A program made the translations under genes and the position numbers. This document shows, piece after piece, positions 1-64,000 of a stretch of 64,000 nt of DNA; within the stretch, counting starts at the first letter, position 1; every line of letters starts with the position of its first letter. The stretch is from Acetobacter conturbans. Lineage in GTDB: Bacteria > Pseudomonadota > Alphaproteobacteria > Acetobacterales > Acetobacteraceae. Under the pieces are notes generated by a model. It was not told the origin of the DNA and did no database searches. It worked only from the letters and a program-made list of their open reading frames with translations. The DNA is taken from assembly GCF_011516755.1 (NCBI RefSeq), contig NZ_WOSY01000010.1, positions 62,001 through 126,000 on the forward strand. The letters run 5' to 3'.

Positions 1-2189
1 ATCAGCCTGAAACCGGCCCAGCCATTGCCGATGCCTGCAGCGACCAGATCAGCGCGGTAATCCGCCGCGAAAACCGTGCCGGCACGGACACCATCGATCA
101 CGATATCGACCTGAGCCTTGTCCCACGGGCGCGCCTCATTCCATGCCCAGCCCCCGATGCAGTCATGGGCAATATGGTCCACCCAGCCGTGGAACCGTGC
201 CGGATCGAGATGCTCCGCCTGCGTGCCATTCTGCGACTCGGATGGGGTTTCAGCCGTAATTCCGGGTGTCAGAAGCGCCTTGTCCACCGTCCGACACACT
301 ACGACCTGCCGCGCGGACAGTTCATCAAGCGGTGCCTGATATGTCAGGGTGAAGCCCTGCCGCAGCTCTTCCCGCCCGTCGCTCCCCACGAAATGAGCGT
401 CTTGCGTACTCCCCTTTGCAACGACGTTCCCGTCCAGCACCGCCACAATGTCGAAAGGCTGCGAAGCGGTTTCAACGGAAGAAAACCAGCCTGACACCCC
501 ACGGATATCGGCGTGGGCCACATGACCTTCAAGGCGCGGAGCCTCAAGTGACAGGGCGCGTTCATTCAGGCGGTTCCAGATGGTCAGCAGACGCTCGCCC
601 GCCTCGACACGCGGTGCGCAGTTCACTGCGGCTTCGGAGTCGCTATCCGGATAACGTGCATAGAAATCTGCCGCGTTATGGAAAATGCCACGGCCACCTT
701 CCTCAAGATAGCTCTCCGAGGCCGCGCCTTCCGCCAGGAGGATGTCATGGCTTTCAAGCTCGAGATGAAAATAATCGATCTGCTCAGGATCATCCTGCTG
801 AACGATCGTGCGGCCATTGAGCAGCGAACTCGCGGGGATCAGCACGCCATCCAGATACATGGCGTGAAGCGGGGAGACGCGAAGATCACGGCGCGGCACG
901 TTATCGGCCAGAGCATTTGCCCGGATGACAATCGGGAGCAGGCCACGACTGTTCCGCACGAATTCAGGCGCGTAACTCCGGTGTCCGATCCAGCGGATTC
1001 TGCGCAATGCCCCCGATGAAGTCCGCACATGGTCACCGATCCGCAAGGTCTCGATCGCTGCCTCACCATTCTCGATGGCGATCAGAGTGCCAAGGCAATA
1101 ACAGGCAACGTAGGTGAGCGTGGAGCCATTGCTTCCGTCATTCGCAAGCTGGAACTCACTGGCCGTAATGGTCCCTGCAGTATCCGCGAAGCTGAAGGCC
1201 TGGGTAACGGCATCGCCGCTGTCGTCATATCCCGAAATCGTGGCGGTATCGCCAGTCACCGTGACTGTTGGAACACCACTCGTATAATTGAAGCTTGTCA
1301 GATCCACTTCCGCGCCACTGGCAAGCGTCAGGCCCGTGATCGTGAAATTGGTGCCGTTGAGAACGAGGTCGCCTCCACTTTGCACCGTGACATTGGCAAG
1401 CGTCGGGGGCGAGTCAGTCGTGTCAGTCGCACTCAGGACGCCGCCGCTTTCGACTGTCGCGCCGGTCAGGGAGCCATTATCACTGACCTGTATGATGCCG
1501 CCGCTGCTGACGGTCGTATTCGTGGCGGAGGCTCCACCTTCAATGATCTGTGTGCCTCCGGACACCACCGTGGTATCGGTCGCCGAGCCGCCCTGCTGAA
1601 TATCCTGATTGCCGTAATTGGTAATCGTGGTGTGCGATGCGTAACCGCCGTCGGCGACTGTCTGGCCACCATCACCGATGTCATTGGAGCCGCCACCAAT
1701 CACGGTCGTCGAAATGGCGGAACCGCCCTGATTGACGTTCTGGACACCGCCGGACTCAACCGTCGCACCAACCGCACTGCCATGCGAATAGATAGTCTGC
1801 GTGACGGTGCTCGTGAGAATTGCGCCCGAGTCCACCCCGTAAACCATTTCAGTGACGCCGGAATCCAGCATCAGGCTGCTTGCCACAGCACCGCTGGAAA
1901 CGAGAACCATGCCAGCCTGAACTTCTACATTCTCGACGAGACCACCCGCATAGAGCGTCAGCACGCCGCCTGATGAGACTATTCCTCCGCTGACAATACC
2001 CTGGGAACCGACGCCGTCCGTTGTTTCGGCCTGCTTGCCGACATACAGGAAACCGCCACTCATGACGGTCACGGCGGAAATGACACCTCCACTGGAAACG
2101 GTAGTTTTGGCGCCATTTTCAATTATCGCCGAAGCCACCGACGTCGTAACGGAGGTCGCGCCCGGTCCGGTAAAATCTTCAGTCGTCAT
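1..2189 (-). CDS. AIDA-like repeat protein with Hint domain, C-terminus cut by window edge
   Basis: The frame is open from the ATG at 2189 to the window edge (729 codons, no stop), behind a GGGGGA ribosome site. Residues about 20-290 are glycine-rich repeats of the S-G-G-x-x type seen in AIDA-like surface proteins. A Hint (hedgehog/intein) domain starts at Cys363 (CYCLGTLIAIENGE) and runs to about residue 510, with the typical IETLRIGDHV and SPLHAMYLDG stretches. After it come two copies of a GW module (about 553-618 and 660-729) also found in the glycosyltransferase at 52652-55168. No N-terminal signal peptide is seen. Hint domains of this family can self-cleave, so processing of the protein is plausible but inferred. 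The family is common in Acetobacteraceae and Rhodobacterales; the substrate or ligand is unknown. Confidence 0.85.
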   Translation of the reverse strand, partial: MTTEDFTGPGATSVTTSVASAIIENGAKTTVSSGGVISAVTVMSGGFLYVGKQAETTDGVGSQGIVSGGIVSSGGVLTLYAGGLVENVEVQAGMVLVSSGAVASSLMLDSGVTEMVYGVDSGAILTSTVTQTIYSHGSAVGATVESGGVQNVNQGGSAISTTVIGGGSNDIGDGGQTVADGGYASHTTITNYGNQDIQQGGSATDTTVVSGGTQIIEGGASATNTTVSSGGIIQVSDNGSLTGATVESGGVLSATDTTDSPPTLANVTVQSGGDLVLNGTNFTITGLTLASGAEVDLTSFNYTSGVPTVTVTGDTATISGYDDSGDAVTQAFSFADTAGTITASEFQLANDGSNGSTLTYVACYCLGTLIAIENGEAAIETLRIGDHVRTSSGALRRIRWIGHRSYAPEFVRNSRGLLPIVIRANALADNVPRRDLRVSPLHAMYLDGVLIPASSLLNGRTIVQQDDPEQIDYFHLELESHDILLAEGAASESYLEEGGRGIFHNAADFYARYPDSDSEAAVNCAPRVEAGERLLTIWNRLNERALSLEAPRLEGHVAHADIRGVSGWFSSVETASQPFDIVAVLDGNVVAKGSTQDAHFVGSDGREELRQGFTLTYQAPLDELSARQVVVCRTVDKALLTPGITAETPSESQNGTQAEHLDPARFHGWVDHIAHDCIGGWAWNEARPWDKAQVDIVIDGVRAGTVFAADYRADLVAAGIGNGWAGFRL

Positions 2190-2330
2190 CAGTTCCCCCA
2201 ATTTTTGGCGAATTCAGGTACGATTCTTCAAAACCTGTCTTGGTCTCATTATTCGGGCGAATGACTAATTTTCCGGATACAAAGCTTTCCGTGCCGTTAA
2301 TGCGCCAGCAGGGCGGACGTCCGCATAAAC

Positions 2331-2365
2331 AAGAAAGCCGCCACGTTAACCGTGGCGGCTTTCTT
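2331..2365 (-). terminator. Perfect 15-bp stem terminator
   Basis: Arms 2331-2345 and 2351-2365 are perfect complements around a 5-base loop. Each arm ends in A/T-rich AAGAAA/TTTCTT sequence, so it can work in both directions. It lies just past the end of the minus-strand exported-protein gene that stops at 2395. Confidence 0.8.
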
Positions 2366-2394
2366 TAATCAGGCAAAGCACTGTCAGGAACGGT

Positions 2395-2904
2395 TTACTG
2401 ACCCTTCAGTCGCTTCGTGCACTGGCTGTAATACCCACCGCCCTTCTGGATCCAGGTCAGGCCGCCATTGCCGCCTGTCGTCTTGTTCGTGTGGTACTGA
2501 TCAAGACAGGTTTTCATCCGCGCCTTGCCAGCAGACAGGGATGAGTATTTCGAAGACACCTGACTCGGGAAAACAGCGTTACCGGTATAAGTCGACGCCG
2601 TGGTCTTCTTGGTATCGGTCGCCTTGCTGGTCGCCGCCGGAGTCGCCGCCTCTGGAGAGGCCTTGGCAGTCTCGTCGCCACTCTTGTCTTCCGCCTCGGA
2701 CTCCGCGCCCGCGCACTGAGCGGTCTTGAATTCCTTGTAGCTCTGACCGGCCAGCGTGCCACCTTCCTTGGCGGCCTTGAATTTCGCGTGGCATTCCTTG
2801 GCCGTGATGGCAGTTTGCGCCTCGGCTGGCGTCACACACCACGCCACACCCGCGAGCAGGGCGAGCGAGGCAGTTACCGCACGCGCGGAACTATTGAAGC
2901 CCAT
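2395..2904 (-). CDS. Small exported protein with duplicated cysteine motif, function unknown
   Basis: 169 residues. An N-terminal signal peptide is visible (hydrophobic SLALLAGVAW, likely cleavage after AEAQ). The mature part has a first block with two cysteines (KECHAKFKAAKEGG... to AQC), a low-complexity Ala/Thr/Lys/Glu linker, and a second block with two cysteines (KTCLDQYHTNK... to YYSQC). The first block resembles a short motif repeated in small periplasmic proteins of alphaproteobacteria. The two cysteine pairs could form disulfides in the periplasm. It stands alone with its own terminator. I do not recognise a function. Confidence 0.7.
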   Translation of the reverse strand: MGFNSSARAVTASLALLAGVAWCVTPAEAQTAITAKECHAKFKAAKEGGTLAGQSYKEFKTAQCAGAESEAEDKSGDETAKASPEAATPAATSKATDTKKTTASTYTGNAVFPSQVSSKYSSLSAGKARMKTCLDQYHTNKTTGGNGGLTWIQKGGGYYSQCTKRLKGQ

Positions 2905-3112
2905 CGGCTTTCCTTTGCATTACTATGTCAAAACCCTGCCATGTCGGCATGACACAGCAGCATATCGACACAGAACCCAAGAAACCGGTGTCATGCAAGC
3001 CCGACAGGATATGGCAAGCTCCGCAACGCCCTGAAAAACAGGACTTTTGCGATTACGGACAACAAAAAGCAGAAGGAAGTGGAAGCATCTGAACCTGCTG
3101 CGGCCATAAAAA

Positions 3113-3139
3113 AAGGGCGGATCGCAAGACCCGCCCTTC
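3113..3139 (-). terminator. Rho-independent terminator of amtB
   Basis: On the minus strand an AAGGGCGG stem closes with CCGCCCTT and is followed by a run of seven Ts. It lies 26 bases beyond the amtB stop codon. Confidence 0.85.
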
Positions 3140-3164
3140 TCTGAAACAGACCTGAAAGCCTAGG

Positions 3165-4604
3165 TCAGTTGATGCGTTCGCCATGCAGCGCGACATCCAG
3201 GCCTTCCTGCTCCGCTTCCGTGGAAACGCGCAGACCAACCAGCAGATCGACAATCTTCAGCAGGATAAACGTCATGATGCCGCACCAGATGATCGTCACG
3301 CCGACCGCTTCAGCCTGAACCAGAAGCTGGTGCAGAGAACCGGAGGTGCCCGCCGGGTTGCTCTCGGTCGCCGAGAGCGGGCCATAGGCGAAGACGCCGG
3401 TGAGCAGCGCGCCGACAATGCCGCCAATACCATGCACACCGAAGGCGTCGAGGCTGTCGTCATAACCCATCATATGCTTAAGCGACGTCGCTCCCCAGTA
3501 GCAGACGACACCCGTGATCAGACCAATGGCCAGCGCACTGCCCGGCAGAACAAAACCAGCAGCAGGTGTGATGGCGACGAGACCACCGACAGCGCCGGAG
3601 ATAATGCCCAGAACAGTCGGCTTGCCGGTGCGAAACCACTCGGCCAGCATCCAGGAGACGCCTGCCGCAGCAGCGGCGATCTGCGTGGTGGCCATCGCCA
3701 TGCCGGCGCGACCGTTCGCGCCCACGGCGGAACCCGCGTTGAAGCCGAACCAGCCGACCCACAGGAGAGCGGCTCCGATGACGGCATAAGTAAGATTGAA
3801 CGGTGCCAGATCTTCCGTGCCATAGCCCCGACGCTTGCCAAGAACGAGGGCGCAGACAAGACCGGCGATACCGGCGTTGATATGCACGACTGTGCCACCG
3901 GCGAAATCAAGCGTTCCCATACCGGCCAGCCAGCCGAGCGGACTCCAGACCCAGTGGGCGACCGGGGCATAAACGATCAGCGACCACAGGATGGTGAACA
4001 CGCACACGGCGGAAAACTTCATGCGCTCGGCATAGGCACCCGCGATCAGGGCGGGCGTGATGATGGCGAAGGTCATCTGGAACATCATGAAGACGCTCTC
4101 AGGAATGGTCATCGTCGCAGCGGCGGGGGTTCCTGCGCCGATGGTGAACGGAATATCAGCGCCCTTGCTGATATGGTCGCCCAACGTCGCGAGAAATGCC
4201 TTGGAGAGGCCGCCGATATAAGGCGTACCGTTGGTGAAGGCGAGCGAATAGCCAGCCACCATCCAGACAATCGTGATGATGCAGCAGATGCTGAAGCTCT
4301 GCATGAGCGTCGACAGAACGTTCTTTTTCCGGACCATGCCAGCATAGAACAGGCCGAGACCGGGAATCGTCATCAGCAGCACGAGCGCCGTGCTGACCAG
4401 CATCCACGCGGTATCACCCGTGTCGATGGTGGGTGCCGGAGCGGCCGCCGCGTCCTGGGCAAAAGCCGGGACGGATGAGAAGAGCGCCGCAGCACCTGCC
4501 GACACAGTGGCAAGAGCCCCCGAAACGCGAAACACGGACTTTTCCGTCGCTTCACTGTTTCGCTGCGGGGACTGCCCCGCGAACGAGGAAAACTGAATAT
4601 TCAT
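3165..4604 (-). CDS. amtB: Ammonium transporter
   Basis: 479 residues, usual for Amt proteins with a long N-terminal leader. A signal sequence ends near AFAQDAAAA, followed by about eleven hydrophobic segments. The two pore histidines are seen in GGTVVHINAG and in FGVHGIGGIVG, and the FDFAGGTVVHINAG-type signature is present. The protein moves ammonium across the inner membrane. Genes of this kind usually sit beside glnK, the PII protein that gates the channel. No glnK is present in the neighbouring 2 kb, so it must lie elsewhere. The 233-base upstream gap has no clear sigma-54 promoter that I can identify by eye. Confidence 0.93.
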   Translation of the reverse strand: MNIQFSSFAGQSPQRNSEATEKSVFRVSGALATVSAGAAALFSSVPAFAQDAAAAPAPTIDTGDTAWMLVSTALVLLMTIPGLGLFYAGMVRKKNVLSTLMQSFSICCIITIVWMVAGYSLAFTNGTPYIGGLSKAFLATLGDHISKGADIPFTIGAGTPAAATMTIPESVFMMFQMTFAIITPALIAGAYAERMKFSAVCVFTILWSLIVYAPVAHWVWSPLGWLAGMGTLDFAGGTVVHINAGIAGLVCALVLGKRRGYGTEDLAPFNLTYAVIGAALLWVGWFGFNAGSAVGANGRAGMAMATTQIAAAAAGVSWMLAEWFRTGKPTVLGIISGAVGGLVAITPAAGFVLPGSALAIGLITGVVCYWGATSLKHMMGYDDSLDAFGVHGIGGIVGALLTGVFAYGPLSATESNPAGTSGSLHQLLVQAEAVGVTIIWCGIMTFILLKIVDLLVGLRVSTEAEQEGLDVALHGERIN

Positions 4605-4837
4605 AAACGCTCGCTGCCCCCTGCCTCATTCGCGTTTTGTTTCACAAGCCGGCTCGCACACGCACAAGGTTCATCGCCATAATACTGCGATAAAACAGGC
4701 CGTTACGATCACGAAACACCGCAGAATGCACGTCTTCCACCCAGAAGACATGTATCTTACTTATACGTAGCCTATTCGAAACGAACTACTCAAGCCCATG
4801 AGACGCAAAGAAGATCATGGGATGAGCGAAAAAACCG

Positions 4838-6235
4838 TCAATCGCCGGAGACGCGGGTCCTCGTCCGCATGGTCACGAACTCTTCGCCCGACGTCGGATG
4901 AATACCGATCGTGCGATCAAAGTCCGCCTTGTGCAGTCCGGCGGTGACGGCAATGGCCAGTCCCTGCATCAGTTCGGGCGCATCTTCACCAATCATGTGC
5001 ACGCCAATGACCTTCTGCGTGGCCTGATCCACCACAAGTTTCATCACGGTACGCCGTTCGCGTCCGCTCAGCGTGTGTCGCATCGGACGGAATTTCGAGA
5101 CATAGATATCCACCGTCCCCTGTTCCGCAGCTTCCGCTTCGGTCAGACCCACGCTGGCCAGCGGCGGCGTGAAGAACACGGCTTTCGGGGTCGTCTCGAA
5201 TGACCATGCACGCGCCCGGTCGGCGAACAGGCGATCTGCAAGGATATGTCCCTCCGCGATGGCGACCGGCGTGAGATTGAGGTGATTCGTCACGTCGCCA
5301 ATGGCGAACACGCCGGGTTCCGCCGTCTCGAAGTGCCGATCCACCTCGATACGGCCTTCTTCCGTGCGGCGCACGCGCGTGTTTTCCAGCCCAAGCCTGC
5401 CGCTTTTCGGGTGACGCCCCGTGGCCATGAGAACACAATCGACCGTCACTTCGGTGCCGTTATCCAGCGTGACGACCAGATCGCTTCCCTCACGACGGAT
5501 TCGCGTCGGGCTAGCCTTTTCATGCTGCGTCACGCCCCGCTGGCCGATGGCTTCATGCAGAGCGACTCGCAGATCCTCATCGAAGCCACGCAGCGGAAGC
5601 GGCTGCCGGTAGACCAGTTCGACACTCGCTCCGAGGCCCGCGAAGATTCCGGCGAACTCGACGCCGATATAGCCGCTGCCGATGACGCAGACGCGACGTG
5701 GCATCTCCGGCAACCCGAACACCTCATCCGACGTGATGGCCAGATCGGCGCCCACAATGTCGAGCTTCGTCGGCGTCGAACCTGTCGCGATGACGATATG
5801 TCGGGCCGTAATCCGTTCGGGTTCCGCGTTCGGGGCCAGTTCCGTCGGCGTGGTGACAACGGTGTGCGCGTCCTCGAAGCGGGCGAATCCCGTCAGAAGG
5901 CGGACGCCCGACTTTTCCAGCATCGAGACGTAAATGCCGTTGAGGCGAGAAATTTCCTTGTCCTTGGCCGCGATCAGCCGATCCCAGTGAAATGCGCCTG
6001 CCTGTGTGTCCCAGCCGAAGCCGTGACTGTCCTCGACGTAATCACCGTATTCGCTGGCCTGCACCATCAGCTTCTTCGGCACGCAACCAAGATTGACGCA
6101 GGTGCCACCCCAGTGACGCCCTTCGACCACAGCCACTTTCGCCCCGTGGCCAGCAGCGATTCGTGCGCAGCGAACACCGCCCGAACCTGCGCCGATGACC
6201 AGCAGGTCAACGTCGTAAGATGTGTCTTGAGGCAT
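4838..6235 (-). CDS. gor: Glutathione-disulfide reductase
   Basis: 465 residues. The FAD-binding GAGSGGVRCARIAA is at the N-terminus and the redox-active disulfide motif GGTCVNLGCVPKK near residue 44-56. A second Rossmann motif (GSGYIGVEFAG) binds NADPH, and the C-terminal GIHPTSGEEFVTM carries the catalytic His-Glu pair. The enzyme regenerates glutathione with NADPH in the cytoplasm. The closest family is the short plant/alphaproteobacterial type of glutathione reductase. A hairpin with a T-run lies just upstream of the start. Confidence 0.93.
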   Translation of the reverse strand: MPQDTSYDVDLLVIGAGSGGVRCARIAAGHGAKVAVVEGRHWGGTCVNLGCVPKKLMVQASEYGDYVEDSHGFGWDTQAGAFHWDRLIAAKDKEISRLNGIYVSMLEKSGVRLLTGFARFEDAHTVVTTPTELAPNAEPERITARHIVIATGSTPTKLDIVGADLAITSDEVFGLPEMPRRVCVIGSGYIGVEFAGIFAGLGASVELVYRQPLPLRGFDEDLRVALHEAIGQRGVTQHEKASPTRIRREGSDLVVTLDNGTEVTVDCVLMATGRHPKSGRLGLENTRVRRTEEGRIEVDRHFETAEPGVFAIGDVTNHLNLTPVAIAEGHILADRLFADRARAWSFETTPKAVFFTPPLASVGLTEAEAAEQGTVDIYVSKFRPMRHTLSGRERRTVMKLVVDQATQKVIGVHMIGEDAPELMQGLAIAVTAGLHKADFDRTIGIHPTSGEEFVTMRTRTRVSGD

Positions 6236-6278
6236 GCTGCGCTCCGCTTATTCGTGACTGTTGGCAGGGATCGGGACG

Positions 6279-6307
6279 AAAAACCCCGCCACACCCGTGT
6301 GTCGGGG
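6279..6307 (-). terminator. Hairpin with T-run in the gor leader
   Basis: On the minus strand, CCCCG-A-CACAC pairs with GTGTG-G-CGGGG (a single A opposite G mismatch, very short loop), followed by five Ts. It ends 44 bases before the gor ATG. It could end read-through from upstream or act as an attenuator if the gor promoter lies further upstream. Confidence 0.45.
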
Positions 6308-6580
6308 AGGAAAGTGCCTTGTGCGGACGGTGGAGACAACTCTCCGACAGGAATTAAGAAGTTGCTTCACAAACGCTCCGCCGTCTGAGAATACCCCTGC
6401 GCGGGTTACCCCGGCATGTATCCCTGAGCATTGAAGTCGAGCGGCCATGCGGGCTTTGACCATCTGGGCGCAGGAAACGCGCGTCGGATCATCAGCAGTC
6501 AACAGGTTCTGCAAAGCTGGGATATCACGTCACCCACAGGAGGCGTGATACTTCCCGGCGGCCGGTAAAAAGCCGGGGCT

Positions 6581-6610
6581 CTGTCCCGCCCGCATGAAGC
6601 GACGGGACAG
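6581..6610 (-). terminator. Possible fpr terminator
   Basis: CTGTCCCG (6581-6588) pairs with CGGGACAG (6603-6610). It begins 12 bases after the fpr stop. The T-run (TTTTT) is about 10 bases downstream rather than directly attached, so this is a weaker terminator call. Confidence 0.5.
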
Positions 6611-6621
6611 ACCATCGGCAA

Positions 6622-7500
6622 TCAGCGCTCGGCGAAGGCTTTCTCGACGACATAAGCGCCGGGCCGTGAGTTGTTGCCCTCGTCGAAGCCGAGGCTCTCC
6701 AGCAGTTTCTCCGTATCGGCCAGCATCTCCGGCGAACCGCAGATCATCACCCGATCCACGGCCGGATCGAAGGCCGGAAGGTTCAGGTCGCTGAAGATCT
6801 TGCCGGTCTCGATCAGCGTCGTGATGCGGTCGGTGACTGCGAAATCCTCGCGCGTCACGGCCGGATAGTAGTGCAGTTTGGATGCGATGAGTTCCCCTAG
6901 GAACTCATGTTCCGGAAGCTCGTGGCGGATGTGGTTGAAATACGCCAGTTCGCCCGAGATGCGGACAGTGTGCGTCAGCACGACGTTCTCGTAACGCTCG
7001 TAGCACTCCGGATCCTTGATCAGGCTCATGAACGGCGCGAGGCCGGTGCCCGTGGACAGGAAATAGAGATTCCGGCCCGGACGCAGATTGTCGAGCAGCA
7101 GCGTGCCCACCGGCTTGCGGCCGATCAGGACCGTGTCGCCGACCTTCACATGACGCAGGCGGGAGGTCAGCGGACCATCCGGCACGGCGATGGAGAGAAA
7201 CTCCATGTGATCTTCGTAGTTAGGCGAAGCGATGGAATAGGCGCGCAGCAGCGGCTTGCCGTCCACTTCCGTGCCGATCATCGTGAACTGGCCGTTCTCG
7301 AAGCGGAGTGCCGGGTCGCGGGTGGTGGTGAAGCTGAACAGGCGGTCGGTCCAGTGGTGAACCGTCAGCACCTTCGCAGGGTAGAGATGACCGTATTCTT
7401 TCCCCGGAGGCGCAAGGTGCCACACACCCTCCTGACCCTCGACCGGCAGCAGGCCGGAGGGAGCCTCTTCAGGGGAAACGCGTGGCAAGATGTCGGACAT
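6622..7500 (-). CDS. fpr: Ferredoxin--NADP(+) reductase
   Basis: 292 residues. The FAD-binding motif RAYSIAS and the NADP-binding GTGLAPFMS are both present, as is the late CGSPEML motif of ferredoxin-NADP reductases. It moves electrons between NADPH and ferredoxin or flavodoxin in the cytoplasm. The N-terminus is about 30 residues longer than in the E. coli enzyme, which is usual for alphaproteobacterial forms. No ferredoxin gene lies next to it. Confidence 0.93.
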   Translation of the reverse strand: MSDILPRVSPEEAPSGLLPVEGQEGVWHLAPPGKEYGHLYPAKVLTVHHWTDRLFSFTTTRDPALRFENGQFTMIGTEVDGKPLLRAYSIASPNYEDHMEFLSIAVPDGPLTSRLRHVKVGDTVLIGRKPVGTLLLDNLRPGRNLYFLSTGTGLAPFMSLIKDPECYERYENVVLTHTVRISGELAYFNHIRHELPEHEFLGELIASKLHYYPAVTREDFAVTDRITTLIETGKIFSDLNLPAFDPAVDRVMICGSPEMLADTEKLLESLGFDEGNNSRPGAYVVEKAFAER

Positions 7501-7680
7501 GAGCCGGATATCTCCGTATCAGAGGCGGTGTGCAGAGGACGGAGTCTGTCGCGCGCTCGCAAAAAGACCGTACCTGCGGCAGCGCCGGGTTAGGGACGAA
7601 TTTCGGGAGCGGGTTTAGGAGGAAGCGGCGGCGGGCACCAGAAATAATTTACAAACCCTGCCCTGAGGATGACGGGGTTC

Positions 7681-7714
7681 TTCCGGGGAAGGATGAGTTT
7701 CCCTTCCTCCGGAA
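7681..7714 (-). terminator. Inverted repeat downstream of the beta-propeller gene
   Basis: TTCCGGGGAAGG pairs with CCTTCC-T-CCGGAA with one bulged base and a 9-base loop. It lies 45 bases past the stop at 7759. There is no strong T-run on either strand, so the terminator role is tentative. Confidence 0.45.
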
Positions 7715-7758
7715 AAGCGTGACCGTCCAAAAAGCATGACAGGCAGGGCAGACTGTCT

Positions 7759-8973
7759 TCAGCGCATGATGCCCGTATGCCCGACCGAATAACGGCCCGG
7801 CTGCGGCCAGACGGCCAGCCCGTGAGGCTCGGCGCCGACGGGAATGATCTGCATCGTGCCGCTGGTCGTGTCGATGGCATACACCACGTCATCGAAGCGA
7901 CCCGACAGCCACAGAAGCTTACCGTCCTGGCTGACATTCCCCATGTCGGGGCTGCCACCGCCGGGAACCGGCCAGGTCTTCACCACCTGATTCGTCGCGA
8001 AATCAATGACGGACACGCTGCCGTCCTTGCTGTGACGCGGCCCGTGCACCTTGTGAGACCCGCGATTCGCCACATACATGACCTTCGCGTCCCGGCTCGG
8101 ATAAAGCCCGTGGGTTCCGACACCGGTCGGAATAAATCCTGTCTCTTTGAACGTGTCACCGTCGACGACGAACACGCCATCGGCGTGCATGTCCGCCACA
8201 TAAAAGGTTTTGCCGTTCGGGGCCGTCAGGATGTCCTGCGGCATGCCACCCTTGGAAAGCTTCAGATAACCAAGCAACTGGCGGTTGACCGTATCCACCT
8301 TGGCCAGCATGCCGCCGAATTCACAGGTGAAGATCGCGTAGCGGCCGTCGATGGAGAAACCGGCGTGGTTGATGCCACGGCACTGCGGCGCCTCGACGGA
8401 ACCCTGCATCTGCATCGTGTGCGGATCACGGAAATCCAGACGGCGACGGGCCTCTGCCACGACGATCGCCGATTTGCCGTCGGGTGTGAAATACATGTTG
8501 TAGGGATCGTCCACGGCAACGGCCGGTCCCGGCTTGCCGGTCCGTGCATCGATCGGCGTCAGGCTGCCATCGGTCGTGCCTTCGGCATTGTTCGTCGCCC
8601 AGAGCGTGCGCAGATCCCATGAGGGCACGACGTGCTGCGGGCTCTTGCCGACCGGAAAATGGTCAACGACCGTCATTGTGGCCGGGTCGATGACATACAC
8701 ATCGTTCGACCGGAGATTCGGCACATAGATACGTGCCGGGTCCTTCGCCACTTCCGGGTTGAGATTACCGGCCCGCGCTTCGGAATAGATATTGGCGGGG
8801 TTCACCACCGGCGGCATTCCGGGAATGGTCTGCACCGTGCCCACCGGAGAAGCCGTTGCCGGTGCAACCGTCGCAGGCGGAGCAGAATCGGTCTGCGCCT
8901 CCGCCGGAGTGAGGCCAATGGCGCCGAGCAGTGCAACAACCACCGCGCCTGTCAGAAATCGATTTTTCGTCAT
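7759..8973 (-). CDS. Periplasmic YVTN-type beta-propeller repeat protein
   Basis: 404 residues from the ATG at 8973, which has a GGAGG site upstream and opens a good signal peptide (MTKNRFLTGAVVVALLGAIG, cleavage near AEAQ). The frame is open 24 codons further upstream, but that extension lacks a ribosome site and would bury the signal peptide. The mature protein repeats blades of the form IYVPNLRSNDVYVIDPAT and FYVADMHADGVFVVDGDT, typical of YVTN/NHL propellers. Such proteins bind partners or substrates in the periplasm. No catalytic residues can be assigned, and the role is unknown. Confidence 0.8.
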   Translation of the reverse strand: MTKNRFLTGAVVVALLGAIGLTPAEAQTDSAPPATVAPATASPVGTVQTIPGMPPVVNPANIYSEARAGNLNPEVAKDPARIYVPNLRSNDVYVIDPATMTVVDHFPVGKSPQHVVPSWDLRTLWATNNAEGTTDGSLTPIDARTGKPGPAVAVDDPYNMYFTPDGKSAIVVAEARRRLDFRDPHTMQMQGSVEAPQCRGINHAGFSIDGRYAIFTCEFGGMLAKVDTVNRQLLGYLKLSKGGMPQDILTAPNGKTFYVADMHADGVFVVDGDTFKETGFIPTGVGTHGLYPSRDAKVMYVANRGSHKVHGPRHSKDGSVSVIDFATNQVVKTWPVPGGGSPDMGNVSQDGKLLWLSGRFDDVVYAIDTTSGTMQIIPVGAEPHGLAVWPQPGRYSVGHTGIMR

Positions 8974-9069
8974 GATGCGTCCGTAAACCTCCGCAGGGCG
9001 TCGGACATACCACACGGCACCGGACCGGCAAGCGATCTGTGTCAATTCAGACTTCTTCGTGTACTGTTT

Positions 9070-10185
9070 TTACTCAGAAAATCGCTCAGCCATTTCCGAC
9101 AGTGGCCAGCGTGGCCGGGGGCGCATGCGCCGGTCATCCGGCATCAGCAAGCCGCGCCGTGCCGCTTCCCGGCACACTTCAAGCGCCGCCCACCCCACCA
9201 TCACGGCGTTGTCGGTGCACAGTCGCAATGGCGGGGCAATGAACGGCACGCCGTGATCCGTCGCAATCCGCGTCAGGCAGGCCCGCAGCACCCCATTGGC
9301 CGCCACGCCGCCCGCCGCGACCAGGGCTGTGGGCGGTTCCATCATCGCGAAGGCATGGCGCACCCGGTCCTCGATCACATCCGCAACCGCCTGCTGAAAG
9401 CTGGCCGCCAGATCGGCAGCCAGAGCACGGGGCAGCGCCGTATTGCCATAAGGCTCAAGCTGCCGTGCCAGCGCGGTTTTCAGGCCAGAGAACGAAAAAT
9501 CGCACCCGACCCTTCCTTTTAGCGGACGGGGAAAAGCAAACGCCTTCGGATCGCCTTCCCGCGCCAGTGCTTCGAGCTGCGGGCCGCCCGGCCAGCCCAG
9601 CCCGAGCATCTTGGCGACCTTGTCGAACGCCTCACCCGCGGCATCGTCGATCGTGCCGCCCAGACGACGATATTGCCCGATCCCTTCGACAGCCAGACAC
9701 TGGCAGTGCCCACCGGAGACCAGAAGCAGCAGGAAAGGGAATACCAGCCCCTCTTTCGCAACGCCGGGCAGCCTTGCGGAAAGAGCATGGGCCTCAATGT
9801 GATTGACCGCGATGAAAGGTTTACCCAGTGCAATCGCCAGTCCCTTGCCGAAGTTCGCACCGACGATCAACCCCCCGATGAGACCGGGTCCGGTGCTTGC
9901 CGCAACGGCCCTCAGATCGCTGGGTATCAAGCCTGCTGCTTCCACGGTTTTCCGCGCCAGATCAGGCAAAAGTGCCAGGTGCGCGCGGGCTGCGATCTCC
10001 GGCACAACCCCTCCGAATGCGGCGTGCGCCTCCTGCGATATCACCTTCTCCGCGAGCACTGTCCCCTGCGGAGAGAGGATGGCACACGCCGTCTCATCGC
10101 ATGACGACTCAATGGCAAGCAGCGGCCCCGTGGGGTATAGAACCCCCTTTGAGGCAGCGTTTCTGTCGGTCCTGTCTGGCGTCAC
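9070..10185 (-). CDS. tsaD: tRNA N6-threonylcarbamoyladenosine transferase
   Basis: 371 residues, Kae1/TsaD family. LAIESSCDETACA starts the ASKHA nucleotide-binding fold, and the metal-binding HIEAH motif is present in AVNHIEAHALS. It transfers the threonylcarbamoyl group to A37 of ANN-decoding tRNAs together with TsaB, TsaC and TsaE, none of which are in this window. It is divergent from hemC with 41 bases between the starts. The tsaD/hemC pairing is common in alphaproteobacteria. Confidence 0.95.
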   Translation of the reverse strand: MTPDRTDRNAASKGVLYPTGPLLAIESSCDETACAILSPQGTVLAEKVISQEAHAAFGGVVPEIAARAHLALLPDLARKTVEAAGLIPSDLRAVAASTGPGLIGGLIVGANFGKGLAIALGKPFIAVNHIEAHALSARLPGVAKEGLVFPFLLLLVSGGHCQCLAVEGIGQYRRLGGTIDDAAGEAFDKVAKMLGLGWPGGPQLEALAREGDPKAFAFPRPLKGRVGCDFSFSGLKTALARQLEPYGNTALPRALAADLAASFQQAVADVIEDRVRHAFAMMEPPTALVAAGGVAANGVLRACLTRIATDHGVPFIAPPLRLCTDNAVMVGWAALEVCREAARRGLLMPDDRRMRPRPRWPLSEMAERFSE

Positions 10186-10226
10186 GTCACCTTTCCTTCA
10201 TCCGGTGCTGGTAATAAACACGCCCA

Positions 10227-11297
10227 ATGGTCCCCGCACAGCCATCACAAACCTCCCCCTCTCCCGCACTCCAGAAGGTCGCGGCCGAGGCAGCCGCGCG
10301 CCGGAAGACAGCGACGCCGCAACACCGGCGCCAGCTTCCGCTGCGCGTCGGCTCGCGTGGCTCGCCGCTCGCGCTGTGGCAGACCCGCGCCTTTCTCACA
10401 CGCCTGACGCGATTCTGTCCCGTGTTGCGGGACATGAACGCCTTTCAGGAGCACCTGATCAACACGACGGGTGATCAGGTGCAGAACCGCGCACTGGCCG
10501 AAATCGGCGGCAAAGGGCTCTTCGCCAAGGAAATCCACGAAGCGCTGGTGGACGGACGTATCGATTTCGCGGTCCACAGCCTGAAAGACCTTGAGACGAC
10601 CCTGCCGCCCGGCCTTGTGCTCGCCTGCACCATGCGCCGCGAGGACGCACGCGATGCGCTGATCCTCGGTCCGGGTCTGAAACCGAGCGGCGATCCGAAC
10701 AATCCCTATTCCGCGCTGCCTGAAGGTGCGCTGGTCGGCTGTGCGTCTGTCCGCAGACAGGCTCAGATGCTGCATGTGCGTCCCGACCTCCGATTCGGAC
10801 TGCTGCGTGGCAACGTGCAGACGCGACTCGACAAACTTGCCGCCCGCCAGTGCGACGCAACACTCCTCGCCCTTGCCGGTCTCCGCCGCCTCGGCATGGA
10901 AGACCGTGCGTCCGTGGTGCTGGAACCCGCGATCATGGTGCCATCGGCCGGACAGGGAATCGTCGGTGTCACCGTTCGTGAGAGCGATGTGGAACTGCGC
11001 GAACTGCTCTCGGCGATTGAGGATTACGAAGCCCGCGCCGTCTCGACGGCCGAACGCGCCCTTCTGGCTGAACTCGACGGCTCCTGCCGCACGCCGATCG
11101 GTGGCTATGCCCGCCTGCTGACGCCGGGTGCGGGCCCTCGAAGCGCGCTGCATCTCACGGGGCTGGTCGCCTCGGAGGACGGCACCTTCCTGCTCCGCCG
11201 GGAAATTGTCGGTCCCGCAGCCGATGCCGAACGCATGGGTCTCGAACTTGGACGCAATCTGCGGGCTGACAGTCCTGCGTCCATCTTCACCGATTGA
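10227..11297 (+). CDS. hemC: Hydroxymethylbilane synthase (porphobilinogen deaminase)
   Basis: 356 residues. The family core starts at LPLRVGSRGSPLALWQT, so about 35 residues at the N-terminus are an extra low-complexity extension, or a later start is used. FAVHSLKDLETTLPPG holds substrate-binding residues, and the Cys in ELDGSCRTPIGGYA carries the dipyrromethane cofactor. It joins four porphobilinogens into hydroxymethylbilane in heme synthesis. hemD follows after 10 bases. Confidence 0.94.
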   Translation: MVPAQPSQTSPSPALQKVAAEAAARRKTATPQHRRQLPLRVGSRGSPLALWQTRAFLTRLTRFCPVLRDMNAFQEHLINTTGDQVQNRALAEIGGKGLFAKEIHEALVDGRIDFAVHSLKDLETTLPPGLVLACTMRREDARDALILGPGLKPSGDPNNPYSALPEGALVGCASVRRQAQMLHVRPDLRFGLLRGNVQTRLDKLAARQCDATLLALAGLRRLGMEDRASVVLEPAIMVPSAGQGIVGVTVRESDVELRELLSAIEDYEARAVSTAERALLAELDGSCRTPIGGYARLLTPGAGPRSALHLTGLVASEDGTFLLRREIVGPAADAERMGLELGRNLRADSPASIFTD

Positions 11298-11307
11298 CCC
11301 TGAGGCC

Positions 11308-12048
11308 ATGAGCAGGGACACGCCCCCCCGTCGCGGCGGCGTCCTTGTCGTGCGCCCCGAACCCGCCCTGACGGAAACCCGTGAGACACTCGAACGACAA
11401 GGGTGGCTGACATGGGGGATGGAATCCCTCATCGTCTCCCCCCACACCCTACCACTCCAGACAGGCATCGCGGGCGTGCTGATCACCAGCAGTCAGGCTC
11501 TTCCGGCGCTGGCCGGATCGGTATCGCGCGACGTTCCCATTTACGCGGTGGGCGATGCGACTGCCGCACGTATCAGTGCCCTCGACTTTCCCTCCGTGAT
11601 CAGCGCCAGCGGCAACGCCGCGCAACTGGCGGACCTCATCAAAATGCAATGTTCGCCAGCGGGCGGTCCGCTGCTGCTGCTGTCGGGACAGAAACAGGGG
11701 CTGGATCTCGCCAGCAGCCTCCGTGTGTCCGGTTTCCAGATCCGTCGGCGCGTTGCCTACAGCACAATGCCCGCACACTCACTGCCGCCGGACACGCTGC
11801 GCGCTCTGCATGAAAAACTGATCGGTACCGTCATGGTTTTTTCCACGGCAAGTGCCCGAGCCTTCTGTTCAGCCTTCATCCAGTCAGGGGGTTCATTTCA
11901 GGGCCTGCGTGGCATCACTATTTCTGAAAATTCATCGAAAGAACTACGCAAAAATGGTTTCGGGCAGACCGCGACGGCAGCCACGCCGGACATGCGGGCG
12001 ATGATTGACCTGCTTGAGCATTATGGCAAATCACCTTCTCAGCCCTGA
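11308..12048 (+). CDS. hemD: Uroporphyrinogen-III synthase
   Basis: 246 residues from the ATG at 11308; the frame extends upstream into hemC but that part is not homologous. GVLVVRPEPALTETRETL and VLITSSQALPALAG match the two-domain HemD fold, as does the late VMVFSTASARAF segment. The enzyme cyclises hydroxymethylbilane with inversion of ring D. HemD is poorly conserved, so the call leans partly on the position directly behind hemC. Confidence 0.87.
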   Translation: MSRDTPPRRGGVLVVRPEPALTETRETLERQGWLTWGMESLIVSPHTLPLQTGIAGVLITSSQALPALAGSVSRDVPIYAVGDATAARISALDFPSVISASGNAAQLADLIKMQCSPAGGPLLLLSGQKQGLDLASSLRVSGFQIRRRVAYSTMPAHSLPPDTLRALHEKLIGTVMVFSTASARAFCSAFIQSGGSFQGLRGITISENSSKELRKNGFGQTATAATPDMRAMIDLLEHYGKSPSQP

Positions 12049-12141
12049 ATATTTTCTGACTGACTTTGGGCTTCCATCCATATCGGACACATGCTGACCC
12101 TGCTTATGTCCTCCGCACGCCGCACGTTTCAGGAGCAGTCA

Positions 12142-13401
12142 ATGACCACCCCATCACCCGCCGATGCACGCGATACGGAACTCGCCGCGCAATATGAGGC
12201 GTATCCTTATCCCGAACGTGATCCACGCGACGAGAGCAAACGTCTGCTGATCGGTAGCCCCAGCCATTTGCGGGAAATAGATTACTGGGTGTTCGGCGCG
12301 CGCCGTCCGCGTAACCAGCCCTTACGGGCTCTGGTCGCGGGCTGCGGCACTGGGGACGGCGCCATCATGCTGGCCACACAGATGGCGCGGGTAAACCGTC
12401 CGGGGGAAGTTGTCTGCCTCGACCGCTCGTCGCAGGCTCTCTCGATTGCGAAAGCGCGCGCCGAAGCAAGAGACCTGCCCAATATACGTTTCGTTCAGGG
12501 CTCCTTGATCGACCTTGAAACCCTGAATCTGGAGTTATTCGATTACATCGACTGTTGTGGCGTTCTTCATCACCTTCCAGATCCCGCCGCCACCCTGAAA
12601 GGGCTCGAACAGCTTCTCACACCGGGCGGGGGCATGGGGCTGATGGTCTATGCACCCTATGGGCGGACAGGCGTCTACATGATGCAGGAAGCTCTTGAAC
12701 ATCTGACGCCTTTTTCCGAACCACCGACCTCTCGTCTGGATATCGCCAAACGTGTGATGCGGCATCTCCCTGCAACAGCATGGCTTCATCAGAACGGAAA
12801 TTTCGGGGATCATCTGAACGGCGGGAACGCCGGTCTCTATGACCTCATCCTGAATCCACGGGACCGCGCCTATACCATCGCGGATTTTCTCGATCTTCTG
12901 GAAAGCACGGGTCTGGAATCATCTTGCCTGATGGAACCGGCCCGTTACGATCCGGCACTGTTCCTCCCGGACCCAAAACTGCGCCAGCGTGTCGAACACA
13001 TGAACTGGCGCGACAAAGCCATTGTCGCCGAAGCTCTCACGGGCAACATGGCGACGCATGTGGCCTATGTGGTCCGCAAAGACGAGCGCATTGTGCCACC
13101 GAACGCCGACGATACCGCCGCCATTCCCATCATGAGGGAAATTCCGGGGATTGAACTCGCGAAACAGATTCTGCCTAACTGTACACTGCCTTTTTCATTC
13201 GGCACTCTTGTCGTGCCGGTTCCGCTCCCCACTGCCGCACGCAGCATTCTGCCTCTGATCGACGGCGAACGCACTGTGGGAGATCTTGCCGCCTCCATGG
13301 CTGAACGTGGCATGTCGGAAAACAAATTCTTCACGGTATGGAAAGAGCTTTTCTCGACGCTGGAAAGCCTGAACCGTGTCCTGCTACGGTCCGCGATATA
13401 A
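12142..13401 (+). CDS. Class I SAM-dependent methyltransferase with extra C-terminal domain
   Basis: 419 residues from the ATG at 12142 (AGGAG six bases upstream). The opening has the AQYEAYPYPERDP motif seen in a group of alphaproteobacterial methyltransferases. The SAM-binding motif VAGCGTGDGAI lies near residue 80 and FDYIDCCGVLHHLPDP gives the post-II region. The last 70 residues (LPLIDGERTVGDLAAS...) look like a small winged-helix or PqqD-like fold. The substrate is unknown: protein, tRNA and small-molecule targets are all possible. It follows hemD by 93 bases and ends 63 bases from the convergent gluconokinase gene. Confidence 0.8.
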   Translation: MTTPSPADARDTELAAQYEAYPYPERDPRDESKRLLIGSPSHLREIDYWVFGARRPRNQPLRALVAGCGTGDGAIMLATQMARVNRPGEVVCLDRSSQALSIAKARAEARDLPNIRFVQGSLIDLETLNLELFDYIDCCGVLHHLPDPAATLKGLEQLLTPGGGMGLMVYAPYGRTGVYMMQEALEHLTPFSEPPTSRLDIAKRVMRHLPATAWLHQNGNFGDHLNGGNAGLYDLILNPRDRAYTIADFLDLLESTGLESSCLMEPARYDPALFLPDPKLRQRVEHMNWRDKAIVAEALTGNMATHVAYVVRKDERIVPPNADDTAAIPIMREIPGIELAKQILPNCTLPFSFGTLVVPVPLPTAARSILPLIDGERTVGDLAASMAERGMSENKFFTVWKELFSTLESLNRVLLRSAI

Positions 13402-13464
13402 ACGGGTTATAGGAACGATCCTGCCCGGATGAGGAACATTTCCTTCCAGCGCATGAAACCAGCT

Positions 13465-14004
13465 TCAGTTTTCCTGATCCATCCGTAGCAGTTCAAGCGC
13501 TTTCGCAATGATTTCCGCTGGCGATTCAGATGCTTCCAGCAGCAACACATGCTCTGCGGACTGCGGCTCTTCCAGCGTATCAAGCTGGCTGTCCAGCAGG
13601 GAAGGCGGCATGAAATGCTGCCTCCGCCCTTGCAGCCGACGCGCCAGTTCCTCGCGAGGAACCTTGAGGAACAGGAACGTCACAGCCAGACCATCCTGCC
13701 TCAGAATGTCGCGATAACGCGCCTTGAGTGCCGAGCAGGCGAGAATACCGCCACTCCCTTCGCGCGCGCGGTCGGCCATCCAGTGGCGGCACTTTTCAAG
13801 CCATGGAAAACGATCTTTATCCGTGAGCGGCGTGCCGCCAGCCATCTTCTCGATATTCTCAGGAGGATGAAGCGCGTCACCTTCCTGAAACGGCCAGCCG
13901 AGCTGGTGGTGCAGCCCTTCGGCAACCAGCGACTTGCCGCTGGCCGACACCCCCATCACCACGAGGAGACGTGGCCTGATATCTGCCGCACTGGAGTGCT
14001 CCAT
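13465..14004 (-). CDS. gntK: Gluconokinase
   Basis: 179 residues from the ATG at 14004 (GGGAG site upstream). The P-loop is VMGVSASGKSLVAE, followed by FQEGDALHPPENIEKMAGG and the conserved LTDKDRFPWL. It phosphorylates gluconate to 6-phosphogluconate. Acetic acid bacteria make gluconate from glucose in the periplasm, so this kinase feeds the pathway encoded just upstream. It is the last gene of the co-directional pentose-phosphate group, 86 bases after rpiA. Confidence 0.92.
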   Translation of the reverse strand: MEHSSAADIRPRLLVVMGVSASGKSLVAEGLHHQLGWPFQEGDALHPPENIEKMAGGTPLTDKDRFPWLEKCRHWMADRAREGSGGILACSALKARYRDILRQDGLAVTFLFLKVPREELARRLQGRRQHFMPPSLLDSQLDTLEEPQSAEHVLLLEASESPAEIIAKALELLRMDQEN

Positions 14005-14090
14005 GATCCGGCTTCTCCCGTGTCGCCTGCGCAGAAAGGGATGGGTAATCCTCCTCCGCACTGGTGATAAGATCTTTTCAGCCCACGCCC

Positions 14091-14780
14091 CTACCCTACG
14101 GCCAGACGGGAAAGACCTTCACTGCCCGCAACGACGGCTTCGGTCGCCATCCCGACGAACAGACCGCTTTCCACCACACCGACCACGGAACGAATGTCCT
14201 GCTCAAGCTGTGCTGCATCGACAATCTCATGGAATTTACAGTCGAGAATCAGATTGCCACCATCGCTGACAAAGAATGCACCGTCACGATTACGACGCGG
14301 TGACGCCTGCGCTCCGAATTTTTCGAGATGACGCACCGTCGCTTCCCACCCGAAAGGCGTGACCTCGACCGGAAGCAACGTCTTCATGCCAAGATGATCG
14401 ACAAGTTTGCTGTCATCCGCGATGATGACCAGCCGCGAGGATGCCGCGGCCACGATCTTCTCCCGCAGAAGCGCGCCGCCAAGTCCCTTGATCAGATTGA
14501 GCGTGCCCCGCTGGATTTCGTCGGCACCGTCAATGGTCAGATCGACCGTTGCATGATCGGCGAACGTCGTCAGAGGAATACCAAGCCCCTGCGCCTGCTG
14601 CTCGGTCGCCACGGATGTCGGAATCGCCACGAAGCGCAGCCCCTCATCCTTGTGACGACGCCCCAGAGCGTCCACCACGAAGGCTGCCGTGCTGCCCGTG
14701 CCAAGACCGACCACCATGCCGTCCCTGACCATCTCAGCCGCGAACTCCGCTGCCTGACGCTTATATTCGCTCGCGCTCAT
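14091..14780 (-). CDS. rpiA: Ribose-5-phosphate isomerase A
   Basis: 229 residues from the ATG at 14780, which has a GAAGGGA site. GLGTGSTAAFVVDALG is the phosphate-binding motif, and DLTIDGADEI with KGLGGALLREK carries the catalytic Asp/Lys residues. It interconverts ribose 5-phosphate and ribulose 5-phosphate. The start lies 4 bases after the pgl stop, which indicates coupled translation. Confidence 0.95.
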   Translation of the reverse strand: MSASEYKRQAAEFAAEMVRDGMVVGLGTGSTAAFVVDALGRRHKDEGLRFVAIPTSVATEQQAQGLGIPLTTFADHATVDLTIDGADEIQRGTLNLIKGLGGALLREKIVAAASSRLVIIADDSKLVDHLGMKTLLPVEVTPFGWEATVRHLEKFGAQASPRRNRDGAFFVSDGGNLILDCKFHEIVDAAQLEQDIRSVVGVVESGLFVGMATEAVVAGSEGLSRLAVG

Positions 14781-14784
14781 CTCA

Positions 14785-15537
14785 CTATCCCTTCCCGGTG
14801 GCCTGCCCTGCGGCCTCCCTGTCAACAATCCACACGACCTCGCCTTCCGAACGGATATGGCTCGCCGGTTCCACCGGATCGCCTACCCTAACCCGTTCGA
14901 GAACCGCCGCTTTAGCTGCCCCTGTCACCAGAAACAGCACATGGCGGCTAGAGGCGATCGCCGGATACGTCAGCGTCAGTCGCGTGTGGGGCGCGTCATC
15001 CGGCACACAGGACGCGACCCAGTGCGTCTTTTCCTCCAGAACGGGCTGTCTTGGGAAGAGAGACGCCGTATGCCCGTTCTCACCCAGACCCAGCAGGACG
15101 ACATCGAACAGGGGACGACCTGCTTCCAGCCTGTCAGCGCCATAGGCCCGTTTCAGTTCCACCTCATAGGTCCGGGCGGCTTCGTCCGCGTCCCCCTGAT
15201 CCGGCATCGGATGAATATTGTCCCGTGGAACCGGCACATGCGCAAACAGGAGGGACTGCGCCATACCCCGGTTGCTGTCGGGAGAGTCGGCCGGAACGAA
15301 ACGGTCATCGCCATAGAAAAACTGGGCGCGACCCCACGGAAAACGGTCGGCGTAATCCGGCTGCGCCATCAGCGCGTACAGTTTTCTGGGCGTCGAACCA
15401 CCTGAAAGGGCAATCCGGAAAACACCCTTCGACTGGCAGGCCTTTTCGAGCAGGAAGCTGGCCACACGCCGGGCGACAGCGTCCGAACTATCGAGCACGA
15501 CCACGGCGGCCGATGTCACATCATGACCGCCCTGCAT
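14785..15537 (-). CDS. pgl: 6-phosphogluconolactonase
   Basis: 250 residues from the ATG at 15537, one base after the HAD stop. FRIALSGGSTPRKLYALM and GLGENGHTASLFP are family signatures of the NagB-like fold. It hydrolyses 6-phosphogluconolactone in the oxidative pentose-phosphate branch. A GTG seven codons in (VTSAAVVV) has a better-spaced AGGGCGG site and is an alternative start. Confidence 0.93.
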   Translation of the reverse strand: MQGGHDVTSAAVVVLDSSDAVARRVASFLLEKACQSKGVFRIALSGGSTPRKLYALMAQPDYADRFPWGRAQFFYGDDRFVPADSPDSNRGMAQSLLFAHVPVPRDNIHPMPDQGDADEAARTYEVELKRAYGADRLEAGRPLFDVVLLGLGENGHTASLFPRQPVLEEKTHWVASCVPDDAPHTRLTLTYPAIASSRHVLFLVTGAAKAAVLERVRVGDPVEPASHIRSEGEVVWIVDREAAGQATGKG

Positions 15538-15538
15538 G

Positions 15539-16405
15539 TCACCCGGCCTTCGGTGAAACGCGCGGCATGACCCATGTCTCAATGGCCTTCGCCCAGCCCT
15601 CGTTCTCGTTCGTGTCCGTCACGAAATGCGCGTGTGATGCCACTTCACCCGAGGCGTTGCCCATCGCGATGGAAAGCCCGGCGATGTCGAGCATCGGCAC
15701 GTCGTTGGGCATGTCACCGAGACAGGCGATCTCATGAGGAGCGACACCCAGAAGACGCCCCAGTTCCCGAAGCGCATACCCCTTGTTCGCATCCTTTGGC
15801 GTCACATCGAGATAATACTGCGCCGAACGGGCGACACTGGCGCGCCCTTCCAGCATCTGGCTGATTTCACCTTCCATGCGCTCCAGCAGATCATAATCCG
15901 CGCTGGACCCGGTGATCTTGCCGACCTGCCCTTCCCACGGACCGAAATCCTTAGCCACGGTCGGGGCAATACCCAGCGTTTTATGCTCATAGGGAACATA
16001 GCCGGAGGTCGCGTCCTTCACGATCCAGTCCGTGCCACAGAACAGCCAGGCATCGACCTCGTGCACATCCAGCATGTCGAGCGTGGCTCTGACCGCATCA
16101 GGCGGCAGCACGAGAGAGGACAACACCTTTCCCTGCGCGTCCCGCACGAGCGCACCGTTCATGGCCGCATAGGGCGTCGTCAGATGCAGGGCCTCATGAT
16201 ACCGTTCGACGCCGACTACCGCGCGACTGCTGACCAGACACACGGCCACACCTGCCGCATTCAACTTTTCGATGGTGTCCACGCTGCGCCGCGTGACCTG
16301 CTTCTCCGGTGTCAGCAGCGTCCCGTCCATGTCGGTGACGACAAGACGCACACTCTCCGTCGGAGCCAGCTTTGCGTCATGCCTTGCAATGTCATCAACT
16401 TTCAC
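15539..16405 (-). CDS. HAD-superfamily phosphatase, Cof type
   Basis: 288 residues. Motif I is VVTDMDGTLL, motif II VCLVSSRAV, and motif IV CLGDMPNDVPMLDIAG. The alpha/beta cap between motifs II and III places it in subfamily IIB (Cof/YbiV-like), which dephosphorylates sugar phosphates and related compounds. It sits inside the pentose-phosphate group between gnd and pgl, so a sugar-phosphate substrate is a reasonable inference. The same gene occurs at this position in Gluconobacter as far as I recall. Confidence 0.87.
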   Translation of the reverse strand: MKVDDIARHDAKLAPTESVRLVVTDMDGTLLTPEKQVTRRSVDTIEKLNAAGVAVCLVSSRAVVGVERYHEALHLTTPYAAMNGALVRDAQGKVLSSLVLPPDAVRATLDMLDVHEVDAWLFCGTDWIVKDATSGYVPYEHKTLGIAPTVAKDFGPWEGQVGKITGSSADYDLLERMEGEISQMLEGRASVARSAQYYLDVTPKDANKGYALRELGRLLGVAPHEIACLGDMPNDVPMLDIAGLSIAMGNASGEVASHAHFVTDTNENEGWAKAIETWVMPRVSPKAG

Positions 16406-16437
16406 AGCAACACTCCCGGAAGAACGGATGGTTCTTG

Positions 16438-17433
16438 TTATTTCTGTTCAACGTGGCCGCCAAAGCCGAACCGCATGGCCGACAGCACTTTCTCGCCATA
16501 GGTATTGCCGCTACGGGACCGGAACCGGGTGAACAGTGCCGCCGTCATCACAGGCACCGGAACTGCTTCCTCCATCGCCGCCTCGATGGTCCAGCGTCCT
16601 TCACCGGAATCCTGAACCTCGCCGCTGAATTCGGACAATTCACCGTTTTTCGCCATGGCTTCGGCGGTCAGGTCCAGCAGCCATGACGACACCACGCTGC
16701 CGCGACGCCAGACTTCAGCAATGTCCGCCATGTTCAGCGTGAAGCGCTCATCTTCTGGCAGAAGCGGCGAATCCTTGCTCTTCATGACGTCAAATCCTTC
16801 CGCGAAGGCCTGCATCATGCCGTATTCGATGCCGTTATGGACCATCTTCACGAAATGGCCCGAACCCGCCGGACCACAATGGAGATAACCCTGCTCGGCG
16901 CGGGCATCGAGCCCTTCCCGGTCGCGATCCGGGGTTGGCGGAATGTCGCCGTTGCCCGGCGCCAGCGCGCTGAGGATGGGATCGAGATGCCCCGCTGCCT
17001 CTTTCGAGCCACCAAACATCATGCAGTAGCCACGTTCCAGCCCCCACACGCCGCCGGACGTGCCGACATCGACGTAATCGACGCCCCGATCCTTCAACTG
17101 AGCCGCACGCCGCAGATCGTCCTTATAATAGGTGTTGCCCCCGTCAATGAGGATATCGCCCTTACCGAGCATTCCTCCTACCGACTGGACGGCAGCCTCG
17201 GTGATCTCTCCTGCCGGCAGCATCAGCCACACGACTTTGATCTCACCAGACAGTTTCGACACCAGATCGGCTTCGGACTCAGCCCCGTTGGCACGACCAC
17301 CCTCGGCACGCTCCACGGTTTTCTTAACAGCTGCCGGGTCACGGTCATAAACCACGACCTCATGCCCGTGACGTGTGAGGCGAACGGCAATGTTGCCGCC
17401 CATACGGCCAAGACCAACGAGTCCGATCTGCAT
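16438..17433 (-). CDS. gnd: 6-phosphogluconate dehydrogenase, decarboxylating, short form
   Basis: 331 residues, the short YqeC-type form rather than the 470-residue enzyme. [17 protein letters not shown] is the dinucleotide fold; an acidic residue follows strand two (VVYDRDP), which fits preference for NAD over [20 protein letters not shown] and [20 protein letters not shown] carry substrate and catalytic residues. It turns 6-phosphogluconate into ribulose 5-phosphate. The start is 23 bases after tal-pgi. Confidence 0.93.
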
Positions 17434-17456
17434 GTCTTTTCTTCTTCCCTGTCCGC

Positions 17457-20312
17457 TCAGATCGCGGCCCTGATGGCCGAAGCCAGTGTCGTCAGACCCT
17501 TTTTCAGGTCGCCTTTAATGTGCACACGCAACGCACGCCGACCACGCTCGGCCAGCACATCGAAATCACCCCGCGCCTGAGCTGCCTTCACGACACCAAA
17601 GCTGTAACGCGCCCCCGGCACGGGAAGATCATGCGCGTCATCCGCCGTGATCTGAAGGAAGACACCCGTATCCGGGCCTCCTTTGTAAGCCTGCCCCGTG
17701 GAGTGCAGGAAGCGCGGACCGAACTCGGCAGCCGTTGCAATCGTCTTGGCGTCACGGATGGCAAGACGTGTGTGCTGAATCCACTCGATGCTGCTCCGGT
17801 CACGCTCGATATAAGCCAGCAGACCGACATAATCGCCTGCCTTCACCCTGTCGAAATGCGCCTTCAGGATCGCCTGCGTGGTGTCGCCCTTCAGAAGCTC
17901 GGCATTCTTCCTGTCCGCGAAGAACTCCAGATCGCCATCCGTCGCAAACGGTGATTCCGGCGGCAACGAGCCGGTTTCATTGTAAGCGGCTGTCAGCTTC
18001 TTCGTTTCGATCTTGCTGGCTTCGACATCCGGCTGATCGAACGGATTGATCCCAAGGAACACCCCGGAAACTGCCGTGGCGATCTCCCAGCGGAAGAACT
18101 CCTGCGCGATCTGGCGACGGTCATGCAGGTTGATCGTCACGACGGGTTCACCGGCGTCGATCAGCGTGCGAACTGCCTCGTCCTGCTCATGCGAATGCTC
18201 GCTGGCCAGACGGAAATAGACGAAGAGCCGGTCCTTGCCGTAATGCGTCGGCCCCGCCAGCGTCTCATCGTCGATGGGGATCAGCCCTTTGCCGCGCTTG
18301 CCGGTCGATTCCGCGATGAGCTGCTCAGCCCATGCGCCGAAATCCATCACCTGCTTCGTGGCAATGATGGTGATCTTGTCGCGCCCAAATTTCTCCGCAC
18401 CGACACCGAACACGGTGCCGAGCAGCACACCGGGATTGGCCGATGGCGGCACGCTGCCATCGCACGCTTTCACGCCATGCAGCGCGTCTTCCAGAAACAG
18501 CTTCAACGGAACACCGGATGCCGCCGCAGGAACCATGCCGAAGTTCGACATGACGGAATAACGACCACCGATCTGCTTCTCGCCGTGAAAGACCTTCCAG
18601 AAACCGTCCGCTGCGGCCTTCTTTTCCAGTGCCGAACCGGGGTCCGTCACCGCGACAAAATGCTCGCCAGCCTTCGCACCGATTGCCTTCTGCGCGACAT
18701 CGAAGAAGTAAGACAGCATAATGTTTGGCTCCAGCGTGGAGCCTGATTTGGACGAGACGATGAACAGTGTCTCTTTCGGGTCGATCTTACCCTCAAACGT
18801 ACGGACCTGCTGCGGATCGGTGCTGTCCAGCACATAAAGATGACCGTAGCCCTCATGCTTGCCGAACGTCATGGCCAGCACTTCCGGACCAAGGCTGGAA
18901 CCGCCCATACCCAGCAGCAGAATCTGCTTGAACCCGCGCGCCTTCACTTCTTGCTGGAAGGCTTCCAGTTCGGTGAGGTGCTCCAGACGATCACTGACGA
19001 TATCAAGCCATTTGAGCCACTTCGCCTCGGTGCCGTTCGTCCACACTGAAGCGTCTTTCGCCCACAGGCGACGGATCGTGCCTCCCTTGCGCCATTCTTC
19101 AAGACCGGCCTTCACGGCATCGTCGAACTCTTTCGGCAGGGAAAGTTTCGTTTCCGTCAGCTTCTTGCCAAGAAGCTCGTTCTGCTTCTTCGCCACGGAG
19201 CCCAGGAGACCGTCGAAGGCATCCTCGAACGAGACGACGCCTTCATCGACCAGCTTCGTCGTCATGGCGTCAAGATCGAGACCAAGGCGCTTCACCTCCG
19301 CCATGACCTGCTTCGCGGCATCGACATTCTCTCCGAGAGAGGCATGAGCCGTCCCGTGATCGCGAAAGGCATCCAGCGTCGCGGGCGGCAGCGTGTTGAC
19401 TGTCTCCGGTCCGATCAGCCCATCGACATACAGGACATCGCTGTAGGCTTTGTCCTTGGTGCCGGTCGATGCCCACAACAGCCGCTGCGGCTGCGCACCG
19501 GCGGTCTTCAGCTTTGCCCAGCGCTCGCTTTTCATGATCTCCTGCCAGTGCAGGTAGGCCATCTTGGCGTTGGCAATGGCCACCTTGCCACGGATGGCTT
19601 TCAGGGCCTCGGCATCCTTGTCACCGGCCTTTACGCGACGGTCGATCTCGCCATCCACCTTGCCGTCCACGCGGCTGACGAAGAACGAAGCCACGGACGC
19701 GATGCCGGACACGCTCAGGCCGTCCTTGTGGCGCGCTTCAAGGCCGGAAATCCATGCCTCGACCACCGCCTTGTACATGTCGAGCGAGAACAGCAGCGTG
19801 ACGTTGATGTTCACCCCATCCGCGATCTTCCGATGGATGGCAGGCAGGCCTTCCTTCGTGGCCGGGATCTTGATCATCAGGTTCGGCTCGGAAACCGTGT
19901 GCCAGAGCCGCCCGGCCTCCTCGATGGTGGCCTCGGTGTCCCGCGCCAGATAAGGCGAGACTTCGAAGCTCACATAGCCATCCTCGCCTTTCGTGCGGTC
20001 GAAAACAGGCTTCAGGACGTGGGCTACCTCACGGATATCCTCGACGGCCAGCCGCTCGTACAGTTCACCGGCCGAGACGATTTCCTTACCGAGAATATCC
20101 CTGATCTGGGCGTCGTAATCAGTGCCCTCGCCCATCGCCTTCTGGAAGATGGCAGGGTTGGAGGTCACCCCCCTGATGCCGTCCTTCTCGACGAGAGCGG
20201 CCATTGAGCCATCCCGCGTGTAGCCTCGACGCACAAAGTCCAGCCAGGGCGACTGCCCGAACTGCTCCAGCGCGCACAGGGGACTTTTGCCGCTCGCGGA
20301 TGAAGCGTTCAT
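17457..20312 (-). CDS. tal-pgi: Bifunctional transaldolase / glucose-6-phosphate isomerase
   Basis: 951 residues from the ATG at 20312 (GAGGAG site). Residues 1 to about 370 are transaldolase: [13 protein letters not shown], Schiff-base lysine in [11 protein letters not shown], and [17 protein letters not shown]. Residues from about 400 are phosphoglucose isomerase: [14 protein letters not shown], the SIS phosphate site [11 protein letters not shown], and the KQIGGRYSV region. The fusion joins two steps that recycle pentose phosphates to glucose 6-phosphate, which suits a cyclic pentose pathway in bacteria with weak glycolysis. The fusion is typical of acetic acid bacteria and a few other groups. 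Confidence 0.95.
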
Positions 20313-20371
20313 GGACCAATTCTCCTCAACGTCGGCAACCGAGCCTGCCGATCTGTTCAATCAAACAAAAA

Positions 20372-20397
20372 CCCCGCGTCCGGAACCGGACGCGGGG
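20372..20397 (-). terminator. Terminator between tkt and tal-pgi
   Basis: CCCCGCGTCCGG pairs perfectly with CCGGACGCGGGG and is followed on the minus strand by TTTTTG. It lies 8 bases past the tkt stop, so tkt is at least partly uncoupled from the tal-pgi operon and tal-pgi probably has its own supply of transcripts. Confidence 0.85.
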
Positions 20398-20405
20398 GCG
20401 GGAAA

Positions 20406-22538
20406 TCAGAGGCTGGCCTGGCGCTTTGCAGCAGCAAGGACCGCCTCAACCGTAAATCCGAACTTCTTCAGCAGGGCCGAAGCAGGAGCCGATGCACCGA
20501 AGCCGTGCATGCACACAACCTCGCCCGTCAGGCCGACATACCGATGCCAGCCGATGGGAGAAGCCGCCTCCACTGCCACGCGGGCCGTGACGGAGGGCGG
20601 AAGCACCTCATCGCGATAGGACTGAGGCTGCTCTTCGAACAGTTCCCACGACGGCATGGACACGACGCGCGACGCCACGCCTTCCGCTTCCAGCTTCTCA
20701 TGTGCTTCGATGGCCAGAGAGACTTCGCTGCCTGTCGCGATGATGATGACAGCGGGGGTTTTGCCACTATCAGCCAGCACATACCCCCCCTTCGCCAAGC
20801 CAGCGGCGGAGGCATATTTGCTGCGATCCAGCGTCGGCAGATTCTGGCGACTCAGCGCCAGCACGGCCGGACGATCGCGGAACGGGATCAGGGTGCGCCA
20901 TGCCTCCACAACCTCGTTGGCGTCACCCGGACGGATCGTGACGATGCCCGGCGTCGCACGAAGCTGCGTCAGTTGTTCGATCGGCTGATGCGTGGGGCCA
21001 TCCTCGCCAACGCCGATGGAATCATGCGTGAAGATGTAGATCGCCGGCAGATGCATGAGAGCCGAAAGACGGATCGGCGCTTTCATATAGTCCGAGAAAA
21101 TGAGGAATCCCGCGCCATAGGGGCGCAGGCCGGACAACGCCAGACCGTTGACGATGGAGCCCATCGCGTGTTCGCGCACACCGAAATGGAAATTGCGCCC
21201 GGCATAGCTTCCGCCCCACGCTTCCGGCTGGAAAGCGCCACCATTCTTGATCAGCGTCTTGGTGGAGGGCGCGAGATCAGCGGAGCCGCCGACAAGCCAA
21301 GGGAGATTCTTCGCAATCGCATTCTGCACTTCGCCGGAGCTGGCGCGGGTCGCAATGCCCTTCGGGTCCGCCGGATAGGACGGAATGTCCGCATCCCAGC
21401 CCTTCGGCAGGTCGCCGCTCAGGATCAGGTCAAGTTCCGCGGCTTCAGCGGGAAATTCCTTGCGATAGGCCGCGAACAGATCCGTCCACGCCTTGCTGGC
21501 CGTAGCACCGCGCGCACCGAGACGCTGCTGGAAACGCTCCGTGACGCCCTCCGGCACATAGAAGCTCTTGTCCTCCGGCCAGCCATAGGCGCGCTTGGTC
21601 GCCGTGATCTCGTCAACACCGAGAGGCTCCCCGTGCGCTGCCGCCGTTCCGGCTTTTTTAGGCGAACCCCACGCAATGACCGAATGAAGCACGATCATCG
21701 TCGGACGATCGGTCTCTGCTTTCGCCTCGGCAAGCAGCTTGCTGAATGCTTCCGTGTCGTTGGCGTCGGCAAGCGTCAGAACCTGCCAGCCATACGCCTC
21801 GAAACGCTTGCCGACATTTTCCGTGAATGCGAGTTCGGTGGACCCCTCAATGGAGATCTGGTTGGCGTCATACATCCAGATCAGGTTGCCGAGCTTCAGA
21901 TGCCCCGCCGTGGAGGCCGCCTCGCTCGACACGCCTTCCATCATGTCACCATCGCCGCACAGCGTGTAAACATGATAGTCGAACAGCGGGAAACCCGGCT
22001 TGTTGAAGCGGGCCGCCAGCCATTTCTCGGCGATGGCCATGCCGACCGAGTTACCGCAACCCTGCCCGAGGGGACCGGTCGTCGTCTCGATGCCAGCGGT
22101 ATGATGATACTCGGGGTGGCCCGGCGTCTTCGAATCAAGCTGACGGAACTGCTCGAGATCCTCGACCGTCAGGGACGGCGCATTGAGCACCGTGCCGTTC
22201 TTCACATCGCGCACGCCACTGAGGCAGATCAGCGAATAGAGCAGCATGGAAGCATGTCCGACGGACAACACGAAGCGGTCGCGGGCAGGCCATAGCGGAT
22301 TGGCCGGGTCGTAGTTCAGAACATTCTGCCACAGCGTATAGGCCACGGGAGCCAGAGCCATCGGTGTGCCGGGGTGGCCGGAATTCGCCTTCTGAACGGC
22401 GTCCATCGACAGAGTACGGATCGTGTCGATGCAGATCCGGTCGATGTTGCCCGCAGATGCGCCGCCAGTCTCAGGCGCGCGGCTCGCATCGGCCATACCG
22501 TTTGCAGCGCCCCACTCAGTGGCATGGAAAGAACGCAT
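20406..22538 (-). CDS. tkt: Transketolase
   Basis: 710 residues from the ATG at 22538 (AGAGGA site); a later ATG at 22496 lacks one. KANSGHPGTPMALAP opens the thiamine diphosphate domain, and CGDGDMMEGVSSEAAS is the cofactor-binding motif with GDG and its partner Asn nearby. FSDYMKAPIRLSAL lies in the pyrimidine-binding domain. The enzyme moves two-carbon units between sugar phosphates. It is first in the pentose-phosphate group and is followed by a strong terminator. Confidence 0.95.
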   Translation of the reverse strand: MRSFHATEWGAANGMADASRAPETGGASAGNIDRICIDTIRTLSMDAVQKANSGHPGTPMALAPVAYTLWQNVLNYDPANPLWPARDRFVLSVGHASMLLYSLICLSGVRDVKNGTVLNAPSLTVEDLEQFRQLDSKTPGHPEYHHTAGIETTTGPLGQGCGNSVGMAIAEKWLAARFNKPGFPLFDYHVYTLCGDGDMMEGVSSEAASTAGHLKLGNLIWMYDANQISIEGSTELAFTENVGKRFEAYGWQVLTLADANDTEAFSKLLAEAKAETDRPTMIVLHSVIAWGSPKKAGTAAAHGEPLGVDEITATKRAYGWPEDKSFYVPEGVTERFQQRLGARGATASKAWTDLFAAYRKEFPAEAAELDLILSGDLPKGWDADIPSYPADPKGIATRASSGEVQNAIAKNLPWLVGGSADLAPSTKTLIKNGGAFQPEAWGGSYAGRNFHFGVREHAMGSIVNGLALSGLRPYGAGFLIFSDYMKAPIRLSALMHLPAIYIFTHDSIGVGEDGPTHQPIEQLTQLRATPGIVTIRPGDANEVVEAWRTLIPFRDRPAVLALSRQNLPTLDRSKYASAAGLAKGGYVLADSGKTPAVIIIATGSEVSLAIEAHEKLEAEGVASRVVSMPSWELFEEQPQSYRDEVLPPSVTARVAVEAASPIGWHRYVGLTGEVVCMHGFGASAPASALLKKFGFTVEAVLAAAKRQASL

Positions 22539-22724
22539 TATGAACGATCCTCTATCAAACAGGCCCACGGCGGAGACACATCCGGCACGACGGGCCATAC
22601 AATCACACGCGCCTCCGAGCCCGGCAAGGCATCAGGCGCGAACGTTTCGCAAACGGATCTGCCGACTCAAGCCCGTAGCCGCACTCCAGTTCCGGCAATC
22701 ACGGTCTTGTGAGCAGACCCGACC

Positions 22725-24005
22725 TCAGGCTCCTGCCGCCAGCGCCCGCACACCGATATCCCGGCGCCAGACCGCGTCCTGCCAGCGGATCGCCGCCACG
22801 CCCTGATAGGCCGCCGTTACAGCCTCTTTCAGAGTCGGTGCCGTCGCGCACACCGCCAGCACACGCCCACCGGCCGCCACGAGGTTTCCATGCGGATCGC
22901 GCGCTGTGCCCGCCTGAAACACACGCACGCCCGGAATGGCCTCGGCCTGCCCGATCCCGTCGATCAGGCCGCCTTTCGCATAGCTGCCCGGATAACCCTT
23001 AGCCGCCATGATCACCACCGCCGAAGCATCGTCCGAGAAGGAGATGCGCACATCGGTCAGCGACCCCTTCGCCACGGCGGCCAGCGCGGGCAACAGATCC
23101 GACGTCAGACGCGGCAGCAGCGCCTCCGCCTCCGGATCACCGAAGCGCACATTATATTCGATCAGTTCCGGTCCGGTAGCGGTCAGCATCAGGCCAGCGA
23201 AGATCACCCCCCGAAACGGCGTGCCGCGACGCACCATCTCGGCCAGCATCGGGCGGACCAGAATGTCGAGCGCCTTTTCCTGCGCGTCGCGGTCGAACCC
23301 GGCAGGCGGCGATACCGCACCCATGCCGCCGGTGTTCGGTCCGGTATCACCATCGCCGATGCGTTTATGATCCTGCGCGGCACCGATCAGCACTGCCGTT
23401 TCGCCCGAGCAGAACGCGAAGAGCGAAACTTCCTCGCCCACCAGACATTCCTCGATCACCACCGAGTGCCCTGCATCGCCGAGCTTGTTGGAGGTCATCA
23501 TGTCGGTGACGGCGTCTTCCGCCTCCGCTGCCGTCTGGGCCACGACCACGCCTTTACCGGCGGCAAGACCGTCGGCTTTCACCACGATCGGCGCGCCACG
23601 GCGACGCACAAAGGCAATCGCGTGTGCCGGATCGGTGAAACGCTCCCACTTTGCGGTCGGGATACCTGCGGCGTCGCAGATTTCCTTGGTGAAGGTTTTG
23701 CTACCCTCAAGCTGTGCCGCCGCTCTGGTCGGTCCTGCACAGGGAATTCCGGCTTCTTCGCAGGCATCAGCCAGTCCCGCGACCAGCGGCGCTTCCGGCC
23801 CGGGCACCACGAGGTCGATGCTTTCCTTTTGCGCAAAAGCGACGAGAGCGGCGACATTTCCGGCTCCGATGGCGACATTCGTGCCGCACAGCGCCGTGCC
23901 GGGATTCCCCGGCGCAATGTAGAGCTGCGTGAGGGCTGGCGATTTCGCCAGCGCCACCGCAAGCGCGTGCTCACGGCCACCCGAACCAACCAGCAGGACT
24001 CTCAT
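22725..24005 (-). CDS. purD: Phosphoribosylamine--glycine ligase
   Basis: 426 residues from the ATG at 24005 (AGAAGGTG site), giving the family start MRVLLVGSGGREHALA. The frame is open 71 codons further upstream, but that part overlaps the divergent xseA and lacks homology. The ATP-grasp core includes PIVVKADGLAAGKGVVVA and YNVRFGDPEAEALLPRL. It makes glycinamide ribonucleotide in purine synthesis. It is divergent from xseA with 76 bases between starts. Confidence 0.95.
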   Translation of the reverse strand: MRVLLVGSGGREHALAVALAKSPALTQLYIAPGNPGTALCGTNVAIGAGNVAALVAFAQKESIDLVVPGPEAPLVAGLADACEEAGIPCAGPTRAAAQLEGSKTFTKEICDAAGIPTAKWERFTDPAHAIAFVRRRGAPIVVKADGLAAGKGVVVAQTAAEAEDAVTDMMTSNKLGDAGHSVVIEECLVGEEVSLFAFCSGETAVLIGAAQDHKRIGDGDTGPNTGGMGAVSPPAGFDRDAQEKALDILVRPMLAEMVRRGTPFRGVIFAGLMLTATGPELIEYNVRFGDPEAEALLPRLTSDLLPALAAVAKGSLTDVRISFSDDASAVVIMAAKGYPGSYAKGGLIDGIGQAEAIPGVRVFQAGTARDPHGNLVAAGGRVLAVCATAPTLKEAVTAAYQGVAAIRWQDAVWRRDIGVRALAAGA

Positions 24006-24081
24006 CGCTTCACCTTCTTTCCGGCACGCATAGGCTGCGGCTCTTGTTGAGAACGCTGCGTCTGTAGCATAGGGTCGCGTC

Positions 24082-25542
24082 ATGGACGATGGCTCTCCGA
24101 CCCCACCCTTCGGCAATGTGCCGGAATATTCGGTCTCCGAAATTTCGGGGGCCATCAAGCGGACCCTTGAAGGCACGTTCGGACGTGTGCGGGTGCGCGG
24201 GGAAATCACGGAGTTCAAGCGCTACAGCTCCGGGCACCTCTACTTCTCGCTGAAGGATGAAGGCGGCAAGATTTCCGGCGTCGTCTGGCGCGGCTCGGTC
24301 TCGCGTCTCGGGCTGGTGCCGGAAAACGGACTGGAAATCATCGCCACCGGGCGCGTTTCTTCCTATGGCGAACGGTCCAGCTATCAGCTCATCGTTGAAA
24401 AGATGGAGTATGCGGGCGAAGGTGCGCTGCTCGCCCGGATCGAACGATTACGTAAGAAACTCGCGGATGAAGGGCTGTTCGACGCCGACCGCAAGCGGCG
24501 CATTCCCCGCCTACCCAGCGTCATCGGCGTTGTCACCTCGTTGCAGGGCGCCGTGCTGCACGACATCCGCACCACCATCGCCCGACGCTTTCCCCGTCAT
24601 CTGCTCATCTGGCCCGTCGCGGTGCAAGGCGAAGGTGCTGCGGCACAGATTGCCGGAGCCATTGAGGGTTTTCGTGAACTCGGCCACCCCGGTCCGGGCA
24701 AGAGACTGCCGCGTCCTGACGTCCTGATCGTGGCGCGCGGCGGAGGATCACTGGAAGACCTGATGGCCTTCAATGACGAGGCCGTTCTCCGCGCCGTCGT
24801 CGCGTGTCCCATTCCGCTCATTTCCGCGGTTGGGCATGAGACCGACACGACACTGATCGATTTCGTCTCCGACATGCGCGCACCGACGCCGACGGCTGCC
24901 GCCGAACTGGCCGTGCCGGTGCGCGACGAACTGCTTGCCGACCTCACGCATCGCGCCGCCCGGATGGGAAGCGCGCTGAACCGCGTCGCCCAGACTGCCC
25001 GACTGCGCCTCGACCGTGCGGCTTCCGGTCTGCCGGACCTGCCTGCCCTGCTCAGCACGGCCCGGATGCGGCTCGATGACCGCTCGCACCGGCTTGATCT
25101 TGCCCTGCCCTCACTGCTGGAACGTCGCAAGGCCGCGCTTGTCGCCGCCGAACGGCGCATGCCGGTTGCGGCGACTTTGTTCAGCGACCGCCGCTCCCGC
25201 CTTGCTCTCGATAACGCCGCGCTGGGTGCAGTCATGACGGCGGCGCGGCGCGCGGCTGACGCCCATCTCGGACGCACGCGCCTGACCGTCGCCCCCCTTC
25301 AGGCTCTTTGCCGTGAACGGCAGGCACGTCTGACCGGCGTGGCGAATGTATTGGACTCTGTCTCGCCGCGTGCTGTACTGGAGCGCGGTTATGTTCTTGT
25401 TCGGGACGCAGCCGGAGAGCCCGTCACACGCGCGACGAAACTGCACAACGGCAATCATGTCACCCTTGTCTTCGCTGACGATGAACGTCACGCGCGCATC
25501 GAAGACCGCAAGGCAACAACTCAGGGAGCCCTGGACCTGTGA
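24082..25542 (+). CDS. xseA: Exodeoxyribonuclease VII large subunit
   Basis: 486 residues. The N-terminal OB fold covers VRVRGEITEFKRYSSGHLYF; the catalytic domain has VIGVVTSLQGAVLHDI, the DVLIVARGGGSLEDL stretch and SAVGHETDTTLIDFVSD. A long alpha-helical segment and the C-terminal ERGYVLVRDAAG close the protein, as in the family. With XseB it degrades single-stranded DNA. xseB is not in this window. Confidence 0.95.
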   Translation: MDDGSPTPPFGNVPEYSVSEISGAIKRTLEGTFGRVRVRGEITEFKRYSSGHLYFSLKDEGGKISGVVWRGSVSRLGLVPENGLEIIATGRVSSYGERSSYQLIVEKMEYAGEGALLARIERLRKKLADEGLFDADRKRRIPRLPSVIGVVTSLQGAVLHDIRTTIARRFPRHLLIWPVAVQGEGAAAQIAGAIEGFRELGHPGPGKRLPRPDVLIVARGGGSLEDLMAFNDEAVLRAVVACPIPLISAVGHETDTTLIDFVSDMRAPTPTAAAELAVPVRDELLADLTHRAARMGSALNRVAQTARLRLDRAASGLPDLPALLSTARMRLDDRSHRLDLALPSLLERRKAALVAAERRMPVAATLFSDRRSRLALDNAALGAVMTAARRAADAHLGRTRLTVAPLQALCRERQARLTGVANVLDSVSPRAVLERGYVLVRDAAGEPVTRATKLHNGNHVTLVFADDERHARIEDRKATTQGALDL

Positions 25543-25805
25543 AAAAGTTCAAAGACAACCTCAGGAATTTCAAGGCGCCCAAAATCGATATGCTCAAGGA
25601 GCCGCCGGTCGATCACGAACTCAACGAGCACCCGGCCGACAAGCTGTTCTTCATCGTCACGATCGTCCTTGCGTCGCTGTCAATGGTGATCTTTATCGGC
25701 GGATCATTCGTGAAGGCCATCAGGATGTCGGAGCAGCCCCCAGCGGTGGAACAGACAATAGCGCCTGCTGGAGATAACCAGAAGCTCGCGCCCGAGAAGA
25801 ACTGA
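25539..25805 (+). CDS. Small single-pass membrane protein, unknown function
   Basis: 88 residues starting at a GTG that overlaps the xseA stop by four bases (GTGA), so it is translationally coupled to xseA. About 38 polar residues are followed by one hydrophobic segment (LFFIVTIVLASLSMVIFIGG) and an acidic/polar tail. The topology suggests a cytoplasmic N-terminus. The sequence is not one I recognise, and it is not XseB. Confidence 0.65.
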   Translation: MKKFKDNLRNFKAPKIDMLKEPPVDHELNEHPADKLFFIVTIVLASLSMVIFIGGSFVKAIRMSEQPPAVEQTIAPAGDNQKLAPEKN

Positions 25806-25916
25806 CACCGCGCGCTTATACGCTGGATCAGGATCAGGAAAACGCCGCACAGAAGTCAGACTTATTTCCTCACTTAGTGAGACGTGACAGGATTTTTCTG
25901 TCCGCCCCATCTGAAA

Positions 25917-27224
25917 TCAGAGACCTGCGGCTGTTTCTTCCCCTTGGCGCAACATCCTGATCGGCGAACCGACAAGCGCAACCGACAGGATGCCCGCAAC
26001 GACCAGCGCTCCTGAGCACATATACCACGCCATATCGAAGCGCCCTGTCCAGGACACGATATATCCTGTGACAATCGGTGCGAACAATCCGAGAGAATTG
26101 CTGCATGTCAGGGTCACGCCCGTGACCGTGCCGATCTTCTGCCCGTCTTCCAGCATATCCGTCAGCAAAGCCGTGTTCGCCCCATTGGCGGCAATCAGGC
26201 AGCCCAGAGCGCCCGACATCACCAGCAAAATCGGCGTCATCGTGTGAAAAGAAGGAAGCAGTCCGATAGTCGATGCACCAGCAAGACAGGCACCGACAAT
26301 GAAACGTCGGCGCGAGGGTGAAGGATTGCTGCGAAAGACCAGGCTCTCCAGTATCTTTCCAATAATGATGGCACCAATGGCAGCCGCCAGATAACAGAGC
26401 GCCGTTCTCGTCCCCGTGCCCGTGATGTCGATATGCAGTTCATGGATGAGATAGAGCGGCATCCACGACATCATCAGGAAATTCAGGTAATTCTGCGTGC
26501 ACTGCACGACAAGAATTCCAACAAACGACGAAGAACGAAACAGATTCTTCACTTCCGCAAAAGAGATACTCTTTCTGGAAGAAAGCGTCTTTCCGACAGA
26601 CGGATTCCGGTAAACCAGCCACCAGACCAGCGACCAGGCGAAACCAATAATACCCAGAATGACGAATTCAATGCGCCAGTTGAAGAGTGTTATCAGCCAC
26701 GCCCCTGCTATCGTGCCACCGGCCAGACCGAGCTGCATGCCGGTCAGCAGAACAGTCATGACAGAACCACGCTCTTTCGGAAGCGCCCAGTTTCTGACAA
26801 CGGTTGCGCCAACGCCAAATGTGGGGGCCTCACCAACACCAAGCAGAACGCGGGTGAGAAGAAACTGGGAGATGTTCTGCACCATGCCACCGAGAAGCAT
26901 GGCAAAGGACCAGAGAGATACGGCAAGACTGCCGACCAGACGCGCACCCACTCTGTCCAGCAGCATGGTCGATGGCAGGTTCAGCAGAAAGTACGACCAC
27001 AGAAAGCTGGAGGATACCCAGCCCATCTGCACGGGCGTCAGGCTGAATTCCTTGCCCAGATCCGGCATGGCGATGGAAAGAGCTGCCCGGTCCCCATAGC
27101 TGATGACATACATGAGGAAGACCAGAAAGAAGAAGACATAGCGTGACGTCATCTTTCCCTGCTTCTGCATAGTGGTTTCCATATTGCCGGTCACTGGAAG
27201 TGACGTTGCCTGATCAGACTGCAT
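25917..27224 (-). CDS. MFS transporter, anion:cation symporter type
   Basis: 435 residues with twelve predicted membrane segments. The order of motifs (SYGDRAALSIAMPDLGKEF, then GWVSSSFLWSYFLLNLPSTM and LLDRVGARLVG) fits the ACS family that imports sugar acids and other organic anions. It is the last gene of the minus-strand group behind pxpBCA and the EamA transporter and ends 111 bases from the convergent small membrane protein gene. Substrate not assignable; an acid related to the pxp/acc enzymes is likely by context. Confidence 0.85.
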   Translation of the reverse strand: MQSDQATSLPVTGNMETTMQKQGKMTSRYVFFFLVFLMYVISYGDRAALSIAMPDLGKEFSLTPVQMGWVSSSFLWSYFLLNLPSTMLLDRVGARLVGSLAVSLWSFAMLLGGMVQNISQFLLTRVLLGVGEAPTFGVGATVVRNWALPKERGSVMTVLLTGMQLGLAGGTIAGAWLITLFNWRIEFVILGIIGFAWSLVWWLVYRNPSVGKTLSSRKSISFAEVKNLFRSSSFVGILVVQCTQNYLNFLMMSWMPLYLIHELHIDITGTGTRTALCYLAAAIGAIIIGKILESLVFRSNPSPSRRRFIVGACLAGASTIGLLPSFHTMTPILLVMSGALGCLIAANGANTALLTDMLEDGQKIGTVTGVTLTCSNSLGLFAPIVTGYIVSWTGRFDMAWYMCSGALVVAGILSVALVGSPIRMLRQGEETAAGL

Positions 27225-27284
27225 GACAAGGAACCCTGACGTGGCACTGCGGGAGAGCGGAACATGAACGGCACATGCACAGGA

Positions 27285-28217
27285 TCATGACTGCATTCCC
27301 TCATTTGTTGTTGTGAGCGCATCCGTTGTGACAACAGGTGGCTTTTTCGTCGGACGGTCATGACGAAGCATCCACAAACCGGAGCCAATGATCAGCAGTC
27401 CGCCGATCAGCATCGCCATGCCCGGGATCTCCCTGAACCCTAGCCAGCCGATGATCGCGGCCCAGAGCAGCCCGGAATAGGCAAACGGACCAATGGCGGA
27501 GACCTGAGCCGAGGCAAAGGCCTCGGTCTGCAGCACCTGCGAGATCCCGGCAAAAGCACCGACAGCAACAAGGCATATCGCATCAGCTATATGCGGCGTG
27601 GTCCAGATGAAAGGCAGCGGGGCAGCGGTCATCACCGTCATGAGAATGGCCTGCCACAGCGAAATGGTCGTGCTAGCTTCAGTCGCCGAAAGCTGCCTGA
27701 TCTGCATGGTGGTCAGCGCCCCGACCGCCCCCTGTGCCAGTGCGATGAAATACGCCCATGTAGGCACTACCGCCGAGGCACTACCGTGAAGCAGTCCCTT
27801 TCCCAAAGCGACCACCACGACCCCGGAAAAACCTATGCACACTGCAATCCATCTTTGAAGCGACGGTTTTTCATGCAGGAGCGGAATGGAGAGTAACACC
27901 AGAAAGAGCGGCTGCGTGTAGGACAGCACCTGCTGCTCCGCCAAAGGCAGGCGCGTGACACTGACCACCACCATGATCATGCTGATCAGTCCTATGACTG
28001 ACCGCATCAGATGCCCTCTGAAATGCTCTGTCCTGAGAACGATCTGAGTGCGGGATGCGATGAGCAGGACGAACGGCAGCGAAAACAGGTTACGGAAGAA
28101 AATGATTTCAAGAGCGGGCAGCGTCGATCCGGTCAGTTTCTGAAGGGCGTTGAGGAGGGCTATAAAGAACGTCGCCGAAATAAGAAGCAGTGCACCACGC
28201 TTCAGGTCATGCTTCAT
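27285..28217 (-). CDS. DMT superfamily (EamA) transporter
   Basis: 310 residues with ten predicted membrane segments arranged as two EamA repeats (IIFFRNLFSLPFVLL in the first, FAYSGLLWAAIIGWLGF in the second). Family members usually export amino acids or other small metabolites. It lies 155 bases downstream of pxpA and 60 bases upstream of the MFS gene, all on the minus strand. The substrate is unknown. Confidence 0.85.
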   Translation of the reverse strand: MKHDLKRGALLLISATFFIALLNALQKLTGSTLPALEIIFFRNLFSLPFVLLIASRTQIVLRTEHFRGHLMRSVIGLISMIMVVVSVTRLPLAEQQVLSYTQPLFLVLLSIPLLHEKPSLQRWIAVCIGFSGVVVVALGKGLLHGSASAVVPTWAYFIALAQGAVGALTTMQIRQLSATEASTTISLWQAILMTVMTAAPLPFIWTTPHIADAICLVAVGAFAGISQVLQTEAFASAQVSAIGPFAYSGLLWAAIIGWLGFREIPGMAMLIGGLLIIGSGLWMLRHDRPTKKPPVVTTDALTTTNEGMQS

Positions 28218-28372
28218 TTCAATCCCACCTCAAGGCACCTCATGGTCGTTTCGATCCAAGCATGAACGAACCGCACTCATGACACGTATTCCATTGCGAT
28301 ACAGCAACATTATATTTTCAGCAGAAACGCAGTCCCCTTATCGAAGCACCCACGTGTCCTCTCAGAGAGTGG

Positions 28373-29140
28373 CTAGTCCGCCAGCAGATGCGCCGGTGTC
28401 AGCACGGCCCCTGTCGCGTCGATTTCGGCCCTGATGGCCTTCGCAATGTCCAGCGAACCGGGTGTGTCGCTATGCACCAGGATCGACTTCGCCTTGACCG
28501 GAAAACGGACGCCATCAATCGTGGTCACAGATCCGTTTTCCAGAAACTGACGGACACGGGCGCGCACAGCATCCAGATCATGGATGACTGCTCCCGGTTG
28601 CCCGCGCGGCACCAGCGCTCCGGACACGGTATAGGCCCGGTCGGCAAGAAAGAGCGTATGGACACGCAGACCGACTTTTTCCGCTGCCCGTTCGGTCGGC
28701 TGCCCCGTCATGGCGAACACTGTCAGTTCCTTGTCCAGAGCCGCGATAACCCGAACAAGACGGAGAGCGCGGGCTTCATCCGCATTGGCCATGGTTCCGA
28801 AAGCTGCATGATAGCTCACATGGGTGACGCGATGACCATGTCGGGCGGCAACCCCCTGCAATGCGCCGATCTGACAGGCCAGCATCGCCTCCATGTCAGA
28901 ATCGGAAACAGGCATCGCTCGCCTCCCGAAACCGATAAGGTCGGGCAAACCGGGATGAGCCCCGATGCCGATACCTTTTTCTTTCGCCAGCCGGACAGTG
29001 TGATCCATGATCGCATAATCACCGGCGTGAAAGCCGCAGGCGATGTTGGCGGAAGACACGATATCCATCAGGCTGTCGTCGTCGGCAACACGCCACTGCC
29101 CGAAGCCTTCACCCATATCGGAATTGAGGTCAATTTTCAT
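28373..29140 (-). CDS. pxpA: 5-oxoprolinase subunit A (LamB/YcsF family)
   Basis: 255 residues, the usual length. MKIDLNSDMGEGFGQW is the family start, with SANIACGFHAGD and GIGAHPGLPDLIGFGRR following. PxpA with PxpB and PxpC forms an ATP-dependent 5-oxoprolinase that opens 5-oxo-L-proline to L-glutamate. Its start overlaps the pxpC stop by four bases, so the order of transcription is pxpB, pxpC, pxpA. The nearby biotin carboxylase genes leave open a different carboxylase-coupled reaction. Confidence 0.92.
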   Translation of the reverse strand: MKIDLNSDMGEGFGQWRVADDDSLMDIVSSANIACGFHAGDYAIMDHTVRLAKEKGIGIGAHPGLPDLIGFGRRAMPVSDSDMEAMLACQIGALQGVAARHGHRVTHVSYHAAFGTMANADEARALRLVRVIAALDKELTVFAMTGQPTERAAEKVGLRVHTLFLADRAYTVSGALVPRGQPGAVIHDLDAVRARVRQFLENGSVTTIDGVRFPVKAKSILVHSDTPGSLDIAKAIRAEIDATGAVLTPAHLLAD

Positions 29141-30138
29141 TTCTTTCCTCCACCCTGCCGACGATTTATGGAATGGCTATAACGGGCAACCATCTGACGG
29201 AGGCTTTCGAGATACGCCTCGACAGGCTGCATTGCCGCAACACCCTGCTCATGACTGCATTTCTGAAAACGGATACGCGAACCGATTCTCGCCTGTGCCA
29301 ACCGCCACAGATCACTCTCGATCACGGTCGCAATGCGCGGATAGCCACCTGCCGTATTGGCATCCGCCATCTGCACGATGGGCTCACCAGCAGGTGGAAC
29401 CTGAATAATGCCCGGCACAATACCATATGAACGCAATTCAACTGGTTGATGAAGTTCCAGCTTCTCACCGGTCAGCCTGTAGCCGACGCGATTGCTCTGA
29501 GGCGTGATACGCCACTCGCAACTCCAGAACCGCTCCCGCGCCGTATCCGTAAAAAGCATGTAATCCGTTGCAGGTATTGCACGCAGGCTGATGACTCCTG
29601 CTTTCTCTTCCACTGCGTCGAAGCGAAGCGCAACGGACGGCGGCAGTGCTGCATACCCGGTCGTCAGCATCTCGCCGAGGCGAGCCCGCAGGATATCGCC
29701 TTCTTCCAGAAACCTGCCAGCCAGACCACCAAAGCCTCCACGCAACTGCGTGCTGCGTGACCCCAGAATGACCGGCACATCGACGCCACCAGAAAAACAG
29801 ATATAACCCCGCGCGCCCTGCCGGGGCTGCCCGATACGGAGAACCTGCCCAGCCTCAGCAGTGGCAACCGACCAAGGAAGAAGCATGCGCCCATCCAGTT
29901 CAATGGCGGCATCAATTCCGGTCACAGCAAAGCTGAGCGGCTCGTCGAATTTCAGCGCGAACGGATAAGTCTGCAGTTCGATCCCGGCGGCATCAGCGTC
30001 ATTATCCAGCAGGATATTGCCAACCTGAAGCGCCAGAGAATCCATGACGCCGGAAGACCCGACACCAAGATTACGATATCCCGGTCGCCCCAGATCCTGA
30101 ACTGTGTTCAACGGGGAGGTTTCAAGGATCGTGATCAC
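29137..30138 (-). CDS. pxpC: 5-oxoprolinase subunit C (KipA / carboxyltransferase-like)
   Basis: 333 residues. TVQDLGRPGYRNLGVGSSGVMD is the conserved start of the CT_A_B (AHS2) domain, and FSGGVDVPVILGSRSTQLRGGFGG follows mid-protein. The fold is shared with the carboxyltransferase part of urea carboxylase. It overlaps pxpB and pxpA by four bases at each end, so the three subunits are co-translated. Confidence 0.92.
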   Translation of the reverse strand: MITILETSPLNTVQDLGRPGYRNLGVGSSGVMDSLALQVGNILLDNDADAAGIELQTYPFALKFDEPLSFAVTGIDAAIELDGRMLLPWSVATAEAGQVLRIGQPRQGARGYICFSGGVDVPVILGSRSTQLRGGFGGLAGRFLEEGDILRARLGEMLTTGYAALPPSVALRFDAVEEKAGVISLRAIPATDYMLFTDTARERFWSCEWRITPQSNRVGYRLTGEKLELHQPVELRSYGIVPGIIQVPPAGEPIVQMADANTAGGYPRIATVIESDLWRLAQARIGSRIRFQKCSHEQGVAAMQPVEAYLESLRQMVARYSHSINRRQGGGKK

Positions 30139-30869
30139 AGTTCGATACTTTCCGGATGGAAGCGGATGCGGTCCCCTATGGCGAAAAGAGCGGGAGGTTC
30201 GCGGGCAGGATCGAACAGCGAAATTTCCGTGAAACCAATCGAATTCCAGCCATTGGGGCCGGTCAGCGCTGAAATGCCCGCTTGCATCCCGCCGATGGTA
30301 ACCGTTCCTGCGAGCATATTCAGGGAAGGAACCGATTTGCGCGGGGTTGCGATACGCGGGTCCAGACCATGCAGATAACCAAAACCCGGAGCGCTGCCGA
30401 TCGCGCAGACCGTGTAATCATTTGCATGGTGGATCGCGATGACCTCATCCGGCGTCAGTCCGGCATGCTCGGCCACACGTCCGAGATCCTCTCCCAGCGC
30501 ACCACCGTAACGCACGCCGATTTCAAACAGGCGTCCTTCGATATGACGTTCCGGGAGGGTTTCCCAGGCCTTAAGCAGCCAGTTGGTAATGCGCTCAGGG
30601 TTTTCCGGAGGGGCAGAAAAAACCAGCATCAGATTTGTCACGCCCGGAATAAGCTCCTGAACGTCATTACGGCTGCCAGCCTCTTCGATCAGCGCCCAGA
30701 TCCTGCGCTGCTGCGCCATCGTGAACGCACCGGGCGCTTCAAAGAGCATGGCCCGCGTGCCGATCATGCTGATCGTCGGCGCATCTTCCGCAGAATGGAG
30801 AACCCGACCGCCTGCGAGACCAGTATTGCTTTCCGGATGATGTGTCACGTCGCCATTCAAAATACACAA
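30135..30869 (-). CDS. pxpB: 5-oxoprolinase subunit B (KipI / carboxyltransferase-like)
   Basis: Up to 244 residues. The CT_C_D domain shows VRYGGALGEDLGRVAEHAG, YTVCAIGSAPGFGYLHGLDP and TIGGMQAGISALTGPNGWN. The start is uncertain: the longest frame begins with TTG at 30869, a GTG lies at 30848 and the first ATG at 30767, and none has a convincing ribosome site. The homologous core begins near residue 35 of the longest frame. It is first in the pxp operon and divergent from the SDR-acc operon. Confidence 0.88.
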   Translation of the reverse strand: MCILNGDVTHHPESNTGLAGGRVLHSAEDAPTISMIGTRAMLFEAPGAFTMAQQRRIWALIEEAGSRNDVQELIPGVTNLMLVFSAPPENPERITNWLLKAWETLPERHIEGRLFEIGVRYGGALGEDLGRVAEHAGLTPDEVIAIHHANDYTVCAIGSAPGFGYLHGLDPRIATPRKSVPSLNMLAGTVTIGGMQAGISALTGPNGWNSIGFTEISLFDPAREPPALFAIGDRIRFHPESIEL

Positions 30870-31190
30870 TCCAGCACTGTTCTTGCGACAGGAACACCAG
30901 GGCCGCCAGTTTGGACCGGGTTCGTAATGAGTCGCATCATTTAGCGGCTGGTCAGCAGATTAGGATTGTTTCCGAAATGATTTCCAGACCCATTCCCGAT
31001 GTGAGGCCATCGGATAATCTTATGGCTCATCATATGAATGTGCACGGTATAGTATTATCTTATGACGCGAGAACGAACTGCTCTTGGCACTGAGATCGTT
31101 ACGATACTAGCATCATTTCAACACTCTCCGCGGATAATCCTTATATTGCGGGCGCAGTGGTATTTTTGTTGCAGTATCGAGGTTATCAGC
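30870..31190. promoter_or_regulatory. Divergent control region between pxpB and the SDR-acc operon
   Basis: This 321-base gap is clearly more AT-rich than the flanking genes. It holds a Nac-like site at 31049-31065 and a partial copy of the same motif 40 bases away at 31013-31025 (GATAATCTTATGG). It must carry the promoters for both operons. No gene is seen. Confidence 0.6.
31049..31065 (-). promoter_or_regulatory. Putative Nac-type operator 1
   Basis: On the minus strand the site reads TCATAAGATAATACTAT, matching TCATAA-N8-TAT. It includes the ATA-N9-TAT core known for the LysR-type regulator Nac and the T-N11-A pattern of the family. A Nac-like gene lies at 37290-38228. Confidence 0.5.
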
Positions 31191-31946
31191 ATGAGCAGTC
31201 AGCCGTATCGTAACGCTCTCGTTACCGGCGCATCCTCCGGAATAGGTGCGGCGATTGTCAGACGTCTCCGGGAAGCCGGACTGGACGTGCATGCCGTGGC
31301 GCGCGACGAGAAGCGTCTGGCGCAGCTGGCTGAAGAAACCGGCTGTATCCCTCACGCGGTCAGTGTCTCCGACCAGAAAGGCATCGAAGCCCTTATCAAC
31401 GACATCGAGGTGGATGTTCTTGTCAATAACGCCGGTCAGTCGCGGACGGGCAACATCACCAAGACGACGCCGGACGATATCGACGCTCTGGTCGACGTCA
31501 ATCTGCGTGCCGTTCTCCAGCTGACGCGCCTTGTCGTGCCGGGCATGATGCAGCGTGATCGCGGGCATATCGTGAATATCAGTTCCATCGCGGGTCACTA
31601 TGCCTTTGCTGGTGGCAACACGGTCTATCACGCCACCAAGGCAGGTGTGCATTCGCTCTCGCAGCAGTTGCGCTGCGATCTGTTCGGCCACCATGTCCGC
31701 GTCACCGAGATTTCGCCCGCGCGTGTCGAGACGGAAGTCTTCGGCCGTCTGATCGGCGACATGGCGGAAGCTAAAAAGCGCTTCTTTGACGAATACGACT
31801 CCCTCCTGCCGGAAGATATCGCGAATTCCGTCGCTTTCGCCGTGCTGGCGCCCTCACGCATGAATGTCAGCTTCATGGAAGTGTTGCCGACCATGCAGGT
31901 CGTGGGCGGCCTCAACTTCGCGAAGAAAACAGCGGATCGGACCTGA
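31191..31946 (+). CDS. Short-chain dehydrogenase, YdfG-like
   Basis: 251 residues from the ATG at 31191 (GAGGT site). The cofactor motif is ALVTGASSGIGAAIVRRL, the structural motif VDVLVNNAG, and the catalytic pair sits in YHATK with the Ser in NISSIAGHYAF. The best likeness is to YdfG-type NADP-dependent 3-hydroxy acid or serine dehydrogenases. It is the first gene of the plus-strand operon with accB-like and accC-like genes; the accB-like start lies 5 bases after its stop. The actual substrate is unknown, probably a hydroxy acid linked to the carboxylase. Confidence 0.88.
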   Translation: MSSQPYRNALVTGASSGIGAAIVRRLREAGLDVHAVARDEKRLAQLAEETGCIPHAVSVSDQKGIEALINDIEVDVLVNNAGQSRTGNITKTTPDDIDALVDVNLRAVLQLTRLVVPGMMQRDRGHIVNISSIAGHYAFAGGNTVYHATKAGVHSLSQQLRCDLFGHHVRVTEISPARVETEVFGRLIGDMAEAKKRFFDEYDSLLPEDIANSVAFAVLAPSRMNVSFMEVLPTMQVVGGLNFAKKTADRT

Positions 31947-31951
31947 AGTCA

Positions 31952-32389
31952 GTGGATATCACGCAGATCAGACGACTGACGGATCTGCTTTCTCGTACCC
32001 CGATCGAGGAACTGGAGATCGAGGAAGGAGGGCAGAAGATCAGGCTGACCCGCCGTGCAGGAAACAGCACGGCAGTCCCTTCGTCTCCTTCCTCCACTCC
32101 ACCTATCCCTAGTGGGCCGACGGATGCTCCGCCCCCCGCAGCCTCACCAGTAGCGGAACGGATCATTTCCTCGCCTGCATACGGGGTTTTTCATCTTTCG
32201 CCGTCTCCCGGCACCCCGCCGTATGTACAGGTCGGAGACACTGTCGAGCCCGGACAACAGATAGGACTGGTTGAAGCCATGAAAGTCTTCAATGCCGTCA
32301 AGGCAACCGAGGCTGGCCGGATCGAGAATATCCTCGTGACGGATGGCGAAGAAGTTGAGGCAGGCTCGCCCCTGTTCCGCCTGTCATGA
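31952..32389 (+). CDS. accB: Biotin carboxyl carrier protein (AccB-like)
   Basis: 145 residues from a GTG start. The N-terminal helix (ITQIRRLTDLLSRTPIEELEI) matches AccB, a Pro/Ser/Ala linker follows, and the biotinyl domain has LVEAMKVFNAVKATEAG with the modified lysine in EAMKVFN. It carries the carboxybiotin group between a carboxylase and a transferase. This is probably a second, pathway-specific copy rather than the housekeeping acetyl-CoA carboxylase subunit, because of its neighbours. It overlaps accC by four bases. Confidence 0.9.
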   Translation: MDITQIRRLTDLLSRTPIEELEIEEGGQKIRLTRRAGNSTAVPSSPSSTPPIPSGPTDAPPPAASPVAERIISSPAYGVFHLSPSPGTPPYVQVGDTVEPGQQIGLVEAMKVFNAVKATEAGRIENILVTDGEEVEAGSPLFRLS

Positions 32390-33753
32390 GCACCGAACGA
32401 CGCTTTGGCAGGGTGCTGATCGCCAACCGTGGCGAGATTGCTTTGCGTATCCAGCGGGCCTGTCGCCAGCTTGGCCTTGAAACCGTGGCTGTTTATTCCG
32501 AGGCCGATGCGGACAGTCGCCATGTCCATGAGGCTGACATAGCGCTGTGCATCGGCGCACCGGCCGCATCACGCAGCTATCTCGACCCTGAAGGTCTGCT
32601 GCTGGCCGCCCGGATGACTGGTGCCACAGCTATTCATCCGGGCTACGGCTTTCTCTCCGAAAATGCTGATTTTGCCGATGCTGTCGAGGCTGCCGGGCTC
32701 ACCTTCGTCGGCCCCACCGGCGACTCCATCCGGATGATGGGCGACAAGATCACGGCCAAACGCACTATGCAGGCAGCCGGTGTCCCTTGCGTGCCGGGTT
32801 CGGACGGATCGTTACCCGCCGCGACCGACGAGATTCTGGCGCTGGCCGAAACAGTCGGTTTCCCCGTCATCGTCAAGGCGTCTGGTGGCGGTGGTGGTCG
32901 TGGGATGCGTGTGGTGCATCATGCTACTGATCTTGCGGAAGCGGTCGCGCTGACAGCAAAGGAAGCACAGCAGGCATTCGGAAATCCCACGCTATATCTC
33001 GAACGCTTCATGCAGAAACCTCGGCATATCGAGATTCAGGTTCTGTGCGATACGCACGGCAATGCATTGTGGCTCGGTGCGCGTGATTGCTCATTGCAAC
33101 GACGCCACCAGAAGATTCTGGAAGAAGCGCCTGCGCCGGGCATCGATCCGGCCACCATCGCCGAGATCGGCGAACGCTGCGCGGAAGCCTGTCGCAGGAT
33201 CGGTTATCGCGGCGCCGGGACGTTCGAGTTTCTGTATGAAGACGGGGTATTCGCCTTCATTGAGATGAATACCCGTGTGCAGGTCGAACACCCCGTGACG
33301 GAACAGATCACGGATATAGATATCGTCGCTGAGCAGCTCCGCATCGCCCAGGGTGAACCCCTGAGAGTGAGGCAGGAAGATATCGCTTTCCGTGGCCATG
33401 CCATCGAATGCCGCCTGAACGCGGAAGATGCTTTCACGTTTCTTCCCTCTCCGGGAACAGTCACGCGGTGGGATCTTCCGGGTGGTCCCGGCATCCGGAT
33501 CGATACGCATGTTGTCGCGGGCTATACGATTCAACCTTACTATGATTCGCTGATCGGCAAGATCATCAGCTACGGCGCAACACGCGAAGAAGCAATCGCC
33601 CGTCTGCGGGTGGCACTGGCGGAGATGAACGTCGAAGGTGTGTCCACCAATATCCGCCTGCATGAGGATCTTCTGGCAGACCCCCATATTCAGGAAGGGG
33701 GCATGGACATTCATTTCCTTGAGAGATGGCTTGAGGAAAGGACCGCATCATGA
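32386..33753 (+). CDS. accC: Biotin carboxylase (AccC-like)
   Basis: 455 residues, the length of free-standing biotin carboxylases. VLIANRGEIALRIQRAC opens the protein, the ATP-grasp glycine loop is KASGGGGGRGMRVV, and FIEMNTRVQVEHPVTE holds the catalytic and metal residues. It carboxylates biotin with ATP and bicarbonate. Both ends overlap the neighbouring carrier genes by four bases (ATGA), so the three are co-translated. No acyl-CoA carboxyltransferase gene (accA, accD or pccB type) is in the operon. Confidence 0.93.
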   Translation: MSTERRFGRVLIANRGEIALRIQRACRQLGLETVAVYSEADADSRHVHEADIALCIGAPAASRSYLDPEGLLLAARMTGATAIHPGYGFLSENADFADAVEAAGLTFVGPTGDSIRMMGDKITAKRTMQAAGVPCVPGSDGSLPAATDEILALAETVGFPVIVKASGGGGGRGMRVVHHATDLAEAVALTAKEAQQAFGNPTLYLERFMQKPRHIEIQVLCDTHGNALWLGARDCSLQRRHQKILEEAPAPGIDPATIAEIGERCAEACRRIGYRGAGTFEFLYEDGVFAFIEMNTRVQVEHPVTEQITDIDIVAEQLRIAQGEPLRVRQEDIAFRGHAIECRLNAEDAFTFLPSPGTVTRWDLPGGPGIRIDTHVVAGYTIQPYYDSLIGKIISYGATREEAIARLRVALAEMNVEGVSTNIRLHEDLLADPHIQEGGMDIHFLERWLEERTAS

Positions 33754-34220
33754 CCGGCACACCATCACTGCTTCCGTCATTCGATTCAGTCTCCCATCCT
33801 GACGATATTGGCAGACTCGCCGACCTTCTCGTGGAGGCCGGTCTGGAAACCCTGGAACTGTCGAATCAGGACGGCTCCAGACTGTTTATAAGGGTTTCAC
33901 AGCCGCAATCCGTACAGGATGAGCGGCCCTCTTCCAGCCTGCACACGGGGACGCCGACCCACGTTCATGACACGACCGTTTCAGTCAAAACACCATATTT
34001 CGGCCTTCTGAGCTATACGCATCCCTTGCGTGAGGAGCCTTTTGCACCTGTAGGCTCCACGGTTCAGCGGAGCGATGTCGTGGCTCTTTTGACCCTTGAG
34101 ACGCTCCAGATTCCCGTTCTGGCAGGCGCTGACGGAGAAGTCATGGAGGTGACTGCTCAGGCCGGAGCACTGGTCGGTTTTGGTACCGAGATCATGAAAA
34201 TCCGCCCGATTTCCATTTAA
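33750..34220 (+). CDS. Biotin-carrier-like protein lacking the biotinylation lysine
   Basis: 156 residues with the same layout as the accB product: an N-terminal helix (DDIGRLADLLVEAGLETLEL), a variable linker, and a biotinyl/lipoyl-like beta domain from about residue 75. Where the true carrier has EAMKVFN this protein has TLETLQIP, and no lysine occurs anywhere between VVALL and GADGEV. It therefore cannot be biotinylated at the normal site. It may be a structural or regulatory partner of the carboxylase, or a decaying duplicate. It is the last gene of the operon and is followed by a terminator. Confidence 0.8.
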   Translation: MTGTPSLLPSFDSVSHPDDIGRLADLLVEAGLETLELSNQDGSRLFIRVSQPQSVQDERPSSSLHTGTPTHVHDTTVSVKTPYFGLLSYTHPLREEPFAPVGSTVQRSDVVALLTLETLQIPVLAGADGEVMEVTAQAGALVGFGTEIMKIRPISI

Positions 34221-34221
34221 A

Positions 34222-34246
34222 ACCCTGACCTGCTGATCAGGTTTTT
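34222..34246 (+). terminator. Terminator of the SDR-acc operon
   Basis: A short stem (ACCTG 34228-34232 with CAGGT 34238-34242, or the alternative CCTGA/TCAGG pairing) is followed by TTTTTT, 7 bases after the last stop codon. Confidence 0.7.
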
Positions 34247-34310
34247 TCAGATGCTGTTTTGTTTTCCGGATGTGAGGGAAACAAAACGGTCTACCCTTCC
34301 AAAACAGAAA

Positions 34311-34332
34311 AAGCCCCGAATGATCGGGGCTT
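34311..34332 (-). terminator. Terminator of the aminotransferase gene
   Basis: AAGCCCCG pairs with CGGGGCTT around a 6-base loop, and the minus strand continues with a T-run. It lies 50 bases beyond the stop at 34382. Confidence 0.8.
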
Positions 34333-34381
34333 CCTCTCTCATGCGCGGAAGCCATGACGACTTCCGCGCGCTTCGCTCATA

Positions 34382-35584
34382 TTATTTCAGCGACAACACA
34401 AACTCTTCGATACGGCGGCATCCTTCGCGCAGCGTCTCGATACTGGTTGCATAGGAAATACGGAAGAACGGGCTCATCCCATAGGCTGCGCCCTGCACCG
34501 TCGCGACCTGCTTTTCTTCCAGAAGTGCCATGACGAAGTCCGCATCGCTCTGGATATGACGGCCTTCAGGTGTGGTTTTCCCGATGCAATCGCTGATCTC
34601 GGGATAGACATAGAATGCCCCCTGCGGCGTATGGCATTCCACCCCCGGGATGGCATTCAGCAAGCTGACCACGAGATCCCGACGTCCCTGATATTCAGTC
34701 GCGCGTTCGCGGAGAAAATCCTGCGGTCCTTCCAGCGCGGCCACGGCGGCAGCCTGCGCGATGGTGTTAATGCCGCTGGTGGACTGGCCCTGCATGTTGT
34801 TCATCACGGCAATCAGGTCACGCGGCCCACCACAGAAACCAACACGCCAACCGGTCATGGCATAAGCCTTGGACACACCGTTGACTGTCAGGACACGATC
34901 TTTGAGGCGTGGTTCCACTTCCGCCAGTGTACAGAACTGGAAATCATCATAGACCAGATGCTCGTAGATATCATCGGTCATGATCCAGACGTGCTCATGC
35001 TTGAGCAGGACTTCGGCGATTGCCTCCATATCCTTGCGTGGACAGCATGCTCCCGTCGGATTGTTCGGAAAATTCAGCACCAGCCATTTCGTCTTCGGCG
35101 TGATGGCGGCATCCAGGGCCGCTGCGGACAATCGGAAATTATTCTCTGCAGGACACGGAACCTGCACAATGTCCGCCCCCCCAAGTCGGGCGATATCGGC
35201 GTAGCTGATCCAGTAAGGCGTCGGCAGAACAACCTCGTCACCGGGATTACAGGTCGCCATCATCGCATTGTAGATGATCTGCTTGGCACCGTTGGCCACC
35301 AGAATTTCATCCAGCGCGTAATCGAGATTGTTATCCCGCAGAAACTTGGCCTGAATGGCTTTCTTCAGCGCCGGTTTTCCCGCTTGTGGGGGATATTTCG
35401 TATCGCCACTGCGGGCAGCTTCGACAGCGGCCTCCACCGCATGAGACGGCGTCGGGAAATCCGGCTCGCCCGATGACAGGCTGATGATTTTCAACCCCTC
35501 CGCCCTGAGGACAGACGCCTTGTCCGTCATGGCAGCAGAAGCAGAGATTCCAATCCCGTTCAGTCGATCTGCAAAGCCCCGCAT
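34382..35584 (-). CDS. aspC: Class I aspartate aminotransferase
   Basis: 400 residues from the ATG at 35584 (GGAGA site). SLSSGEPDFPTPSHAVEA, LVLNFPNNPTGA and the PLP lysine in NGVSKAYAMTGWRVGF define subgroup I-gamma (thermophilic/rhizobial type aspartate aminotransferases). It interconverts aspartate and oxaloacetate with glutamate and 2-oxoglutarate. It is divergent from the aspartase gene, sharing a control region with a Nac-like site. A broader range (for example aromatic or prephenate substrates) is known in this subgroup. Confidence 0.9.
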   Translation of the reverse strand: MRGFADRLNGIGISASAAMTDKASVLRAEGLKIISLSSGEPDFPTPSHAVEAAVEAARSGDTKYPPQAGKPALKKAIQAKFLRDNNLDYALDEILVANGAKQIIYNAMMATCNPGDEVVLPTPYWISYADIARLGGADIVQVPCPAENNFRLSAAALDAAITPKTKWLVLNFPNNPTGACCPRKDMEAIAEVLLKHEHVWIMTDDIYEHLVYDDFQFCTLAEVEPRLKDRVLTVNGVSKAYAMTGWRVGFCGGPRDLIAVMNNMQGQSTSGINTIAQAAAVAALEGPQDFLRERATEYQGRRDLVVSLLNAIPGVECHTPQGAFYVYPEISDCIGKTTPEGRHIQSDADFVMALLEEKQVATVQGAAYGMSPFFRISYATSIETLREGCRRIEEFVLSLK

Positions 35585-35685
35585 CAGCGATCTCTCCAAA
35601 TTTTTTCAAGAAATGTACGATTACACAGTTCCTACACTCTAAATCGTTACGGAAAAGAATAGATAGGAATGAAAATGATCTGACA

Positions 35686-35702
35686 TCATAACATAATCAT
35701 AT
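35686..35702 (+). promoter_or_regulatory. Putative Nac-type operator 2
   Basis: TCATAACATAATCATAT matches TCATAA-N8-TAT and the ATA-N9-TAT core. It lies in the AT-rich gap between the divergent aspC and aspA genes, about 100 bases from each start. Confidence 0.5.
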
Positions 35703-35800
35703 GGGGTCAGGCTGGATGTTCGCGGATAGCCTGCCTCAATTACAGCAACTTGCCGCCCGAAATCAGATCACCTGCTGTATGTTGCAGAAAGCGTTTCGGC

Positions 35801-37279
35801 ATGTCTTCCTTCCCGGCTTCCAAGATGACCACTGTAGCGCATGATGCAGAACATGCAGCCTTGCCTGCCCCCGGGAAGCTGGCCGAATATCGCACGGAAC
35901 GCGACCTTCTGGGTGCAGTCGAAATTCCGGCTGACACGCTGTGGGGGGTCCATACCTTCCGGGCCCTCCAGAATTTCCCGATCAGCGGCACCCCCATCGG
36001 CTCATTCGGCGCGCTGGTAAACGCTCTGGTCACCGTAAAACGCGCTGCGGCCCGCGCCAACCACGCGCTCGGTTATCTGGATACAAAACGGGCACAGGCC
36101 ATTGAAGACGCCTGTAGCGCGATTCTGTCTGACAGACGCTATCACAGCCATTTTGTCGTGGATGCGATGCAGGGCGGCGCGGGCACTTCGTCCAACATGA
36201 ACACGAACGAAGTCATTGCGAATGTGGCACTGAAAATTCTGGGTGAGGCCCCGGGCACATATGCGGTGCTTCATCCCAATGATCATGTGAATATGGCCCA
36301 GTCCACCAACGACGTTTATCCGACGGCGCTGCGACTGGGTCTGATGCAGGCCGTTAAGCCTTTGCTTGAGGCCCTGAAAGCCCTTGCTGAGGCATTTGCG
36401 GAAAGGGCGGATATCTTCGGACAGATCCTGAAGGTTGGACGCACACAGCTCCGCGACGCTGTCCCCATGACTCTCGGGCAGGAATTCCGCGCTTTTCAGC
36501 ATACGATAGAGAATGAAATCAGCAGCCTGGACAACAGCCTGTCGATGTTCCTGCAAGTTAACCTCGGTGGAACCGCCATCGGCACCGGCCTGAATACGGA
36601 TACACGTTATCGCGACGCCGTCATTGCGGAACTGCGGGTCCTGACAGGCCAGAAGATTGAGTCGGTCCCTGACCTGATCGAAGCGACATCCGACGTTGGA
36701 GCATTCGTGTCCTTCTCGGGTCATCTCAAGAGGCTGGCGCTAAAACTATCCAAGATTTCCAGTGATCTGCGGCTGCTTTCCAGTGGTCCGCGTGCCGGTC
36801 TGGGAGAGATCACGCTGCCTGCCGTGCAGGCTGGCTCTTCCATCATGCCCGGCAAGGTCAATCCGGTCATTCCGGAAGCCGTCAATCAGGTGGCATACCT
36901 CGTCGCCGGTTACGATACGACAGTCACGCTGTGCGCGGATGGAGGGCAACTCCAGTTGAATCCGTTCGAACCGATGATTGGGTACTGCCTTTATTCATCA
37001 CTGACAATTCTGCACTCAGCTGTGAATGTCCTGGCATCCCGATGTGTATCGGGCATTTCAGCAAACATCGTTCAGTGTCAGTATCTGTCTGAGCGCAGCA
37101 TTGGGCTGGTTACGGCTCTCGTGCCGGTTCTCGGATACGACACGTGCTCGGCCATTGCCCGACGCGCTCTTACGGAAAACAGGACCGTAAAAGAACTCGT
37201 GCACGCAGAAGGCCTGTTACCTGACGATCAGCTCGAAGCACTCCTGCGTCCGGAAGCGCTCACGCGCCCCAACCTGTAG
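35801..37279 (+). CDS. aspA: Aspartate ammonia-lyase
   Basis: 492 residues from the ATG at 35801; starts at 35750 and 35825 are also possible. ERDLLGAVEIPADTLWGVHT, GGAGTSSNMNTNEVIANVA, the HPNDHVNMAQSTND segment and the superfamily signature GSSIMPGKVNPVIPE are present. The pattern fits aspartase better than fumarase C, notably RTQLRDAVPMTLGQEFRAF and SSGPRAGLGEI. It releases ammonia from aspartate to give fumarate. Paired with the divergent aminotransferase it links aspartate nitrogen to the citric acid cycle. Confidence 0.93.
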   Translation: MSSFPASKMTTVAHDAEHAALPAPGKLAEYRTERDLLGAVEIPADTLWGVHTFRALQNFPISGTPIGSFGALVNALVTVKRAAARANHALGYLDTKRAQAIEDACSAILSDRRYHSHFVVDAMQGGAGTSSNMNTNEVIANVALKILGEAPGTYAVLHPNDHVNMAQSTNDVYPTALRLGLMQAVKPLLEALKALAEAFAERADIFGQILKVGRTQLRDAVPMTLGQEFRAFQHTIENEISSLDNSLSMFLQVNLGGTAIGTGLNTDTRYRDAVIAELRVLTGQKIESVPDLIEATSDVGAFVSFSGHLKRLALKLSKISSDLRLLSSGPRAGLGEITLPAVQAGSSIMPGKVNPVIPEAVNQVAYLVAGYDTTVTLCADGGQLQLNPFEPMIGYCLYSSLTILHSAVNVLASRCVSGISANIVQCQYLSERSIGLVTALVPVLGYDTCSAIARRALTENRTVKELVHAEGLLPDDQLEALLRPEALTRPNL

Positions 37280-37289
37280 AAGCTGTTAC

Positions 37290-38228
37290 TCACAAAGCCG
37301 AATGTGTGCCCGGCCAGTTACGGGAAGCCGCCATCGATTTGGCCACTTCGATCAGGAGTTCACGCACGGCAAGAGAGGCTTCCGTTTCCGGGATCATCTC
37401 CGGCATGCAGAGCGAGACATCTTCCTGAATGGTCGGACTCTGCAAAGGATAGATCTTCGATTTTCCCGGCACGACAATCCGGCTCGCGACTGACCAGGGC
37501 AGGATCGTACTGCCAAGCCCGTCAGCAATGGCGTACTGCAGCGTGATCAGCGCCTCTATCTCCGCGACGATGGTCGGCTGAAGTTGCTTGCGCAGAAAAG
37601 CCATGTCGATGCTTTTCCGAACAAAATTGTGCCGGGGCGGCACCAGCAGCGGGATATCGACAATATCCTGAAGCTGCACAGCCCCGCCTTCCTCGCTGGA
37701 AAGCTCAAGACTCTCGGGAGCCAGAAGAAAGAATTCCTCTTTCATGAGGGGCATGAACATGACCCCCTTGATCGGCCCGGCACCATGAATGACCGCCATA
37801 TCCAGCCGTCCGGTCATGATCAGCTCGCTGTAGATGTCGTCGAAACTTTCCGTCAGATGCAGTGTGATACCCGGCAGCTTTTCGCGAACGAGATGAAGGA
37901 GTTCCACGGACAGCGTTGAGCCTGCGCTGTAAGGAGACAGGCCGACCGACACCTTCCCCACCAGCGGCCCACTTCCCTGGCTGATCTCCACCATGGCCCG
38001 GTCCAGCTGCTTGATCAGCGTTTGCGCATGACGATAAAGATCAGAACCGGCGGCCGTAGGCGTCACGCCACTTTTACTGCGTATAACGAGCTTTTTCTTG
38101 AAAGCACTTTCAAGAGTTGCCAGTTGCTGGCTCAATGCAGGCTGTGCAATATTGAGCAGATCCGCCGCACGGGAAATGGACCCGAGGTCGATAATCTTTA
38201 CGAATGCCTGAAGGCGCCTGATGTCCAT
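37290..38228 (-). CDS. LysR-type regulator, Nac-like
   Basis: 312 residues with a GGAGG site six bases before the ATG. The N-terminal helix-turn-helix reads MDIRRLQAFVKIIDLGSISR and LNIAQPALSQQLATLE, close to Nac (nitrogen assimilation control protein), including the RSKSGVTPTAAG turn. The C-terminal part is a substrate-binding-like effector domain. It ends 10 bases from the convergent aspA and is divergent from the TonB receptor gene. Control of the flanking island through TCATAA-N8-TAT sites is inferred. Nac in enterics is itself made under nitrogen limitation; whether that holds here is unknown. Confidence 0.88.
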   Translation of the reverse strand: MDIRRLQAFVKIIDLGSISRAADLLNIAQPALSQQLATLESAFKKKLVIRSKSGVTPTAAGSDLYRHAQTLIKQLDRAMVEISQGSGPLVGKVSVGLSPYSAGSTLSVELLHLVREKLPGITLHLTESFDDIYSELIMTGRLDMAVIHGAGPIKGVMFMPLMKEEFFLLAPESLELSSEEGGAVQLQDIVDIPLLVPPRHNFVRKSIDMAFLRKQLQPTIVAEIEALITLQYAIADGLGSTILPWSVASRIVVPGKSKIYPLQSPTIQEDVSLCMPEMIPETEASLAVRELLIEVAKSMAASRNWPGTHSAL

Positions 38229-38556
38229 GTGAACCTCCGGGTCAGTCCGAGTGAAGCGAAGGCTCGAAGAGACAAGGTTCGAGGCGCTCAGTCAATGAGT
38301 TCCTCTCGCCGAACATTTGCACGTGTCTCACATGACACGGCGGATGCTGATTACAACGTCCGTCTCCACGCCGTGATTTTTCACATGCATTTCTATTTAT
38401 TATTTAATTATAAGATGTTTGTCGCATTTCGGCTTAAAAAGGGAATGTCAAACGTTACATATCGATAATCTGTATGACGCCACATCATAACGATACCGTA
38501 TCATATTAATTAGCTAATTTGTTGTGCTCATTTTGTGCGGTCTTCGGGAGAGTGTC
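38229..38556. promoter_or_regulatory. Divergent control region between the LysR gene and the TonB receptor gene
   Basis: A 328-base AT-rich gap. It holds Nac-like site 3 (38485-38501) with a related inverted half GATAATCTGTATGA at 38464-38477, so the two form a dyad centred near 38481. About 60 bases remain to the receptor start. I see no gene in it. Confidence 0.55.
38485..38501 (+). promoter_or_regulatory. Putative Nac-type operator 3
   Basis: TCATAACGATACCGTAT matches TCATAA-N8-TAT and ATA-N9-TAT. Its second half (CCGTAT) also approaches the TNGTAT half of the published enteric Nac consensus. It lies upstream of the TonB receptor gene and may also serve the divergent regulator gene. Confidence 0.55.
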
Positions 38557-41016
38557 ATGGCGGGTCTGTCGAAAAAGAAATTATACCTTGTTTCCGGAGT
38601 AATGGTCAGCACCTTTGTTCCCACTCTTGCTCATGCGGAGACTTCTACTTCGTCGAAAAGCGTGAAGCATTATAAAGTGGAAAAAAAGGCGGTCGCTTCG
38701 GCACGCCCGGCCCATACAGCTCCCACCTCCGTTCACGCGTCCAACGCTGAAGTGGTTCATGTCGCCGTCCACAGAACGAACTCCGTTTTCAACACATCCA
38801 CGCCACAGCACAGCACAACGCAGGTCACGGTCGTAACGGGTGCGGAACTCCTCAAAACCGGCCAGTCGAATGTTCTCTCCGCTCTCGCGCAGGCTAACCC
38901 GGCGATCACCACCGCAGCTCTCCCCGGTGGCGGCGCGAGTTCCTTTGTGCAGACCATGCAGCTCCGCGGCCAGTCGCCTGATGACACGCTGATTCTGATC
39001 AACGGACACCGCCGCCACATCGGTGCGAATTTCAACTCGAACTCCGGCACCAACTGGGGCAGCGAGCCCGCCGACATCTCGCTCATCCCTGTGAGCGCCA
39101 TCGATCATATCGAAGTGATCACCGAAGGCGCGTCCGCTCTGTATGGACAGGATGCCATCGCGGGCGCGGTGAACATCGTGCTTAAGAAAGACACGCATGG
39201 TGGCAGCGTAAACTTCAAGAACAGTGGTTTTTATGCCGGTGACGGTCAGGCCCTCGACGGGTCGGCGAATTACGGCATGGCGATCGGCAACAAGGGCGGT
39301 TATCTTGATCTCGCCGCACAGGTTGCGCACCAGATGCCGACAACCCGTGGTGGAGATTTCTACGGGACGCTGTTCAGTGATTCACGAAACGAAACAGCAA
39401 ACCGCAATGTCCAGCGGGGTCTCGGGATCCCTAAATCCACTCTGGAAACGCTGAGTGAAAACATGGCCGTGCCGTTCGGGCAGGGTTTCGAATTCTACAG
39501 CACATCGACCTTCTCTCACCGTCGGGCAAATGTTGCGGAAACGTACCGTAGCGCCGCTGCTACCGATAGCTGGATCAATCCTACCCTGTATCCCAATGGT
39601 AACCAGCCCTACATTACCATGGACCAATATGATTTTCAGACTGACAACGGTATCAGAACGCATAAATTCGGTTTTGCGTGGGATGCCTATGTCACTTACG
39701 GCCGTGACCAGCAGAAATACGGCACTAAGGATTCCGAGAACGTTTCGATCCCGGGAAGCACCCAGACCTCCTTCTATGATGGCTCTTCGATTGCCTCCGA
39801 ACTGACCGCCGGCCTGCGCGGCTCCCGTTCGTTCCGCACAAGCCTTCTGCCGCGTGAAATCAATCTTCGGTTCGGCGCTGAATATCGTCACGACACTTTC
39901 CAGATGACAGAAGGTGAACCTGCTTCATGGGAAGGTCTCGGGGCTACCGATCACCCTGGTAACGTGCCTCTGGCGGTGACCGATCAGAACCGTGACGTTT
40001 ATGAAGGCAACGTCAATCTTGATTTCCATATCACCAAAAAATGGGAATGGACGCTGGGAGGCCGTGCCGCGAGCTACAATAATCTCGCCACGGTGGAAAC
40101 TGGGTCGATCGGCACGCGCTATGACTTCAATAAGCGCTGGGCCATTCGTGCCAACATCAACACCGGCTACCGCCCGCCGACACTGGGTGAGATGTCCTAT
40201 TTCTACTCGGCGCCGTATCCGGGCTACACCGTCGATCAGATTCCGGCCAACAGCGCCATTGCCAAATATCTTGGCGCAGGGAAAATGAAGGGCGAATACT
40301 CCCGCAGCTATTCAATCGGTCTTGATGCAAGCCCGATTGATAACTTCCACATCACCGGCAATCTGTATTACATCGCGATCAATGGCCGTCTGGGCAGCAC
40401 GAAATCCTACAGTGTTGACACAAGCGACACCACTCTGATGAACCTGCTTTCGGCAGCAAGCCTTACGAGTGCAACAACGCTGTCCTATTACGCCAATCTT
40501 TATAACACCCAGACTTTCGGTGGTGATCTCAACGCGAACTATACTCTGCATACCAATCGCTATGGTAAGTTCGTATTCTCCATGGGCATCAACTTTTCCG
40601 ATAACGAAATCCGGTCCGCCAAAGACAACCTCGTCAATGAATACACCAAGCAGATGGTCCTGCATGCTGCCCCAAAAAACCGTGAACAGATCAGTGTAAA
40701 CTGGGAAATGGGCAAATGGTCCTTCTTTGTGCAGGAAATGCGTTACGGTTCGATCATTTACATGGCATCCCCAACCGGCGCGGGCAGCGTTCCGTTCAAA
40801 CAGAACCCGGGTTTCATCACGAATCTGGAACTTGATTACAAAATCATGCCTCGCTGGACTGTCGGTGTGGGCGCCAATAACGCTGGAAACAAATATCCGA
40901 CCCACATTTCCCGTATTATTGCCAACACTCAGCAGGGTCTTTCCAAATACGCATCTTACTCCCCGTATGGGTTTAACGGCGGCATGTATTACGTGAAGAC
41001 TTCGCTCGACTTCTGA
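38557..41016 (+). CDS. TonB-dependent outer-membrane receptor
   Basis: 819 residues from the ATG at 38557 (GGGAG site). The signal peptide ends at AHAE. The plug domain includes QVTVVTGAELLKTGQ, MQLRGQSPDDTLILINGHRRH and VITEGASALYGQDAIAGAVNIVLK. The rest is a 22-strand type barrel ending in the aromatic residue of SLDF. A His/Lys/Thr/Ser-rich stretch follows the signal peptide, and no signalling (STN) domain is evident. It imports an unknown ligand with energy from TonB. The neighbouring genes suggest an organic nitrogen compound rather than iron, but that is inference. Confidence 0.92.
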   Translation: MAGLSKKKLYLVSGVMVSTFVPTLAHAETSTSSKSVKHYKVEKKAVASARPAHTAPTSVHASNAEVVHVAVHRTNSVFNTSTPQHSTTQVTVVTGAELLKTGQSNVLSALAQANPAITTAALPGGGASSFVQTMQLRGQSPDDTLILINGHRRHIGANFNSNSGTNWGSEPADISLIPVSAIDHIEVITEGASALYGQDAIAGAVNIVLKKDTHGGSVNFKNSGFYAGDGQALDGSANYGMAIGNKGGYLDLAAQVAHQMPTTRGGDFYGTLFSDSRNETANRNVQRGLGIPKSTLETLSENMAVPFGQGFEFYSTSTFSHRRANVAETYRSAAATDSWINPTLYPNGNQPYITMDQYDFQTDNGIRTHKFGFAWDAYVTYGRDQQKYGTKDSENVSIPGSTQTSFYDGSSIASELTAGLRGSRSFRTSLLPREINLRFGAEYRHDTFQMTEGEPASWEGLGATDHPGNVPLAVTDQNRDVYEGNVNLDFHITKKWEWTLGGRAASYNNLATVETGSIGTRYDFNKRWAIRANINTGYRPPTLGEMSYFYSAPYPGYTVDQIPANSAIAKYLGAGKMKGEYSRSYSIGLDASPIDNFHITGNLYYIAINGRLGSTKSYSVDTSDTTLMNLLSAASLTSATTLSYYANLYNTQTFGGDLNANYTLHTNRYGKFVFSMGINFSDNEIRSAKDNLVNEYTKQMVLHAAPKNREQISVNWEMGKWSFFVQEMRYGSIIYMASPTGAGSVPFKQNPGFITNLELDYKIMPRWTVGVGANNAGNKYPTHISRIIANTQQGLSKYASYSPYGFNGGMYYVKTSLDF

Positions 41017-41038
41017 GACCTTTTTACGAAGAATCTGA

Positions 41039-41064
41039 ATTCCGGGGCAAAAAGACCCCGGAAT
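41039..41064 (+). terminator. Hairpin after the TonB receptor gene
   Basis: ATTCCGGGG pairs with CCCCGGAAT around an 8-base loop, 22 bases after the stop. No T-run follows directly. A second perfect 9-bp hairpin (ATCCGGAGA/TCTCCGGAT, 41089-41114) comes 24 bases later, so the two may act together. Confidence 0.6.
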
Positions 41065-41114
41065 ATCTGAAGACTTTCCACCACCATGATCCGGAGACTG
41101 CACGTTCTCCGGAT

Positions 41115-41859
41115 CGAGAAAAATCTTTATTCCTGCCAATCACTCAAGGATTGTCAGGAATAGGCTTTCTCCTGCCAGACGATCTTTCCGATACATTCGT
41201 GGACTGCCGGGTTTTCATACCCCTTCTCTCAAGCTCCGTTGGCAAACAGCCCACCAGCTGGTCATGTCAGCCGCACCAGATACTCATCCCGCCCGCAACC
41301 GAAGCTATGGCACAATTGCCCTTCGTGGCCTCCTGTAAATCCTGCACCGCCACGGCAGAGCCTTCCGGCAGGCTTTCATGTGCAGACCTTATGTAGGTCC
41401 AGAACATTTTTCCGCACATGATTACTCGGCGATCGAAAAACCCATCACATAATGCAGAATGTGCCCCCTGAGGCAGATACATCCTCCGCACCAAGGGATC
41501 TGAGAACCTGGATCGGTTGCGAAGTGACATATGCGGCATGGGGTAAAAACGGATAAGTCCGGGCCAGAAAGCGTGCCCCGGCCCCGCAGGCGAAAAGAGG
41601 CTACCCCCACCGGGACGAGCGGGATGCTCCAATGCCTCTCTCCGGCGGGGGTGTGCGACATTCCCAAGCAATGCAGCCGCCAGATATCCGCACAACCCGT
41701 CATCAACAGGCTCGCTTTCGCTCCTCTCGCGCTCCACCCAATCGGTAGGTGCACACCCGACTGTCAGTTGGACTGTCTACACATTTCAGAGACCTAGCCA
41801 CTACCCTCTTAAAAAGAGGCCGGGCCGCCTGTTAAGGTGCGCGCAAAAGGACTGTGACA
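41115..41859. other. 745-base gap with no recognised gene
   Basis: Open frames on the minus strand here (for example 156 codons at 41267-41737 and 110 codons at 41422-41754) show no family likeness and overlap each other. A GACTGTC repeat occurs twice at 41759-41777, and a small hairpin lies at 41805-41819. I cannot match it to an RNA, IS element or degraded gene with confidence. It may be the remains of a lost gene or mobile element. Confidence 0.4.
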
Positions 41860-42552
41860 ATGCGGTATGTCTTTCCTCCTGCTCCCACTCCCTCCATTCC
41901 CGTCTCCGGGACGGACTCAGCCTTTCCCGTCCGCCGCATCTGGTGTGTCGGGCGTAACTATGGCGAACACACAAGGGAAATGGGGGGAGATCCGGCCAAC
42001 GATACGCCGATCTTCTTCGCCAAACCCGCTGACGCCGTCACGCTGGACCGCACACTGCCGTTCCCACTGCACACAACCGATCTTCACCACGAGATCGAAC
42101 TTGCCGTCGCCATCGGTGGACAGGGCGTACATGTGCCCGCAGGGAAAGCGCTCGATCTGGTGTATGGCTATGCGCTCGCACTCGACATGACGCGCCGCGA
42201 CCTTCAGGCCATCGCCAAGAAAAAAGGTCAGCCCTGGGATCTCGCCAAGGGATTCGATCAGTCCTGCCCGATCACTCCCATCCGCCCGGTTACCGAGATC
42301 GGCCATCCCACGCAGGGGCGTATTTCACTGAGCGTGAATGGCGAAATCCGTCAGAATGGCGAAATCCGTGATCTGATCTGGCCGATCCCCGAGATCATAG
42401 CGACCCTCTCCAACTTTGTGGAACTCCGTCCGGGCGATCTGATCCTGACCGGCACGCCATCGGGCGTCGGCCCCGTACTGGCAGGCGACAGGCTGGTCGG
42501 AGAATGCGATGGCGTAGGACGGCTGGAGGTCGCATACGCCACCCGGGACTGA
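41860..42552 (+). CDS. Fumarylacetoacetate hydrolase family protein
   Basis: 230 residues from the ATG at 41860 (AGGA site); a GTG two codons earlier is possible. The core starts with IWCVGRNYGEHTREMG, and the metal-binding residues lie in HHEIELAVAIG and GYALALDMTRRDLQ. LILTGTPSGVGPVLAGD closes the fold. The type is YcgM/FAHD1-like, whose members act as acylpyruvases or oxaloacetate decarboxylases. The gene stands alone between an empty region and clpB. Confidence 0.9.
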   Translation: MRYVFPPAPTPSIPVSGTDSAFPVRRIWCVGRNYGEHTREMGGDPANDTPIFFAKPADAVTLDRTLPFPLHTTDLHHEIELAVAIGGQGVHVPAGKALDLVYGYALALDMTRRDLQAIAKKKGQPWDLAKGFDQSCPITPIRPVTEIGHPTQGRISLSVNGEIRQNGEIRDLIWPIPEIIATLSNFVELRPGDLILTGTPSGVGPVLAGDRLVGECDGVGRLEVAYATRD

Positions 42553-42586
42553 GGGTTGCAAAGACGTTTGTCCGCACGGAACAACT

Positions 42587-42615
42587 CTTGCATTCGCTTT
42601 CTTTGCCCCCATATT
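42587..42615 (+). promoter_or_regulatory. RpoH (heat-shock sigma) type promoter of clpB
   Basis: CTTGCA (42587-42592), a 14-base spacer and CCCCATATT (42607-42615) match the heat-shock promoter pattern CTTGAAA-N(11-16)-CCCCATNT closely. It lies about 97 bases upstream of the clpB start. Confidence 0.7.
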
Positions 42616-42711
42616 CTTCTACAAGATCAAGACCATGGCCGCGCCGCCTCCTTGAGGGGCGCCCTCCCATGGCCCTGACCGTCGCCTCACTTCAAAGGGA
42701 CACACAGGAAT

Positions 42712-45318
<2,607 letters not shown>

Positions 45319-45345
45319 TCGCCAGTTCAGTCGCGTTGATTAAAG

Positions 45346-45374
45346 AGAGGCTCCCATCCGGGGGCCTTTTCTTG
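45346..45374 (+). terminator. clpB terminator
   Basis: GAGGCTCCC pairs with GGGGGCCTT (one mismatch) around a short loop and is followed by TTTTCTTGTTTT. It begins 28 bases after the clpB stop. Confidence 0.7.
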
Positions 45375-45544
45375 TTTTGTGGAGGTTTTCGGGATGTTCC
45401 CCTCGCGCTCCGGGGAGATCGCCATTGCGGAGGGTGAATCTGGGTGAACACCCTTTTTCCTGCGTTGAGAACAGCCAAACAGTTTGCGCAACTTTTCCCG
45501 GCAGCCCCGCGTTCAGATTATCAACTCAACACGGAGCTATTCTC

Positions 45545-45709
45545 ATGGACCTTCTTCGCTGGACCCTGATCTTTCTGATCTTCGCGCTGATCTCCGCCGT
45601 GTTCGGCTTCACCGGCATCGCCGCGAACTTTGCCTATATCGGTAAGATCCTGTTCTTCATCTTCATCATCCTGTTTATCGTCGGCCTGCTGTTCGGCCGC
45701 CGAGCGTGA
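45545..45709 (+). CDS. DUF1328 (YtjA-type) small membrane protein
   Basis: 54 residues from the ATG at 45545 with a CGGAGC site. The sequence is almost wholly two hydrophobic segments: WTLIFLIFALISAVFGFTGI and [17 protein letters not shown], ending GRRA. This matches the DUF1328 family in size and pattern. The role is unknown; family members are often stress-linked. The 3' end overlaps the convergent dsbB gene by 35 bases. Confidence 0.88.
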   Translation: MDLLRWTLIFLIFALISAVFGFTGIAANFAYIGKILFFIFIILFIVGLLFGRRA

Positions 45710-46220
45710 CCACAAGGACCAGTAATCCAATCAGAACCGCGCAAGCTGCCAGCCCTCCCATCACAGTGAGTGAGATGGGAAGCCAGTTGAACAGATAGGT
45801 GGGCTGATCACAGGGTTTCCCCGGATGCAGGGGCATGGAGGCCAGACGTTCAGCGATCGTCTGGCCTTTCAGTTGAGGGGCCGCACATTCCGGCAGTGGA
45901 CTTGGCCAGAAACCCCACTCGACACCCGCATGAACGAGGCTCAGAACCATATCTGCCAGCAGGGCAGGCACTCCCAGCACCGCGACGGGAACCGCCCAGC
46001 GCCGGGGAACGATCATCCCGATGACACCAATGGCGATCGCGATGCGCCAGGGCCAGCGCTCCCAAAAGCACAGGGCGCACGGAACCATCCCCATCCTGTT
46101 CTGAAGCCACCACACCAGAGACAGGGCGGCCACGCCGGAGACAATCAGCAGGAGATTGGGCAGGCGAACGGAGCCCGGCGTCTGCCGAATAAAAATCCTG
46201 CGTCGTGATATCATGCGCAT
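45675..46220 (-). CDS. dsbB: Disulfide bond formation protein B
   Basis: 181 residues with four membrane segments. The first periplasmic cysteine pair is in [14 protein letters not shown] (CxxC with the following quinone-site arginine); the second pair lies in the second loop at LPECAAP and GKPCDQPT. It re-oxidises DsbA with ubiquinone. Neither dsbA nor other redox genes are adjacent. Its 3' end overlaps the DUF1328 gene on the other strand. Confidence 0.9.
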
Positions 46221-46286
46221 ACGTCCCGCGTGGTCATGGTCATCGTGCGGAAACCCTTCCGGGTTACCTTGCCCGACGCCTCTTTA

Positions 46287-47648
46287 TCACGCTGACTCTG
46301 TTTTCTGCGACTTGTACAGCATGGCAAGGAAATCCCGCGCCCACGTTCCGGCTGTCGTATTGCGAACTTCAACGTTCAGGGCGTCCCAGCGCTTCTTGCG
46401 GTCTTCACGTTTCATGGTCAGCGCGAGATGCAGCGCATCGGCAATCTCGTCAGCATCGTGCGGATTGACGAGCAGGGCCTCACTCAGTTCCGGGGCCGCG
46501 CCTGCAAGATGCGAGAGTACAAGCGCGCCGGGATCTTCAGGGTCCTGCGCGGCGACATATTCCTTGGCGACCAGATTCATGCCATCGCGCAGCGGCGTCA
46601 CAAGCCCGACATCCGCAAGGCGATAGAACCCGGCGAGCGTCTGCCGTGGAACGGGGCGCGTCAGATAACGGATGGGCGTCCAGTCATATTCGGCAAAGGC
46701 CCCGTTGATACGGCCGATCGTCTCATCAAGCTGCCGCCGCAGGAGGCGATATTCTTCCACCTCACCCCGCGAAACCGGGGCGACCTGAAGATAGGTCACA
46801 TGACGGTGATGCTCGGGATAACGGATCAGCAGCCGTTCATAACCGAGGAAGCGCTCTTCCAGCCCCTTGGAATAATCCAGCCTGTCCGCACCGATGATGA
46901 GCGGCTCGTCATGCAGACTTTCCCTGAGGCGACGGACTTCGGGACCACCGAACGCCTCGCGGGCATCCTCCCCGAACGACACCGGATCGATCCCGATCGG
47001 GCAGGCCACCACGCGCGAGGGGTCGTTCATGCCTTCAACGTGCAGGCATTCCCACAAATTCTGCGCATCCTCCTCGGTCTGCACGCCCATGACATCATAG
47101 GCCTGCATGTCACGCAGAATGTCAGCCGCGCAGGGGAGCGCCCGAAACAGGCTCCAGGGCGGAAACGGAATATGGAGAAAGAAGCCGATAGGGTTCGTCA
47201 CGCCGAGTTCGCGAAGTGCCTGCCCCAGCGGGAAGAGATGATAGTCATGCACCCAGATGACGTCGCCAGGCTTCAGCAAAGGCTTAAGCACCCGCGCGAA
47301 CATCCGGTTCACATCCAGATACTGATGCCAGTCCGCCCGGCCGTAATCCATGAGGCCAAGCCGGTAATGACACAGCGGCCAGAGGATGCCGTTCGAAAAT
47401 TTCTGATAATAGCCCCGGTGCTGGGCGGGCGTGAGCGGCACTGTCGCGTATGTGACCTTGCCGTGCGTATCGAGCGACGGTGCGGGATCTCCTCCCCGAC
47501 TCTCCGCCTGATGCCCCGACCAGCCGAACCAGAGGCTGCTCGGCTCGGTGCGCAGCGCGTCGGCGAGTCCTATCGCCAGCCCTCCCGCAGGCTGGTTGCG
47601 TTCACGTGGGTCCGGAACCCGGTTAGAAACAATGACCAGACGACCCAT
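46287..47648 (-). CDS. otsA: Trehalose-6-phosphate synthase
   Basis: 453 residues, GT20 family. [22 protein letters not shown] opens the fold; [20 protein letters not shown] and [21 protein letters not shown] hold the UDP-glucose and glucose-6-phosphate binding residues. The C-terminal [14 protein letters not shown] is the donor-binding loop. It makes trehalose 6-phosphate, an osmotic and desiccation protectant precursor. The start lies 2 bases after otsB. Confidence 0.95.
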
Positions 47649-47650
47649 GA

Positions 47651-48439
47651 TTATGCCTCAGTGCCCGCAGCTATCGTCTTTTCGCCGACCGGCACGAGAG
47701 ACGATAGCCAGGCCCGCAGCACGGCGGGCGTCGGAAAATCGATCGGAATCCGAAATCCGGTTCCACCCAGACGAATGGCCGCCTTGATGGCGTCCTCATC
47801 CGTCACGTCGTCTCCGACAAAGACCGGCTTCCGTCCGGCAAAGGGCGCATCCTCCATCAGAAGAGAAACAGCATAGCCCTTGTCGACGCCTGCTGGCCGG
47901 ATTTCCCATGCCATTTTGGCGGCCTGAATATGGAATTTGTCTCCTTCAGGCTTCACCCATGCCTCCGCTGCGCGGCGGAGTTCCGCCTGTGCTTCAGGAG
48001 CACCGCGATAATGCAGGACGAACCCACCAATCTTGCGTTCCAGTCGCGTGCCGGGGAAGGACGCCACCAGCTCCTGCGCCTCCCGCACCCATTCACTCGG
48101 CACGGACGGCAACGCCGCACGCTGGATGGGACCACCGGGACGGTGCCTGATGGCGATGCCATGCTCTCCGGCCACCGCAAAAGGAATATCTCCCAGAAAA
48201 GCGTCGATCTGATCGACCGACCGTCCGGAAATGATGGCCAGCGCGTTTCCAGTGGCATCCCGCAGCCGACGCAGCACGTCTTTCAGTTCAGGTGCCACGA
48301 TAACGGATTCGGGCGTCGGCGCGATATCGACCAGCGTTCCATCGAAATCCAGAAGAAAGGCAACCTGATCGAGAGGCATATGCATGCGGGTGAGACTGGA
48401 ACCAGTCCGAGAAGCCGAAGGGCTGTTTGACGCAATCAC
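47651..48439 (-). CDS. otsB: Trehalose-6-phosphate phosphatase
   Basis: 262 residues from a GTG at 48439, which has a GGGAAGG site at good spacing. ATG codons at 48385 and 48379 lack a site and are alternatives. HAD motif I is FLLDFDGTLVDIAPTP, motif II AIISGRSVDQI and motif IV FVGDDVTDEDAI. It dephosphorylates trehalose 6-phosphate. otsB comes first in the otsBA operon. Confidence 0.93.
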   Translation of the reverse strand: MIASNSPSASRTGSSLTRMHMPLDQVAFLLDFDGTLVDIAPTPESVIVAPELKDVLRRLRDATGNALAIISGRSVDQIDAFLGDIPFAVAGEHGIAIRHRPGGPIQRAALPSVPSEWVREAQELVASFPGTRLERKIGGFVLHYRGAPEAQAELRRAAEAWVKPEGDKFHIQAAKMAWEIRPAGVDKGYAVSLLMEDAPFAGRKPVFVGDDVTDEDAIKAAIRLGGTGFRIPIDFPTPAVLRAWLSSLVPVGEKTIAAGTEA

Positions 48440-48661
48440 GGTGAAGAACCTTCCCTGTTCGTCTGTACGCTCTTCAGGCAACCACTGCACCCACTCTAGG
48501 TCACACCTGGAGTTGCCAAGCCTGTTGCCACCATGCCGAACAGCCTTTCCCGCAACAAGGGGCACCTCCGCAGGGAGGGTATGCCACACCCGTCACCTGC
48601 CATTGTTCACCATATTTTCCTTGCAATGAGGTAAACACACGAAACCGCGATCGGTTCCGGA

Positions 48662-49270
48662 TTACTGGGAATCGGGCTGTCCCTCACCGGAATCTGGTAC
48701 GGTGCCACCTTCGGGCGCGGCTTGAGACGGTGCGCCCTTCTGGCTGTCATCACTGGGAGCGGTCGGTGTCCCGGCTGGCGATGCCTCACTACTGCCGGGC
48801 AACGAAGGAACCACCGGTGCCTGGAGCGGGAGCGGAGTGGGAGCCACATTGTCTCCCTCGCAGGTCACGACGCGAATATCGTAGATCGGACTCTCGAAGA
48901 TACCGAGCGAAGGCTCCTCGGCCAGCATCCAGCCGTGAAAGACCGCTCCAGCTTCGCGCTTATCCTGCACGTCCACCCACGCGGCGGTATCCCGCCGCAA
49001 AGTCGGCGCATGAACCAGACACCGGTTCACGGTGATATCCAGCGTTTCGTAGTGTCCGGCACTGCCGACTGGCAGCGTAAGCGTTTCCACACGGGAATCG
49101 AGCCTGTTAAGCACACGAACGACGGCCGTGCTTTTCCCCTGCCAGGTGTTGGCAGGATACATCGCTGGCGGCGCCAGAGGCTCGGCAGCGAAACCTCTCC
49201 CCTGCGTCAGCAGAAAAGCCCCCGCAGCGAAGGCTCCTTTCAGAAAACGTCCGACCACAGAAGTCCTCAC
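48662..49270 (-). CDS. DUF2155 exported protein
   Basis: 202 residues. A signal peptide ends near GFAAEP. The core STAVVRVLNRLDSRVETLTLPVG and VFHGWMLAEEPSLGIFESPIYDI-like segments match DUF2155. The C-terminal third is Pro/Ser/Gly-rich and disordered. The family is restricted largely to alphaproteobacteria and often sits beside the NDUFA12 gene. The start overlaps the upstream 73-residue gene by four bases. The function is not known. Confidence 0.87.
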   Translation of the reverse strand: MRTSVVGRFLKGAFAAGAFLLTQGRGFAAEPLAPPAMYPANTWQGKSTAVVRVLNRLDSRVETLTLPVGSAGHYETLDITVNRCLVHAPTLRRDTAAWVDVQDKREAGAVFHGWMLAEEPSLGIFESPIYDIRVVTCEGDNVAPTPLPLQAPVVPSLPGSSEASPAGTPTAPSDDSQKGAPSQAAPEGGTVPDSGEGQPDSQ

Positions 49271-49488
49271 TGTGTGCCTCCGGCACGTGGGCTGGGAAGC
49301 GCCGCCACCATCTCGGTCAACAGCTGCTTCATTACCGCTTCATCGACACCGATCAGAACCGCATCCTCAAAAGCATCCCGCAGCACGCCCTGCAGTTCGT
49401 CCCAGTTCTGTCGCAGCACCAGCAATTTTTCCGTGCAGGAAACCGGGGTGCCATCTTTCTGAAGCCAGTGAGCGGGCACTTCCATCAT
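49267..49488 (-). CDS. Conserved small protein between mlaD and the DUF2155 gene
   Basis: 73 residues, soluble, mostly alpha-helical by composition (EKLLVLRQNWDELQGVLRDA, VDEAVMKQLLTEMVAAL). It overlaps both neighbours by four bases, which supports a real, coupled gene. I do not recognise the family. A role with MlaD or the DUF2155 protein in the envelope is suggested by position only. Confidence 0.65.
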   Translation of the reverse strand: MMEVPAHWLQKDGTPVSCTEKLLVLRQNWDELQGVLRDAFEDAVLIGVDEAVMKQLLTEMVAALPSPRAGGTQ

Positions 49489-50057
49489 GGGAGATCAGAG
49501 GCCCCCTGCCCTTTTGACGCTCCCTCATCAGCCTTTGACCGATTGGCCTGCGTCAGCGTGTCCGTCACCGAGAAGATGAACTTGCTCAGCAACTGCTCCA
49601 GGCTGATAGCGCCCTGCGTCACGCTCACGACGCCGCCCGCCCTGAGCATCCGCGTATCGCCGCCCGGAGAGAGGGAGATATATTTACCACCAAGCAGGCT
49701 GTCGCTCGTGATGATAGCAGCGGTGTCAGTCGGAAGCTGGACATCGTGACGCACTGTGAAAATCACACTCGCCTTGAAGGTTTTCGGGTCCACCGTCTCC
49801 GACACGACGTGCCCCACGCTGATTCCCGCCAGTTTGACGTCCGAACCGACATCAAGCCCGTCGATATGGGAGAAGTCGGCGTTCAGGTGATAGCCGTCAT
49901 CGGTCTTGCGCCCGGTGTTCAGAATGGCGAACGCCAGCAACAGCGCGAGCAGAACAATCACCCCCACCCCGGCGATAAGCTCGACCGTCGAACGGGTCTG
50001 CCGAAGCGGCGGCAGCACGGCTGCGGATGGCGGGGAATTGGTCGAAACGGAACTCAT
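49485..50057 (-). CDS. mlaD: Outer-membrane lipid asymmetry protein MlaD
   Basis: 190 residues. One N-terminal membrane anchor (LIAGVGVIVLLALLLAFAIL) is followed by the MCE domain: FSHIDGLDVGSDVKLAGISVG and IITSDSLLGGKYISLSPGG. MlaD forms a hexamer between the MlaFE transporter and MlaC and moves phospholipid across the periplasm. mlaF, mlaE and mlaC are not next to it. Confidence 0.92.
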   Translation of the reverse strand: MSSVSTNSPPSAAVLPPLRQTRSTVELIAGVGVIVLLALLLAFAILNTGRKTDDGYHLNADFSHIDGLDVGSDVKLAGISVGHVVSETVDPKTFKASVIFTVRHDVQLPTDTAAIITSDSLLGGKYISLSPGGDTRMLRAGGVVSVTQGAISLEQLLSKFIFSVTDTLTQANRSKADEGASKGQGASDLP

Positions 50058-50241
50058 CGGCCCTCACACGGCTCTTTTACTCACACGCTTTTGATCAGAA
50101 ATACGAGCGGGTGACAAACGGGATAACGTCACTCTCAGGCAAAAATATGCCTTTCGTTCCTGCCGCAGCGGCAAAAAACGATTTACGTCTGATCCCTGCC
50201 CCACAAAAACGAGCAGCTTCGGAGCAGAAGTCCGTGAGAAT

Positions 50242-50622
50242 TCAGCTTTCGGGGGTCCATGCGTCATAGTCGCCGGTCGCAGGCGCGCGCTGGCCACCAC
50301 GATAAACACTTCCCGGCGGGCGATAGGCAGCCGGCGTGCCGGTCAGGTTCGGCTGGTGAGGAAGCTGCCACGGCTTGCGGGCTTCCATCGGGATCGGCTG
50401 ATCGTCCATGGAATGGAGCCATCCCCACCACTCAGGCGGAACGGCTGAACCATCCTCACCCTTGTTATAGATGACCCAGCGCTCATACCGCTCTCCGCCC
50501 GCTGTCTTGCGGGTCGGGCGACGCGATTCGTAATAAGCGCGACCATCACTGTCCTTGCCCACAAGGCGTCCATGCAGGCGGGTATGAAGAAGGGTGCCGA
50601 GCGTTACCATAAGATGGACCAT
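50242..50622 (-). CDS. NADH:ubiquinone oxidoreductase NDUFA12-family subunit
   Basis: 126 residues. LLHTRLHGRLVGKDSDGRAYYE and RYERWVIYNKGEDGSAVPPEWWGWLH match the B17.2/NDUFA12 family, a complex I accessory subunit shared by alphaproteobacteria and mitochondria. The ATG at 50622 or the one at 50610 could be the start; the second fits family length better. It lies 184 bases upstream of mlaD on the same strand. Confidence 0.92.
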   Translation of the reverse strand: MVHLMVTLGTLLHTRLHGRLVGKDSDGRAYYESRRPTRKTAGGERYERWVIYNKGEDGSAVPPEWWGWLHSMDDQPIPMEARKPWQLPHQPNLTGTPAAYRPPGSVYRGGQRAPATGDYDAWTPES

Positions 50623-50825
50623 AAGCCGTCAGATGACCCTCGTCCACTGTGCCGGACGCCGCATCACTTCACGATCTGCGGCATAGGATGTGGCCTGTTT
50701 TTCCCTGTCATAATACGGCTCCTGACAGTTATCCCCCATATCCCCACTTTGCAGAGCATTATACCCCCCATATCCTCAAGCTGACCCGCTTCCTGAGAGG
50801 CCAGCGGCAACGGTAGTCTGAGGGC

Positions 50826-52433
50826 ATGAACGCTCATCATTACTGGAACGGTGTCGAAATGCGCACCGTCATGGCCTCGGCCGACCCGGACGCTCCGGCA
50901 CGCGCGATCACGCTGCCGGCCAACTGGGATGACGAAGCCGCCGCCGCCCTCGCGGACCTCGTTCCCGGCACGAGAGCGATCTCGCTGCCTTCGGAGTCCG
51001 CGCGCTGGATCGACGCACTGATTCCGCATGGAAAGGAGCAGTCACCTTCCGGCGAGACCATCAGCGGACGGTCCCTCGCGTGGCTGCTGATCCTGAGACA
51101 GGCGGCTCCGACGCTCGCCGTCTGGCATGGAGCGTTCGATCGTCGTCCGGGATTCGTGCTCAATCTCGGCGCTTTCGTGCTGCCGGGTGAAGGATTTGCC
51201 GCCGAGACTTTCGTCGCAGCCCTGCGCCTCCTGTGCCTCACCCTTCGCACCGAAGCGAAAGCGAAGGCGATGCGTCGCAACGGCGAACTGCCGCTCGATG
51301 AGGTCTCAGACCGTGAACCGAGCCTGTTCGATCTTCCCGAAACCCCATCGGCGCCAATACCAGACACGACCGGTGATCTGCTTCCGGATGCTCCGCTACC
51401 CATCGCGGGCGAGATCCTGCTGACCAATCTCGACGCCTGCCTCGCGGGTCTCGGCCTCGACTATGACAGTGATATGGGCCGCGACGCCGCATGCTCTCTG
51501 GTCGCGCTGACCACACTCGTGGCCCGCGAAGGCACCGGCTGTGACCACCTGCCTCTCATGCCGCACCGCCACGTCATTCCCGGCCTGACCGCCGCCATCC
51601 GGGATGCATGGTCACGGGCCGCCGTCGAGACCGATGTTCCTGAGGCCCGGATCGAAACCGGTTTCTCCTCTTCAGGTCCGGTCGACGCCCTGCTGGGATG
51701 TGAAGCCTGCGGCATCGCACCGATCTTCTCACCGTTGAGCCCGGACGGTCGGCTTGCCGTCAGCGCGCTCAATCGTCTTGCCGCCAAAGGTCTCTCGGTG
51801 GAAGCAGCTCTTGCGGCCTCACTGGCCGGTGAGACACCTCTTTTACTACCCGGAACCGACGCCCACATGCGGATGTACCGGGCTCTGGCCGGCTTCGTGG
51901 ATCGTGTCCCGGCTCGGCCCGACCCAACGATGCCCATCCCGCCGCGCATCCTTCCGCGCGGGGTGATCCATCCGCTGCCGGAACGGCATGCCGGGATCGC
52001 GCAGAAAGCATCTGTCGGCGGTCATCGATTTTTCCTGCGAACTGCGGAATATGAAGACGGCACGCTGGGTGAAATCTCCCTGACGCCTGCTCGCGAAAGC
52101 GCCATGGTGCGTGGGCTGATGGAAAGTTTCAGTCAGGCCGTCAGTCTGGGGCTACAATATGGTGCGCCGCTCGAAGACTATATCGAGCGTTTCGCCTATT
52201 CCTCGTTCGGTCCGGCCGGGACCGTCGAGGGCGACCCCGTGACCTCTTATGCCACCTCGATTCTGGATTATGTCTTCCGCTCACTATCCAGCCTGTATCT
52301 CCAGCAGCGCCTGCCGGACGCGCCGCACGAAGAGAACGGTGGCGACAGTTCTCCGCTGTTGCCGTTCGACGTGGCCCAGACAGAGGGGAAGCCGACACAG
52401 CCTCCCCGCCGTGGGCTGCGCCTCGTCAGTTAA
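50826..52433 (+). CDS. TSCPD-domain protein (class II ribonucleotide reductase tail without the catalytic part)
   Basis: 535 residues. The C-terminal third (about 390-500) matches the TSCPD region of B12-dependent ribonucleotide reductase NrdJ: LPERHAGIAQKASVGGHRFF, RTAEYEDGTLGEISL, SLGLQYGAPLEDYIERFAYS and TSYATSILDYVFRSL. The preceding 390 residues are Ala/Leu/Asp-rich and show none of the NrdJ catalytic barrel motifs. The protein therefore cannot be a reductase by itself. It may regulate or bind nucleotides. It is divergent from the NDUFA12 gene and has its own terminator. Confidence 0.82.
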   Translation: MNAHHYWNGVEMRTVMASADPDAPARAITLPANWDDEAAAALADLVPGTRAISLPSESARWIDALIPHGKEQSPSGETISGRSLAWLLILRQAAPTLAVWHGAFDRRPGFVLNLGAFVLPGEGFAAETFVAALRLLCLTLRTEAKAKAMRRNGELPLDEVSDREPSLFDLPETPSAPIPDTTGDLLPDAPLPIAGEILLTNLDACLAGLGLDYDSDMGRDAACSLVALTTLVAREGTGCDHLPLMPHRHVIPGLTAAIRDAWSRAAVETDVPEARIETGFSSSGPVDALLGCEACGIAPIFSPLSPDGRLAVSALNRLAAKGLSVEAALAASLAGETPLLLPGTDAHMRMYRALAGFVDRVPARPDPTMPIPPRILPRGVIHPLPERHAGIAQKASVGGHRFFLRTAEYEDGTLGEISLTPARESAMVRGLMESFSQAVSLGLQYGAPLEDYIERFAYSSFGPAGTVEGDPVTSYATSILDYVFRSLSSLYLQQRLPDAPHEENGGDSSPLLPFDVAQTEGKPTQPPRRGLRLVS

Positions 52434-52439
52434 GACGGT

Positions 52440-52469
52440 CTCCCGGCATTCTTCAGCGAATGCCGGGAG
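52440..52469 (+). terminator. Terminator of the TSCPD gene
   Basis: A perfect 12-bp stem (52440-52451 with 52458-52469) around a 6-base loop, followed by GTTTCC. It begins 6 bases after the stop. Confidence 0.75.
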
Positions 52470-52604
52470 GTTTCCAGTGATGATGAAATAAGAAAGCAGG
52501 AGCCGGTCGCGATCCTGAAGGATTTTAGGCTGTGGGGTCCGCAGAGTGCTTTCCTGCGTTTACAGACTGTTTGACAGTCTTCCTCACGCGAAAACCGGCC
52601 ACAT

Positions 52605-52647
52605 CCCTCCTGTATCTGCATGCCCTAAGCACGCAGATGCAGGAGGG
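52605..52647 (-). terminator. Hairpin after the glycosyltransferase gene
   Basis: CCCTCCTG-t-ATCTGC pairs with GCAGAT-g-CAGGAGGG with one mismatch, 4 bases past the glycosyltransferase stop. The T-run (TTTT) is about 15 bases away, so termination efficiency is uncertain. Confidence 0.55.
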
Positions 52648-52651
52648 GCAG

Positions 52652-55168
52652 TTATTCAGGGGTCACGAGGTCGTAGTAGTTCTGGTCGAGCATGAGATGC
52701 TGTGAATACGCCGGATCCCGCCGATACAGATCCACATCTCCCCACCGCTGATGCATGTATTGGGTCTCGGCGAAGAAGCGCGCCTCGTGCTCCGGGCGAT
52801 CATCACTCCCACGCGACAGGCTCTCGTGGTGCACGGCGACGAAATTATTGCACTGAATGATGCGCCATCCTGCCTCGCGCAATTTGAGGCAGAGATCGAC
52901 ATCGTTATAGGCAACTTTTAGATTTTCTTCGTCAAACCCACCGACTTCCCGGAACGCATCCGCCCGCACCAGCATACCGGCCGCCGTAACCGCCGTTACT
53001 TCATGGCTCAGCACAGCACGGCCGATATATCCGTAGTCGTCGCCCCGCAGGCCCCTATGCACATGCGTCGCCACGCCATCCGGGCCGACTGCCACACCAA
53101 CATGCTGAACAGCCCCGTTGGGGTAAAGGAATTTTCCACCTACCGCGCCGATATCGGCTCCGGCCAGCGCCTCTCCAAGAATGGTTTCCAGCCAGTCAGC
53201 GTCTTCCACGAACAGATCGTTGTTCATGAAAAAGAAAAAATCAGAAGAACTGCTGGCCGCCGCAAGATTGTTGAGGCGTGAGAAATTGAATTCCTCTTTG
53301 ATGGTGAGGACGCTGACCTGCTTGTGCTTCTCCATCTCCTGGCAGAATGCGATCGTGTCATCCTCCATCGACCAGTTATCGACCAGGATGATGTCGTATT
53401 TCTTGTAGGCCGTGTGGGCCAGAATACGGGAAATGCACTCCCGGGTGATATTCACCTGATCCCGAAACGGAATGATGATCGATACGGACGGCTGACGACC
53501 ACAGGGCCACAGGACGTTATAGATCGTGAGATTATTGATGGCCTCCACGCGCGCTTCGTGCCCGACCCTCTGGAGGTGATCCGCCACGCAGCGGACACCA
53601 GCATCCACGGCATACTGCTTATTGGCGATGGTCATGGCCGTGGAGTTCGGTGTCTTGCGCCAATGATAGAGGATTTCCGGCACATGCAGGAAATCCTCGC
53701 GCGGCACGATCTCCGTAAGACGCAGCATCAGGTCATGATCCTGCGCGCCATCATAGGTAGCGCTCAGATCGCCAGCCCTACGGAGGACATCGGCGCGCAC
53801 CATCGTGAGATGACAGATGTAATTGCATCCCAGCAGGTAACGATAATCGAAATCCGGCTTGAAGTTCGGCTCCTGAAAATAACCGGCCTGATCGACCTTG
53901 TCCTCATCGGAATAGATTACCAGAGGATCAGATCCATGTGCCGCCTGCAACATGCCTTCAAGCGCCACATCCACCATCAGATCATCATGATCGAAGAAGG
54001 CTATCCATTCGCCTTTCGCCGCCTTGATCCCCGCATTGGTTGCACCCGAGATACCGGCATTCTTCTTCAGCCGGATAAGTTTTATGCGCGGGTCGGTGCG
54101 GCAATAGTCCGCCATCCGGGCAGCAACTTCCAGAGACTTGCCGCCATCATCGACAACGATGAGCTCCCAGTTACTCCAGGTCTGCGCCATCACGGATTCA
54201 ATCGCGGCGACGAAGTCCGTCATGTCCGGCTTGTAGGTGGGGCAGATCACGCTCACCAGCGGACCTTTACCGATAAAAGCGGGACCCAGCTGCTGACGCC
54301 TTTCTGCGACACGCGCTCTCAGCACATTGAAATAACGACGCGCCCAGACATCATAATCCGCCAGATTGAAGCGCTGCTCGGGAAGAAGATTGACGATCTG
54401 CGTACGCAGAGAGGCGATCTCACGATGCAGCCGGCCAACGGTTTCATTCAATGACAGCAGATGTGCTTCAAGCCGATCATCGACGAGAGTGGTCGTGACG
54501 GGACTACCCTGAAGCTCGACCGCCCCGGGTTCGGCAAAAAAACTGATCGTCTTCTGTCCGGTCTGACGACGATGCCGGGGAATGATCAGTTCAAAACCGC
54601 AGTTGGCGTCTCCGCCTACTGCCGCCGCCACATCGCCCCGGAAACGATCAGCCCGTATGCGGGCAAAAGGAACGCCATCCATGAAGACGGACAGTTCGCA
54701 CTGACCTTTCCTGCTCCCCGTCGCCGGATCAATCTGCTGTACCCACCCCCGCAGGGCGCCTCGTGAAAAGCCGTCCACGAAGGACTCATAGACATAACGC
54801 GGCTGGAGAACGGCACGGATATCTTCCTCAAGAAAATCCTCCCCGTCCGTGATGAGCGTGGGCACGATGGAACGATCCGGAAAACGCAGGCCAACGCGAT
54901 GCTCCCGACCATCTGCCAGCGAGGCAGGAAGCATGAAGGAAAAGCCGAGGTTAGGCGTCATCACGCCTATATTTTCCTGCACATCGGAGCGGGGCAGATC
55001 GCACACAACGCTTCCGATTTCCTGACCGTCCAGAAGGACATGCAATGTCACCGGCACGCGGGGAGCGGCAAGATTACAGGCCCACCCTTTCAGTTCCAGG
55101 CCATCCATCTGGTCAAAATAGCCAAGAAACCGGGTAACCCGCCGAGAGGTCGGTAATGGGGCTTTCAT
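52652..55168 (-). CDS. Large glycosyltransferase with two GT2 domains and two GW modules
   Basis: 838 residues from the ATG at 55168 (AGGA site). Two N-terminal GW modules (about 16-81 and 130-197) contain LKGWACNL and LRGWVQQI. A helical linker follows, then a GT-A domain from about residue 304 (PLVSVICPTYKP, metal site FFDHDD) and a second from about 561 (VSIIIPFRDQVN, FMNNDLFVEDADWLE). This layout fits cell-surface polysaccharide or O-antigen glycosyltransferases. No membrane segment is seen, so it acts at the inner face of the membrane or in the cytoplasm. No other polysaccharide genes are adjacent. Confidence 0.87.
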   Translation of the reverse strand: MKAPLPTSRRVTRFLGYFDQMDGLELKGWACNLAAPRVPVTLHVLLDGQEIGSVVCDLPRSDVQENIGVMTPNLGFSFMLPASLADGREHRVGLRFPDRSIVPTLITDGEDFLEEDIRAVLQPRYVYESFVDGFSRGALRGWVQQIDPATGSRKGQCELSVFMDGVPFARIRADRFRGDVAAAVGGDANCGFELIIPRHRRQTGQKTISFFAEPGAVELQGSPVTTTLVDDRLEAHLLSLNETVGRLHREIASLRTQIVNLLPEQRFNLADYDVWARRYFNVLRARVAERRQQLGPAFIGKGPLVSVICPTYKPDMTDFVAAIESVMAQTWSNWELIVVDDGGKSLEVAARMADYCRTDPRIKLIRLKKNAGISGATNAGIKAAKGEWIAFFDHDDLMVDVALEGMLQAAHGSDPLVIYSDEDKVDQAGYFQEPNFKPDFDYRYLLGCNYICHLTMVRADVLRRAGDLSATYDGAQDHDLMLRLTEIVPREDFLHVPEILYHWRKTPNSTAMTIANKQYAVDAGVRCVADHLQRVGHEARVEAINNLTIYNVLWPCGRQPSVSIIIPFRDQVNITRECISRILAHTAYKKYDIILVDNWSMEDDTIAFCQEMEKHKQVSVLTIKEEFNFSRLNNLAAASSSSDFFFFMNNDLFVEDADWLETILGEALAGADIGAVGGKFLYPNGAVQHVGVAVGPDGVATHVHRGLRGDDYGYIGRAVLSHEVTAVTAAGMLVRADAFREVGGFDEENLKVAYNDVDLCLKLREAGWRIIQCNNFVAVHHESLSRGSDDRPEHEARFFAETQYMHQRWGDVDLYRRDPAYSQHLMLDQNYYDLVTPE

Positions 55169-55401
55169 CAAAATCCTCGTTTCCAATGCCCACTCCTGAA
55201 GGAGTGAGTAACAGATCCAAATCACCGTTCGGCAACGAGATCAAAAAATCGCCGTCAACAACATTTCCGCATCAAATGACCTGTGACGGACACAGACGCG
55301 AAAGCCTCAACATGCGCCCCTGACGTACCGCACGAACCGCCGGGCGCTCCGCATCCACGATTCTGACACCGAAGCACCCTGCAATGTCAGAAAGATGTCG
55401 T

Positions 55402-56076
55402 CTAATCCTTAACTTTAAGAAAATTCTTCATCGCATGACGGGCGCTGGACGCATCGGTCCCCAGCCGGATGAGTGCCGGAACCTGCAAAGGATTGCGTGC
55501 CAGCGATGCCAGCAGCCCTCCCATACCCAGCCCGCCATCTGGAGAAAGTGCGATGCCTGCCGCTGGCGGCAGCGTGCGGTCGGCAGGATCGCAGACGACC
55601 CGAAGCACGCCAAAAGGACGCTTCGCCTTCTGTGCCGCGGCCGCCAGAAATCCGCTTTCCATATCCAGCGAGCAACATCCGCTTTCCATTGCGAGGCGTT
55701 GCTTGTTTTCCGCAGTCAGCACCACGACATCGCTGTGCAGGAGAGCTCCCCCGACAACACCCGGAACGCGCTCAGCCCCCAGCGCCCTGCGCACGGCGGG
55801 TGAACAGGGAAAGAGCTTTCCATCCTTCACCACTGCATCCGGTATCAGGATGGTGCCGGGATGCAGGGCGGGATCAAGTCCCGCCGCCAACCCGAACGAG
55901 ACGACCGCCGGCACCCCGCACGTCATCAGACGTGCCGCGCCGCGCGCTGCCCCCTCTCGCGTCGCGCCGCTGATGGCAATCGGCGCTTTCGGGAAGAACT
56001 GCCGCAGAAGGGAGGCTTCAGCCTTCAGTCCCACGAGGAAACCAATATCACCGGGGGAATGAAGGTCCGAAGCCAT
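55402..56076 (-). CDS. hpnG: Hopanoid-associated phosphorylase HpnG
   Basis: 224 residues of the nucleoside phosphorylase fold: FLVGLKAEASLLRQF, VVSFGLAAGLDPALHPG and SLDMESGFLAAAA. HpnG removes adenine from adenosylhopane to give a ribosyl hopane on the way to bacteriohopanetetrol. The start is two bases after the shc stop, so it is the last gene of the hpn operon. Confidence 0.9.
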   Translation of the reverse strand: MASDLHSPGDIGFLVGLKAEASLLRQFFPKAPIAISGATREGAARGAARLMTCGVPAVVSFGLAAGLDPALHPGTILIPDAVVKDGKLFPCSPAVRRALGAERVPGVVGGALLHSDVVVLTAENKQRLAMESGCCSLDMESGFLAAAAQKAKRPFGVLRVVCDPADRTLPPAAGIALSPDGGLGMGGLLASLARNPLQVPALIRLGTDASSARHAMKNFLKVKD

Positions 56077-56078
56077 GA

Positions 56079-58055
56079 TCAGAATCCGTAGCTCACTTCC
56101 CGCGAATTACTGTTCTCAAGATTGCGGTAACGCGACACGGCAAACAGCGGGAAGAACATGCGATAGCCATGATATTTGAGGTAGAAGACTTTCGGGAAAC
56201 CAACCGCGTTATAGGGCTGCTCATCCCATTCGCCCTTCTCATTCTGATGCGTCGTCAGCCACGCAATACCGCGTGCCACCGCCGGATCATCACGCCGCCC
56301 CACCGCCATCAGGCCCAGAACGGCCCATGCGGTCTGCGATGGCAGGCTCTCCTTATAGGCGCCACGGGGACCGTTCTCGTAGCTCTCGCAGCCTTCGCCC
56401 CATCCCCCATCCGGACGCTGGGTTGAACGTAGCCATTCGACGGCGCGGCCCACCATCGGCTCGTCATGCGACACGCCAGCGGCGTTCAGCGCGCAGAGAA
56501 CCGACCATGTACCGTAGATATAATTTGTGCCCCAGCGGCCGAACCACGATCCGTCTTTTTCCTGCTCCGAGCGGAGATAGGCGATTCCCCGTTCCATCAC
56601 TGGCCGGTCTTCCGCATGGCCGAGCTGCGCGAGGAAGGAGATGCATCGGGCCGTTACGTCCGCCGTCGGTGGATCGAGCAGCGCGCCGTGATCCGCGAAC
56701 GGGATATGGTTCAGCAGGTCCTTGTCGTTGTCGATATCGAACGCGCCCCAGCCGCCATTGGTGCTCTGCATGCCGATCACCCACTTGCGGGCCCGGTCAA
56801 TGGCTTCCGCATTGGCCGGATCATTCTGGCGATGCAGCAACATGCCCACGACCGCCGTATCATCCACATCGGGATAATAGTCATTGCGGTACTGGAAGGC
56901 CCATCCGCCCGGCTCAAGGTCCGGTTTGTTGATCGCCCAGTCGCCTTTGACGTCGAGAATCTGACGTTCACGCAGCCATTCGGCCGCTTTGGCCATTTTC
57001 GCTTTCGTTTTTTCCGCTTCGACGGCGTTCGGCCCGCTGGCCGCTTCCATCATCGCGTGGCCAGCAAGCCCCGTGTCCCAGATCGGGGAGACGCAGGGCT
57101 GGCAATAGACCTCGTCACCATGATCGACCAGCAGCGCGCGGACCGATTCCCATGCCGTATTGGCGCGCGGATCGCTGTCCGGCACGCCGAGGGCGCGATA
57201 CATCATGACCGTATTGGCCATCGCCGGATAAATCGCTCCCAGCCCGTCAAGGCCGTTCAGGCGGGGCTCGATGAAGTCCACCGATGCCCTGATCGCCTTC
57301 TCATGGACCTTCTTGGGGATCAGCTTCACGGCGGGGCGCAAAACCTGATCCAGAATCTTGAATGCATGTCCCCACCGTGAGCGATACGGACCACGAATCC
57401 AGTCTTTCACCTGATCCGGTGGGGTCACGAACAGTTCCTGCACATGAATCCCGCGCGGATTGACCGCAACCGGCTTCAGCGCGGCGAGAACCAGCAGTGG
57501 CGCAATCACCGTCCGCGACCAGTAGGACATGTTCCAGACGGAGAAGAATGCCGAACGGGGCAGCAGCATCAGTTCGATGGGCATCACGGGCGTGCCGTAC
57601 CAGGGAATCTCCCCGAACAGCGCCAGCTGAAAACGGGTGAAGACGTTGCTGCGTTCCGCACCGCCATGCGCCAGAATCGCCTCGCGCGCCCGTTTCATAT
57701 GGGGTGCATTGATGTCGTCGCCGAGGCATTTCAGCGCGAAATAGGCTTTTGTCGTGGCGGAGATATTGAACGCACCATCATGGTAGAGCGGCCAGCCACC
57801 ATGATCACCCTGAATACGACGAAGATACACGCCGATCTTGTCGTCCAGCGTCTGATCGATCCTGTCGAGGAAGTGCTCCAGCAGGACGAACTCGGCCGGA
57901 ATGGTCGCATCGGCTTCCAGTTCGAACACCCAGTGCCCGTCATCGTTCTGACGACCAGCCAGCGCCGCATGTGCGCGTTCAACCACCCGATCCAGTTCGC
58001 TCGTCTCCGGTCCGGCGCTCTCGACAGTGGCAGAATTCGTTACATCGTCCAGCAT
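56079..58055 (-). CDS. shc: Squalene-hopene cyclase
   Basis: 658 residues. The catalytic acid motif DVDDTA lies at 396-401, and QW-type repeats are spread over the protein (for example GDHGGWPLYHDG, STNGGWGAFDID, RPDGGWGEGCESY). It cyclises squalene to hopene and hopanol at the membrane. It lies between hpnE and hpnG on the minus strand, 81 bases after hpnE and 2 before hpnG. Confidence 0.96.
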   Translation of the reverse strand: MLDDVTNSATVESAGPETSELDRVVERAHAALAGRQNDDGHWVFELEADATIPAEFVLLEHFLDRIDQTLDDKIGVYLRRIQGDHGGWPLYHDGAFNISATTKAYFALKCLGDDINAPHMKRAREAILAHGGAERSNVFTRFQLALFGEIPWYGTPVMPIELMLLPRSAFFSVWNMSYWSRTVIAPLLVLAALKPVAVNPRGIHVQELFVTPPDQVKDWIRGPYRSRWGHAFKILDQVLRPAVKLIPKKVHEKAIRASVDFIEPRLNGLDGLGAIYPAMANTVMMYRALGVPDSDPRANTAWESVRALLVDHGDEVYCQPCVSPIWDTGLAGHAMMEAASGPNAVEAEKTKAKMAKAAEWLRERQILDVKGDWAINKPDLEPGGWAFQYRNDYYPDVDDTAVVGMLLHRQNDPANAEAIDRARKWVIGMQSTNGGWGAFDIDNDKDLLNHIPFADHGALLDPPTADVTARCISFLAQLGHAEDRPVMERGIAYLRSEQEKDGSWFGRWGTNYIYGTWSVLCALNAAGVSHDEPMVGRAVEWLRSTQRPDGGWGEGCESYENGPRGAYKESLPSQTAWAVLGLMAVGRRDDPAVARGIAWLTTHQNEKGEWDEQPYNAVGFPKVFYLKYHGYRMFFPLFAVSRYRNLENSNSREVSYGF

Positions 58056-58136
58056 GGCCTGCAGTCATTCCCCCGAAAAACGGTTTATTCCAGTATGTCC
58101 GTAGCGGCAGGACGCCGTCCTGTCATCAGTCTGTCA

Positions 58137-59441
58137 TCAACCGGGCACAGAACCGCGCAGACCAAGAGCCCGTGCGGCCGCGACACCAGATCGTATCGAT
58201 CCATCAATGGTGGCGGGCAAACCCGTCGCCGTCCAGTCACCCGCCAATGCAAGATTGGAAAGGCCGGTCCGCGCGGGGGGACGCCGTTTGAGCTGAGCCG
58301 GTGTGGCGGCGAATGTCGCACGCTTTTCCCAGACGAGGCGCTGCAGGGGCGGTTCCGGGGGAAGCGGCGCATCCAGCAGTCCATCCAGTGCCTTCCGCAC
58401 TTCGCCCCAGATCTGACGCCCGAGTTCTTCCGGGTCACGGGCCGCATATCTGTTAGCAGCACTTACCGTCACGGAAACGATGTCGTTCTTGAGAAACACC
58501 CATTCCGTCACTGCGCCGACAACACCAAGGAAACGGGTCTTCGCAAAAGACCCGAGCGGCATGGGTGCCCGCGCAAGGCGGAAATGGGCGTTGAAAATGC
58601 TCTCGAACTCATCGGGAACGACAAGATCCGGCAGCGCATCCTTCAGCAGACCGGCAGCCACCGGCGCGGTCACCGCGAGAATGACCGCATCATCCTCGCC
58701 AACCGCAATCCGCTCATCGGGAAACACCAGAGCCGTCACGCGCCCGGCCTGCGTCTCGATCCCCGTGACACGACGCCCGGTGCGGACTTCGCCGTGGAGG
58801 ACCGCAAGATGTGCCAGCGCCGGATCGACCAGACTTTCCGACAGGCCAACTTTGGGAAAACGCGGCAGGCAGGCCCGTCCCCCTTTTGCCAGCGATTCAT
58901 TCACGACATGTCCGAGCAGCGCGGCGCTCGCCACATCGCTCGGCGTGTTCAGCGCTGAGATTGAGAACGGATCAAGCAGACGTCGCGAGAACTCGCCCGG
59001 CAGCAACCGCTCCGACACGACCTGCGTCGGGCTGGCGTCGATCAGCCGTTTCAAGCTCAGCAGTTCACCGAGTCTCATGCCCGGCACCCGGCGCGTCGCA
59101 CTGAACACCCACCACGGAATCCGCCCCATCGAAAGATCGAGCGTCCAGTGGCAGGGTTTTTCCAGATCCACGAATGGGAAAATCGGCTGATCCGGGCCTT
59201 GCAGCGTGTCCAGCGCGCCGATCAGGCCGAGATAGCGAAAGACTGCGTCGTTCGCCGTCAGCAGCAGATGGTTGCCGTTATCGATCCTGCAACCAAGCTT
59301 CCGGTCTTCGTAGGAGCGGGCACGCCCCCCACAGGCCGGTCCGGCCTCGTGCACGATGACATGCTGGCCGCTGCCCGCGATTTCCACGGCTGCCGAAAGA
59401 CCCGACAGACCACCTCCGACAATATGAACCCGCCGCGCCAT
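58137..59441 (-). CDS. hpnE: Hydroxysqualene dehydroxylase HpnE
   Basis: 434 residues. The FAD-binding VHIVGGGLSGLSAAVEIAG opens the protein and GGRARSYED follows, as in amine-oxidase-type flavoproteins. The C-terminus holds LALAGDWTATGLPATIDG. HpnE reduces hydroxysqualene to squalene. It follows hpnD by 4 bases. Confidence 0.93.
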   Translation of the reverse strand: MARRVHIVGGGLSGLSAAVEIAGSGQHVIVHEAGPACGGRARSYEDRKLGCRIDNGNHLLLTANDAVFRYLGLIGALDTLQGPDQPIFPFVDLEKPCHWTLDLSMGRIPWWVFSATRRVPGMRLGELLSLKRLIDASPTQVVSERLLPGEFSRRLLDPFSISALNTPSDVASAALLGHVVNESLAKGGRACLPRFPKVGLSESLVDPALAHLAVLHGEVRTGRRVTGIETQAGRVTALVFPDERIAVGEDDAVILAVTAPVAAGLLKDALPDLVVPDEFESIFNAHFRLARAPMPLGSFAKTRFLGVVGAVTEWVFLKNDIVSVTVSAANRYAARDPEELGRQIWGEVRKALDGLLDAPLPPEPPLQRLVWEKRATFAATPAQLKRRPPARTGLSNLALAGDWTATGLPATIDGSIRSGVAAARALGLRGSVPG

Positions 59442-59445
59442 TCAA

Positions 59446-60348
59446 TCAGGCCGCGAATGCCTGAAGGACACCAACCGCCTTGCGGATCGGAGACACGGGC
59501 GCTTCCGTCCGGACATGATCCCAGCCGCGACGCTCCAGCGCGTTCAGGATGGCGAGGTAGCAGCCGCCCATCATCCGCGCCGGCATCATCGCCTTCCGGT
59601 CGCACTTCTTCATGTCCTTGAATGCCTGACGGAAATGATCGCGGGCGCGGGCGGCCAGCACCCTCATCACACCAGCCAGCCCCGGAGCAGCCACCGCCTT
59701 CTGCGGGTCCGCCGGAACGTCGAAACGTGCCAGCAATTCCTTCGGCAGGTAGAGACGCCCGATCCGCGCATCCTCGGCGACATCACGCAGGATATTGGTC
59801 AACTGGAGAGCGCGGCCGAGGTGATAGGCCACGCGCCCGGCATGCTCTGAACTGTCGCCAAACACATGCACCGACATACGACCGACGGCGGAGGCGACAC
59901 GGTCACAGTAAAGGTCGAGCGTTTCCTCGTCTGGCGCGACAATGGGACCATCGGCATCCATCGCCATACCGTCGATCACTGCATCGAAATCCTTCTGATG
60001 CAGCGAGAAAAACCTGATGGAGGCGTGCAGGACGCGATCCAGCGCATCCTCGGTCTTGTCGTCATAAAGACGGGCAATGCGTTCGCGCCATTCCTGAAGC
60101 CGCGCGAGCCGGTCCTTTGTATGCTCCGCCCCGCGCAATGCCGGGGAATCCCCGTCGGCGATATCATCCACCACACGACAGAAGGCGTAGATCGCATACA
60201 TGCCATAACGGCGATAAGGGGGGAGGATTCGCATGCCTGCGGCGAACGACGTTCCCGCCTGCTTTACGATCGCCTCGACCCGCGCCAGATCGACAGGGTC
60301 GCAGCCGAGTGGCGTCGGTTCGTCCTGCGTTCCATAAATATCAGTCAT
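59446..60348 (-). CDS. hpnD: Presqualene diphosphate synthase HpnD
   Basis: 300 residues of the squalene/phytoene synthase fold. The two Asp-rich motifs are FCRVVDDIADGD near residue 60 and NILRDVAEDA near 190. It joins two farnesyl diphosphates to presqualene diphosphate. It follows hpnC by 47 bases. Confidence 0.93.
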   Translation of the reverse strand: MTDIYGTQDEPTPLGCDPVDLARVEAIVKQAGTSFAAGMRILPPYRRYGMYAIYAFCRVVDDIADGDSPALRGAEHTKDRLARLQEWRERIARLYDDKTEDALDRVLHASIRFFSLHQKDFDAVIDGMAMDADGPIVAPDEETLDLYCDRVASAVGRMSVHVFGDSSEHAGRVAYHLGRALQLTNILRDVAEDARIGRLYLPKELLARFDVPADPQKAVAAPGLAGVMRVLAARARDHFRQAFKDMKKCDRKAMMPARMMGGCYLAILNALERRGWDHVRTEAPVSPIRKAVGVLQAFAA

Positions 60349-60395
60349 GGCATCTTCTCCCGGACGGCTGAGCCGCCTCTTTCCCGCAAGCCATA

Positions 60396-61334
60396 TCAGT
60401 TCGTCCAGGCCTTCAGTGCGGCCAGCCCCGCACGCCCGAAATCACCTCTGGTCAGCGCAACTCGTTCGGCCAGCGGATCGCCCGTGCGCAGACGCGCCGC
60501 CAGCCGATGCGCCAGCCGCACGACCGCGCCGCAATACATCCGCATCCGGCGATCGCGCACCTGATGCAGCAGCCCAAGGGATGCCGCATTCAACTGGTCC
60601 GCCTCATCCAGCATCCTGTCGAAAACACGACGCAGGGCAGGCGTGGTCACATCGCCGCGCACAGCGTCTACCGTCAGACCCTCCGCCGACAAAAGGTCTT
60701 CCGGCACATAGCACCGCCCCAGCTTGCGAAGGTCGGCCTTGCAGTCCTGAAGATGATTCAGGATCTGGAGCGAGGTGCACAGCGCGTCCGAGGCGGGAAA
60801 GGTGCGCTCGCTCTCGCCATGCAGACCGAGCAGGAACCGCCCGACCGGACTGGCGGAATAACGGCAGTAGCGATCCAGTTCGGCCTGCGTCGCGTACCGC
60901 GCTTTCACCGCATCCTCGCGGAACGCCACCAGAAGGTCGGTCGCCACCGTGAACGGAAGTCCCGTCCGCAGCACCATCTCACGCACGCGCGCCGCCGACC
61001 GGGCATCCTTGCGATCCGGGGCCTGCGCCTGTCCGTGAACGATAGCGTCCATCGCGTCGAGCCGGGCCACCTTCTCTTCGGGACTCAGCACGTCGCTGTC
61101 CGCCACGTCATCGCTGAAACGGGCAAAATCGTAATAGGCGTGAACGTGGTCACGCATTTCCCGCGCGAAGAGCACCGAGGCGACAGGGAAATTTTCGTCC
61201 GTCTGACCTTTCCCCGATGAGACGTCGGGGGCGCGCCACGGGTCGATCCCGTCACGGGCAACCGTGGCCCGAGCGTCCTCGACCGACGGTGACTCAGGCT
61301 CCGCACGGAGGGGTGATAAAGAATCCGGAAACAT
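60396..61334 (-). CDS. hpnC: Hydroxysqualene synthase HpnC
   Basis: 312 residues of the squalene/phytoene synthase fold, with the first motif in ARFSDDVADSD and a diverged second motif, NHLQDCKADL. HpnC turns presqualene diphosphate into hydroxysqualene. The N-terminal 40 residues are variable. The gene start lies 154 bases from the oppositely directed Nudix pseudogene, so a promoter for hpnCDEFG may lie in that gap. Confidence 0.92.
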   Translation of the reverse strand: MFPDSLSPLRAEPESPSVEDARATVARDGIDPWRAPDVSSGKGQTDENFPVASVLFAREMRDHVHAYYDFARFSDDVADSDVLSPEEKVARLDAMDAIVHGQAQAPDRKDARSAARVREMVLRTGLPFTVATDLLVAFREDAVKARYATQAELDRYCRYSASPVGRFLLGLHGESERTFPASDALCTSLQILNHLQDCKADLRKLGRCYVPEDLLSAEGLTVDAVRGDVTTPALRRVFDRMLDEADQLNAASLGLLHQVRDRRMRMYCGAVVRLAHRLAARLRTGDPLAERVALTRGDFGRAGLAALKAWTN

Positions 61335-61488
61335 GGCGCGGTGGTTTACACGCTCCCGACGTCAATGCCTACACTTGGTGTTCCCTTCCAGCCGGAGATC
61401 GTCCCTGTGTTGCTCTTCTTCACCGAAGGGCACCCGTACTGCCCCGGAGCGCTTTCAGCAGTATGCATCGTCAGGCAGAACGGCCTTC

Positions 61489-61890
61489 ATGACCCAGACA
61501 CCTCTCCTCGCCTTGGATGCGGTGCCGCTATTTTCCAACATGACCGGTTGCTGCTGGTGCGCAGGAAGCAGATGCCTGAAGCGAAGCACTGGGGATTGCC
61601 GGGTGGCAAGGTCGATCCTTTCGAGAAAGTCGCCGCTACTGTCGCCCGTGAGATCGAGGAGGAACTGGGGCTGCGGATCACGCCCCGCACGCTGCTATGC
61701 GTGGTGGACCAGATCGACCGCAGCGCCGGGACCCACTGGGTCGTGCCTGTCTTTCTGGTCACGACATTCGCGAACCGGATGCGCTCAGCGAGATGGAATG
61801 GTTTGCCCTGACCTATCTGCCGGAGCCACTTACGGAGGCCACAAGGCAGAGGCGATTGCGGCCCTCTCCGAAGGCAGCAGCGCCCCCTGA
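61489..61890 (+). pseudogene. Frame-broken Nudix hydrolase
   Basis: The homology passes through all three plus-strand frames. An ATG at 61489 opens MTQTP; the next frame reads SPRLGCGAAIFQHDRLLLVRR and a perfect Nudix box (GGKVDPFEKV then AREIEEELGL); near 61773 it moves to EPDALSEMEWFALTYLPEPL; near 61845 it returns to the first frame, ending AIAALSEGSSAP. Each change is a -1 shift, as if three single bases had been lost. Restoring them would give a normal protein of about 134 residues. It is on the opposite strand to the hpn genes. Confidence 0.7.
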
Positions 61891-61951
61891 AGTCAGTCCC
61901 TGCGCCTTGTTATGCAGGCGCGACAAGCCTGTTCGCAGGGCGTGGACCTAA

Positions 61952-63103
61952 TCAGCCCGCGTGCGTCGGCTCGGTGTAGGCGCGGTTTTTCCACCGCACA
62001 CCGCGTCCGCGATGGTGATCGACAGCCGAACCGATCGTCGCCGCCGTGTAGAACACGGCCACTGCGGGCAGCAGGACCGCCCAGAGGGGCGACATGCGGA
62101 AACGGCGCAACGTCGGCAGAAAGGACGCCATCGACGCCACCCAGGCCAGCGCACCGAGCTTGCGGGCCGTTCCCTTGCCGAACAGCGCCAGCATCACCGG
62201 CAGAATCCACACCAGAATCATGCCCAGCACCGTGCCGACCAGCATCAGCGGCGAGTAGCGCAACTGCACATAGGCCGTCCGGGCGATCATCTGCCAGATG
62301 TCACGGGGATGCGGATAAGGACGGATGGAGCGGGCCAGACAGGAATGGCCGAGATAGATCCGGCCACCCGAGCGTTTGACGTGCGTGGCCAGCGTGCAGT
62401 CGTCGATCAGCGCACCACGCAGGGCAGAAATACCACCAATGCGGAACAAGGCCGAACGACGGATGAGAATCGTGCCGCCAGCCGCCGCCGCAGTCCGGCT
62501 CTTCGGATCGGCGACGCGCGCGAAGGGATAAAGCAGCGCGAAGAAGAACACGAACGCGGGCACGAGCGCCTTCTCGGCAGCAGTGACGCAGCTCAGTTCC
62601 ACCATCTCCGACACCATATCGAGGCCTTCCCGCTCGGCCTTCTCGACCAGCGTGGCGACATGCGCCGGATCGTGTTCGATGTCGGCGTCGGTGAAGAGGA
62701 CATAACCGTCTTCGCCCGGACGGTCGGCAAAAGCGCGGGTCACACCTTGCTGCACCGCCCAGAGTTTTCCGCTCCACCCGTCGGGTCGCGGCCTGCCCTC
62801 CACAACGGTCAGGCGCCCGTCCGGATCAGCGAGCGATCGGGCCAGAGCGCCGGTACCGTCCTCGCTGCGGTCGTCCGTCAGGACTATCCTGTACTCTCCA
62901 GCATAATTCTGCGCCAGAAGCGAAGACAGGGACGAGCGGATCGATTCCGCTTCGTTACGGGCAGGCACCACGACAGTAACCGAAGGGGCGCTGTCTTTCG
63001 GGGAGGCGCGTTTCAGGACCGGTCCGCCCTGCCAGAATCGCCCATGGAATCCCAGCAAAGCCACCCACACCAAAGTCGACAGACCCGCAAGAAAAACCAT
63101 CAT
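61952..63103 (-). CDS. hpnB: Hopanoid-associated glycosyltransferase HpnB
   Basis: 383 residues. An N-terminal membrane segment is followed by a GT2 domain (SVTVVVPARNEAESI, DGYVLFTDADIEHDP) and three or so C-terminal membrane segments. HpnB belongs to the hopanoid cluster in many bacteria. The exact sugar-transfer step has not been settled as far as I know. It lies 11 bases downstream of hpnA. Confidence 0.92.
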   Translation of the reverse strand: MMVFLAGLSTLVWVALLGFHGRFWQGGPVLKRASPKDSAPSVTVVVPARNEAESIRSSLSSLLAQNYAGEYRIVLTDDRSEDGTGALARSLADPDGRLTVVEGRPRPDGWSGKLWAVQQGVTRAFADRPGEDGYVLFTDADIEHDPAHVATLVEKAEREGLDMVSEMVELSCVTAAEKALVPAFVFFFALLYPFARVADPKSRTAAAAGGTILIRRSALFRIGGISALRGALIDDCTLATHVKRSGGRIYLGHSCLARSIRPYPHPRDIWQMIARTAYVQLRYSPLMLVGTVLGMILVWILPVMLALFGKGTARKLGALAWVASMASFLPTLRRFRMSPLWAVLLPAVAVFYTAATIGSAVDHHRGRGVRWKNRAYTEPTHAG

Positions 63104-63114
63104 CCCCGCCCGTC

Positions 63115-64000
63115 TTATTTCAGCATGCCGGCCAGACGGAACCAGTCGATGGCATCCCGAACCGCTTCACTCGCCGGGCGTGGGCTGTAACCCAGTTCCC
63201 GGATTGCCTTCTCTGACGAGAAGAACATCTTCTTCTTCGACATCGCCAGCATTTCACGCGTCACACGCGGTTCAATGCCAAACTTTCGGGACAGCCATTC
63301 CGAGACCACCGCGACGGGCCAGATAACTTCCTGCGGCAGACGGACCTTCGGAGGCGCCACGCCCGCGATGTCGGACACCATCCGAAAGAGATCCCCAAGG
63401 AAGTAATTCTGGCCGCCCAGAATATATTTCTCACCCACGGTGCCGCGCTCCAGCGCCAGCACGTGCCCCTCGGCGACGTCATCGACATGCACGATGTTCA
63501 CACCTGTATCGACATAGGCGGGCATCTTCCCCGCCGCGCAATCGAGAATCATCTGTCCCGTCGGGGTCGGTTTGATATCGCGCGGGCCGACCGGCGTGGA
63601 CGGATTGACGATAACGGCCTGCAACCCGTTATCGCGCACGAGTCGAAGGACTTCCTGTTCGGCGCGGTATTTCGACTTCTTGTAAACACCGATGACCGAG
63701 TGCTCGTTGACGGGCGTTTCCTCGTCCGAAATCGTGCCATCGCCGATCAGGCCGAGCGCCGCGACGGAAGAGCAATAGACGATACGCTCCACACCGGCGG
63801 CCTGAGCGGCCAGCATCAGAAGGCGCGTCCCTTCGACGTTCGCGGCCATCATCGGCGCGGGGTCAGGCACCCACAGGCGATAGTCGGCAGCCACGTGAAA
63901 GACGTACCGGCATCCTTCGACCGCCTTCGCAAAGCTTGCCGGAGACGAAAGATCACCCTCGACGAGTTCGGCGGGAATGTCGGCGATATTGCGACGGTCG
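63115..64000 (-). CDS. hpnA: Hopanoid-associated NAD-dependent epimerase/reductase HpnA, N-terminus outside the window
   Basis: The frame is open to the right edge; about 295 residues are present and the N-terminal Rossmann motif is missing. Visible parts include VEGDLSSPASFAKAVEGC, YVFHVAADYRLWVPDP, the YxxxK pair in YKKSKYRAE and NPSTPVGPRDIKPTPTG, all typical of HpnA in the extended SDR family. It leads the minus-strand hpn genes seen here. Confidence 0.93.
   Translation of the reverse strand, partial: DRRNIADIPAELVEGDLSSPASFAKAVEGCRYVFHVAADYRLWVPDPAPMMAANVEGTRLLMLAAQAAGVERIVYCSSVAALGLIGDGTISDEETPVNEHSVIGVYKKSKYRAEQEVLRLVRDNGLQAVIVNPSTPVGPRDIKPTPTGQMILDCAAGKMPAYVDTGVNIVHVDDVAEGHVLALERGTVGEKYILGGQNYFLGDLFRMVSDIAGVAPPKVRLPQEVIWPVAVVSEWLSRKFGIEPRVTREMLAMSKKKMFFSSEKAIRELGYSPRPASEAVRDAIDWFRLAGMLK

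Follow-up and report, generated by a model that had tools for sequence, protein, structure and literature searches.

A conserved pxpBCA–accBC locus in acetic acid bacteria as a candidate biotin-dependent lactam-opening enzyme with a carrier-like subunit that lacks the biotin lysine

Our analysis of a locus in Acetobacter conturbans revealed subunits of the PxpABC 5-oxoprolinase type encoded next to a dedicated biotin carboxylase (BC), a biotin carboxyl carrier protein (BCCP) and AccB′, a second BCCP-like protein in which the biotin lysine motif is missing. We consider it fairly probable that these genes together encode a single lactam-opening, biotin-dependent enzyme of several subunits, a reading whose complex, chemistry and substrate we infer. 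It is supported by gene content, conserved linkage, congruent clades, the constrained loss of the lysine motif in AccB′ and the fold of this protein. The more specific view is tentative and falls a little short of probable in our judgement: that lactam-opening carboxylases with KipI/KipA proteins as carboxyltransferase (CT) arose independently several times and were here joined by a BADC-like bacterial subunit. The features below are numbered within the window, the whole stretch of 64,000 nucleotides that was analysed.

25917 to 27224, minus strand: MFS transporter (Pfam MFS_1)
28373 to 29140, minus strand: pxpA, LamB/YcsF hydrolase (Pfam LamB_YcsF, 292.6 bits)
29137 to 30138, minus strand: pxpC, KipA-type carboxyltransferase half (Pfam CT_A_B)
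30135 to 30869, minus strand: pxpB, KipI-type carboxyltransferase half (Pfam CT_C_D; TIGR00370)
30870 to 31190, no strand: intergenic region separating the divergent operons (ORF boundaries)
31191 to 31946, plus strand: YdfG-like short-chain dehydrogenase, SDR (Pfam adh_short)
31952 to 32389, plus strand: accB, biotin carboxyl carrier protein with an EAMK biotinylation motif (Biotin_lipoyl/BCCP)
32386 to 33753, plus strand: accC, biotin carboxylase (TIGR00514; three BC domains)
33750 to 34220, plus strand: accB′, BCCP-like, without the biotin lysine motif (Pfam Biotin_lipoyl, 26.3 bits)
34382 to 35599, minus strand: class I/II aminotransferase (Pfam Aminotran_1_2, 279.5 bits)
37290 to 38228, minus strand: NAC-like LysR regulator (NF008410, 299.6, below the cut-off of 309)

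Open reading frames together with Pfam and NCBIfam matches confirmed the layout given in the original prediction, with SDR–accB–accC–accB′ (31191–34220, plus strand) facing pxpBCA (28373–30869, minus strand). According to the ORF boundaries, 4-base overlaps join accB to accC, accC to accB′, pxpB to pxpC and pxpC to pxpA. The SDR start at 31191 lies in frame within a longer ORF beginning at 31062, and pxpB starts with TTG at 30869; judging from orthologue starts, its real start may be located downstream. The prediction that the plus operon carries no acyl-CoA carboxyltransferase was likewise upheld, as a search of the own genome with Carboxyl_trans and ACCA gave Carboxyl_trans matches on contigs C4, C18 and C5, an ACCA match on C4 and none on the locus contig C10. 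These matches represent one AccA and two further frames, including an AccD-like one. The same genome also encodes a separate housekeeping accB–accC pair and a fused urea-carboxylase-type protein of ~1188 residues. Genes of such loci are usually labelled as fatty-acid-making and amino-acid-recycling enzymes.

The arrangement is strongly conserved. Among 27 loci of acetic acid bacteria (the window and 26 relatives with AccC identity of at least 75%), the order pxpA−, pxpC−, pxpB−, SDR+, accB+, accC+, accB′+ was found in 26, which indicates that it is not due to chance; in the remaining one, L035, a contig end cuts the locus before pxpA. These 27 loci and 13 others make up type III, the type of the window locus; type labels were assigned by hand from gene order, and L181, labelled III, falls outside the III clade. 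The same genes are present in rhizobia, Amaricoccus and Paraburkholderia, and a single-operon form exists outside the acetic acid bacteria. The locus is not universal, since G026, a genome of the same family, had no KipI match. Two related operons, L096 and L217, retain pxpBCA and accB′ and lack accC in the stretch; the genome of L217 (G351) encodes a single separate AccC of 459 residues at another site, along with two fused carboxylases. A type II contig, L166, has accB without accC. As stretches can end at contig ends, some linkage may go unnoticed.

An SDR gene lies close to pxpC in 27/27 loci of acetic acid bacteria, in 9/13 of the remaining type III loci and in 0/109 loci of other types, and an aminotransferase in 27/27, 11/13 and 0/109, respectively, so that the linkage of both is exclusive to type III as far as homologue calling with HMMs from type III seeds and score limits reaches, since distant genes in other types may escape it. 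The best NCBIfam model for the SDR is YdfG, with a score below the cut-off. The presence of a linked aminotransferase and SDR makes a substituted lactam a more likely substrate than plain 5-oxoproline and suggests a substituted, perhaps hydroxylated, 5-oxoproline-like compound. Of the 26 tabulated acetic-acid-bacteria relatives, all but the truncated L035 have an MFS transporter gene on the side of pxpA (25/26), and its product could possibly import the substrate. The NAC-like LysR protein is a possible regulator of the locus; a LysR gene occurs within 6.5 kb of pxpC in 8/13 type III loci outside the acetic acid bacteria and in 0/27 within them, where it is further away. An RraA-like aldolase was rejected as a constant partner: its gene adjoins the rhizobial loci L095–L098 and, in addition, locus L212, and it had no match in the own genome.

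Linkage of accC to KipI genes extends beyond type III. Among unfused KipI loci, accC was present in the stretch in 18/76 of a phylum sample (counted without fused frames, the weak match in G370, and G028, G066 and G070, which are in the class sample) and in 10/37 of a class sample (without the G127 fragment C116), with search loci L103–L131 left out; simple arithmetic with three BC genes in 3.9 Mb gives a chance expectation of about 1%. The accC-linked types II, B and III form separate clades in both the PxpC and the AccC tree, and the linkage is thus recurrent, spread over three or more distinct clades. Type III forms a single clade in each tree: its 25 PxpC rows have an SH-aLRT of 97, with 16 loci left out of the tree (L041 and 15 near-copies from acetic acid bacteria), and its 23 AccC rows one of 98, with 37 loci left out and row L157_14241 wrongly labelled III. 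Both are quick trees with SH-aLRT support only. PxpC and AccC distances are correlated (r 0.67–0.90; reached by 0/2000 permutations), which could partly stem from shared species history. In seven genomes, linked KipI loci coexist with unlinked ones, and in six of these the unlinked locus includes pxpA; G128 is the only type III genome among the seven.

A rival explanation would be that PxpABC functions as a normal ATP-dependent 5-oxoprolinase and that AccBC is an extra copy serving acetyl-CoA carboxylase, linked through nitrogen/fatty acid co-regulation. AccC passes the cut-off of the AccC equivalog TIGR00514 (653.7; 626.5), PxpB that of TIGR00370 (171.6; 145.55) and PxpA those of the subfamily models NF003814 (318; 226) and NF003816 (223.3; 213). 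PxpB and PxpC have E. coli YbgJK as nearest solved relatives (37% identity between PxpC and YbgK), and housekeeping AccA and AccD-like proteins are present, so that the locus AccBC could serve them. Moreover, in the accessible part of a report on Staphylococcus aureus, accBC of a six-gene pxpBCA–accBC operon are interpreted as fatty acid synthesis genes (PMC11315280). However, the carboxyltransferase genes are located on other contigs, the housekeeping accB–accC pair is separate, several separate recruitments with congruent clades are observed, and conversion of 5-oxoproline to glutamate needs neither an aminotransferase nor an SDR. We therefore regard this explanation as unlikely. The window locus shares KipI, KipA and LamB/YcsF subunits with PxpABC of E. 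coli (YbgJKL) and Corynebacterium glutamicum (pxpTABC), and differs from it by the dedicated BC, BCCP and lysine-less BCCP-like subunit, the aminotransferase and the SDR, and by a PxpC below the PxpC equivalog cut-off (NF045499, 290 bits; 500). The window PxpA did not reach the cut-offs of three PxpA equivalog models of NCBIfam, nor AccB that of the BCCP equivalog TIGR00531 (104.9 bits; 115.2), and the locus AccC forms its own clade among housekeeping AccC in the AccC tree.

The original prediction had proposed a split urea-carboxylase-like enzyme. What holds of it are the parts, as a BC and a carrier with a biotinylation motif stand alongside KipI/KipA carboxyltransferase folds as in urea carboxylase/urea amidolyase (KlUC, TIGR02712), together with the accC linkage and the chains of PDB entry 9YX5 discussed below. 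It had also been open to refutation by a lack of co-occurrence of accB/accC with pxp genes across genomes, and our survey instead found recurrent linkage with agreeing partner trees. A close likeness did not hold: the parts are separate chains that reach 482, 165 and 30 bits as partial matches to TIGR02712 (cut-off 1303.85), AccB′ lacks the biotin lysine, and the catalytic carboxyltransferase lysine, given as K1605 of KlUA in the accessible part of its description (PMC5770610), is replaced by arginine. In the column placed by alignment to 5i8i, this arginine is found in the window PxpB, 39 sampled type III relatives and L181, as well as in 80/83 stand-alone loci, whereas type II loci retain the lysine. 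The likeness to urea carboxylase is thus architectural. That the locus encodes a urea or guanidine carboxylase in fully separated form, as the shared domain parts might suggest, is in our view very improbable, because, besides the arginine, the genome already encodes the fused protein, a LamB/YcsF protein takes the place expected of an allophanate hydrolase, and the SDR and aminotransferase linkage would be left unexplained.

The most unusual component is AccB′, whose biotin-acceptor lysine motif is absent in 41/41 loci, a loss overlooked in the original prediction. Its profile match to AccB spans both BCCP domains, and its AF2 model and PDB matches point to a BCCP fold; against the BCCP model TIGR00531 it scored 25.2 bits and did not reach the cut-off of 115.2. 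In six pairs, AccB′ showed dN/dS values of 0.11–0.42, indicating purifying selection (accB, 0.19–0.32), and a decaying duplicate was rejected on these grounds. A working second biotin carrier was rejected because the lysine motif is missing. Plant BADC is described, in the accessible part of the source, as a BCCP homologue without a biotinylation motif (PMC11926652). AccB′ combines these two features and likewise occurs alongside a real BCCP and a BC; it differs from BADC of the heteromeric acetyl-CoA carboxylase in being bacterial and in sharing its locus with a KipI/KipA carboxyltransferase. By analogy, we propose that AccB′ may be an assembly or docking subunit. Alternatively, PxpBCA could phosphorylate the lactam itself with ATP, with AccBC and AccB′ as a bound, non-catalytic regulatory module in which AccB′ acts as decoy or sensor. 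The arginine shared with stand-alone PxpB and the operons with accB′ and without accC would fit this, and phosphorylation by PxpBC is the mechanism assumed in print, in the accessible part of the C. glutamicum study (PMC13274462). Nevertheless, the EAMK motif is kept in 40/40 loci possessing accB, and the dN/dS values of AccC (0.03–0.10 in six pairs) indicate strong constraint. Both are what working enzymes would be expected to show, and we consider such a module improbable.

In the joint lactam-opening enzyme that we favour, AccC would use ATP and bicarbonate to carboxylate the biotin on AccB. AccB′ would hold the AccC–AccB module together and/or dock it on PxpB–PxpC, modelled on the role proposed for BADC in plant acetyl-CoA carboxylase. 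PxpB–PxpC, as carboxyltransferase, would pass the carboxyl group to the lactam, PxpA is proposed to hydrolyse and thereby open the activated ring, and the aminotransferase and SDR would process the released amino acid. Several observations count against this enzyme: L096 and L217 argue against a strict need for dedicated AccBC, and the AccB-only L166 and the PxpB arginine also weigh against it. The same is true for the growth of C. glutamicum on 5-oxoproline with its pxpTABC cluster, no accBC being named in the accessible part of that report (PMC13274462).

Related assemblies occur elsewhere. Types II and B and the S. aureus operon, as far as described in the accessible part of the report (PMC11315280), also join BC/BCCP genes to PxpBC. 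Types II and B form PxpC and AccC clades separate from that of the window, had no SDR or aminotransferase found nearby and no accB′ noticed, and type II keeps the carboxyltransferase lysine; S. aureus lies outside the trees. By its chain names, PDB 9YX5, a mycobacterial long-chain acyl-CoA carboxylase entry, lists AHS1/AHS2 (KipI/KipA) chains with an alpha3 BC–BCCP subunit and two beta chains. It thus resembles the locus in placing KipI/KipA-type chains beside a BC–BCCP alpha subunit, and differs in that acyl-CoA carboxyltransferase beta chains are also present and in being absent from the matches of the window PxpA. We take its chains to be probably AccA3, AccD4 and AccD5, partly from the chain identifiers of a sister entry. 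The entry was absent from the best 50 Foldseek matches listed for the PxpC model. No proposal of an AccBC–PxpABC enzyme was found in literature titles and abstract beginnings, with a coverage largely without subscription journals.

Overall, if the joint enzyme is real, many presumed second acetyl-CoA carboxylase genes in current annotations would belong to another enzyme class, and avidin and bicarbonate would allow a direct test of whether PxpBC phosphorylates its substrate or transfers a carboxyl group to it. The conservation of a carrier with no biotin site would moreover show that non-biotinylated BCCPs are used in biotin enzymes beyond plants.

The locus comprises two divergent operons, called from open reading frames and family scans, with a shared region of about 320 bases between them and four-base overlaps at four adjacent gene pairs:

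31191-34220, plus strand: SDR-accB-accC-accB' operon
30869-28373, minus strand: pxpB-pxpC-pxpA operon

The AccC of the window is one of three biotin carboxylases in the genome: another accB-accC pair lies on contig C8, its AccC clustering with housekeeping AccC in the tree, and the third is part of a urea-carboxylase-type fusion protein of about 1188 residues. The acyl-CoA carboxyltransferase matches in this genome (AccA on contig C4 and two frames, one of 329 residues on C18 and one of 410 on C5) included none near the locus. An aspartase/fumarase-family lyase gene adjoins the cluster (window 35750-37279); acetic acid bacteria differ in whether they have it and in which direction nac runs.

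The original prediction, that AccC, AccB and PxpBC may form one split urea-carboxylase-like enzyme, implied co-occurrence of accC and pxp genes across genomes, which our survey found to recur. KipI (PxpB-type) genes were present in 35 of 142 genomes of the class and 84 of 249 of the phylum; 40 and 76 places were fetched, and removal of three fused proteins left 37 and 76 unfused loci. At 10/37 and 18/76 of these, accC lay within the fetched stretch, compared with about 1% expected by chance when three biotin carboxylase genes are spread over 3.9 Mb. Moreover, seven genomes, of which only G128 has the window's type, hold both linked and unlinked KipI loci (pxpA at the unlinked locus in six), so that a linked copy probably does not just duplicate stand-alone PxpABC.

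From an AccC scan of species genomes, the best 80 of 568 relatives were kept. The entire divergent arrangement is kept in the window, whose locus is of type III, and in 26 acetic-acid-bacteria orthologues (AccC identity of 75% or more), one being interrupted by a contig end. The core genes all run in one direction in Amaricoccus (L040, L042), Rhodovarius (L074) and proteobacterium L056, and on plasmids of Rhizobium, Bradyrhizobium, Mesorhizobium and Paraburkholderia the genes accB, accC, accB', pxpB, pxpC and pxpA are clustered inside a few kilobases. Three rhizobial records, one without accC, add an aminotransferase, a NAC-like regulator, an SDR and an amino-acid ABC transporter. At L037 (5741-6301), tblastn found pxpB in two pieces, a frameshift or assembly error.

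Trees of PxpC (140 rows) and AccC (81 rows) both separate types II, B and III; in the former these are separate linked clades with stand-alone loci in between and additional linked cases in L181, in L154 and on a Lactiplantibacillus plasmid. The other linked kinds are:

Type II, gene order pxpA-accB-accC-pxpB-pxpC, carboxyltransferase (CT) lysine kept: L156, L158-L160, L165, L167, L168, L170, L245, L246, L249
Type B, gene order pxpA-pxpB-pxpC-accC-accB, arginine at the CT position: L187, L194, L200, L202, L211, L213, L214, L219-L221, L227

Type III AccC branches within housekeeping AccC, adjoining named gammaproteobacterial AccC (support 82). On the simplest reading of these trees, biotin carboxylase would have been joined to PxpBC at least three separate times; a single old link, followed by losses and AccC replacement, may also explain them. 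Small type III subgroups agree between the trees, the placement of L151 and the deeper order disagree, and PxpC and AccC distances correlate at r 0.67-0.90 in sets of 19 and 12 loci, for part of which shared species history may account.

According to PMC5770610, Lys1605 of the urea amidolyase KlUA probably serves as general base in the urea carboxylase CT. Its position holds lysine in 13/13 type II rows and arginine in 40/40 window-type rows, in L181, in 11/11 of type B and in 80 of 83 stand-alone loci (exceptions L155, L162 and L248). The window type is a split version of the urea carboxylase architecture, but with arginine for the CT lysine, a position at which it resembles the 5-oxoprolinase kind. 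The likeness to urea carboxylase is one of architecture and does not extend to this lysine; type II operons, which keep it, may come closer to a true split urea-carboxylase-like enzyme.

The EAMK motif is present in AccB of all 40 loci having an accB, and no EAMK-type motif occurs in AccB' of any of 41 loci, including L217, whose stretch lacks accB, and L181, not a member of the type III clade. L181:3397-3819 is a second motif-less BCCP-like gene, beside a linked pxp locus outside that clade, and may be an accB' relative or a parallel case. AccB' and AccB align over 133 columns spanning the N-terminal and biotinyl domains, and in the motif's place AccB' has a loosely conserved pattern, then a near-constant GxLxxxG. 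In the AlphaFold model of AccB' (mean pLDDT 81.7, pTM 0.53), a helix and hairpin at the N-terminus precede a biotinyl domain, the best PDB matches include Arabidopsis BCCP1 and E. coli BCCP, and dN/dS of accB' was 0.11-0.42 across six pairs. Across 249 genomes searched with an AccB' profile, G000, G189 and G239 stood apart among the matches listed. The score of G351 is inside the ordinary BCCP range, and that match is assigned by gene context; the genes of all four adjoin pxp genes. accB' lies between pxpC and pxpA in 6 of 17 loci compared for gene order. The window's accB' matches 137 plasmid records, 97 from Rhizobium and several annotated as acetyl-CoA carboxylase; weaker matches may be ordinary BCCPs. 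Plant BADC, likewise BCCP-like and motif-less, is described in PMC11926652 as assembly glue, with inhibition also proposed; the likeness is one of type.

Evidence against a need for a dedicated AccC comes from L096 (an Agrobacterium vitis plasmid, that record alone) and L217, which keep pxpBCA and accB' with accC absent from the stretch, and from type II contig L166, with accB and no accC. Unlike that of Rhizobium L095, the L096 operon (6370-7288) retains accB and accB' with no intervening accC. The genome of L217, G351, encodes a single separate AccC, of 459 residues, along with two fused carboxylases; either this AccC steps in, or a dedicated one is dispensable. Furthermore, growth of C. glutamicum on 5-oxoproline requires pxpTABC according to PMC13274462, which counts against a joint enzyme. 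A joint AccBC-PxpBCA complex and its activity in A. conturbans are predicted from sequence.

An aminotransferase gene lies no more than 6.5 kb from pxpC at 27/27 acetic-acid-bacteria and 11/13 other type III loci and an SDR gene at 27/27 and 9/13, and neither was found at any of 109 loci of other types. The established route from 5-oxoproline to glutamate requires neither enzyme. A substituted 5-oxoproline-like lactam is our guess at the substrate, and a rather doubtful one. RraA-like aldolase genes adjoin the pxp clusters of L098 and L212, and proline racemase-like, Ldh-type oxidoreductase and epoxide hydrolase genes lie within that of L098; these extra genes are a hint to the substrate. The transporter kind varies by locus (MFS, amino-acid ABC, branched-chain ABC, TRAP). 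TRAP genes adjoin the type III cluster at L151 (2193-5249), and a Bordetella 5-oxoproline-binding TRAP system is mentioned in PMC13274462.

The chain listing of PDB 9YX5 gives AHS1 and AHS2 next to two beta chains and the BC-BCCP chain alpha3 and, so read, is independent physical evidence for a possible link between KipI/KipA and biotin carboxylase. Neighbouring entries are titled as Mycobacterium smegmatis carboxylases; in 9YX5, KipI/KipA-type chains are deposited alongside mycobacterial long-chain acyl-CoA carboxylase-type subunits. Phosphorylation of 5-oxoproline by PxpBC is assumed in PMC13274462; the recurrent accC-pxpBC linkage suggests that PxpBC may carry out carboxyl transfer instead, or in addition.
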